From Bacteroidota bacterium (GTDB lineage Bacteria; Bacteroidota; Bacteroidia; NS11-12g; UBA955): DNA of 36,470 bases. Both the position numbers and the translations under genes were made by a program. Shown one piece after another: positions 1 to 36,470 of the stretch (position 1 is the stretch's first letter; every line of letters begins with the position of its first letter). The stretch lies in assembly GCA_013205405.1 (NCBI GenBank), contig JABMMZ010000101.1, positions 1-36,470 of the forward strand. Direction: 5' to 3'. The notes beneath the pieces were generated by a model, which was not told the DNA's origin, searched no databases, and was given only the letters and a program-made list of their open reading frames with translations.

Positions 1-500
1 GGATTAGGCATGTCAAATTTTACTTTAGCTTCTGTTATTACATTGTCGTTATTAGTTATTACCCAGCCATACGCTTTTGGATTAGCTACTACTGTTGTAT
101 TGTTTCTAAAAGTAAATACAATAGCTTCTGCTGTTTGTTTAACAGCATTAAATGTTTCATGATTGTAAATCATGCCATTATCACTCGCCCCAATTATTAA
201 TTCTTCATCACTATTAATCAATTCTTTGGCTTTGAGACAAGTTACAGCTTGTCCCTCCGTCAGTTCAGTTAATTCAATAATATGTAAATCAGAAAAATAT
301 TGTTTTAACGATTTGTCAATTTGAAATTCTGAAACATGAAAATCTCTGAGAATAAAAATATCTTTATCTGCCTGTGGCAAGGCTTTGCTTGCTTGCACTA
401 CCATAGGCAAATTCATAACAGGTAAAAGCGGCTTGGGTGTTGTGTAGCCCTCATTTACAAAACGACTGCCAGCACCCGCCATTGGTATTAGTTTTATCAT
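1..500 (-). CDS. Sugar-nucleotide nucleotidyltransferase-like protein, 3' end cut by window
   Basis: This minus-strand reading frame starts at ATG 500-498 and stays open to base 1, so about 166 N-terminal residues are visible. It opens with MIKLIPMAGAGSRF, the glycine-rich nucleotide-binding loop of NTP-transferase (GT-A fold) pyrophosphorylases, followed by GYTTPKPLLPV, where the lysine normally contacts the NTP phosphate. It probably transfers a nucleotide to a sugar phosphate or similar small phosphate for surface polysaccharide or glycolipid synthesis; the substrate cannot be told. Its ATG overlaps the TGA of the upstream gene as ATGA, so translation is probably coupled. It resembles that neighbour in its N-terminal loop, which suggests a tandem duplication followed by divergence. 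The C-terminal sugar-binding part is outside the window. Confidence 0.8.
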   Translation of the reverse strand, partial: MIKLIPMAGAGSRFVNEGYTTPKPLLPVMNLPMVVQASKALPQADKDIFILRDFHVSEFQIDKSLKQYFSDLHIIELTELTEGQAVTCLKAKELINSDEELIIGASDNGMIYNHETFNAVKQTAEAIVFTFRNNTTVVANPKAYGWVITNNDNVITEAKVKFDMPN

Positions 501-1273
501 TTGCTGTAGGCTTCAAAAATGTTACTCCAATTATTATATTCCATCATATCTTCTGGTGTTCCCAATTGGCAAAAATGCGGTATTTTATCGTAAACTAAAA
601 TATCCATTTTATCTTTCAACATAAGATTATAAACCAAACTAATATAATATTCGCCATTTAAGGTTATCTGTTCATCCATTAGTTGTTGAAAATACTTTTT
701 TACATACTTACCTTTATCAAAATAATAGGTTCCTGCCGAATGATATCCCAAACTTTTATCTGCCTCAAAACTAAATTTTTCTTTAATCTCTTTTAGATTC
801 ATGTTAGAATCCACTTGGCAGCCAGCATATAAATTATTGAGGTGCAATAAATGTGGATGAAACCCAGTGTAGCATGGTATGGCACCAGCATATTGATGAT
901 TTAAAATTTTTTGTTTAAAATCAGTATAGTCCCAATTCATAAAAAAATCGCAATAGTTGCAAACCACGGGTTCTTCATCCTCTATTAAATCAAAAATTTG
1001 AGCTACTGTATAAACAGGCCCTAGCTTATGTTCATTAATGCCTACTATGTTTGCCGTTGGTATAATGTTAAGTAGGGTTGCTTCTAAATTTAATTCTGAG
1101 TCTTGCAACATATCATTTCTACATATAAAAATGAAATTGGTTTCAGTAGGAAATAAACTAGCCACATATTCAATAATGGGTTTGCCATGCATTTCTATTA
1201 AAGCTTTATAGGTTGTATAACCCGCTTTTATAAAACGACTTCCTTGTCCTGTCATAGGTATAATTACTTTCAT
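497..1273 (-). CDS. Nucleotidyltransferase family protein (sugar-1-phosphate type)
   Basis: This is a 258-residue protein of the NTP-transferase superfamily. The N-terminus carries the loop GQGSRF (residues 9-14), a variant of GxGTRL, then GYTTYKALIEMHGKPIIEY. The segment VCNYCDFF near residue 110 is where the family places its metal-binding aspartate. The C-terminal QLGTPEDMMEY matches the typical end of nucleotidyl-transferase domains that bind the sugar substrate. It lies between a GDPD gene and a second nucleotidyltransferase, with 4-bp ATGA overlaps at both junctions, so the three are almost certainly one transcript. Family membership is well supported; the sugar or alcohol phosphate it activates is unknown. 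Confidence 0.85.
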   Translation of the reverse strand: MKVIIPMTGQGSRFIKAGYTTYKALIEMHGKPIIEYVASLFPTETNFIFICRNDMLQDSELNLEATLLNIIPTANIVGINEHKLGPVYTVAQIFDLIEDEEPVVCNYCDFFMNWDYTDFKQKILNHQYAGAIPCYTGFHPHLLHLNNLYAGCQVDSNMNLKEIKEKFSFEADKSLGYHSAGTYYFDKGKYVKKYFQQLMDEQITLNGEYYISLVYNLMLKDKMDILVYDKIPHFCQLGTPEDMMEYNNWSNIFEAYSK

Positions 1274-1983
1274 AGCAGACTTAAAAGTAGTTGAGGATAA
1301 TCCGTATAAAAATGTTGAACACCCATATTTAAATATTTTTTCATTTCACTTTCATCATTAATAAGACAAGCACCAAAGCGAATATTGCTTTTCTTTACAG
1401 TATCTATCTTTTCTTGCGTGATGCCTTGCCACTCATACATTAAAGTTTCAAAATGATATTGTTTGGCAATGAATAAATCAGTTTCAAAATCGGTATGCGG
1501 GGGCCTATCCCAAAACACAGGAATACTGGAATCTATTTGTTTAACTTCAATTAAATATTCGCAATTGGTATCATTAAAACCTATTTGAGATAAAAGATTT
1601 AAGTCTTTAACCAAGTTATAAGCTAATTTTACCAATCCATAATTTTTGGGTTGAATTGAAATGCATGTATTCGTGTTTTTAACGAGTGATAATACGTCAG
1701 ACAAAAGGGGTAAATAATATGGAGTATTTGGATTAAAATATTGCCCGAAATTGAGTGCCATTAATTCCTCATATTTTGATTGTGTTACAATTTTTGAAAT
1801 GCCTGTCACTCTCTCTGTAGTGGTATCATGTGTTACCACTAATTGGCCGCAAGCCGTTAGTTGTATATCTAATTCCAACCAACTGCAACCCATGGCAATG
1901 GCACTTTCAAAAGCTGGCATTGTATTTTCAGGAAAAACACTCATATTGCCTCTATGAGCTGCTACACCATTTCCAAAATTCAT
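1270..1983 (-). CDS. Glycerophosphodiester phosphodiesterase (GDPD family)
   Basis: This enzyme likely hydrolyses glycerophosphodiesters to glycerol-3-phosphate and an alcohol. In the 237-residue version starting at ATG 1983, the family signature is complete: HRG at 10-12 (catalytic His10), PENT at 18-21, ELD at 37-39 (metal ligands Glu37 and Asp39) and the second catalytic His52 in THD. The length fits bacterial cytoplasmic GDPDs, and no signal peptide is seen. A longer frame runs upstream to 2034, but a TACTTTTG promoter element lies at 1988-1995, five bases before this ATG, so the short start is preferred. Its TGA overlaps the ATG of the nucleotidyltransferase downstream, making it the first gene of a three-gene operon. 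Confidence 0.9.
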   Translation of the reverse strand: MNFGNGVAAHRGNMSVFPENTMPAFESAIAMGCSWLELDIQLTACGQLVVTHDTTTERVTGISKIVTQSKYEELMALNFGQYFNPNTPYYLPLLSDVLSLVKNTNTCISIQPKNYGLVKLAYNLVKDLNLLSQIGFNDTNCEYLIEVKQIDSSIPVFWDRPPHTDFETDLFIAKQYHFETLMYEWQGITQEKIDTVKKSNIRFGACLINDESEMKKYLNMGVQHFYTDYPQLLLSLL

Positions 1984-1987
1984 AATG

Positions 1988-1995
1988 CAAAAGTA
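1988..1995 (-). promoter_or_regulatory. Bacteroidota -7 promoter element for GDPD operon
   Basis: TACTTTTG matches TAnnTTTG exactly and ends five bases upstream of the GDPD ATG at 1983. The transcript would be leaderless or nearly so. No clear TTTG -33 box is seen at the usual spacing. Confidence 0.6.
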
Positions 1996-2204
1996 AGGAA
2001 ATTTAGAATTGAAGTTTAAAAATACTATTATCAATAAACTATATTTTCTTATATTTTGAATAAAATGAGTACATTTTTTATCTCACTACGTTCACTAAAA
2101 ATATTACAGAATAACCAACTCTAACAACAATTAACATTAACCCAAATAACTAATAACTTAATAACCAATAACTATTAGTAAATAAGAATGACCCAAATAT
2201 TATC

Positions 2205-2212
2205 TATTTTTG
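2205..2212 (+). promoter_or_regulatory. rluF: -7 promoter element for rluF
   Basis: TATTTTTG matches TAnnTTTG and lies ten bases before the rluF ATG at 2223. The rest of the divergent 1996-2204 stretch is AT-rich, with loose repeats of AATAACTAATAAC-type sequence near 2143-2180 and no other recognisable feature. Confidence 0.6.
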
Positions 2213-2222
2213 CACCTACATT

Positions 2223-3209
2223 ATGGCAAAGCAGCAAGAAGGTATTCAAATTAATAAATATGTAAGTAATAGTGGCTTTTGCTCTCGCAGAGAGGCTGAT
2301 AAGCTGGTAGAGCAGGCGCGAGTTACTATTAATGGTCAAATAGCGATGGCTACTAGCCGTGTAAAAATGGGTGATAAAGTAGCAGTAGACGATGAGTATT
2401 TGAAAAGTAATAAAAAAGAAAGTTTGTATTTGGCTTTTAATAAACCTAAAGGGATTAGCAGCACAACTGATGCAAATGATAAAACAAATATCATTAGTTT
2501 CATTAATTACCCCAAACGTATTTTCCCTATTGGCAGACTAGACAAGGACAGTAATGGCTTAATATTATTAACAGATGATGGGGATATTGTCAATAAAATA
2601 TTACGGGTTGGCAATAACCATGATAAAGAATATTTGGTAACTGTAGATAAAGCGATTACCCCAGAATTCATTCAAAAAATGAGCAGTGGTGTTCCCATTT
2701 TAGAAACCACTACCCTGCCATGTAAAGTTAAACAAGAAGGTAGCAAAAAGTTTAAAATAATATTAAAACAAGGTTTAAATAGACAAATTAGACGAATGTG
2801 CGAGCATCTTAATTATGATGTTATTGAACTTAAAAGAACACGCATAATGCATATTGAATTAGATAAATTACCTTTAGGAAAATGGCGTAAATTAACCTCA
2901 TTGGAAATGGAAAGGCTTACAGAAAAACTATCTAATTCAAGCAAAACAGAAGAAGCTTCAAGCACTCCAAAGGTAAAAAGCAATTTATTAGAAAAGCCTA
3001 AAAGAAAATTTTACAATTACGATAAGAAAGATGGAAATGGTAAACCAGCCCTTACTTTTAAAGGTACTAAAGAAAATACTTTTAAACCAGCAACAAGTAA
3101 TACAACAAAAAAAAGAGTAGGCGGAGGTAAACCACCTGTTGAAAAACCACCTGCAAAAAAGGTAAAAACAGCCTATGTGCCTAAGCCGAGTAAAGGCAGA
3201 AATAGATAG
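2223..3209 (+). CDS. rluF: 23S rRNA pseudouridine synthase RluF
   Basis: This enzyme isomerises a uridine of 23S rRNA (U2604 in the E. coli enzyme). The N-terminal S4 RNA-binding domain spans about residues 8-55 (IQINKYVSNSGFCSRREADK), followed by the RsuA/RluF catalytic domain. The catalytic aspartate is Asp107 in GRLDKDSNGL, the same position as in E. coli RluF. The stretches VNKILRVGNNHDKEYLVTVD and GLNRQIRRMCEH are characteristic of RluF rather than RluB or RluE. After about residue 235 comes a basic, Lys/Pro/Thr-rich tail of about 90 residues, low in complexity and probably an RNA-binding extension. It is transcribed divergently from the GDPD operon from its own promoter. Confidence 0.93.
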   Translation: MAKQQEGIQINKYVSNSGFCSRREADKLVEQARVTINGQIAMATSRVKMGDKVAVDDEYLKSNKKESLYLAFNKPKGISSTTDANDKTNIISFINYPKRIFPIGRLDKDSNGLILLTDDGDIVNKILRVGNNHDKEYLVTVDKAITPEFIQKMSSGVPILETTTLPCKVKQEGSKKFKIILKQGLNRQIRRMCEHLNYDVIELKRTRIMHIELDKLPLGKWRKLTSLEMERLTEKLSNSSKTEEASSTPKVKSNLLEKPKRKFYNYDKKDGNGKPALTFKGTKENTFKPATSNTTKKRVGGGKPPVEKPPAKKVKTAYVPKPSKGRNR

Positions 3210-3299
3210 ACAAGATTTCTTCATTTAATAATTGTAAAAATATTGTCATTAAAATAAAAATGGTGCAATATTATTTTACTACTTGCGTTAGGTGAGTAT

Positions 3300-4067
3300 A
3301 TGTATAAATTATATCTGTTAAGTATTTTATATTGCTGTGGCCAAATTATTAAATCTGATTACAAAGAGGAAGCCAATGATTTAATTGAAAGTTATATCTT
3401 ATTAGAACGTCTAAAGACGCCCGAAAATTTTAATAGGATACTTACAGATAGCAGTAGTTTTGGATATTACTTGCAACATTTACCTCTAAAACCAATAGAC
3501 AGCAAAGTATTATTATACAACGGTGAAACCAAAGAAAACAATGATATATATTGTGCAGTAGTAAACATGGATATTGGTAAAAAAGATTTGCAGCAATGTG
3601 CAGATGCTTGTATGCGTTTAAGAGCAGAATATTTGTATCATAAAAAAAGGTATAAGGATATTCAATTTAAATTTGTGGCTGATAACAAATGGCATACTTA
3701 TTTAGACTATATTAAACAGGATTATTCATACAAAAAATTTAGACTATACATGGAATATGTATTTAATTATGCGAATACCGCTTCACTTAAAAAACAATTA
3801 AATACTGTTCCTTTTTATCAAATGGAAATTGGAGATGTTCTAGTGCAAAGCGTCAACCCTTATGGACATGCAGTAATAATAGTAGATATTTGTGAAAATA
3901 TGAAAGGCGAAAAGCAATATATGTTGGCTCAAAGTTATATGCCTGCTCAAGAAACTCAAATATTGGTAAATCCAAACACCTTAAAACCATGGTTTAATAA
4001 GCCTGATGGCTCTGTAATAAACACTCCTGAATGGACTTTTGATACAGCAGATTTAAAAAGATGGTAA
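3300..4067 (+). CDS. DUF4846 family protein
   Basis: This 255-residue protein matches what I know of DUF4846, a Bacteroidota family of unknown function. Recognisable family segments are FGYYLQHLPLKP (about residue 56), KDLQQCADACMRLRAEYLY (about 98-116), a NYANTASL segment, the conserved GHAVIIVD (about 186-193) and LAQSYMPAQETQIL. The GHA.IIVD and late AQSYMPAQ segments recall papain-like or NlpC-like folds, but this is inference. The N-terminus MYKLYLLSILYCC is a short hydrophobic stretch that could be a signal peptide or anchor. It follows rluF after 90 bp on the same strand; no strong promoter was found. Confidence 0.8.
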   Translation: MYKLYLLSILYCCGQIIKSDYKEEANDLIESYILLERLKTPENFNRILTDSSSFGYYLQHLPLKPIDSKVLLYNGETKENNDIYCAVVNMDIGKKDLQQCADACMRLRAEYLYHKKRYKDIQFKFVADNKWHTYLDYIKQDYSYKKFRLYMEYVFNYANTASLKKQLNTVPFYQMEIGDVLVQSVNPYGHAVIIVDICENMKGEKQYMLAQSYMPAQETQILVNPNTLKPWFNKPDGSVINTPEWTFDTADLKRW

Positions 4068-4125
4068 TTCAATGCCGTCTAAAATTAAGCCATTAACTAT
4101 CCATAAAACTTTCAAACAATTACCT

Positions 4126-4133
4126 TATTTTTG
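4126..4133 (+). promoter_or_regulatory. -7 promoter element for beta-helix lipoprotein
   Basis: TATTTTTG matches TAnnTTTG and lies thirteen bases upstream of the ATG at 4147, suggesting the lipoprotein gene has its own promoter. Confidence 0.5.
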
Positions 4134-4146
4134 AAACTTTAAATTC

Positions 4147-5559
4147 ATGTTTAGCAAACCCATTTTTATTGTATTAATTAGCCTGATATCGATAGTATCC
4201 TGTAGGAAGGATGATAATATTTTAAAAGAATCTGGCACGCTTAAATTTAGCAAGGATACTGTATATTTTGATACCGTTTTTACAAGATTAATAGGCAGTC
4301 CATATCCACGTTCTGTTAATAAACAATTTAAAATTCGAAACCCTTATAACAAAACTGTAAATATAAATGCAAGACTTATGGGAGGTCTATCCTCTTCTTA
4401 CCGCATAAATATAGATGGTGCAACCGGAACAGTATTTAAGGAAATAGAAATACTACCTAAAGACAGTGCTTGGGTATTTGTAGAATGCACTTTAGAACCT
4501 AACAATTTAAGTAATCCTGCCTTGGTTAGAGATAGTATAGAGTTTGAAACCAATGGTAATTTACAATATGTGCAATTAGCTGCTTATGGCTGGGATGCTT
4601 ATTACTTTAAAGACACAGTGCTAGCCAATAGTAATGAAAATTGGGTGCTAACTAATAAACCTTATGTATTGGTAAACGTAGTAATTGTAGACGAAGGCAA
4701 AACTTTGACAATTGGACCAGGCATACATATTTATTCTACTACTAACTCATTTGTTTTTGATACAACTGGCAAAAAGAATTCAGTAAATTCTTTAAATGTA
4801 TTAGGGACTTTAAAAGTGAATGGCACCAAATCGAACCCTGTGATTTTTGAAGGTGATAGATTAGATAATAATTATGCAAATAGAGGTGGACAATGGCAAG
4901 GCGTTGGTTTTTTTAGGTCAAGCACAAATAGCACCATTAACCATGCTATTATTAAGAATGCTACTGTTGGCGTTAGGATAGATTCCTTGAGTAACAATAC
5001 AAATCCTAAATTAACAATTACCAATACTATTATTAAAAACATGAGTGGCTTTGGTATCTGGGGCCGAACAGGCAGTATACTAGCCGAAAATACGGTTGTT
5101 AATAATTGTGAAATAGCTACATTTTACGGTCAAATAGGTGGAGAATATAGCTTTACCCATTGCACTTTTAACAATGCTAGTTCAAGTGGAAAAGACCCTC
5201 ATTTTGTATTTAGCAATCAATTGCGAAATGACAATAAAGTAGTTATCAAAATTTATCCCTTGGGTGTAGGTTTTACAAATACTATTATATGGGGTAATAA
5301 TGAGACGGAAGTAGGCACCGACTTGAGTGCACCTCTACCTGTAAATGCTTTTACTAACTGCTTAATAAAATCTAAAAACAGTTTTACAAACAATAATATT
5401 TTCAACCGCAACCCATTATTTGAAAATGCAGGACAAAGTATTTTGAAATTAAAAACAGGTTCTCCAGCAATTAATGCAGGTACTTTGACAGCTATAACAT
5501 CTGATATAGAGGAAAAATCGAGAAGTAACCCACCTGATATTGGCGCTTATGAGTTTTAA
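4147..5559 (+). CDS. Lipoprotein with right-handed beta-helix / choice-of-anchor-Q-like domain
   Basis: This 470-residue protein begins with a lipoprotein signal, MFSKPIFIVLISLISIVSC, with the lipobox cysteine at residue 19. Residues about 30-140 form an Ig-like beta region (DTVYFDTVFTRLIGSPYPRS, later PKDSAWVFVECTLEP). Residues about 175-470 show Asn-rich repeated turns with phrases such as INHAIIKNATVGVRI and LTITNTIIKNMSG, typical of right-handed parallel beta-helix proteins. The C-terminus LKTGSPAINAGT...PPDIGAYEF is the hallmark ending of choice-of-anchor-Q proteins. It is probably anchored in an outer or inner membrane leaflet, with a binding or adhesive role; no catalytic residue set was recognised. 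Its stop codon directly abuts that of convergent thyA. Confidence 0.85.
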   Translation: MFSKPIFIVLISLISIVSCRKDDNILKESGTLKFSKDTVYFDTVFTRLIGSPYPRSVNKQFKIRNPYNKTVNINARLMGGLSSSYRINIDGATGTVFKEIEILPKDSAWVFVECTLEPNNLSNPALVRDSIEFETNGNLQYVQLAAYGWDAYYFKDTVLANSNENWVLTNKPYVLVNVVIVDEGKTLTIGPGIHIYSTTNSFVFDTTGKKNSVNSLNVLGTLKVNGTKSNPVIFEGDRLDNNYANRGGQWQGVGFFRSSTNSTINHAIIKNATVGVRIDSLSNNTNPKLTITNTIIKNMSGFGIWGRTGSILAENTVVNNCEIATFYGQIGGEYSFTHCTFNNASSSGKDPHFVFSNQLRNDNKVVIKIYPLGVGFTNTIIWGNNETEVGTDLSAPLPVNAFTNCLIKSKNSFTNNNIFNRNPLFENAGQSILKLKTGSPAINAGTLTAITSDIEEKSRSNPPDIGAYEF

Positions 5560-6381
5560 TTATACCGCTACAGGTGCTTTAATAGACGCTTCAGGCTCAT
5601 AATTTTCTAAAGTAAAATCTTCTAATTTAAAGTCAAATATAGAATTAACACTTGCATTAATTTTCATTGTAGGGTAAGCCTTTGGTGTGCGTGACAATTG
5701 CAATTCTACCTGCTCATAATGATTGGTATAAATATGAGCATCGCCAAAAGTGTGCACAAAATCGCCAACATCTAAATTGCAAACTTGTGCTAACATCATG
5801 GTAAGTAATGCATAAGAGGCAATATTAAATGGAACGCCTAAAAAAATATCGGCACTGCGCTGATATAATTGACAGCTAAGCTTACCTTTAGTTTCTCCAA
5901 CTTCCGTATTTGGAGGAGCCACATAAAACTGAAATAAACAATGGCAAGGCGCCAAGGCCATTTTAGGAATATCTGCTGGGTTCCATGCTGAAACAATAAT
6001 TCTGCGGCTATCTGGATTTTTCTTCAATGTTTCTACCACCTCTGTTATCTGGTCTATTACTGTGCCTTCGGGAGTTGCCCAACTGCGCCATTGCTTGCCA
6101 TAAACAGGTCCTAAATTGCCATTTTCATCGGCCCACTCATCCCAAATACCTACTTTGTGCTCTTTTAAATATTGAATATTAGTATCACCTTGCAAGAACC
6201 AAAGTAACTCATGAATAATAGATTTTAAGTGAACTTTTTTAGTAGAAATAAGCGGGAAACCTTCATTTAAATTAAAACGCATTTGATAGCCAAAAACACT
6301 CTTAGTTCCCGTTCCAGTACGGTCTGCTTTAAAGGAACCATTCTGATAAACATACTTTAAAAATTCTTCGTATTGATTCAT
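5560..6381 (-). CDS. thyA: Thymidylate synthase ThyA
   Basis: The enzyme makes dTMP from dUMP using methylenetetrahydrofolate. The 273-residue protein is close to the 264 residues of the E. coli enzyme. Visible landmarks are DRTGTGT (20-26), [21 protein letters not shown] (91-99), the catalytic cysteine Cys146 in [11 protein letters not shown], the dUMP-binding [10 protein letters not shown], and [21 protein letters not shown]. The C-terminal Val matches the usual closing end of the family. It is a single-gene unit with a promoter at 6395-6402. Its TAA starts at the very next base after the stop of the convergent lipoprotein gene, so no separate terminator fits between them. Confidence 0.97.
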
Positions 6382-6394
6382 AATTAGATAAAGG

Positions 6395-6411
6395 CAAAGT
6401 TAGTGCACTAA
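6395..6411 (-). promoter_or_regulatory. thyA: thyA -7 element overlapped by a 12-bp palindrome
   Basis: On the minus strand TAACTTTG (6402-6395) matches TAnnTTTG, 14 bases before the thyA ATG. A perfect palindrome, TTAGTGCACTAA (6400-6411), overlaps the upstream end of the element. It could be an operator half-site pair, or chance. Confidence 0.5.
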
Positions 6412-6594
6412 AGAATTATTAAAAAACCGAATTAATAACAAGTTATGAGGTTCTAATTTAATTCAGAAACACTTGTACTTTTATTGAAATTTCTAGTTAT
6501 AAACATTACCGAAATAAGAATAATAAACGCCAATAAATTGCCTATTAACAATGAATAATCTAGTGTTTAAGTAATTTTATGTAGTAGCCAAACT

Positions 6595-6768
6595 TTAATC
6601 TCCTGATATATTCTTAATCACATTATCGTCTGCGCTGTTCATCACAAAATTTCTTGCTACGTTATGACGAGGCTTATGACCACTAATCGGGTCAATACCC
6701 GTTTTTGTACAAATTCGTTTTAATGCCCCATTATGTTTGGCACAAACAGATGAGAGACAAACTAGGTT
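6595..6768 (-). pseudogene. Tyrosine recombinase (integrase) C-terminal fragment
   Basis: A 57-codon minus-strand stretch between stops (TGA at 6769-6771, TAA at 6595-6597) reads ...KHNGALKRICTKTGIDPISG followed by HKPRHNVARNFVMNS and DDNVIKNISGD. This resembles the box II region of tyrosine recombinases: a lead-in helix like LKxIxxxaGI, then HxxRH with the catalytic His and Arg, then a helix before the usual LGH. There is no start codon, and the catalytic tyrosine and core are missing, so it can only be a remnant. Similarity was judged by eye; a chance resemblance is possible. Confidence 0.4.
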
Positions 6769-6878
6769 TCAATTGGGGTCCTTGTGGTAGAATTGGCAAG
6801 CGTCACCACTAGATTTTATGCCTTGAGACCTATTAAACTCAATAGACCAATGGCGAGAAACAAATTGTATTTTTTCAT
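6762..6878 (-). pseudogene. Broken secreted-protein ORF (signal peptide then in-frame stop)
   Basis: From ATG 6878 the minus strand encodes MKKYNLFLAIGLLSLIGLKA, a textbook signal peptide, then TAA (6816-6818), then in the same frame NLVVTLANSTTRTPIET before TAG (6762-6764). If the TAA were CAA, the product would read LKA-QNLVVTLANSTT, which looks like the mature start of secreted Bacteroidota proteins. The downstream part runs into the recombinase-like fragment in another frame. It is best read as the truncated and mutated 5' end of a secreted-protein gene. Confidence 0.5.
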
Positions 6879-6908
6879 TGTTATGATTTTAATTTTATTA
6901 TTATTTAA

Positions 6909-6936
6909 TAAAAAAAAAGCGCCCTTAAATGGGCGC
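6909..6936 (-). terminator. Rho-independent terminator of the T9SS protein gene
   Basis: On the minus strand the arms GCGCCC and GGGCGC (6936-6931 and 6924-6919) form a perfect 6-bp GC stem with a 6-base loop, followed by a run of at least eight T (6918-6909). It sits 25 bases beyond the stop codon of the T9SS cargo gene. Confidence 0.85.
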
Positions 6937-6960
6937 CTCCGATAAAACGATGCTGTATGC

Positions 6961-7941
6961 TTAATTTTTGATGATTTTCTTATTTAGCACCCCAGTTGCT
7001 GTTTTTACCTGAACAAAATAAATACCATTGGTAAAATCTGATAGATTCACAGCGGTTTCTTCTGTCTCGACAACGATAGATTTAATTTGTTTGCCACTCA
7101 CGTCCGTTACATTTAGAAAGCTATTAATCGGAGCTTTAACATAAAAAATGTCATTGCTCGGATTTGGATATATTGAAAGAGTTAAATTTTCTTTATTTTC
7201 AATGCTAGTAGAAGTAATCGCATTTCTGAATGTTGTATTGTACGTAGGATTCCCTTGTCCGGTCGGAGGCGTAAATACCCTGGTTTCGGCAAGTGGTACT
7301 GGGTAACCATCTACCCACCAATGATACATATCAAGTGAAGATTTATATTTAGTCGGATCTACAGGATTATCATCCGTATAGGATCTTAAAACGTTTAATA
7401 ACACTGCATTAGAATAGGATTTGCCATCAGGCATAATTAAAGTTCCAGATGATATCCATGTAACATCAATTTTATCTGTTCTATAGACAGTATATGTCAT
7501 AATATTAAAAACGCCATTGCCTGTGTGTGTATAAGGTGCTTGATTTGGTTTGATTGGCCATACGTGCATTATAACCGGCGTTGAGTAAAGCCTTTGTGGA
7601 GCAAATTGAGAAGCAGGATTGCCCCAGTATGTATATTCGTTGCCATTATAACCCACAAAAGATTCATCAGCAGAGCCAATTCGTCTAACGTGTGTAGCTT
7701 TCGAAAATATACTTGCCGAAGTCGATGTGGAAGCAGGTAATAATTTAAAGTTACTCTGGGTTGCAGTTACCTCTTTTGAAAAATCCCAAACTCCATTCAC
7801 GAGAACATTACTAACAATACTCGCCATAGTTTGAAGGTTAAATTCTACTCCTTCTGCAGGAATTGTTGGTGCGTTAATCGTTTGTGATAAACAAACAAGG
7901 TATGAACCCATAAAAAGGGTCGTGAGTAATAGTGTTTTCAT
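6961..7941 (-). CDS. T9SS type A sorting domain-containing secreted protein
   Basis: This 326-residue protein starts with a signal peptide (MKTLLLTTLFMGSYLVCLSQ) and ends with a type IX secretion sorting domain: LTLSIYPNPSNDIFYVKA, then DVSGKQIKSI, then NLSDFTNGIYFVQVKTATGV and the final KKIIKN. It should be exported by Sec, moved across the outer membrane by T9SS and anchored to or released from the surface. The central 230 residues (for example GSADESFVGYNGNEYTYWGN and YHWWVDGYPVPLAETRVF) did not match an enzyme or binding family I know. It has a promoter at 7972-7979, a leader of about 30 bases and its own terminator, so it is a single-gene unit. Confidence 0.88.
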   Translation of the reverse strand: MKTLLLTTLFMGSYLVCLSQTINAPTIPAEGVEFNLQTMASIVSNVLVNGVWDFSKEVTATQSNFKLLPASTSTSASIFSKATHVRRIGSADESFVGYNGNEYTYWGNPASQFAPQRLYSTPVIMHVWPIKPNQAPYTHTGNGVFNIMTYTVYRTDKIDVTWISSGTLIMPDGKSYSNAVLLNVLRSYTDDNPVDPTKYKSSLDMYHWWVDGYPVPLAETRVFTPPTGQGNPTYNTTFRNAITSTSIENKENLTLSIYPNPSNDIFYVKAPINSFLNVTDVSGKQIKSIVVETEETAVNLSDFTNGIYFVQVKTATGVLNKKIIKN

Positions 7942-7971
7942 GTTTTTATTTTTTTATAAATTTTGGTTCTA

Positions 7972-7979
7972 CAAATATA
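7972..7979 (-). promoter_or_regulatory. -7 promoter element for T9SS protein gene
   Basis: TATATTTG matches TAnnTTTG on the minus strand, 30 bases before the ATG at 7941. Confidence 0.5.
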
Positions 7980-8151
7980 ATAAAATTTAACAAATAATAA
8001 ATTAATTATATAATAATTTAACAAAAAAGCTAAAATAGAATTAAATATAACACAATAATTTTAATTATTAACACGTTGTGTATTTAGATAATGAGTTCTT
8101 TGAGTGTCCAATTTCATATCTGTAAACCTGACACTTTTGCTCAATTTAATG

Positions 8152-8214
8152 CTCGCGTATGGCGGAATTGCCATAAATATTTGGGCGAAAATATAGTAAC
8201 TTCGTAATAGCGAG
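8152..8214. repeat. Structured intergenic inverted-repeat element
   Basis: The 368-bp gap 7942-8309 holds no credible gene. Within it, CTCGC (8152-8156) and GCGAG (8210-8214) form an outer inverted repeat. Inside, TATGGC (8158-8163) and GCCATA (8170-8175) form a perfect 6-bp hairpin with a 6-base loop. It is locally richer in GC than the flanks. It could be a small mobile-element remnant, an RNA structure or decayed coding sequence; nothing seen decides between these. Confidence 0.35.
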
Positions 8215-8309
8215 TTAAATAATTATTTTGTTACAGGAAGAAGGTCCTGTTTGCGTAATGTGGGGTGCAAAGCAAAAGGAACATTATTAGGGTTCAAAAA
8301 ACGAGAAAT

Positions 8310-8972
8310 CTAACTGTGACGTTTCAAATCCATTAAAATCTTAATCGATTGTTCTACATCCTTCTCATGAACAACAAGCGCCAATTCATTTCCAGTAGTC
8401 ATGATTTCAATGAGATTTATTCCCTCCCATGCCAATTTTTTCAGAATATAATAAGTGGTTCCAATTACTTCACTGTATATTGGCGGAAGAGTTATCGAAA
8501 TGGAAGCAAGATTTTTAAAATTTGATTTCATATGCTCCTCCTTAAAAATGCGTTCTATAGCCTCTTGTTGATTGGAGGTTATTATATAGGAGGTCTCTCT
8601 CAGTCCTGAGTAAACATTGAAAAAGCAGGCTGGGTCCTCTTGGACTATTTTAAAGAGTTCCAATTCATTGCTTTTAAGTGATTTGGAATTTTCAAACGTG
8701 TAATCGTTAACATTCATGCGAACCAGAAAATCACCCAATTGACTCAACGCTTCCTTTATTCTAACATAGAGGTTTGGTGACGATTCTGAAGATAAGCGTT
8801 TTAGCGCCATAATAACTGCACCTTCTTTGATTTTTTCACCAGTAATTTGTTCGATTTCCGGTAGTATTTTTCGTGCAAGCGCAGAAATATTTACGAGATT
8901 CTCGGTTATTAATTCCCTGATAAAAGGACGTTTATTAATTATATCTTCTGTGATTGTACTAATTGAACTCAT
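8310..8972 (-). CDS. ACT-domain protein (aspartate-kinase regulatory-like), function unknown
   Basis: This 220-residue soluble protein has a helical N-terminal half resembling a DNA-binding or regulatory helical domain (ISALARKILPEIEQITGEKI, then EGAVIMALKRLSS) and a C-terminal half resembling paired ACT domains of aspartate kinase. The ACT-like parts include YSGLRETSYIITSNQQ and ISITLPPIYSEVIGTTYYILKKLAWEGINLIEIMTT. The phrase order beta-alpha-beta with a conserved Gly followed by an I..L...GINL helix supports an amino-acid-sensing role. There is no kinase domain, so it is not an aspartokinase. It stands alone between gene-poor stretches. Confidence in the ACT assignment is moderate. Confidence 0.65.
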   Translation of the reverse strand: MSSISTITEDIINKRPFIRELITENLVNISALARKILPEIEQITGEKIKEGAVIMALKRLSSESSPNLYVRIKEALSQLGDFLVRMNVNDYTFENSKSLKSNELELFKIVQEDPACFFNVYSGLRETSYIITSNQQEAIERIFKEEHMKSNFKNLASISITLPPIYSEVIGTTYYILKKLAWEGINLIEIMTTGNELALVVHEKDVEQSIKILMDLKRHS

Positions 8973-9197
8973 TCGTTATAGCAAATTAAGTACAATAATG
9001 TTGTTTTTTCATTTATTTATTTAAAAATTTAACAAATAGCACTTCTTATTACGCATGGGGTTCAACCCAAAAAACCTCAATTGACACCTCTCCAACTCGC
9101 CATTCCCCCTTCCAACTATACTATTACTGCACACCTACCAAAAAAAGGGTATTGTCATTGCTAAAAAAACTCTTTAACCAATTGGTTTACATTAACA

Positions 9198-9272
9198 TGG
9201 TAGCCCCGAGCAGAATCGAACTGCTATCAAACGTTTAGGAAACGCTTATTTTATCCATTAAACTACAGGGCC
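9198..9272 (-). tRNA. trnR: tRNA-Arg (anticodon CCU)
   Basis: Read on the minus strand from 9272, GGCCCTG pairs with CGGGGCT as the acceptor stem (one G-U at the end and one internal), with an A discriminator and an encoded CCA at 9200-9198. The D-arm is GTTTAATGGATAAAAT-like, and the anticodon arm AGCGT-TTCCTAA-ACGTT gives anticodon CCT, reading AGG. The T-arm holds TTCGATT. A TAAATTTG promoter element lies about 20 bases upstream. Confidence 0.93.
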
Positions 9273-9280
9273 ATATTTGA

Positions 9281-9396
9281 ATTAACCTCGGTCAAATTTA
9301 ACCAAACTTAGTTGAGCATAGTTACAATCACTGCTCACTTCACTGCTCAGTTGAGTTTCCTAAAATAGGGAAACCCTTGGTTTCGTTGAGGTTAAT
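9281..9396. repeat. Inverted-repeat-bounded 116-bp element next to tRNA-Arg
   Basis: ATTAACCTC (9281-9289) and GAGGTTAAT (9388-9396) are perfect 9-bp inverted repeats. Inside are a direct repeat TCACTGCTCA (9328-9337 and 9340-9349), a TGAGCA/TGCTCA inverted pair (9313-9318 with 9332-9337) and the hairpin AAACC-CTT-GGTTT (9371-9383). The tRNA-Arg promoter TAAATTTG (9293-9300) lies inside the left end. The shape recalls a miniature inverted-repeat element, but no target-site duplication was identified. Confidence 0.4.
9293..9300 (-). promoter_or_regulatory. -7 promoter element for tRNA-Arg
   Basis: TAAATTTG matches TAnnTTTG on the minus strand, 20 bases upstream of the tRNA 5' end at 9272. Confidence 0.5.
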
Positions 9397-9416
9397 CATT
9401 CAAAGAACTGTTTCAT

Positions 9417-9454
9417 TTAAGAACCCGATATTCTATCCATTGAACTAAAGGGGG
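9417..9454 (-). pseudogene. 5' half of a tRNA (Lys CUU-like remnant)
   Basis: From 9454 on the minus strand a tRNA 5' half can be read: acceptor strand CCCCCTT, TA, a D-arm GTTC-AATGGATA-GAAT with all four pairs, A, the 5' anticodon stem TCGGG and loop TTCTTAA (anticodon CTT). The 3' anticodon strand should be CCCGA but reads ATGAAAC, and no T-arm or 3' acceptor follows. It is a truncated tRNA, not a functional gene. Confidence 0.55.
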
Positions 9455-9520
9455 ATTGAATTAGCTTTCAAAATTAAAGAAATTGATGCATTTATTATCT
9501 TTTGTTCCAAAACAAACTCA

Positions 9521-9616
9521 AATTATTACGATTTATCATACAAATTAAGTCTAATTATTACGGTTGATTGTTGAAATTAGCTCTAATTATTTCGGTTTAG
9601 GCAATTTTACTACCTG
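9521..9616. repeat. Degenerate 32-bp tandem repeat at the 3' end of metG
   Basis: The core AATTATTACG recurs at 9521, 9553 and, as AATTATTTCG, at 9585, an exact 32-base period. The first two full units agree at about 23 of 32 positions by hand count; the third overlaps the metG stop codon at 9597-9599. Confidence 0.5.
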
Positions 9617-11723
9617 AAGAGGCGAACTCTTCAGGTTGCATTAGTTTTAAACTGCCATCAGCATTTTCTGCAAGCAATAACATGCCGTTACTTTCTATGC
9701 CTTTAATTTTGCGAGGAACTAAATTGGCCAATACACAAACTTGTTTTCCAATTAAACTTTCAGGTGAAAAGTACATTGCAATACCAGAGACAATGGTGCG
9801 CTGTTCAAAACCTAAATCAACTTTAAGTTTCAATAACTTATCAGCCTTCTCCACTTTTTCAGCTTCTAAAATAGTGCCCACTCTTAAATCTATTTTTGCA
9901 AAATCATCAAATGTAATGGTTGGCTTTAAATCTATTTCCGATGGGGTAACTGTATTTTCTATTTGAATATTTTCAGTCATTTTAAGTTTAGTAGCTTGTA
10001 GTTTGTCTATTTGTTTGGCAATTATTTCATCTTCTATATTCGAAAATAAATAAACCGTTTGCCCAATGGCATGGCCTGCTATCAATTGCTCAAAATTATT
10101 CTTTTTATAATTGGCTTTTTCAAAGTTTAAAATAGCATAAAGTTTTTGCGCAGTAAATGGCATAAAAGGCTCCATCCACCGAGCTAAATGTGCTGCCAAT
10201 TGCAAAGAATGATACATAACAGTATCTGTTAAATCCTGATTGGTTTTTACTGTTTTCCATGGCTCATTATCTGCTAAATACTTATTACCTGCACGCGCTA
10301 TATTCATATACTCCGCTAGTGCTTCGCGAAATTTAAAGTTTTCTATATTGGTTTCAATAGCCGTTTTACATCTTTCTAGTTCAGCCATTAAATCTATTTC
10401 CTTAGGACTAGTTTTTTTTGGAAAAGGCACTTTATCGCCATCATAAAACTTTTGAGTTAAAACTGCCACTCTATTAATAAAATTACCTAAAATGGCGACC
10501 AATTCACTGTTGTTGCGTGTTTGAAAATCTTTCCAACTAAAATCAGAATCCTTCGTTTCGGGTGCTATAGCCGTTAATACATAACGTAGTACATCTTCTT
10601 TACCTGCAAAATCTTCTAAATAATCGGCCATCTCTACACTCCATTTTCTGCTGGTACTCATTTTATCGCCTTCTAAATTTAAAAATTCATTGGCAGGTAC
10701 ATTGTCTGGCAAAATAAATTTATTAGTTCCCTTAAGCATGGCTGGGAAAATAATACAATGAAATACAATATTATCTTTTCCTATAAAATGTAATAAGCGT
10801 GTATCTTCTTGCTGCCACCATGTTTTCCAATCTTCAGCTTTTACATTTTTAAGAGTTGTATGTTGAGGGTAAGCATATTCAATTTTATTTTCAGCTAATT
10901 CCTTAAACAATGCTTTTGTTGCAGAAATATAGCCAATAGGTGCATCGAACCACACATACATAACTTTGCCCTCTGCATTAGGCAAAGGCACTTTAACACC
11001 CCAATCCAAATCGCGGGTCATAGCACGAGGGGTTAAGCCGCCATCTATCCAACTTTTACTTTGTCCGTAAACGGTACTTTTCCAATCATTTTTATGTCCT
11101 TCTACCAACCATTCTTTCAACCATGGTTCATAATCTTGTAATGGCAAATACCAATGCTTGGTTTCTTTTAAAATAGGCGAATTACCTGAAAGTGTGCTTA
11201 GAGGATTTATGAGTTCCTTAGGACTTAAAGTCTTGCCGCATTTTTCACATTGATCACCATAAGCATTGTTATAAGCACAATTGGGACAAGTACCCTTTAT
11301 ATATCTATCAGCTAAAAAAGTATTGGCTTGTTCATCAAAATATTGTTCACTTACTTCTTCCGTAAACAAACCTTTGTCATACATTTCTTTAAAAATTTCT
11401 TGCGCGGTTTCATGGTGCAATTGAGAGCTGGTTCGGTGATAAATATCAAACTGAATACCGAGTTGTTCAAAATTTAATTTCAACAAGTCGTGGTATCTAT
11501 CAATAATAGCCTGACTTGTAGTTCCTTCTTTAGTTGCTTGAATAGGAATGGCCGTACCATGTTCATCGCTTCCACAAATAAATATAACCTCTTTTCCTAT
11601 ATTCCTTAAAAATCGCACATAAATATCTGCTGGCAAATATGCGCCAGCAATATGACCAATATGCTTAGGTCCATTGGCATAAGGCAAGGCAGCTGTAACA
11701 AGTGTTCTGTTAAATTTCGACAT
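9597..11723 (-). CDS. metG: Methionyl-tRNA synthetase MetG
   Basis: The enzyme charges tRNA-Met with methionine. The class I Rossmann domain carries ALPYANGPKHIGH (HIGH motif) near the N-terminus and KMSTSRKWSV as the KMSKS loop. Between them is a zinc knuckle, CPNCAYNNAYGDQCEKCGK. The anticodon-binding domain follows, and the last 110 residues form a Trbp111-like tRNA-binding domain (KIDLRVGTILEAEKVEKADKLL...NLVPRKIKGIESNGMLL). The full-length, dimeric long form is thus present. An in-frame GTG exists at 11735, but it lies inside a TAACTTTG promoter element, so ATG 11723 (MSKFNRTLVTAAL, 708 residues) is preferred. Confidence 0.96.
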   Translation of the reverse strand: MSKFNRTLVTAALPYANGPKHIGHIAGAYLPADIYVRFLRNIGKEVIFICGSDEHGTAIPIQATKEGTTSQAIIDRYHDLLKLNFEQLGIQFDIYHRTSSQLHHETAQEIFKEMYDKGLFTEEVSEQYFDEQANTFLADRYIKGTCPNCAYNNAYGDQCEKCGKTLSPKELINPLSTLSGNSPILKETKHWYLPLQDYEPWLKEWLVEGHKNDWKSTVYGQSKSWIDGGLTPRAMTRDLDWGVKVPLPNAEGKVMYVWFDAPIGYISATKALFKELAENKIEYAYPQHTTLKNVKAEDWKTWWQQEDTRLLHFIGKDNIVFHCIIFPAMLKGTNKFILPDNVPANEFLNLEGDKMSTSRKWSVEMADYLEDFAGKEDVLRYVLTAIAPETKDSDFSWKDFQTRNNSELVAILGNFINRVAVLTQKFYDGDKVPFPKKTSPKEIDLMAELERCKTAIETNIENFKFREALAEYMNIARAGNKYLADNEPWKTVKTNQDLTDTVMYHSLQLAAHLARWMEPFMPFTAQKLYAILNFEKANYKKNNFEQLIAGHAIGQTVYLFSNIEDEIIAKQIDKLQATKLKMTENIQIENTVTPSEIDLKPTITFDDFAKIDLRVGTILEAEKVEKADKLLKLKVDLGFEQRTIVSGIAMYFSPESLIGKQVCVLANLVPRKIKGIESNGMLLLAENADGSLKLMQPEEFASSGSKIA

Positions 11724-11734
11724 AAAATTAGGCA

Positions 11735-11742
11735 CAAAGTTA
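11735..11742 (-). promoter_or_regulatory. metG: -7 promoter element for metG
   Basis: TAACTTTG matches TAnnTTTG on the minus strand and ends 11 bases upstream of ATG 11723. Its position excludes the upstream GTG as a usable start. Confidence 0.65.
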
Positions 11743-11935
11743 ATTGAATTGTTTTATTGTTCCTTCAATTGAATTTAGAAATTGAGAATCAGAGTGATGA
11801 CCAATAAAAAATTTTAACATGTAAACTTTAAAAATAAATAATATTCCGAAAAAATAAAATACTAATAAAAATAAATGAGGATTGCTTTTAAAAATTTATT
11901 CTATAGTTAAATACGGGGTAAAGTACTAGTTGGTA

Positions 11936-12382
11936 TTAGATGGCTATTTTATTATGGCTATAACCATCTATCATGTACATATTGATTATTATTTGCTGAT
12001 TGACTGGTAGCTTATTTAAAATCCCTATAGCTACTTCAGCCTCAAAACTTACCTCTTCATCTATTACTGTATCTTTTATTTCTAAAGCATTATCCGAGAT
12101 ATGCTCTACCGTGAGTGCATTTTTTCTTTTTCGCAAAAAATCAAAAGCTGTATTAATTCCTATTCTATTTATCCAAGTTTTTAAACTACTACCATATTTA
12201 AAATCTTTAATTTAATCAAAAACTTTGAGCAATGTATCATGAAAAATCTCCTCAGCATCTTCTATATTGCCAGCATAACGGATACAAATAGACATCAAAT
12301 ATCCCCCGTATTGATCATAAAGTTTCCTTTTTGCAAAAGAGTTTTGCTTTATACAAGCCGCTATCAGTTCATTTTCTGTCAA
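11936..12382 (-). pseudogene. ECF-type RNA polymerase sigma factor, broken by an in-frame stop
   Basis: Read from TTG 12382, one frame gives LTENELIAACIKQNSFAKRK (region before sigma 2), YGGYLMSICIRYAGNIEDAE and EIFHDTLLKVFD (region 2), then TAA at 12212-12214, then IKDFKYGSSLKTWINRIGIN, TAFDFLRKRKNAL and, after a linker, ILNKLPVNQQIIINMYMIDG and YSHNKIAI (region 4). It then stops at 11936. The domain order is that of Bacteroidota RpoE-like factors of about 175-190 residues. The internal TAA breaks the linker between regions 2 and 4, and the recognition helix of region 4.2 is missing, so it is very probably dead. No anti-sigma gene lies beside it. Confidence 0.8.
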
Positions 12383-12558
12383 TCTATTTTGATCTATTTA
12401 AAAGGTATAGACGCAAAGTCTAGCAAAAGTGTGACATTTTTAATAAAAATTTAAATTACCAAGGACAGAAAAAGCTTAATACTGTTAAAAAATAGAATAT
12501 TTTTCTGGTATTTTATAATTCCAGAATCCAAATAAGCAATACTAAATGGATTAAACTA

Positions 12559-13830
12559 CTAACTCATTATGGTTTGCTCTCTGTCTGGACCTACAGAGAT
12601 AATTCGAATTGGCATAGCCAATTCTTTTTCTAAAAATAAAATATAATTTAAAAAATTAGTAGGCAATTCTGTTTTTTGTCTGCAGATAGTTAGGTCTTCT
12701 GTCCACCCTTTAAAAGATTCGTAAATAGGCTCAACAGTTTCATTGCATAAATCATAAGGTACTTCATTTGTGAAAACACCATTTAATTTATAACCCGTGC
12801 ATACTTTAACCTCATCAAACTCGCTTAATACATCACTTTTCATCATGATTAAATAATTTACACCACTTAGCATAATAGCGTATTTCAATGCCACTAAATC
12901 TAACCATCCGCATCTACGAGGACGGCCAGTTGTAGCACCAAATTCATTTCCTTTTTGACGTAAGTTTTCTCCAATTTCATCCAATAATTCGGTAGGAAAT
13001 GGACCAGAACCAACCCGTGTGCAATATGCTTTAAAAATACCATATACTTGCCCAACATGACAGGGCGCAAAGCCCAATCCATTGCAAGCACCACCACTAA
13101 TTGTATTATTAGATGTAACGTAAGGATAGCTTCCAAAATCTATGTCCAACATACTGCCTTGTGCACCTTCTGCCAATATTTTTTGAGTGGGCAACATTTG
13201 ATTTATAAGATATTCAGTATTATTTAGTTTAAAATTTTTCAAATATTCACATGCTTCAAAAAATTCAAGTTCTAAGCTAGCTATATCAAAATCTGTATAA
13301 CCCAAGAATTCTATTAACTTTAAGTGTTCCGTTTTTATTTTTTCATATTTAGAAAAAAAATCTAATGATGTTATATCTCCAATTCTTAAACCATTTCTAC
13401 CTATTTTATCTCTGTATGTAGGACCAATTCCTCTGAGTGTAGAACCTATTTTACTGTCACCTTTTGCGTGCTCGCTTGCAGCATCTAGCAATCTGTGTGT
13501 TGGTAAAATTATATGTGCCTTTTTAGAAAAAATTAAGTTTTTTTTCACATCGGCTCCAGCAGCTTTAACACGTTCTATTTCTGCCTTAATTCTTACAGGA
13601 TCTACTACTACACCATTCCCTATTATATTGGTACATTCTGAATGAAAAATACCTGAAGGAATGGTATTTAAAACATGGGTTTTGCCATTAAATTTTAAAG
13701 AATGACCCGCATTCGGACCTCCTTGAAAACGCGCTACAGCATTATAATTGGGTGTTAAAAAATCGGCAATTTTGCCTTTGCCTTCATCGCCCCATTGCAA
13801 ACCTAAAACAATATCTATTTTATTACTCAT
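12559..13830 (-). CDS. purA: Adenylosuccinate synthetase PurA
   Basis: The enzyme joins IMP and aspartate with GTP, the first committed step to AMP. The 423-residue length is normal. Visible motifs are the GTP-binding QWGDEGKGK near residue 12, GGPNAGHS, RGIGPTYRDKIGRNGLRIGD, the IMP-site EGAQGSMLDIDFGSYPYVTS, SGGACNGLGFAP, TTGRPRRCGWLD and the C-terminal ISVGPDREQTI. It starts three bases after the stop of a Fur-family gene, so the two are probably one transcript. Downstream bases 12483-12558 hold a weak inverted repeat without a T-run, so no clear terminator was found. Confidence 0.97.
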   Translation of the reverse strand: MSNKIDIVLGLQWGDEGKGKIADFLTPNYNAVARFQGGPNAGHSLKFNGKTHVLNTIPSGIFHSECTNIIGNGVVVDPVRIKAEIERVKAAGADVKKNLIFSKKAHIILPTHRLLDAASEHAKGDSKIGSTLRGIGPTYRDKIGRNGLRIGDITSLDFFSKYEKIKTEHLKLIEFLGYTDFDIASLELEFFEACEYLKNFKLNNTEYLINQMLPTQKILAEGAQGSMLDIDFGSYPYVTSNNTISGGACNGLGFAPCHVGQVYGIFKAYCTRVGSGPFPTELLDEIGENLRQKGNEFGATTGRPRRCGWLDLVALKYAIMLSGVNYLIMMKSDVLSEFDEVKVCTGYKLNGVFTNEVPYDLCNETVEPIYESFKGWTEDLTICRQKTELPTNFLNYILFLEKELAMPIRIISVGPDREQTIMS

Positions 13831-13833
13831 AAT

Positions 13834-14364
13834 TTAATCTATTTTCGAAATTTCAGTTAATTCTTGGTCATCTTTGTATACAACCGTTATTTTACAACTT
13901 TTACAAACATTATTTTCATCTACCATCGGGTTAGCATACAGATGTAAAGAATGATGTGAAACTGTAAAGCCAAGCAAACCGCCCATAGTAGTGCTAATTT
14001 GATGGATCCTAGGATCGCAAAATTCTAATACTTTATTGCAATTTAAACATATTAAATGATCATGCTGCCTAAAACCATAACTTTGCTCATACATAGCAAT
14101 ATTTTGCCCAAACTGATGACGTTTTACAAGACTACAATCTAGTAATAAATCCAAAGTATTATAAACAGTAGCTCTACTAACTTGATAATTTCTTTTTTTC
14201 ATTTGAACGTATAGTGTTTCTACATCAAAATGCGTTTTGTTAGTATATATTTCATCTAAAATAGCATAACGTTCAGGCGTTTTTCTCTGCTTCTTCTTTT
14301 CTAAGTAGGAAGTAAAAATTTTACGAACTTCTAATTTTAGGAGTTTTAGCTTATTTTCTGACAT
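13834..14364 (-). CDS. Fur-family transcriptional regulator
   Basis: This 176-residue protein has the Fur winged helix: RKTPERYAILDEIYTNKTHFDVETLYVQM, then YQVSRATVYNTLDLLLDCSLVKRHQFG as recognition helix and wing. The dimerisation half holds HDHLICLNCNKVLEFCDPRI, a CxxC zinc pair plus the HDH metal site, and ends with a second CxxC (VCKSCKI). This is the layout of Fur/PerR/Zur-type metal or peroxide sensors; which metal it senses cannot be told. Upstream is rel (111 bp away) and downstream purA (3 bp away), all on the minus strand. The long basic N-terminus before RKTPERYA (about 25 residues) is slightly extended compared with E. coli Fur. Confidence 0.9.
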   Translation of the reverse strand: MSENKLKLLKLEVRKIFTSYLEKKKQRKTPERYAILDEIYTNKTHFDVETLYVQMKKRNYQVSRATVYNTLDLLLDCSLVKRHQFGQNIAMYEQSYGFRQHDHLICLNCNKVLEFCDPRIHQISTTMGGLLGFTVSHHSLHLYANPMVDENNVCKSCKITVVYKDDQELTEISKID

Positions 14365-14475
14365 AGCAACATGTTAAAATGAATATAACTTAATAATAAA
14401 AGGCAAAATTCGCTAAAATCAGATGAATAAACTATATGAAACAAGAAAGAGTATGCACAAGTTATACGTTATTTA

Positions 14476-16698
14476 TTATCCTACATCTATTCTACTTACC
14501 TTCATTGTAGAATGCTTTTCTCTAATATTCTTTATTAAAGTATCCAAATGGCTAGTATCTTGAATATACAACATGATGGTGCCTTCAAATGTGCCATCAT
14601 TACTTTCAATAGTAATAGATTTCATATTTACTCCCATATTTTTACTAATAATATTAGATAAGCTGCTCACTATTCCTACGTCATCTATACCTAATAATTT
14701 AATACCTGCTAAAAATATTTTATCAGCTTTAATTGGCGAGTCTTTCCACTGCGCTTTAATTACTCTATAGCCATAATTACTCATTAATGACAAAGCATTA
14801 GGACAATTCGTTCTATGTATTTTAACACCTTCACCTATGGTTATAAATCCAAAAATATCATCCCCTGGAATTGGGTTACAACATTTGGACAAACCATAAG
14901 GTAAGTCATTATCATCTCCAATAATTATCTCACTCTTAATATTTATGGGTGCCTTATACACAGCCTCTTTTTTAGGCTTGTGTTCTACTAGTTTTTTATT
15001 TACAATATCAAAGATTGTTAACTTTTCTAATGGTATTAAATTTTTTGCAATCGAATAATGTAAATCTAAAATACTATTGGTTTTAAAATGAGTAGCAATT
15101 TTATTAATATTATCTTCTGAAAATTCAATTTTCTCTTTATGAAAACGCTTTTTTAGTATTTCCATACCTTGGTCTGCTAATTCTCTTTTTTCTTCTCTTA
15201 AATAATTCCTTATTCTGCCAATTGCCTTTCCTGAAATAACATAATTTAACCATTCTTCCTTTGGATGCTGTTTATCGGATGTTAAAATTTCTACTTGGTC
15301 ACCATTCGATAATTTATGACTTAAGGGCACTAACCTATTATTTACCTTGGCTCCAATACATTTAGAACCAACATGTGTGTGTATTTCAAAAGCAAAATCG
15401 AGTGTACTGGAACCTTTCGGCAGTTTTTTAAGATCGCCTCCTGGCGTAAAAACAAATATTTCTTCGTGAATTAATTGTAATTTAAAATCATCTAAAAACT
15501 CCAAGGCATTACTTGCTGGATTTTCTAGAATATCCTTAATTCTTGACAACCAACCATCTATTCCACCGTTATTGGTATTGTCAATTCCTTCTTTTTCATT
15601 TTTATATTTCCAATGCGCTGCATAGCCTTTTTCAGCTATCTCATCCATTCTTTTATTACGTATTTGCACCTCTACCCACTTGCCATCGGTACCCATTACA
15701 GTAGTATGCAAGCTCTCATATCCATTACTTTTGGGCGTAGTAATCCAATCTTTTGTGCGCGCTGGATTAGGCTTGTAAATGTCGGTTACAATACTATAAG
15801 CAGTCCAACAATCCGCTTTTTCTCTGTCTGCCGATGAATCTACAATAATTCTTACAGCAAATAAATCAAAAACCTCTTCAAAAGGAATCTCTTGATGATT
15901 CATTTTTTTAAGAATACTATAAATACTCTTAGGCCTACCTTTTATTTCAAAATTAATTTGCGCATTTTCTAATTTTGGTTTTAATGGCTCAATAAACTTT
16001 TTTATAAACCTATCACGTGCAGCTTTCTTTGCATTCAGTTTACTAGAAATATCCTTATATGCTTCGCGTTGGGTATATTTTATAGATAAATCTTCAAGTT
16101 CTGATTTTATATTATACAAACCCAAACGGTGGGCTAAAGGGGCATAAAGAAATAATGTTTCACTGGCTATTCTTAATTGATTTTTTCTACTCATACTCTC
16201 CAGAGTGCGCATATTGTGCATTCTATCGCACAATTTTATCAATATTACCCTTACATCGTCACTTAAGGTTAAAAGCATTTTTCTGAAATTTTCAGCTTGC
16301 ATACTATCCGTATGATCAAAAACTTCTTTTATCTTAGTTAATCCATTGACTATGGTTGCTATTTTTTTGCCAAATTTTCTTTCAATATCTTCAATAGTAT
16401 AATCGCTATCCTCTACCACATCATGTATAAGTGCGCACACAATACTGGTGGTGCCTAGTCCAATTTCTTGTGCTGCTATTTTAGCTACGGCTATTGGATG
16501 ATAAATATAAGGTTCTCCCGTTTTTCGCCTCATATCTTTATGGGCACCTAAAGCTAAATCAAAAGCAGCCCTTATTTGTTTAGTTTGAGCACTAGTTAAA
16601 GGGTGTTTAATACTTCTTAAAAGCGCTTTGTAGCGTTTTAATATTTCTTTTCTTTCTAACTCTTCTCTTTCCAGTTGGGATATTTCTTGTTCGGGCAT
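14476..16698 (-). CDS. rel: Bifunctional (p)ppGpp synthetase/hydrolase (Rel/SpoT type)
   Basis: This stringent-response enzyme makes and degrades (p)ppGpp. From ATG 16698 it has 740 residues. In order are an HD hydrolase domain with GEPYIYHPIAVAKI and ALIHDVVEDSDYT, the synthetase domain with KPNPARTKDWITTPKSNGYESLHT and EKGYAAHWKYK, a TGS domain (IFVFTPGGDLKKLPKGSSTLDFAFEIHTHVG), and a C-terminal conserved Cys-rich and ACT region (GLSKCCNPIPGDDIFGFI; GIVSSLSNIISKNMGVNMKS). The synthetase loop reads RTKD, matching the RxKD signature of bifunctional enzymes rather than ExDD of RelA. The HD residues are intact. A longer frame to 16758 exists, but a TATTTTTG element at 16711-16718 favours 16698. 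Confidence 0.93.
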   Translation of the reverse strand: MPEQEISQLEREELERKEILKRYKALLRSIKHPLTSAQTKQIRAAFDLALGAHKDMRRKTGEPYIYHPIAVAKIAAQEIGLGTTSIVCALIHDVVEDSDYTIEDIERKFGKKIATIVNGLTKIKEVFDHTDSMQAENFRKMLLTLSDDVRVILIKLCDRMHNMRTLESMSRKNQLRIASETLFLYAPLAHRLGLYNIKSELEDLSIKYTQREAYKDISSKLNAKKAARDRFIKKFIEPLKPKLENAQINFEIKGRPKSIYSILKKMNHQEIPFEEVFDLFAVRIIVDSSADREKADCWTAYSIVTDIYKPNPARTKDWITTPKSNGYESLHTTVMGTDGKWVEVQIRNKRMDEIAEKGYAAHWKYKNEKEGIDNTNNGGIDGWLSRIKDILENPASNALEFLDDFKLQLIHEEIFVFTPGGDLKKLPKGSSTLDFAFEIHTHVGSKCIGAKVNNRLVPLSHKLSNGDQVEILTSDKQHPKEEWLNYVISGKAIGRIRNYLREEKRELADQGMEILKKRFHKEKIEFSEDNINKIATHFKTNSILDLHYSIAKNLIPLEKLTIFDIVNKKLVEHKPKKEAVYKAPINIKSEIIIGDDNDLPYGLSKCCNPIPGDDIFGFITIGEGVKIHRTNCPNALSLMSNYGYRVIKAQWKDSPIKADKIFLAGIKLLGIDDVGIVSSLSNIISKNMGVNMKSITIESNDGTFEGTIMLYIQDTSHLDTLIKNIREKHSTMKVSRIDVG

Positions 16699-16710
16699 CT
16701 TGATTGTTTT

Positions 16711-16718
16711 CAAAAATA
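16711..16718 (-). promoter_or_regulatory. rel: -7 promoter element for rel
   Basis: TATTTTTG matches TAnnTTTG on the minus strand and ends 12 bases before the ATG at 16698, fixing the start choice. Confidence 0.6.
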
Positions 16719-16828
16719 TAACAAAATAAGCAATTGTAAAAACCTTAATATTAGTCAATACTGTTTATACTAAAGCGATTTTAAAAACATTTAAATTTAA
16801 TTGCCTTTTTTTGCAGCATATTTAATCC

Positions 16829-16836
16829 TAATTTTG
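16829..16836 (+). promoter_or_regulatory. -7 promoter element for DUF4340 gene
   Basis: TAATTTTG matches TAnnTTTG and lies 17 bases before the ATG at 16854, back to back with the rel promoter. Confidence 0.5.
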
Positions 16837-16853
16837 TCTAACTTTCTATCAAC

Positions 16854-17879
16854 ATGAAAAAAAAATCAATTTATTTACTTTTATCCATACTTATTATTAT
16901 TGCTGCATTCTTAGTTTTATACAATAAAAATATTAGTACCTTATCTAGTAATGAGAAAAATTTTGGCTTTAAAAACACTAACTTTATTGATAAAATATTT
17001 ATAACGAATAAAGCCAACAAAGAATTTGTAACACTTACCAAAACTGAGGCGAAAGAATGGCGTGTAAATGATAAATATGAAGCCAATTGGTCGCAAATTG
17101 ATATTATCTTACAAACCCTTAGAACCATTCAAGTTAAAAAACCAGTGAGTAATGCAGAATTAGAAACGGTTAATAAAAATTTAAGTATAAGTGGTACCAA
17201 AGTAGAAATATACGAAAATGGGCGTATTTCAAAAACATTTTATGTTGGTGGAAATACAGGCGATGAAATGGGCACTTACTTTTATATGGAAAATGCAAAG
17301 GAACCTTATGTTTGCAATATTCCGGGGTTTAATGGTTATTTAAGCACGCGTTTTTTTACAAATTTAAATGCTTGGAGAAGTAAAAATATCTTTAAATGCA
17401 AATCAGAAAACATAAGTTCTATTAAAATAAATTGGTTAGATAATTCTGAGTTTTCATTCGAAATAAACAACATGGAAAAATTACCTCAACTGATAGCCAA
17501 CAGCAAGGTGTTAGAAAATAATTCTGTAATAAACACCAACAAACTTAAAGCATATTTGAATAGTTGGGAGAATTTAAGTTATGAGGGTTTCCCAATCGAC
17601 CTAAATCCTCAAATAATTGACTCTATCGCGAAAAGTAAACCAATGTTAATTATTTCGTTAATAGATAAAAACGATAAAACAACAACACTTTCAATTCATA
17701 GAAAAGGTATAAAAAACAACTCCCTCCAAAAGTATGACGACAAAGGCAATCCTTTAGAATTTGAATTAGAAAAATTTTACGCATTCGTAAATAATAACAA
17801 AACTGAAATTGTTCAAATTCAAGACTTTGTATTTGGAAAAGTAATGAAAGTAAAAAATGATTTTTTAATGACTAAATAA
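16854..17879 (+). CDS. DUF4340 domain-containing protein
   Basis: This 341-residue protein has an N-terminal membrane anchor (IYLLLSILIIIAAFLVLYN) after a lysine-rich start, then DUF4340-like repeats of beta-rich sequence. Typical phrases are FIDKIFITNKANKEFVTLTK, KEWRVNDKYEANWSQIDIIL, FYVGGNTGDEMGTYFYMENA and EPYVCNIPGFNGYLSTRF. DUF4340 proteins often sit with ABC-type gliding or export genes (GldF/GldG) in Bacteroidota, but no such genes are next to it here. It is likely held by one helix with the bulk in the periplasm. It is a single-gene unit ending at a bidirectional terminator. Confidence 0.8.
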   Translation: MKKKSIYLLLSILIIIAAFLVLYNKNISTLSSNEKNFGFKNTNFIDKIFITNKANKEFVTLTKTEAKEWRVNDKYEANWSQIDIILQTLRTIQVKKPVSNAELETVNKNLSISGTKVEIYENGRISKTFYVGGNTGDEMGTYFYMENAKEPYVCNIPGFNGYLSTRFFTNLNAWRSKNIFKCKSENISSIKINWLDNSEFSFEINNMEKLPQLIANSKVLENNSVINTNKLKAYLNSWENLSYEGFPIDLNPQIIDSIAKSKPMLIISLIDKNDKTTTLSIHRKGIKNNSLQKYDDKGNPLEFELEKFYAFVNNNKTEIVQIQDFVFGKVMKVKNDFLMTK

Positions 17880-17989
17880 ATATTAATTGTATATTATTTA
17901 ACCTTTTCTATACTGCTTAATTATTTATTTCTAGTAAATATAAAGCCTATTGTGAATATTGACGTAAAAATGAGATAAATAGTTGCATG

Positions 17990-18029
17990 CAAAAAAAAGG
18001 CAGCAAAAAAAATTTTGCTGCCTTTTTTT
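17990..18029. terminator. Bidirectional rho-independent terminator
   Basis: GGCAGCAAAA (17999-18008) and TTTTGCTGCC (18013-18022) form a perfect 10-bp stem with an AAAA loop, with an A-run on the left and a T-run on the right. It lies between the convergent DUF4340 gene and the DUF937-cyclophilin gene and can end both transcripts. Confidence 0.92.
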
Positions 18030-18045
18030 AAAAATTATTTTCCTA

Positions 18046-19149
18046 CTAACTCAAGCTAGTCGAATTTGCAAAGTCTGTGGCTTTATAGCCTTGCATGCTA
18101 TCGCCATTTCTTATTATTTTCAATGCATTAATTTTATCACCTTGTTGAATAGCATCTACTACTTCTTGTCCTTCTATTACTTTTCCAAATACAGAATGCT
18201 TTCCATCCAACCAAGGAGTTGCAATATGTGTAATAAAAAATTGACTTCCATTAGAATAAGGGCCAGCATTGGCCATACTTAATATTCCAGGCGTATTATG
18301 GGTTAAGGATTGGTCAAATTCATCTTTAAATTTATAACCTGGACCGCCTCTGCCACTGCCTTCTGGGCAACCTCCTTGAATCATAAAATCTGGAATAACT
18401 CGGTGAAAACTTAAACCGTCATAATAAGGTGTTCCTATTTCTTTAAAGTTATTTTTTATCAGACCTTCAGCCAATCCTATAAAATTAGCAACAGTCAAGG
18501 GGGTTTTCTCATGCTCTAACTTAAGAATAATATCACCCTTAGTCGTTTGCATTTCGGCATATATACCTTCTTGCAAATTAGTATAATCCATGTCATATTT
18601 TCTGAAAAGTTTAGAAATTGTATCCATAATACCACTACCAGAATTTGTTTGCCCGCCTTCTTGCTTAGCATTTCCTCCAACAATAAACTGACCAATTAAA
18701 GATGAAATTCCTCCTTCATCAGCTACACCATTTTGTTGTTTTTGTTTCCCTAAAAATCCCATTATAATTGGAGCTATCAAAGGCAATAATTTAGCAATAC
18801 TTCCTGCACTAATTCCGCTTGATGTGTTTGAAGCTAAAGCATTTTCAACATTACCTTTATTGTCACCCAATAAGTGCTTTAAAATACCATCACCATTACC
18901 ACTTCCTCCACCTTGAAAAAATCCCATAACATCATCTAATATGCTACCATCATGATCTCTATCTAGAGCAGAAAGTAAGCCGTCTGCTCCTCCATTAGAT
19001 ACATTATTTTGTAAAGCGCTTAAAAGAGTTGGAACTGCTTTTTGAATTGCCTCAGAAGTTTGATTATCGTCTGCTCCTATTTGATTGCTGATAGCAGAGA
19101 TTTCATTTTGCCCAAAAAGGCTTAATAATTGGTTTGTTAAATCGCTCAT
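18046..19149 (-). CDS. DUF937 - cyclophilin peptidyl-prolyl isomerase fusion
   Basis: This 367-residue protein joins two domains. Residues 1-175 are DUF937/YidB-like: [20 protein letters not shown], ...[20 protein letters not shown], an aspartate-rich DRDHDGS (63-69, EF-hand-like) and [24 protein letters not shown]. Residues about 195-365 are a cyclophilin: [33 protein letters not shown] with the catalytic Arg, NGSQFFIT and [15 protein letters not shown]. The isomerase should catalyse proline cis-trans isomerisation; what DUF937 adds is unknown. No signal peptide is seen, so it looks cytoplasmic. The frame is open throughout with no stop or start typical of two merged genes. It is a single-gene unit ending at the bidirectional terminator. 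Confidence 0.88.
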
Positions 19150-19237
19150 AATATTTTTATTTATATATGTAACAATAATAAATAATTTATTAGAATTATT
19201 TATTAAATATTTGTTGTTCCGAAAATAAAATTAATAA

Positions 19238-20461
19238 TTAATTGTATTTCATGCAAGTGTCGCACAACAATTTTAAATCACTGTACTCTTTGTGACTTTT
19301 ATTGTTTTGAAAAAAATCTTCTGCATACATAAGTACTAGATCATTTTTTTCTTTTTGTATTATTATGGGCTTAACATCTACTTTTATTAAAATTTTATTT
19401 TCTATTGATTTTGAAACTTTAATATCTATAATAGCCGATAGATGACACCACGTAGAAATATCGTAAGCTATAAAATCGGCTAAACTATAAATGGCAAACC
19501 CTTGTTTTTCTTTTTTTGAAAAAGGACAAGTAAAATCATAATACTTCCAAGGCTGTAAATTATGAGGATGCCCTCCAGCAATAATATCTAATCCACATTC
19601 ACTAAATAACCTTTGATATAAATCTATTACAACTTGATTAGGATAAGCTTGATAGGCATTTCCAGCATGTAATGAGCAAATTATTAAATCTGCTCCTGCT
19701 AGCTTACAAGCTTTAGTTTGTTCTTTTATGATATCAATATTGCAGTCTGCCTTATTCAATGGTAAATAATTTACCAACCATGGTTTACTAGCAGGTGGTA
19801 AAAACTGATTGAGTGAATAGGTGTAAGCCACAAATCCTATTTTTATACCATTTTTTTTTATAATCTTAGGTGTATTAAAATCTGACTCACTTTTTGCAAC
19901 TCCTACATATTTTATTTTCTTTTGAGAGAGAAAGTCCAGGGTATTAAGTAATCCTTTCTCGCCCATATCTAGGCTATGGTTATTAGCCACAGAAAGCATG
20001 TCGTATCCTTTATGTTTGCCATTTCCATTAAAAACATCAAAAGTTTGCTCATTCGTATTAAATAGCATATTGCTAAGCATTACTTCAGGTACAAATTTTG
20101 GTTTTTTGGTTAGGTCGATGGGTGTTTCTAGATTAGCAAAAACGATATCGTTTCTAAAAAAATCATCTCCAATATTATCCCACAAGTGCTTTGTGTTTTC
20201 AGGCTTAATAAGTTCATATGGCATTAAATCTCCTCCAATAGAAATAGAAATTTCTTTTTTTGAAATATTACTATAAGATTTTACTTTAACTTTATTTTCA
20301 AAATGGCTGATTATACTATTTTTGGAAGGTTTAATTGGTGGTTTAAAATAATATTTATAGGCAAAATATAAGATGTCATTTGCCTTCATCGTTCTTGGAT
20401 TTTCTTCAAACTCTAGAGCATTTTGCCATTGTTTTCTTTTAAAAGCGAAAACTATCTTCAT
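19238..20461 (-). CDS. CapA-family (poly-gamma-glutamate synthesis-like) metallophosphatase fold protein
   Basis: This protein carries the CapA/PGA_cap metallophosphoesterase signature: SIGGDLMPYE, FANLETPID, ...LSVANNHSLDMGEKGLLNT, a late SLHAGNAYQAYPN, GGHPHNLQPWKYY and SLADFIAYD. These supply the Asp, Asn and His metal ligands of the fold. CapA relatives take part in exopolymer export or in turnover of surface polymers; the substrate here is unknown. ATG 20461 gives 407 residues; a TTG at 20524 in the same frame, 11 bases after the mgtE stop, would add 21 residues. There is no clear signal peptide. It appears to be the last gene of the rsmA-mgtE-capA operon. Confidence 0.82.
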   Translation of the reverse strand: MKIVFAFKRKQWQNALEFEENPRTMKANDILYFAYKYYFKPPIKPSKNSIISHFENKVKVKSYSNISKKEISISIGGDLMPYELIKPENTKHLWDNIGDDFFRNDIVFANLETPIDLTKKPKFVPEVMLSNMLFNTNEQTFDVFNGNGKHKGYDMLSVANNHSLDMGEKGLLNTLDFLSQKKIKYVGVAKSESDFNTPKIIKKNGIKIGFVAYTYSLNQFLPPASKPWLVNYLPLNKADCNIDIIKEQTKACKLAGADLIICSLHAGNAYQAYPNQVVIDLYQRLFSECGLDIIAGGHPHNLQPWKYYDFTCPFSKKEKQGFAIYSLADFIAYDISTWCHLSAIIDIKVSKSIENKILIKVDVKPIIIQKEKNDLVLMYAEDFFQNNKSHKEYSDLKLLCDTCMKYN

Positions 20462-20535
20462 AAAAGAAACAATTATTCCGCAAAGTATTTTGCCTTTAAA
20501 AGTATATGCGCGAACAGCTTTCAATAAATTAAGAA

Positions 20536-21897
20536 TTAAAATCCTCCTAAAAGTAAACGCCCTAATGTAAAATAAACACCGAGCCCTATCACATCATTAA
20601 TTGTTGTAATAAATGGTCCGGTGGCAAGTGCTGGATCAATTTTAAACTTTTCTAACACAAGTGGTGTAATGGTACCAAGTAATGATGCAAAAATAACAAC
20701 TGTTATAAGCGCAATGCTAACAACAATACTTAAATCATAACTATGCCCAATTAGTAAATTCCAACTTAAAAGCAAAGCAGAACAAATTAACCCATTCAAT
20801 AAAGCAACTGTAAATTCCTTAGTTAATTTAGGTAAGATATTTTTACTTTTCAAAGTATTATTAGCCAATCCTTGAACAATAATAGCACTCGACTGAACGC
20901 CTGCATTACCGCCCATAGCTGCAACTATTGGCATAAAAAATGCCATTTGAGGTAAATGTGAAATATCGCCTTCAAAATTTGACACCAATGCAGAACTACC
21001 AAGGCCCCCTAATAATCCAACCATTAACCAAGGCAAACGTGCTCTGGATAATATCCAAATTTTGTCACTGCTATCTACACTCTCACTTAAACCCGCTTGT
21101 AATTGAAAATCTTTATCTGCTTCCTCTTTTATAAAATCTACAACATCATCAATAGTAATTCTGCCAATCAACCGCTTCATTCCGTCTACTACAGGAATAG
21201 CAATTAAACTATATTTATTCATAATACTAGCTACTTCTTCGCCAGTTGCGTAAGCATTTACACTAATAAATTCCTCTTTTGTTATTTCAACAACCGATGC
21301 ATGTGGTTTGGCTAAAACGATATCTTTCAAAGAAACTACACCTATTAATACATCATTATCTTTTACCACATAAACGGCATGCACAGCAGTTACTTCTTCT
21401 GCTTGCTTCCTTATTTCTTCTACACATTGGCTTACTGTCCAATTAAATTTTACCTTAACTAATTCTTTAGCCATTAATCCACCAGCTACATCATCGTCAT
21501 AATGTAACATAGAAATAAGATTTTTGGCATATTCCTGGTCTTCTAAATATGAAATTACCTCCTCAGCTTTTCTAGTTGGCAATAAATTTAAAATATCTAC
21601 CGCATCATCTGAATCCAAATAAGAAATAACGTCATCTGCTATTTCTCTAGCCGGATACTCTTTAAAAAGTCTTTCCTGAATTTCATCATCTAAACAACGA
21701 ATTACTTCTACCGCTTTATCTTTTTCTATTACTTTAATTAGAAATTTAGCATCTTCTAGCTCTAATTCCCAAAAAATCTCAGCAATATCCTCGGCTCTAT
21801 GCGCCTCTAATAGAGAAGCTACGGCACTTGAATATTTATCTGCTATTAAAGGCTTAAGCTGCTTTAAAAGCTGAGTTTCGGTTAATTGCGTACTCAT
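20536..21897 (-). CDS. mgtE: Magnesium transporter MgtE
   Basis: This is a 453-residue Mg2+ channel. The N-terminal alpha-superhelical domain covers about residues 15-125 (AEDIAEIFWELELEDA, VISYLDSDDAVDILNLLPTRKAEEVISYLE). A CBS pair follows at about 135-255, with VKDNDVLIGVVSLKDIVL and GMKRLIGRITIDDVVDFI; these sense intracellular Mg2+. The membrane domain contains GNAGVQSSAIIVQGLANNTL and ends with TINDVIGLGVYFTLGRLLLGGF, five helices in all. Its ATG overlaps the TAA of rsmA (TAATG), so translation is coupled. Nothing unusual in length or motifs. Confidence 0.95.
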   Translation of the reverse strand: MSTQLTETQLLKQLKPLIADKYSSAVASLLEAHRAEDIAEIFWELELEDAKFLIKVIEKDKAVEVIRCLDDEIQERLFKEYPAREIADDVISYLDSDDAVDILNLLPTRKAEEVISYLEDQEYAKNLISMLHYDDDVAGGLMAKELVKVKFNWTVSQCVEEIRKQAEEVTAVHAVYVVKDNDVLIGVVSLKDIVLAKPHASVVEITKEEFISVNAYATGEEVASIMNKYSLIAIPVVDGMKRLIGRITIDDVVDFIKEEADKDFQLQAGLSESVDSSDKIWILSRARLPWLMVGLLGGLGSSALVSNFEGDISHLPQMAFFMPIVAAMGGNAGVQSSAIIVQGLANNTLKSKNILPKLTKEFTVALLNGLICSALLLSWNLLIGHSYDLSIVVSIALITVVIFASLLGTITPLVLEKFKIDPALATGPFITTINDVIGLGVYFTLGRLLLGGF

Positions 21898-22664
21898 TAT
21901 TTGTCTTCAATAAATTTAGTAAGTTTTATAAAATCATTAACACCTAATTGTTCGGCACGCAATTTAGCAAATTCATGGCTTTCTGGCAGATTAAATTTCG
22001 ACAGTGCATTTCTAAGCATTTTTCTGCGTTGGTTGAACCCTGTTTTAATAACATCAAAATAAAGTGCTTTACTAACGGGTAAAACAAAATCATTTTTTCT
22101 AATACACTTTATAACGCCTGATTTTACCTTAGGTGGTGGAATAAAAACATGTTCATCTACCGTAAATTCATAAGTAGTATCATAATAAGTATTTAGCATA
22201 ACGCTTAAAATGCCGTATGTTTTACTACCCTCTTTGGCCACAAGGCGCTGCGCTACTTCTTTTTGAAACATGCCTGCAAAAGCCAAAAAATTTTCTGTAT
22301 TTTCTAATACCTTAAATACAATTTGTGAACTTATATTGTAAGGATAGTTTCCTATTAATCCCGTATTTTTTGTTAAATATTTTTTTGCAATATTATCATT
22401 CAAAAAATCGCCTTCTACCAATTTAAGACCTTTAGGAACGAAAGTTTGGGTTAAATAATTGACAGACTCACTATCTATTTCTACTGCCAAAACATTAGGA
22501 TGCTTATCTAATAAATATTTTGTTAGCACACCCATTCCAGGACCAATTTCTATTATTTGGTCAACATCTAAAATATTTTGAAACAATGAGGCAACGTTTT
22601 CTGCAATATTTTCGTCATTAAGAAAATGTTGCCCTAAATGTTTTTTTGGTTGTACTAATTTCAT
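21897..22664 (-). CDS. rsmA: 16S rRNA dimethyladenosine transferase RsmA (KsgA)
   Basis: The enzyme dimethylates two adjacent adenines near the 3' end of 16S rRNA. The 255-residue protein begins VQPKKHLGQHFLND, the family hallmark, followed by the SAM-binding EIGPGMGVLT, the acidic LAVEID and the catalytic GNYPYNIS motif (NxPY type). The C-terminal helical domain ends with PPPKVKSGVIKC and NQRRKMLRNALSKF. It is the first gene of an operon with mgtE and the CapA-like gene. No strong promoter was found in 22665-22785. Confidence 0.95.
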   Translation of the reverse strand: MKLVQPKKHLGQHFLNDENIAENVASLFQNILDVDQIIEIGPGMGVLTKYLLDKHPNVLAVEIDSESVNYLTQTFVPKGLKLVEGDFLNDNIAKKYLTKNTGLIGNYPYNISSQIVFKVLENTENFLAFAGMFQKEVAQRLVAKEGSKTYGILSVMLNTYYDTTYEFTVDEHVFIPPPKVKSGVIKCIRKNDFVLPVSKALYFDVIKTGFNQRRKMLRNALSKFNLPESHEFAKLRAEQLGVNDFIKLTKFIEDK

Positions 22665-22785
22665 TTTAATAAATTCTAATTAATCTATTTCTCTTCATTA
22701 AAATAAAGCACTTAAAATAATGCGATATTTGTCAGAAAAAAATTACATTGAAGAATGTTTCAAAATTAAGATGATTTTCAGTAAA

Positions 22786-22817
22786 TTTGACGTTTTCAAA
22801 AAAAAATACTATTTTTG
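22786..22817 (+). promoter_or_regulatory. Canonical Bacteroidota promoter for the DUF1573 array
   Basis: TTTG at 22786-22789 and TATTTTTG at 22810-22817 are spaced by 20 bases, matching the -33/-7 arrangement of the primary sigma factor in Bacteroidota. A leader of about 40 bases follows before ATG 22861. Confidence 0.75.
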
Positions 22818-22860
22818 GTATGTTTTTTGAAAGATTATAATATATAAACATAACATAAAA

Positions 22861-23463
22861 ATGAAAAATAATTTCATCATTGCAATTTTAGCTTTATCTT
22901 GCTTTATAAAGCTTACAGCTCAAGTAAATCCTACTCCACCGCCATTTCCTCCAAGAATGCCTAATACAAATTCACCTGGAATGCCTATGCCAGTCGAAAA
23001 TAAACAACCTGAAATAGTTCAATTTAACGAGTTAATTTTTAATTTTGACACCATCAAACAAGGTACTCCTGCTTCTCACATATTTGAATTTAATAACGTA
23101 GGCACAAAAGATATTAACCTTGATAATGTGCAGGCAAGTTGCGGTTGCACTACTCCAAATTGGAAAGCAGGTGCTTACAAACCAGGAGAAACTTCTCAAA
23201 TAAATGCTACTTATAATGCCGCTGGCGAAGGATACTTTGAAAAAAATATTACTGTAGTAACTTCAGAAGGAACCCAAATGCTAACCATTAAAGGTGTAGT
23301 TATATCTGCTGCCACTTACGATGCTTGGAAAATAGGTAAAGATATAAGAGACGCTGCCAAAGCAAAAGCTGAAGCATTTGCCAAAATGACACCTAAACAG
23401 AAAAAAGGGTTCCTTAAAGCTGAACAAAAAGCTAAAAAAGCAGCCCTAAAAACAAAAAAATAA
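22861..23463 (+). CDS. DUF1573 protein with Pro-rich linker and basic tail
   Basis: This 200-residue protein has a signal peptide (MKNNFIIAILALSCFIKLTAQ), then a proline-rich spacer (NPTPPPFPPRMPNTN...GMPMP), then an Ig-like DUF1573 domain: NFDTIKQGTPASHIFEFNNVGTKDINL, the signature SCGCTTPNW and YKPGETSQINATYNAAGEG. The last 35 residues are rich in Lys and Ala (AKAKAEAFAKMTPKQKKGF...), probably a basic helical tail. DUF1573 modules are small beta-sandwiches related to ASH/HYDIN-type domains; the conserved Cys pair suggests metal binding or a disulphide. It starts the four-gene array; 22 bases separate it from the next gene. Confidence 0.9.
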   Translation: MKNNFIIAILALSCFIKLTAQVNPTPPPFPPRMPNTNSPGMPMPVENKQPEIVQFNELIFNFDTIKQGTPASHIFEFNNVGTKDINLDNVQASCGCTTPNWKAGAYKPGETSQINATYNAAGEGYFEKNITVVTSEGTQMLTIKGVVISAATYDAWKIGKDIRDAAKAKAEAFAKMTPKQKKGFLKAEQKAKKAALKTKK

Positions 23464-23485
23464 TTTACCATTAAATTTTTATAAT

Positions 23486-23995
23486 ATGAAAAAAATATCC
23501 ATTTTAGCCCTTTCAGCAATACTATTAGTAAGTATGACTGCTATTAAACCTAAGCCTAAAAAAACTGCTCCTAAAAAAGCAGCTTCTACTACCGCTGCTA
23601 AACCTGCAGTAGTACTTTCTGACAAAGCATTTGATTTCAAATTCGATAAAACAACCCACGATTTTGGGACTATTACTGAAGGTTCTCAAGTAAAAACAAC
23701 TTTTATTTTAACAAATACTGGTAAAGAGCCAATTGTAGTTACTAATCATGAAGTTGGGTGTGGTTGTACCACTCCAGAATACACCAAAGAGCCTATCATG
23801 CCAGGCAAAAGCACACCAATTGTTGTAGGATTTAATTCTGCTGGTAAAAGTGGTGCTCAAGACAAAGACGTTAAGTTAAATTTTGCTAATGGAGAGAAAA
23901 CATCTGTTAATTTCAAATGTTTTGTTGGTGAAAAAGCAAAAGTTGATCCTTTGCCACAAGGTGGATCTGTTAATTTAAAACCAAAAAAATATTAA
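23486..23995 (+). CDS. DUF1573 protein with Lys/Ala-rich N-terminal spacer
   Basis: This 169-residue protein has a signal sequence (MKKISILALSAILLVSMTA), a Lys/Ala/Pro-rich spacer (KPKPKKTAPKKAAS...), and one DUF1573 domain. The domain reads THDFGTITEGSQVKTTFILT, CGCTTPEY with the family cysteine pair, MPGKSTPIVVGFNSAGKSG and a FCGE-like VNFKCFVGEK end. The C-terminal tail holds SVNLKPKKY. It likely folds into an exported Ig-like domain. It ends at a strong terminator, so the first two paralogues form one transcript. Confidence 0.9.
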   Translation: MKKISILALSAILLVSMTAIKPKPKKTAPKKAASTTAAKPAVVLSDKAFDFKFDKTTHDFGTITEGSQVKTTFILTNTGKEPIVVTNHEVGCGCTTPEYTKEPIMPGKSTPIVVGFNSAGKSGAQDKDVKLNFANGEKTSVNFKCFVGEKAKVDPLPQGGSVNLKPKKY

Positions 23996-23997
23996 AC

Positions 23998-24033
23998 AAG
24001 CATTACTCAACATTCAGTAATGCTTATTTTTTT
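23998..24033 (+). terminator. Rho-independent terminator after second DUF1573 gene
   Basis: AAGCATTACT (23998-24007) and AGTAATGCTT (24016-24025) form a perfect 10-bp stem with an 8-base loop, followed by ATTTTTTT. It starts two bases after the stop codon. Confidence 0.92.
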
Positions 24034-24053
24034 ATCCCTAAATATTACATCTG

Positions 24054-24440
24054 ATGAAATTAAAATCAATTCTTGCACTAATTACAATATTGATTGTAAA
24101 TGTAAACTTTACTTCAAAAATAGCTGACACCTCGTCTTTGATTGTTTGGAGTAAAATTTCGCACAATTTTGGAGATATCAAACAAGGTCAAGTGATGGAA
24201 ACTGAATTTACCTTTCAAAATTTAAGTAAAGATACCTTTATTTTGGAAAATGTGCAAGGTTCATGTGGATGCTTAGCTTCATCGTGGCCTAAGCAACCCA
24301 TACTACCAAATGAAAAAGGAAGTATTATTGTAAAATTTGATTCTCAAGGAAAATCAGGCAATCATTTAAAAAGCTTTTCTGTTTTTACCAACCTAGGGGC
24401 ATATTACTTAGAAATAAAAGCAAATATTATAAAAAATTAA
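24054..24440 (+). CDS. DUF1573 protein, single-domain
   Basis: This 128-residue protein is a signal sequence (MKLKSILALITILIVNVNFTS) followed directly by one DUF1573 domain. It reads SKISHNFGDIKQGQVMETEF, TFQNLSKDTFILENVQGSCG, CLASSWPKQPILPNEKGSII and VKFDSQGKSGNHLKSFSVFT. The family SCGCT motif is SCGCL here, so the cysteine pair is kept but the Thr is replaced. It lacks the linker and tail of its neighbours. It lies after a terminator; no clear promoter was seen in 24034-24053. Confidence 0.88.
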   Translation: MKLKSILALITILIVNVNFTSKIADTSSLIVWSKISHNFGDIKQGQVMETEFTFQNLSKDTFILENVQGSCGCLASSWPKQPILPNEKGSIIVKFDSQGKSGNHLKSFSVFTNLGAYYLEIKANIIKN

Positions 24441-24501
24441 GGACAAAGAATAAAATTGTAAATTTCGGCACAGAATTTGAAATAACTAAATAAAAAATAT
24501 T

Positions 24502-24924
24502 ATGATATCCTACCTTACATACCTATTAGTATTAGTTGCATCTCCATCATCAGTTGTATACAATGATCCACCAGAAGAACCAAAAACAATTGAATGGAAA
24601 AAAGAAACCCATGATTTCGGAAATATTGCCGAAGGCACAAAAGCTAAATATACTTTTACTTTTACCAATAAAGGCACCACACCTGCTGCTATTACAGGCG
24701 CTTCTGCTAGTTGTGGATGCACAGTTCCTTCTTACAGCAAAGAACCCGTAGCTCCTGGTGCAGATGGAAGCGTTACTGCTATTTTTGATTCTAATGGAAA
24801 ATTGGGCAATCAAACTAAAACTATAACAGTAGTAACTACCGCTGGCACTTATTACTTAACTATTAAATGCATTGTAACGAAGGTTGCTGAAAAACCAAAA
24901 TCCCCAATTATTCTTAATAATTAA
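24502..24924 (+). CDS. DUF1573 protein, single-domain
   Basis: This 140-residue protein has a short hydrophobic start (MISYLTYLLVLVASPSSVVY) and one DUF1573 domain: ETHDFGNIAEGTKAKYTFTF, TNKGTTPAAITGASASCGCT, VPSYSKEPVAPGADGSVTAI and FDSNGKLGNQTKTITVVTTA. It matches paralogue two in its opening HDFG.I.EGT...TF and paralogue three in its FDSxGKxGN loop, so all four appear to derive from duplications. The start is unusual in lacking basic residues, but no closer ATG is present. It ends 21 bases before a terminator. Confidence 0.88.
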   Translation: MISYLTYLLVLVASPSSVVYNDPPEEPKTIEWKKETHDFGNIAEGTKAKYTFTFTNKGTTPAAITGASASCGCTVPSYSKEPVAPGADGSVTAIFDSNGKLGNQTKTITVVTTAGTYYLTIKCIVTKVAEKPKSPIILNN

Positions 24925-24945
24925 TAATTTTATTATACTTAATTG

Positions 24946-24982
24946 AAAGTCCTGCAGAATATTCTTTTGTAGGACTTTTTTA
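24946..24982 (+). terminator. Rho-independent terminator after fourth DUF1573 gene
   Basis: AAAGTCCT (24946-24953) and AGGACTTT (24971-24978) form an 8-bp stem, with a T-run overlapping and following the right arm. It separates the array from the reductase gene. Confidence 0.8.
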
Positions 24983-25015
24983 TTATCGTTATTTGCAAAA
25001 CAGAATAAGAGACCT

Positions 25016-25723
25016 TTGCACAAATTAGAATTTTATACCGTAAAAATAAGTGATATTATAATTGAAACACCAATTATAAAGCGTTTCTTTTTAACATTTG
25101 ATTCTCCAATAATTTTTCAGGCGGGGCAATTTATTATTTTAAAATTTGAAGGGCTCAAACACCAATTTGACACTAGAAGTTACTCAATAGCTGATTTTAC
25201 TTGTTCTAATATTTTAGAAATATGTATAAGCCTTAAAGATGAAGGCGCAGCTACACCCATTTTATTTGAAAAAAAAATAGGTGAAGAATTATGCTCTAGC
25301 CTTCCTCAAGGCAGATTTGTAATAACGGAGGAGGCAGTGTTGAAGCCATTGTTTTTTATTTGCACTGGAACAGGTGTAGCACCCTTTCGAAGTATGATAA
25401 AAGAATTATTATTGTACAAATTCTTTACAAAATCTATTAATTTATACTTTGGTTGTAGAACAAGAGAAGATATTCTGTACTTTGAAGAATTTAAATTACT
25501 GATGAAAACCTATCCCAATTTTAAATATTTCCCTATTTTAAGTAGAGAAAAATGGGAAGGCGAAACAGGCTATGTACATCCATATTATTTGAAAGAATTG
25601 GAAAACAAACCAGATGCGTTATTTTATTTGTGTGGTTGGACCACTATGCTGAAAGAAACACGTGATAATTTAAAAGCAATAGGCTATGAGCGCAAAGATA
25701 TAAAAGTAGAATTTTACGATTAA
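25016..25723 (+). CDS. FNR-type FAD/NAD(P)H oxidoreductase
   Basis: This 235-residue protein is of the ferredoxin-NADP reductase superfamily. The N-terminal beta-barrel carries the FAD motif DTRSYSIAD (RxYS). The C-terminal Rossmann-like part holds GTGVAPFRSMIKELL (nucleotide-binding), FGCRTREDILYFEEF and LCGWTTMLKETRDNL (NAD(P) ribose and end motif), finishing VEFYD. No iron-sulphur or flavodoxin domain is attached, so it must pass electrons to a separate partner. No ATG exists upstream of the conserved part; TTG 25016 is the only near candidate. The radical SAM gene begins ten bases after its stop, so co-transcription is likely and it may supply its reducing power (inference). Confidence 0.88.
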   Translation: MHKLEFYTVKISDIIIETPIIKRFFLTFDSPIIFQAGQFIILKFEGLKHQFDTRSYSIADFTCSNILEICISLKDEGAATPILFEKKIGEELCSSLPQGRFVITEEAVLKPLFFICTGTGVAPFRSMIKELLLYKFFTKSINLYFGCRTREDILYFEEFKLLMKTYPNFKYFPILSREKWEGETGYVHPYYLKELENKPDALFYLCGWTTMLKETRDNLKAIGYERKDIKVEFYD

Positions 25724-25733
25724 AAAATTTATT

Positions 25734-26759
25734 TTGAATAAAAACAAAGCCGATATTCTGAATCTATTAAGCAAAAATTTTACATTACTAAGATCCTTTA
25801 ATGCCATAAAAGTGATTAGTAGTTATTATGTATCTAAAATTTTAAAAAAATCAATACAATGGGGCAAGCCTATTTCTATTTCGATAGAACCTACTACTTC
25901 ATGTAATTTGCGGTGCCCACAATGTCCAAGTGGCTTAAGAAGCTTTAGCCGACCTACCGGCATGCTAGACCTCAATATTTTTGAAACTGCTGTGAATGAG
26001 CTCCATAAAACTACAGGATATATCACTTTGTATTTTCAAGGAGAGCCTTATTTAAATACTCGATTTTTAGAAATGGTAGGCTATGCTAATACACACAAAA
26101 TATATACTGCAACTAGTACTAATGCCCATTATTTAACCAAAGAAAATGCAGAGAAAACAGTAAAAAGTGGGTTGGATAGATTAATTATTTCAATAGACGG
26201 AACCTCTCAAGAAACTTATGGAAAATACCGCATTGGAGGAACCTTAGAAAAGGTGTTAGAAGGCACAAAAAATTTAATAGAAGCTAAGAAAAACGCTAAA
26301 TCAAAAACGCCTCATATTATTTGGCAGTTTATCGTTTTTGGGCATAATGAACATCAATTAACGGATGTAAAAGTATTAGCTAAAGAATATCAAGTGGATG
26401 AATTGGCAATAAAATCGGCTCAAATTTATGACTATGAAAGCGGCAGTAAATTAATACCAACTACGAGTAATTTCAGTAGATATGAGCAAAACAAAGATGG
26501 ATTTACAATTAAAAATAAGCTGTTAAATCACTGTTGGCGGTTATGGAATAGTTGTGTTATAACATGGGATGGCAAGGTGGTACCTTGTTGTTTTGATAAG
26601 GATGGCACATACAGATTAGGTAATTTGGCAGACAATAATTTCTCAGACATCTGGCATAGTGAAGCCTATAAAAGTTTTAGAACTCAAATTTTGAAAGGCA
26701 GGCAATACATTGAAATTTGCAAAAACTGCAGTGAAGGAACGAGTATTTGGCAAAACTAG
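25734..26759 (+). CDS. Radical SAM / SPASM domain protein
   Basis: This 341-residue protein has the radical SAM cluster motif CNLRCPQC (about residues 57-64, CxxxCxxC) after ISIEPTTS, then a TIM-barrel-like stretch with GYITLYFQGEPYLNTRF and DRLIISIDGTSQETYGKYRIGG. The C-terminus is a SPASM region with HCWRLWNSCVITWDGKVVPC, a CFDKDGTYRLGNLADNNFSD segment and IEICKNCSEGTS, holding auxiliary iron-sulphur cysteines. SPASM proteins modify peptides, sugars or proteins; the substrate is unknown and no precursor peptide was seen nearby. The start is TTG 25734; no Met precedes the conserved part. Confidence 0.88.
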   Translation: MNKNKADILNLLSKNFTLLRSFNAIKVISSYYVSKILKKSIQWGKPISISIEPTTSCNLRCPQCPSGLRSFSRPTGMLDLNIFETAVNELHKTTGYITLYFQGEPYLNTRFLEMVGYANTHKIYTATSTNAHYLTKENAEKTVKSGLDRLIISIDGTSQETYGKYRIGGTLEKVLEGTKNLIEAKKNAKSKTPHIIWQFIVFGHNEHQLTDVKVLAKEYQVDELAIKSAQIYDYESGSKLIPTTSNFSRYEQNKDGFTIKNKLLNHCWRLWNSCVITWDGKVVPCCFDKDGTYRLGNLADNNFSDIWHSEAYKSFRTQILKGRQYIEICKNCSEGTSIWQN

Positions 26760-26781
26760 TAGCATTATTCAATAAAATTAT

Positions 26782-26789
26782 TACTTTTG
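26782..26789 (+). promoter_or_regulatory. -7 promoter element for MarR gene
   Basis: TACTTTTG matches TAnnTTTG and lies five bases before the likely TTG start at 26795, so the MarR gene may be transcribed on its own with a minimal leader. Confidence 0.5.
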
Positions 26790-26794
26790 AAAGT

Positions 26795-27241
26795 TTGAAA
26801 ATAGAAGATGCTATCAAACAAAGTAAATTTATTGGTGTAGAAAAAAAGGCTATCATTAACATAATTTATACTGCCAATAAAATAGATGAAATATTTAGTA
26901 AAAATCTTCGAAAATTTGGTTTAAGCATGCAACAATATAATACATTAAGAATATTGAATGGGCGCAAATATTCTTATGCTACTTGTGGCGAAATTAAGGA
27001 TGTTATGTTGGAAAGAAGTCCAGATATAACTAGACTATGCGACAAACTATTAACTAAAAACCTCATATTCAAAACCTTTAATCCACAGAATAAAAGGAAA
27101 GTATTTTTAAGTATTTCTCCAGAAGGGATTAGTCTTTTAAAAATTATTGCGCCTAAAATGAATGAAAGTATTTTGGGGTTTTCCAATTTACACAAAGATG
27201 AACTTGAGCAATTATCCAACCTTTTAGATAAGGTAAGTTAA
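26795..27241 (+). CDS. MarR-family transcriptional regulator
   Basis: This is a winged-helix regulator of about 148 residues. From TTG 26795 it reads (M)KIEDAIKQSKFIGVEKKAII, the usual start of Bacteroidota MarR proteins, then FGLSMQQYNTLRILNGRK (helix and lead-in), CGEIKDVMLERSPDITRLCDKLLTKNLI (recognition helix) and KRKVFLSISPEGISLLKII (wing). A longer frame from TTG 26747 overlaps the radical SAM gene by 13 bases; it is less likely because the family start matches 26795 and a promoter element sits in between. It may regulate its upstream neighbours or itself; its ligand is unknown. Confidence 0.85.
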   Translation: MKIEDAIKQSKFIGVEKKAIINIIYTANKIDEIFSKNLRKFGLSMQQYNTLRILNGRKYSYATCGEIKDVMLERSPDITRLCDKLLTKNLIFKTFNPQNKRKVFLSISPEGISLLKIIAPKMNESILGFSNLHKDELEQLSNLLDKVS

Positions 27242-27248
27242 AAAGTTT

Positions 27249-27256
27249 TATTTTTG
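27249..27256 (+). promoter_or_regulatory. -7 promoter element for DUF4197 gene
   Basis: TATTTTTG matches TAnnTTTG and lies 44 bases before ATG 27301. Confidence 0.5.
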
Positions 27257-27300
27257 GAACGATAATTGTTTATTTGCAATTACAATATTACAAGAAAAAA

Positions 27301-28020
27301 ATGAAAAAAATAATTTTAATGGCTATTGTTTGTGTTAACATAGTAGCGTGCGATGTATTAAATGAAGCAGGAAAGGTAGCTTCTAATGTTTTAGCTGTCC
27401 CTACTTCTAGCGAGGCTGCTGGTGGCTTAAAAGATGCTTTAAGCCAAGGATTTGGTAAAGGTGTAGATGCTTTATCTTTAAAAGGGGCTTTTAGTAGCAA
27501 TTCTTTAATTAAAATTTTATTGCCATCAGATGCACAAACCATTGCCAATAAATTAACTGACTTAGGCTTTGGAGGTGAGGTAGATAAAGTAATTTCTAAA
27601 TTAAATGAAGGTGCAGAAAATGCAGTATCTACTGCAAAACCAATATTCTTAAGCGCAGTTAAAAACATGAGTTTTTCTGATGCTATGGGTATATTAACAG
27701 GTGGCAAGGGCTCTGCTACAAACTATTTAAAACAAACAACTACAACTGCTTTAACAGCTTCATTTAGACCCGAAATTCAAAAAGCATTAGACCAAGTAGG
27801 CGTTACTAAATTATGGACGCCATTGGTTAATCAATACAATTCAATTCCTTTTATAACTAAACTTAATCCAGATTTAAATGCACATGTTACTGAAAAAGCA
27901 TTAGCTGCTTTATTCAGTAAAGTAGAAACAGAAGAAAATGCTATTAGAGATAATCCTATAAACAGAGCAACAGACTTAATGAAAAAAGCATTTGCCTATG
28001 CAGATACTCAAAAGAAATAA
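27301..28020 (+). CDS. DUF4197 lipoprotein
   Basis: From ATG 27301 this 239-residue protein starts with a lipoprotein signal (MKKIILMAIVCVNIVAC, Cys17 in the lipobox) and then matches DUF4197: LKDALSQGFGKGVDALS, ...IKILLPSDAQTIANKLTDLGFGGEVDKVISKLN, AENAVSTAKPIFLSAVKNMS, GILTGGKGSATNYLKQTTTTAL, and the C-terminal VTEKALAALFSKVETEENAIRDN. The family is periplasmic or membrane-anchored and of unknown function. A frame from 27274 would add nine residues, but these break the signal. It has a promoter and a terminator of its own. Confidence 0.9.
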   Translation: MKKIILMAIVCVNIVACDVLNEAGKVASNVLAVPTSSEAAGGLKDALSQGFGKGVDALSLKGAFSSNSLIKILLPSDAQTIANKLTDLGFGGEVDKVISKLNEGAENAVSTAKPIFLSAVKNMSFSDAMGILTGGKGSATNYLKQTTTTALTASFRPEIQKALDQVGVTKLWTPLVNQYNSIPFITKLNPDLNAHVTEKALAALFSKVETEENAIRDNPINRATDLMKKAFAYADTQKK

Positions 28021-28044
28021 ACTAATATAGAATTAAGATAATTT

Positions 28045-28077
28045 AAAAAGGCAACTTGCAAAAGTTGTCTTTTTTTA
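28045..28077. terminator. Rho-independent terminator (usable both ways)
   Basis: CAACTT (28052-28057) and AAGTTG (28062-28067) with a GCAA loop extend through a wobble pair into AAAAAG/CTTTTT arms, followed by TTTTTTT. It separates the convergent DUF4197 gene and the barrel-like gene. Confidence 0.85.
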
Positions 28078-28079
28078 TG

Positions 28080-28898
28080 CTATTTTTCCCCTAATTTAAA
28101 TCTATATCCCAAGGAAAAAGCCAATTGCAAAAAAGAAAAATGATGTTTCCCTTTTTCAGATTTATTACTCGTTATTAATACGCTTGGCAAATTTAAAGTG
28201 CCTCCTTTAAGCTCGCCCATTAAAAACAGATGCTTAAAAAATAAAATATTAATACCTGTTTTTGCAGAAATCCCATAGCCAGATACATGCCACTCGTCAT
28301 TTACTCCTTTATTTACAATTACAGAGCGCGTGCGAGGGTAAACTATACCAGTTCCTAAACCATAATAACTATTTACTTCTATGTTTTTATGCAAATTCAT
28401 TAAAAAATCATTTCGCGTAAATTCAACGTTTATATAATTTAAGCCATCGGTGTGCTCAAATTGCAAAAAATCGCCACTCAATACAATATTTTCATTGTTA
28501 TATTGTTTGTCGTAAATAGTACCTGTATTATTAATATAACCATTTATTTTTACAGTTTGATCTTGATTCATAATATATTTCATGTGGTCCCAGCCTAAAG
28601 AAATATTATATTTATGATTTAAAAAATAGCCAACTCTATAGTTATATTGCGGAATAGTAATTTGATCAATTTTAAAATAAGGGTCTGCCCCAAATTTAGA
28701 TTGTCTATCAGAAGCATGAACATCCGATAATTTAAAATCAAAATCATTGCCTTTAAAAGTTATATCTGATTTGCTGTAATGCTCCCTGTTATATCCCCAA
28801 TAAAAAAAGAAACTGCCTTTTTTAAAACTACCTTTATTATTTTGAGCTTGCAAGACATTGCTTAAAATAAAACAAAGTAGGAAAACAGACCATTTCAT
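28080..28898 (-). CDS. Secreted/outer-membrane barrel-like protein, function unknown
   Basis: This 272-residue protein begins with a signal peptide (MKWSVFLLCFILSNVLQAQ) and continues with alternating aromatic and polar strands: SFFFYWGYNREHYSKSDITF, ITIPQYNYRVGYFLNHKYNISLGWDHMKYI, LSGDFLQFEHTDGLNYINVEFTRND, ISAKTGINILFFKHLFLMGE and a terminal FLQLAFSLGYRFKLGEK. The strand-turn pattern and final LGYRF suggest an 8-12-stranded outer-membrane barrel. I do not recognise the family. It stands alone, convergent with the DUF4197 gene and divergent from the helicase. Confidence 0.65.
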   Translation of the reverse strand: MKWSVFLLCFILSNVLQAQNNKGSFKKGSFFFYWGYNREHYSKSDITFKGNDFDFKLSDVHASDRQSKFGADPYFKIDQITIPQYNYRVGYFLNHKYNISLGWDHMKYIMNQDQTVKINGYINNTGTIYDKQYNNENIVLSGDFLQFEHTDGLNYINVEFTRNDFLMNLHKNIEVNSYYGLGTGIVYPRTRSVIVNKGVNDEWHVSGYGISAKTGINILFFKHLFLMGELKGGTLNLPSVLITSNKSEKGKHHFSFLQLAFSLGYRFKLGEK

Positions 28899-29006
28899 AA
28901 TTTAAGAATTGGGCGCAATTTATTCGTTTTTAATTGAAAAAAATAGAAATAAAACGGAAAACGGAATAATAAATAAACTAATCCACCAACTCTCCACATT
29001 TTTACT

Positions 29007-29014
29007 TACCTTTG
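29007..29014 (+). promoter_or_regulatory. -7 promoter element for DEAD-box helicase
   Basis: TACCTTTG matches TAnnTTTG and lies 13 bases before ATG 29028. Confidence 0.55.
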
Positions 29015-29027
29015 CACCACGTTATTT

Positions 29028-30851
29028 ATGAGTATTACATTTCAAGACATGGGTTTAAGTCAACCTGTGTATGATGCGATTAGTGATTTAGGCTACATCA
29101 ATCCAACCCCAATTCAGCAACAAGCCATTCCGGTTTTATTAAAAGGGACGAAAGATTTTGTTGGTTTAGCCCAAACAGGTACAGGAAAAACAGCAGCTTT
29201 CGGTTTGCCCTTATTATCACTTATAGACACATCAATTAAAAAAGTTCAGGGCCTAGTAATATGCCCTACAAGAGAGTTATGCATGCAAATTGCCAAAGAT
29301 TTTGAAGATTATGGTAAGTACATGCCCGAGTTCCATTCTGTAGCCGTTTATGGCGGTACCAGTATAGATGGACAAATTCGCCAAATTAAAAAAGGCGTTC
29401 AAATAGTAGTGGCAACACCCGGTAGATTAATTGATTTAATCGAAAGACGTGCCCTATTTCTAGATGCAGTTATCAATGTCGTTTTAGACGAAGCTGATGA
29501 AATGCTAAACATGGGTTTTAGAGAAGATATTGAACATATTTTATCTCAAGCCACTTCACGTCAAGCAGCTTGGTTATTTAGTGCTACCATGCCTAAGGAA
29601 GTAAGAAGAATAGCCGAAACTTTTATGAAAGATCCTTTCGAAGTAAAAGTGGATTCTAATATTACTGCCAAAAACATTAAACACGTTTATTACCAATGTC
29701 AAAGTAGTCAAAAATATGAAACCTTAAAACGTTTGATTGATTATAATCCTGGCATGTATGGTATTATTTTTACACGTACCAAATTGGAGGCTCAAGACAT
29801 TACTGAAAAACTTTTGAAAGAAAGTTATGAAATTGACGCTTTGCATGGCGACTTAAGTCAGCAACAGCGAGATAAAGTAATGGGCCGTTTCCGTGATAAA
29901 ACATTACAACTTTTAATTGCTACCGATGTAGCAGCTAGAGGTATTGATGTAGACAGTATTACACACGTAATAAATTATGCATTACCAGACGAACCTGAGG
30001 TGTATACCCACAGAAGTGGACGTACGGCACGTGCAGGAAAATCAGGTATTTGTATTAGTATATTGCACAACCGTGAAACCGGAAGATTGCGTGATATAGA
30101 ATACTTAACCAAAGCAAAATTTGAAAAATTAGAAATTCCTAGTGGAAGAGAAGTTTGCGAAAAACAATTCTATTCTTTTATTGAAAAATTAAAAGCAGCG
30201 GATATTAGCCATGGTGATTACGAAAATTATTTACCATACTTAAGTGAGCAATTTGCAGATATGAGTAAAGATGAGGTTCTTCAAAGAGTAGCTTCATTAG
30301 AATTTAACCGTTTCTTAAAATACTATGAAAAAGCAGGCGACTTAAACGCTAGTGGTAGAGATAGCAGAAGCAGCAATGGCGCATTTACAAGATTATTTAT
30401 GAGCATTGGCGAGAAAGATGGCTTTTATAAAGCAGCCTTCCTTGAATTTTTACTTGATAGTAGCGGTCACACCAAAGCACAATTAGGAAAAATTGAGTTA
30501 ATGGATGCCTATAGTTTTGTAGAAGTAGAAAACGCTATTGCCGATGAATTTATTGCAACTTTTAATGGTAAAAAATACCGTGGTAGAGAAATACGCATAG
30601 AACGCAGTGGCGATAGTGGTGACGGTGGCGGTAGAGAGCGCAACTTTAGAGGCGGTGGCGGACGCAGAAGTGGCGGTGGCTATGGCGGAGGCGATAGAGA
30701 CAGAGACCGTGGTGGCAATGGAGGCGGTGGAGGCCGCAGAAATGGTGGCGGAGGCGGTGGCGGATATCGCAGCGGTGGCAACGAAGGTGGCGGTGGATAC
30801 CGTGGCGGCAACGGAGGAGACAGCGGTGGCGGACGCAGAAGAAGAAGTTAA
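29028..30851 (+). CDS. DEAD-box RNA helicase with DbpA-like domain and Gly-rich tail
   Basis: This 607-residue helicase unwinds RNA, probably in ribosome assembly or cold growth. RecA domain 1 has the Q motif (INPTPIQQQAIP), Walker A AQTGTGKTAAF, PTRELCMQIA, VLDEADEMLNMGF (DEAD) and SATMP. RecA domain 2 has IIFTRTKLEAQDI, ALHGDLSQQQRD, ATDVAARGIDV and HRSGRTARAGKSG. Residues about 450-530 resemble the DbpA-type RNA-binding fold (FMSIGEKDGFYKAAFLEFL, GKKYRGREIRIERS). The last 75 residues are an RGG/GGY-rich tail with a repeated GGCGGT-type coding pattern. It is close to DeaD/CsdA in layout. It has its own promoter and a terminator downstream. Confidence 0.93.
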   Translation: MSITFQDMGLSQPVYDAISDLGYINPTPIQQQAIPVLLKGTKDFVGLAQTGTGKTAAFGLPLLSLIDTSIKKVQGLVICPTRELCMQIAKDFEDYGKYMPEFHSVAVYGGTSIDGQIRQIKKGVQIVVATPGRLIDLIERRALFLDAVINVVLDEADEMLNMGFREDIEHILSQATSRQAAWLFSATMPKEVRRIAETFMKDPFEVKVDSNITAKNIKHVYYQCQSSQKYETLKRLIDYNPGMYGIIFTRTKLEAQDITEKLLKESYEIDALHGDLSQQQRDKVMGRFRDKTLQLLIATDVAARGIDVDSITHVINYALPDEPEVYTHRSGRTARAGKSGICISILHNRETGRLRDIEYLTKAKFEKLEIPSGREVCEKQFYSFIEKLKAADISHGDYENYLPYLSEQFADMSKDEVLQRVASLEFNRFLKYYEKAGDLNASGRDSRSSNGAFTRLFMSIGEKDGFYKAAFLEFLLDSSGHTKAQLGKIELMDAYSFVEVENAIADEFIATFNGKKYRGREIRIERSGDSGDGGGRERNFRGGGGRRSGGGYGGGDRDRDRGGNGGGGGRRNGGGGGGGYRSGGNEGGGGYRGGNGGDSGGGRRRRS

Positions 30852-30894
30852 TCCCAACGAACACGGAAGCTGGGTTCAATAAAATTATAGATTT

Positions 30895-30928
30895 AAAAAG
30901 GTAGCACAAGGTGTTACCTTTTTTGTTT
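30895..30928 (+). terminator. Rho-independent terminator after DEAD-box helicase
   Basis: AAAAAGGTAGCAC (30895-30907) and GTGTTACCTTTTT (30911-30923) form a 13-bp stem with one mismatch-type G-T pair and a 3-base loop, followed by T-rich sequence. Confidence 0.85.
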
Positions 30929-31066
30929 ATATTCCATTTAGATGCAGAAATAAATTCGGTATGATAGATTACAAACAAAAAAATAAAATGATCTCTTAAT
31001 ATAGTTCGAAATATTACAAATATTATATACACAACCTCAATCCTTTTTTTATTCAAATAAAATATA

Positions 31067-31074
31067 TATTTTTG
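31067..31074 (+). promoter_or_regulatory. -7 promoter element for tRNA-Leu
   Basis: TATTTTTG matches TAnnTTTG and lies 36 bases upstream of the tRNA 5' end, leaving a short leader that would be removed by RNase P. Confidence 0.5.
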
Positions 31075-31110
31075 CGTCCCTTAAAAAAGGAAAAGTTCTT
31101 ACATAAAAAT

Positions 31111-31191
31111 GCGGATGTGGCGTAATGGTAGCCGCGCCAGACTTAGGATCTGGTGCCGAAAGGTGTGGGGGTTCGAGTCCCTTCATCCGCA
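31111..31191 (+). tRNA. trnL: tRNA-Leu (anticodon UAG)
   Basis: The acceptor stem GCGGATG/CATCCGC is a perfect 7-bp pair, with an A discriminator. The anticodon arm CCAGA-CTTAGGA-TCTGG gives anticodon TAG. A long variable arm (TGCCGAAAGGTGT-like) marks it as class II, and the T-arm is GGGGGTTCGAGTCCC-like. CCA is not encoded. A T-rich run follows the 3' end. Confidence 0.97.
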
Positions 31192-31328
31192 CTCTTTTTC
31201 TCTGGTTAATAGTTGTTAGTTAATCGTAATTGACGAGTTATTATTTATTAATTTGTTAATTTCTAAAGTAACCCTCATTTCATTAGTTAACAATTATAAG
31301 CTTTATTTAAAAAAATAATTGACACACA

Positions 31329-32708
31329 ATGGAAGTAAATTTCAATAAAATAGATGATTTAAATGCGACTTTAACGGTTGCCTTATCGAAAACAGATTAT
31401 ACTGAAAAAATCGACAAAGAACTTAAAAAACACCAAAAAACTGTTGCCATTAAAGGCTTTAGAGTAGGTACTGCCCCTCTTGGAATGATTAAAAGCATGT
31501 ATGGTAAAGGTATTTTGGCTGAAGAAATAAACAGACTAGCCTCTAGAGGTTTGTATGATTATTTGAAAGAAAACAACATTGATATTTTAGCCCAACCAAT
31601 AGAAAGTGAAAATGTAAAATCTGTTGTAGATATTGAAAATGGCGAAAACTTTTTATTTGCTTTTGATTTGGGATTAGCGCCTACTTTTGAACTAAATATT
31701 AGCGAAAAAGATACTTTAGATAAGTACATTATTGCCATAGACGATAGCGAAGTAGATAAGGAAATAGAACAATTAGCAGTGCGTAATGGTGATACAGAAA
31801 ATGTAGAAGTAGCCGAGGAAAAAGATCTTATTTACGGAACCATATCAGAGTTAAATGAAAGCAATGAAGTATTAGAAGGTGGTATTCTTGATAAAACCAT
31901 TTCATTAACACCAGAACTAATTACAGATGCAGCTACTAAAAATCTTTTAATAGGTGTAACTAAAGGAAGTATTCTAACAGTCGATATTTTTGAATTATTC
32001 AATAACAACCAATCTGTAATTAGCAGTTCGTTAGGTATTGCTAAAGAAGCGGTAAACGATTTATTTAAAAACTTTAAATTAACCATTACTGAAATTACCC
32101 GCAGAAAACCTGCAGCCATTAATCAAGAATTATTTGATAAAGTAATGGGCGCTGGTATTGCTAATTCAGAAGAAGAATTTAGAATTAAGGTAAAAGAAAA
32201 TATCCAAAACTATTACCAAAATGAAAGTGAACATCAAATAGAGCACATGTTGACACACTTATTAAGTGATAAACATGATGTAAAATTACCTGATTCATTC
32301 TTAAAAAGATGGCTAATAGCAAGTAAAGAAAAATCTTATAATCAAGAAAATATAGATGAGCGCTATGCGCAAGAAAGCAATACCTTAAAAGAGGTATTGA
32401 TAAGAGAAAAAATAGCTGCTAAATATGGTTTAAAAGTAGAAATGGAAGATATTGAACAAGCCTCAATAGGCTACACCCTTTCTATGTTTAGAAACTATGG
32501 CTTACAAAATCCTGATTTTGAATTTGTAAAAAAATTCAGTGATGATAGCCTTAAAAAAGAAGAGCATGTGCAACAAATGAACGACATAGCTGTGCGAAGA
32601 AAAGTATATGACAAACTAAAAGAAATAATTACGTACAAAGAAATACCTATTAGTATTGAAGATTTTTATAAAGCCATACAAGCGCATAACGAAGAGCATA
32701 AGCATTAG
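31329..32708 (+). CDS. tig: Trigger factor (ribosome-associated chaperone)
   Basis: This 459-residue protein binds the ribosome exit tunnel and chaperones nascent chains. The N-terminal ribosome-binding domain has the signature KGFRVGTAPLGMIKSMYGKG (GFRxGxxP). The central FKBP-like domain (about 150-250) is degenerate: it keeps the beta layout but not the active-site pattern, as in many Bacteroidota trigger factors. The C-terminal helical chaperone domain includes LTHLLSDKHDVKLPDSFLKRWL. It follows a tRNA-Leu after 137 bp. The stop overlaps that of the convergent CvfB-like gene by three bases of the four shared positions 32705-32708. Confidence 0.93.
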   Translation: MEVNFNKIDDLNATLTVALSKTDYTEKIDKELKKHQKTVAIKGFRVGTAPLGMIKSMYGKGILAEEINRLASRGLYDYLKENNIDILAQPIESENVKSVVDIENGENFLFAFDLGLAPTFELNISEKDTLDKYIIAIDDSEVDKEIEQLAVRNGDTENVEVAEEKDLIYGTISELNESNEVLEGGILDKTISLTPELITDAATKNLLIGVTKGSILTVDIFELFNNNQSVISSSLGIAKEAVNDLFKNFKLTITEITRRKPAAINQELFDKVMGAGIANSEEEFRIKVKENIQNYYQNESEHQIEHMLTHLLSDKHDVKLPDSFLKRWLIASKEKSYNQENIDERYAQESNTLKEVLIREKIAAKYGLKVEMEDIEQASIGYTLSMFRNYGLQNPDFEFVKKFSDDSLKKEEHVQQMNDIAVRRKVYDKLKEIITYKEIPISIEDFYKAIQAHNEEHKH

Positions 32709-33544
32709 TATTTCAATAAATAAATACCATCTTCTTTTATGGCTATTTGCTTTTGCTTGTATAAAAGGCCTATAGTTTTTTTAAATGTTTTCTTACTCAT
32801 TTGTAATATACGTTTAATATCATCAGGATGGCTATTGTCTGTAAGTTTTAAAACACCATTGTGCCTTTTCAGGGCATCTAATATAAATTGAGAAGTGGGT
32901 TCTATTACATTTCTATAGCCCGTAGGTTGCAAGCTAATATCTATTTTATTATCTTCTCTTATTTTTTTAATAAAGCCTTTTAGCTTTTCGCCCAATTGCA
33001 AATTTCTAAAAATTTCATCATGGTATATTAAGCCTAAATGCTTTTCGTTGATAATGGCATTTAACCCTAGGTCGGTTTTATTGGCTATAATAAGTTCTAC
33101 AGCATCACCTTCTTCTACCGTTAAAGTTTCGTTTTTTAAATATCTTTTTATGCGCTCGGTAGCAGCCAATCGGCCAGTGCTTTTGTCTTCGTACATATAC
33201 ACCAAGCTGAAATCGCCAGGGCGCATTTGACTTATTTGTTCTTTAAAAGGTACAAATAAATCTTTTTCTAAACCCCAATCTAAAAAAGCACCTATTCGGC
33301 TATTGTCTATAATTTTGAGAGCAGCAAAAGTATTGAGGGTAATATAGGGGCGAATATTGGTAGCTACGAGTCTTTCTTCAAAATCTAAATACACAAATAC
33401 TTCTATTTTATCGCCAATGTTATATTCTTTGGGTTTGTACTTATTGGGCAAAAGTACATCATGGCCGTTTTCATCGCCTAAGAATAAGCCTGGTACTGTA
33501 TCTCTTAATATTTCAAGTGTTTGATATTCGCCTATTTGAATCAT
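32705..33544 (-). CDS. CvfB-like S1 RNA-binding protein
   Basis: This 279-residue protein matches the CvfB/YitL layout: tandem S1-like OB-folds, for example YNIGDKIEVFVYLDFEERLVAT, IIDNSRIGAFLDWGLEKDLFVPFKEQ (a classic S1 strand pattern) and GLNAIINEKHLGLIYHDEIF, ending with a winged helix (FILDALKRHNGVLKLTDNSHPDDIKRILQMSKKTFKKTIG). It probably binds RNA or the ribosome. ATG 33544 is chosen because a TACCTTTG element lies at 33554-33561; the frame extends to 33556 but only through an internal TTG inside that element. Its stop overlaps that of tig. Confidence 0.9.
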   Translation of the reverse strand: MIQIGEYQTLEILRDTVPGLFLGDENGHDVLLPNKYKPKEYNIGDKIEVFVYLDFEERLVATNIRPYITLNTFAALKIIDNSRIGAFLDWGLEKDLFVPFKEQISQMRPGDFSLVYMYEDKSTGRLAATERIKRYLKNETLTVEEGDAVELIIANKTDLGLNAIINEKHLGLIYHDEIFRNLQLGEKLKGFIKKIREDNKIDISLQPTGYRNVIEPTSQFILDALKRHNGVLKLTDNSHPDDIKRILQMSKKTFKKTIGLLYKQKQIAIKEDGIYLLKY

Positions 33545-33553
33545 AATTTTAGG

Positions 33554-33561
33554 CAAAGGTA
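33554..33561 (-). promoter_or_regulatory. -7 promoter element for CvfB-like gene
   Basis: TACCTTTG matches TAnnTTTG on the minus strand and lies nine bases before ATG 33544; it overlaps the alternative upstream start. Confidence 0.55.
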
Positions 33562-33615
33562 GTTTACCTTTTTTGTTTTATGCAATAAATTGTAAATTGC
33601 AACATTAATACACAT

Positions 33616-34710
33616 ATGAAAAAAATAAATTTACTTGTACTCACTTTATTGACTAATAATATGTCAAGAGGTCAATATAGTTCTTACATTTATACTGAAT
33701 ACAGCGAATTTCATATAAATACAAATGCCCGAAACAGAATTTATGAAGTAGATTCGTATGCCCTGCGTTTAGGCATTAAACAATACAATGTTTTTTCAAC
33801 TCATTATGGCAAAAAGGGCAAAGTAAGCAAAGACTTAAGCTCTGTTTATTTTAATAAAAATGGTACCAAAGCCAAAGACATTAATTATAACGATACCCAT
33901 AAAACTAAGATAATTTACATTCATGAAAACAGATACAATGAAAAAAATTTGTGTACCGAGTATATTAAAACTTATGGCGATGATAGCTATAGAACCATAA
34001 ATTACTATAACGATTCAAATAAAATAAGCGAGCAGTATTATTATAATGATGATAATATTTTAAGCACTAAATCGACTTATACATACAATGGGGACAGTAA
34101 AATAACAGAAAATATTGGCACTAATAAAAAGCAAGAAGTTCTTTACAAATACCTATACACCTATGAAAATAATGAGTTGAAACAAGCCAAACTCTTAGAT
34201 AAAAAAGGCAAAATAAAACGGGTATGGAATTATAATTGTGATGGTGCGGGTAAAGTGGTAGAAAAAGCTGAGGACACTTCTAAAATATGTACTACAAAAA
34301 CTTATTTACCAGATGGCAGTATTATGGCCACCACGCAAGGCTACGACTGGCAAAAGAAACCCTATAAAATGATAATAATAACGAACGCTCAAAATAAATT
34401 AATTGAATATAAATATTTAAAGGGTATTAATGATCAACTCATCAACCAAGATTTATATAATTACAATAAGGATGGCCAATTACTTGAATTAAAAAAATTG
34501 TATTTCATAAAATCAAAAATTCATTCTACTACCACCAAAACTTTTGACACACAAGGCCGAATAACCAGCGATAGTAGATCGTACAAGAAATCTAAAATAA
34601 CCAATAGTTATTCCTATGCATACAATGCACAAGGGCTGATTACAGAAAAGAAATTAATAAAAAACGGTGTCTTAAAAGTGGTTTCTAATTTTAGTTATTT
34701 GTATTATTAA
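33616..34710 (+). CDS. Secreted YD-repeat-like protein, function unknown
   Basis: This 364-residue protein begins with a signal peptide (MKKINLLVLTLLTNNMSRGQ). The body is built of repeats of about 20 residues with Tyr and Asn, such as TYTYNGDSKITENIGTN, YTYENNELKQAKLLDKKGK, DLYNYNKDGQLLELKKLYF and SYAYNAQGLITEKKLIKNG. The pattern YxYNxxGxLxxxxxxxxxG is that of RHS/YD-repeat or MORN-like beta repeats, which form shells or fibres. No toxin domain, T9SS signal or lipobox was found. It is probably periplasmic or surface-exposed. It faces the small membrane protein gene convergently with a 3-bp gap. Confidence 0.7.
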   Translation: MKKINLLVLTLLTNNMSRGQYSSYIYTEYSEFHINTNARNRIYEVDSYALRLGIKQYNVFSTHYGKKGKVSKDLSSVYFNKNGTKAKDINYNDTHKTKIIYIHENRYNEKNLCTEYIKTYGDDSYRTINYYNDSNKISEQYYYNDDNILSTKSTYTYNGDSKITENIGTNKKQEVLYKYLYTYENNELKQAKLLDKKGKIKRVWNYNCDGAGKVVEKAEDTSKICTTKTYLPDGSIMATTQGYDWQKKPYKMIIITNAQNKLIEYKYLKGINDQLINQDLYNYNKDGQLLELKKLYFIKSKIHSTTTKTFDTQGRITSDSRSYKKSKITNSYSYAYNAQGLITEKKLIKNGVLKVVSNFSYLYY

Positions 34711-34713
34711 ATA

Positions 34714-35145
34714 CTAGAACCTATCCCAAGGAATACCTGCTAATATTAAAACCAAAGCAATTCCAAAATATATTAAACCTATTTTTTTGAATTTAGAAAC
34801 ATCCGTTGCTTTTTTCAATTTAGCATAACCAATATGCACCAAAGTAATGGCCGCCAACATCATTACAAAATGCTCTACAGCAATTTTTCTGATTGGTGCA
34901 GTTGACATAACAGTTTTCATTCCACTGCTAAAGGCCTCGAAACCCATTGCACTATATACAAAGTATAAAATTAAGCCCATTAATAATTGCACATCGCACA
35001 TGATCATAAATGCCAAAGCTGGCAATTTATCTTTTTTGCCTATTGCTGTTTTATTATTTTCAAAAGGCAGAACAATTGCTACAACAGCAGTTACTAGCAC
35101 TAACCATCTAACATCTGAATGTGTATGTTTTAAAAATTGTTCCAT
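34714..35145 (-). CDS. Small four-helix membrane protein (cytochrome b-like annotation family)
   Basis: This 143-residue protein has four likely transmembrane helices: WLVLVTAVVAIVLPF, LAFMIMCDVQLLMGLILYFV, VEHFVMMLAAITLVHIGY and IGLIYFGIALVLILAGIPW. Histidines in HTHSDVRW and VEHFVMM recur in relatives often labelled cytochrome b-like proteins; heme binding is unproven. The gene is 35 bases downstream of dxs on the same strand, so the two are probably co-transcribed. Its role is unknown. Confidence 0.65.
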   Translation of the reverse strand: MEQFLKHTHSDVRWLVLVTAVVAIVLPFENNKTAIGKKDKLPALAFMIMCDVQLLMGLILYFVYSAMGFEAFSSGMKTVMSTAPIRKIAVEHFVMMLAAITLVHIGYAKLKKATDVSKFKKIGLIYFGIALVLILAGIPWDRF

Positions 35146-35180
35146 ATTAATTTATTTTTTATTGAGGCGAAAATAGTATT

Positions 35181-36470
35181 TTATTCAAACATTTTATTCA
35201 TTTTTGAAATTATTGCAGTTGAATTTAATTCTGTTATTTGCAATAACTCTGCAGGACTGCCGTGTTCAATAAATTTATCTTCGATAGCCAAACATTCAAT
35301 ATTACCTTTATATTTTTCTTGAAAAGCTAAAGTGCAAATAGTACTTCCTAAGCCACCAATTTGCTGACCTTCTTCAATCACTATAATTTTATCAAACTTT
35401 TTAAAAATTTGCTGCAAACAATTCAAATCCAAAGGCTTTAAATATTTAAAATCGTAATGTGCAATACTGTATTGACTAACCAATTTATCCATTGCTTTCA
35501 TTACTTCATTGGCTAAGGTTCCATGACTTATAATACAGCATTGTGTACCTTGTGTTAAACATTCTGCTTTGCCTATTTCTTGTTGTTCAAATATAAATTT
35601 TTCTAATTTACTCAATGCTTTTCCTCTAGGATAACGAATAACAAAAGGCGATGACGAATGGGTTTCAGCCGTTTTCATAGCATTCAATAATTCTTGTGCA
35701 TTGCGAGGGGATGTAATAACTAAATTGGGAATGGCTTGCAAAAACGATAGATCAAAAACACCATGATGCGTGGGTCCATCTTCGCCCACAAGCCCTGCCC
35801 TATCTATGGCAAATATTATAGGTAAGTTTTGTAAAGCTACATCGTGTATCAATTGGTCGTAACCACGTTGCAAAAAAGTAGAATAAATACAACAAAATGG
35901 ACGTAAACCAGAAGCTGCCAAACCTGCACTAAACGTTACCGCATGCTGCTCGGCTATCCCTACATCAAACACCCTGCTAGGAAATTCTTTCTGCATAAAA
36001 TGCAATGAACTACCTGAAATCATAGCTGGTGTAATGGCTACTATTTTTTCGTTTTGCTTCGCTAGTTCTAGCAGAGCTTTTCCAAAGATATCTTGATATT
36101 TAGGTAAACCATCATTAGTGGATAAGCTTTTGCCCGAAAGCTTATCAAATTGAGAAGTACTATGCCATTTGGTTTGCTCTTCTTCGGCAGGTTTATAACC
36201 TTTGCCTTTGGTAGTTTTAATATGAATTATTTTAGGCGATGCGATGTTTTTGCATTGCTCAAAAACAGGTATCAGCTCAGTTATATTATGTCCATCTAAA
36301 GGCCCAAAATATTGAAAACCTAAATCCGTAAAAAAATTATCTTTTTTAAACTCTAATTGTTCAAGATATTCGCCTAAAGCTCCTTGACTTGGATCAATAC
36401 CAATATGGTTATCGTTTATAATAATAGTAATATTGGTTTGACTTAAGGCAGCATTATTTAATGCTTCAAA
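35181..36470 (-). CDS. dxs: 1-deoxy-D-xylulose-5-phosphate synthase Dxs, N-terminus outside window
   Basis: The enzyme starts the MEP isoprenoid pathway from pyruvate and glyceraldehyde 3-phosphate using thiamine diphosphate. The frame is open from base 36470 to the TAA at 35181, about 429 of the usual 630-640 residues. Visible are INDNHIGIDPSQGAL (TPP region), GPLDGHN, TTKGKGYKPAE, then FPSRVFDVGIAEQHAVTFSAGLAASG, YSTFLQRGYDQLIHDVALQN and RAGLVGEDGPTHHGVFDLSFL of the pyrimidine domain, and a C-terminal transketolase-like domain (EEGQQIGGLGSTICT). About 200 N-terminal residues lie beyond the window edge. No fusion or break is seen. Confidence 0.96.
   Translation of the reverse strand, partial: FEALNNAALSQTNITIIINDNHIGIDPSQGALGEYLEQLEFKKDNFFTDLGFQYFGPLDGHNITELIPVFEQCKNIASPKIIHIKTTKGKGYKPAEEEQTKWHSTSQFDKLSGKSLSTNDGLPKYQDIFGKALLELAKQNEKIVAITPAMISGSSLHFMQKEFPSRVFDVGIAEQHAVTFSAGLAASGLRPFCCIYSTFLQRGYDQLIHDVALQNLPIIFAIDRAGLVGEDGPTHHGVFDLSFLQAIPNLVITSPRNAQELLNAMKTAETHSSSPFVIRYPRGKALSKLEKFIFEQQEIGKAECLTQGTQCCIISHGTLANEVMKAMDKLVSQYSIAHYDFKYLKPLDLNCLQQIFKKFDKIIVIEEGQQIGGLGSTICTLAFQEKYKGNIECLAIEDKFIEHGSPAELLQITELNSTAIISKMNKMFE

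Follow-up and report, generated by a model that had tools for sequence, protein, structure and literature searches.

Judged by gene order, the adjacent genes for an FNR-type NAD(P)H:FAD reductase (FNR) and a radical SAM enzyme (rSAM) form a real and conserved unit of two genes, both encoding known kinds of protein, in the family of the bacterium studied here. The unit was met in the window, the whole 36,470-nucleotide stretch of Bacteroidota DNA that was analysed. The explanation that we consider best, and to which we give an even chance, is a two-gene unit in which a non-exclusive FNR would feed rSAM with electrons for radical chemistry on a small molecule.

Table 1. Positions in the window of the FNR-rSAM pair and of the features bordering it.
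Feature	Position	Strand	Remarks
Terminator-like hairpin with T-tail	24945..24979	+	15-pair stem, then T-rich tail
FNR-type NAD(P)H:FAD reductase (FNR)	25016..25723	+	235 aa; FAD_binding_6 and NAD_binding_1 (Pfam); without 2Fe-2S domain
Radical SAM enzyme (rSAM), SPASM/Twitch C-terminus	25734..26759	+	341 aa; Pfam
TAnnTTTG, candidate promoter-like element	26782..26789	+	lies in sequence also found upstream of MarR in G009 and G014
MarR-family regulator	26795..27241	+	148 aa with re-called start; first called 26747-27241
DUF4197 protein	27274..28020	+	Pfam; conserved MarR neighbour in the genus

The initial annotation had described an FNR-type reductase without an iron-sulphur domain ten bases ahead of a SPASM protein, and the open reading frames, their domains and the 10-nt gap between them confirm this. 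Both genes start at TTG in the window, and these starts are supported by relatives, in which the aligned codon is ATG, GTG or TTG. The hairpin located between the last DUF1573 gene and FNR sets the unit apart from the genes upstream, and a T-run after GTAAGG is found at the same position upstream of FNR in several relatives. We infer co-transcription, i.e. FNR and rSAM are probably produced together as a two-gene transcription unit. Further upstream, positions 22861-24924 are occupied by four tandem genes; Pfam assigns the last two to DUF1573, and BLAST groups the first two with these. Tandem DUF1573-like genes precede FNR in several relatives as well.

Among 70 genomes of the window's family, counted from draft assemblies several of which are incomplete, rSAM was present in 28 and FNR in 57 (both genes 27, FNR only 30, rSAM only 1, neither 12). 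FNR was co-present in 27 of the 28 rSAM-holding genomes, and in the one remaining genome (G022) a contig end close to rSAM cuts off its upstream side. Of the 27 genomes with both genes, 25 have FNR directly upstream of rSAM on the same strand; the exceptions have either a DUF6263 gene between the two (G024) or a divergent gene upstream of rSAM and FNR on another contig (G354). Adjacency extends over the genera g1, g2, g3, g8 and g10, with one gene in between in g9. Wherever the junction could be read, it was no longer than 12 nt or consisted of a stop/start overlap: most members of the window's genus (g1) have a spacing of 1-12 nt, and overlaps (TAATG, TGATG, ATGA) occur in g2, g3, g8 and g10. 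The flanks of the pair vary, being DUF1573 or Sua5 (window's genus), GAF-MiaE (g10) or CrcB (g8/g9) on the upstream side and Rho (g8/g9), a CHU_C gene or others on the downstream side. As adjacency is kept in five genera despite these changing flanks, the pairing is above chance and argues for a genuine unit.

Whether the pair is conserved across genomes, a check suggested by the initial annotation, receives a divided answer: the two genes are nearly always neighbours in the window's family but not outside it. Most genomes of the sister family hold rSAM, and nearly all of these lack an FNR orthologue, the matches there being confined to portions of larger proteins, with 27-29% identity. Among 296 genomes drawn from the phylum, rSAM occurred in 36 and FNR in 17. 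Leaving out the window's own genome, both genes were present in 13, rSAM alone in 22 and FNR alone in 3, and adjacency was not seen in the genomes holding both. FNR is enriched among the rSAM genomes of this draw though unlinked (13/16), an association that is strong by Fisher test but whose p-value is not a fair probability because the genomes are related. Both genes are common in another family, f4 (rSAM in 230 and FNR in 256 of 296), and are again unlinked. Counted by genus, f4 yields 68 with both, 7 with rSAM only, 13 with FNR only and 6 with neither, so that the losses are weakly associated (odds ratio 4.5, p 0.02, uncorrected for ancestry). On this comparison of gene neighbourhoods, the FNR-rSAM pairing is local to the window's family. 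A phylum-wide shared partner of rSAM was considered and rejected, as the neighbours differ and none is common to all; in the sister family they are OmpA, DUF2007, ProRS and MBOAT. Some of its genomes (L031, L042-L045, L049) carry a small DUF2007-like ORF immediately before rSAM and after the prolyl-tRNA synthetase gene. The rSAM loci of another class (L153-L156) continue with genes for an LPG_synthase_TM protein and a family 2 glycosyltransferase, and BshC, which belongs to bacillithiol synthesis, is encoded divergently on the opposite flank.

The idea that the reductase is the dedicated donor of rSAM finds no support in these comparisons. FNR is retained in 30 of the 42 family genomes without rSAM, and in several of them (g5, g6, g11, and G017 of g2) it now adjoins Rho. 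The order in G034 is FNR-rSAM-Rho; set against the FNR-Rho genomes, rSAM looks cleanly lost (or gained) while FNR stayed. Conversely, the sister family and much of the phylum retain rSAM but lack an FNR orthologue. Since each gene is retained without the other, a strictly dedicated donor is unsupported. A shared NADPH-type reductase that also primes rSAM is plausible, as is a role of FNR as electron donor for rSAM, provided that it is not an exclusive one.

FNR carries the motifs RSYS and GTGVAP and belongs to the FNR superfamily, with PF00970 and PF00175 over cut-off and R54, Y56 and S57 (RxYS) invariant. In FNR-type enzymes, S and R residues at certain positions mark NADPH sites. At the corresponding positions of our alignment S176 is invariant and R177 is present in 43/47 sequences, and this pattern suggests an NADPH-type enzyme. 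The nearest solved relatives in profile searches are the BenC and NqrF reductases, followed by others including ferredoxin and flavodoxin reductases (flavodoxin reductase 1fdr, E 3.4e-26). With the NCBIfam ferredoxin-NADP reductase model PRK10926, FNR scores 44 bits against a cut-off of 390. Other neighbours of FNR (L098, L093, L095, L158, L159) comprise QueG, which overlaps it in G029, and MiaE, which lies upstream in g10. Two genomes of a different family have nuoABC after FNR, and MsrA is also among the neighbours of FNR. QueG, MiaE and nuoABC possibly hint at other clients of FNR.

The rSAM protein is strikingly conserved: homologues from different families are 44-77% identical to the window's protein, and 59 positions are invariant in 64 sequences. 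Its place in the radical SAM superfamily is evident from the CxxxCxxC motif (C57/C61/C64), found in 64/64 sequences, and from PF04055 over cut-off; PF13186 (SPASM) is over cut-off as well. A full SPASM motif comprises seven cysteines and holds two auxiliary clusters. Beyond the core, only five cysteines are invariant in the 64 sequences (C267, C285, C286, C329, C332), with C274 in 47/64, which does not amount to the full motif. The number of auxiliary clusters, one or two, distinguishes Twitch from full SPASM domains (PMC9012708). The Twitch domain is a shortened SPASM domain whose cysteines suffice for one 4Fe-4S cluster. The alignment to BtrN 188-257, the predicted fold and the cysteines of rSAM all correspond to the BtrN-like Twitch type, and the cysteines would fit one putative auxiliary 4Fe-4S cluster. 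The AlphaFold2 model has a mean pLDDT of 90. Its top Foldseek matches are BlsE, BtrN and DesII, and VIA-align returned a near-tie of DesII, SkfB, SuiB, BlsE, BtrN and anSME, placing sugar enzymes level with peptide maturases. No NCBIfam model cut-off was reached by rSAM; the top-scoring model, TIGR04317 for the rSAM maturase of a tungsten-cofactor oxidoreductase, was dismissed with 123 bits against a cut-off of 380.

Radical SAM enzymes require reduction of their SAM-binding cluster. In vitro, this can be achieved with NADPH, Fpr and flavodoxin, and for PapB FMN together with NADPH suffices (PMC10470005). A search for flavodoxin (PF00258) gave no match in the window's genome, which is 84% complete, and a match in only 1/59 relatives of the same order, whereas 10/14 controls were positive. 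We therefore rejected flavodoxin as the carrier. With flavodoxin missing from the order, the textbook FNR-flavodoxin route is unlikely, and FNR, if it reduces rSAM, would act via ferredoxin, via free flavin or directly.

In the explanation that we favour, FNR would move two electrons from NADPH to FAD and then hand on single electrons, and the carrier between FNR and the 4Fe-4S cluster of rSAM would most likely be ferredoxin or free flavin. The reduced SAM-binding cluster would cleave SAM and initiate radical chemistry on a small molecule, probably one that is sugar-, cyclitol- or nucleotide-like, while the single auxiliary cluster of the Twitch type might accept or shuttle an electron. FNR would also serve other clients and so persist where rSAM is lost. 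If rSAM were a BtrN-like dehydrogenase, to speculate from BtrN, the electron taken from the substrate might go back to the cluster, so that the main task of the reductase would be to prime the enzyme. The gene identities, the operon-like pairing, its distribution, the lack of flavodoxin, the conserved cysteines and the predicted fold are observed here, whereas the electron transfer from FNR to rSAM, the NADPH preference, the carrier and the substrate class in this scheme are what we infer.

A credible alternative, though one that we rate clearly below even, is that FNR does housekeeping work as the reductase of other enzymes, e.g. oxygenases or enzymes of tRNA modification like MiaE and QueG, and shares a transcript with rSAM without reducing it. 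Its retention in so many family genomes without rSAM (30/42) accords with this, as do its place beside Rho where rSAM is missing (g2, g5, g6, g11) and its neighbours elsewhere (MiaE in g10, overlapping QueG in G029, MsrA, and nuoABC in another family). However, a housekeeping role leaves unexplained both the tie to rSAM across a gap of at most 12 nt, which five genera keep although their flanks differ, and the co-presence in 27/28 genomes, and having several clients is compatible with rSAM being one of them. The chemistry of rSAM admits a further alternative, a peptide (RiPP) maturase whose precursor peptide is unlinked. Such an enzyme would account for the SPASM-type C-terminus and for SuiB, SkfB and anSME scoring structurally as high as the sugar enzymes. 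We nevertheless regard it as improbable. A precursor-like small ORF conserved beside rSAM was not found in any clade examined, which bears out the earlier statement that no precursor peptide is nearby, and the 71-aa gene adjoining rSAM in some sister-family genomes is DUF2007-like. Moreover, the cysteines of rSAM suffice for one auxiliary cluster only, and the protein is mostly single-copy and well conserved between families (44-65% identity), which typical RiPP maturases are not. Because the Twitch anatomy is closest to that of BtrN and no precursor peptide is linked, we favour a small-molecule substrate, which appears likelier than a peptide.

A three-gene unit, in which MarR senses a product or stress and controls reductase and rSAM, is the least probable reading, and we consider it very unlikely. 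The MarR gene does physically adjoin the pair in the window, and the ORF that was reported to follow the pair is present as described, but its start had to be re-called and its Pfam matches are just below the family cut-offs. By comparison with relatives, translation starts at the TTG at 26795, 35 nt past the rSAM stop, and not at the overlapping 26747. In all other genomes of the genus with the locus read (15/15), DUF4197 comes after the MarR orthologue, and the two stand away from rSAM, which is followed there by genes other than MarR. Both the rSAM tree and the FNR tree place the window's genome as a nested branch within the genus; with MarR-DUF4197 elsewhere in the relatives, the order FNR-rSAM-MarR-DUF4197 is thus most likely derived. 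The sequence before MarR in the window, moreover, resembles that before MarR of the relatives G009 and G014, where the gene stands elsewhere. It includes the TAnnTTTG element, which we take to be promoter-like from the Bacteroidota promoter consensus. The arrangement is best read as a local rearrangement that moved the MarR-DUF4197 block here. We accordingly rejected MarR as a member of the unit for this genus, where the proposal that it is the sensor is left unsupported and MarR is, judged by these gene orders, an incidental neighbour of FNR-rSAM. In favour of a three-gene unit, a MarR whose identity to that of the window is 30-37% is encoded downstream of rSAM, at a distance of up to about 1.2 kb, in 15/28 loci of family f4 (L129, L131, L134, L136, L146, L183-L185, L190-L194, L198, L199); FNR, however, is not in that neighbourhood. 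A GHL10 glycosyl-hydrolase-like gene usually comes next after this MarR. The rSAM-MarR neighbourhood of f4 may reflect old synteny or a real link.

How the reduction of radical SAM enzymes is achieved in living cells has yet to be settled (PMC10470005). An NADPH-type reductase linked to one rSAM, in bacteria without flavodoxin, offers a natural pair for studying this in-cell reduction, and the conservation of rSAM across many Bacteroidota families without an assigned product makes its substrate one of general interest. We found no paper in the open-access literature on this rSAM family or on the FNR-rSAM gene pair. It is conceivable, though on balance doubtful, that the product of an ancient Bacteroidota rSAM is a small molecule or modification not yet recognised, and that one family has placed its physiological reductase in the operon, providing a flavodoxin-free route from NADPH to rSAM.

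Among characterized systems, BtrN, the Twitch radical SAM dehydrogenase acting on an aminocyclitol in the butirosin pathway (PDB 4m7t), is the best solved profile match of rSAM (E 1.5e-22). The likeness spans the CxxxCxxC part and the C-terminal one-cluster domain, and the structures match with Z 20.0 and an rmsd of 2.9 over 227 residues at 24% identity. Unlike BtrN, the window's rSAM is about 90 residues longer, has two extra N-terminal helices and lies outside an antibiotic cluster. BlsE (cytosylglucuronate decarboxylase) and the sugar-acting DesII, which are among the top Foldseek and VIA-align matches, act on sugar-type small molecules, but their identity to rSAM is 14-18% and no biosynthetic cluster surrounds rSAM in the window. 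On the side of the reductase, the E. coli Fpr/FldA/NADPH system, which serves to activate radical SAM enzymes, is comparable in that an FNR without an iron-sulphur domain is the NADPH entry point. In contrast to Fpr/FldA, the window's FNR is nearer to the BenC/NqrF reductase domains, has no flavodoxin and is encoded by a gene linked to one rSAM.
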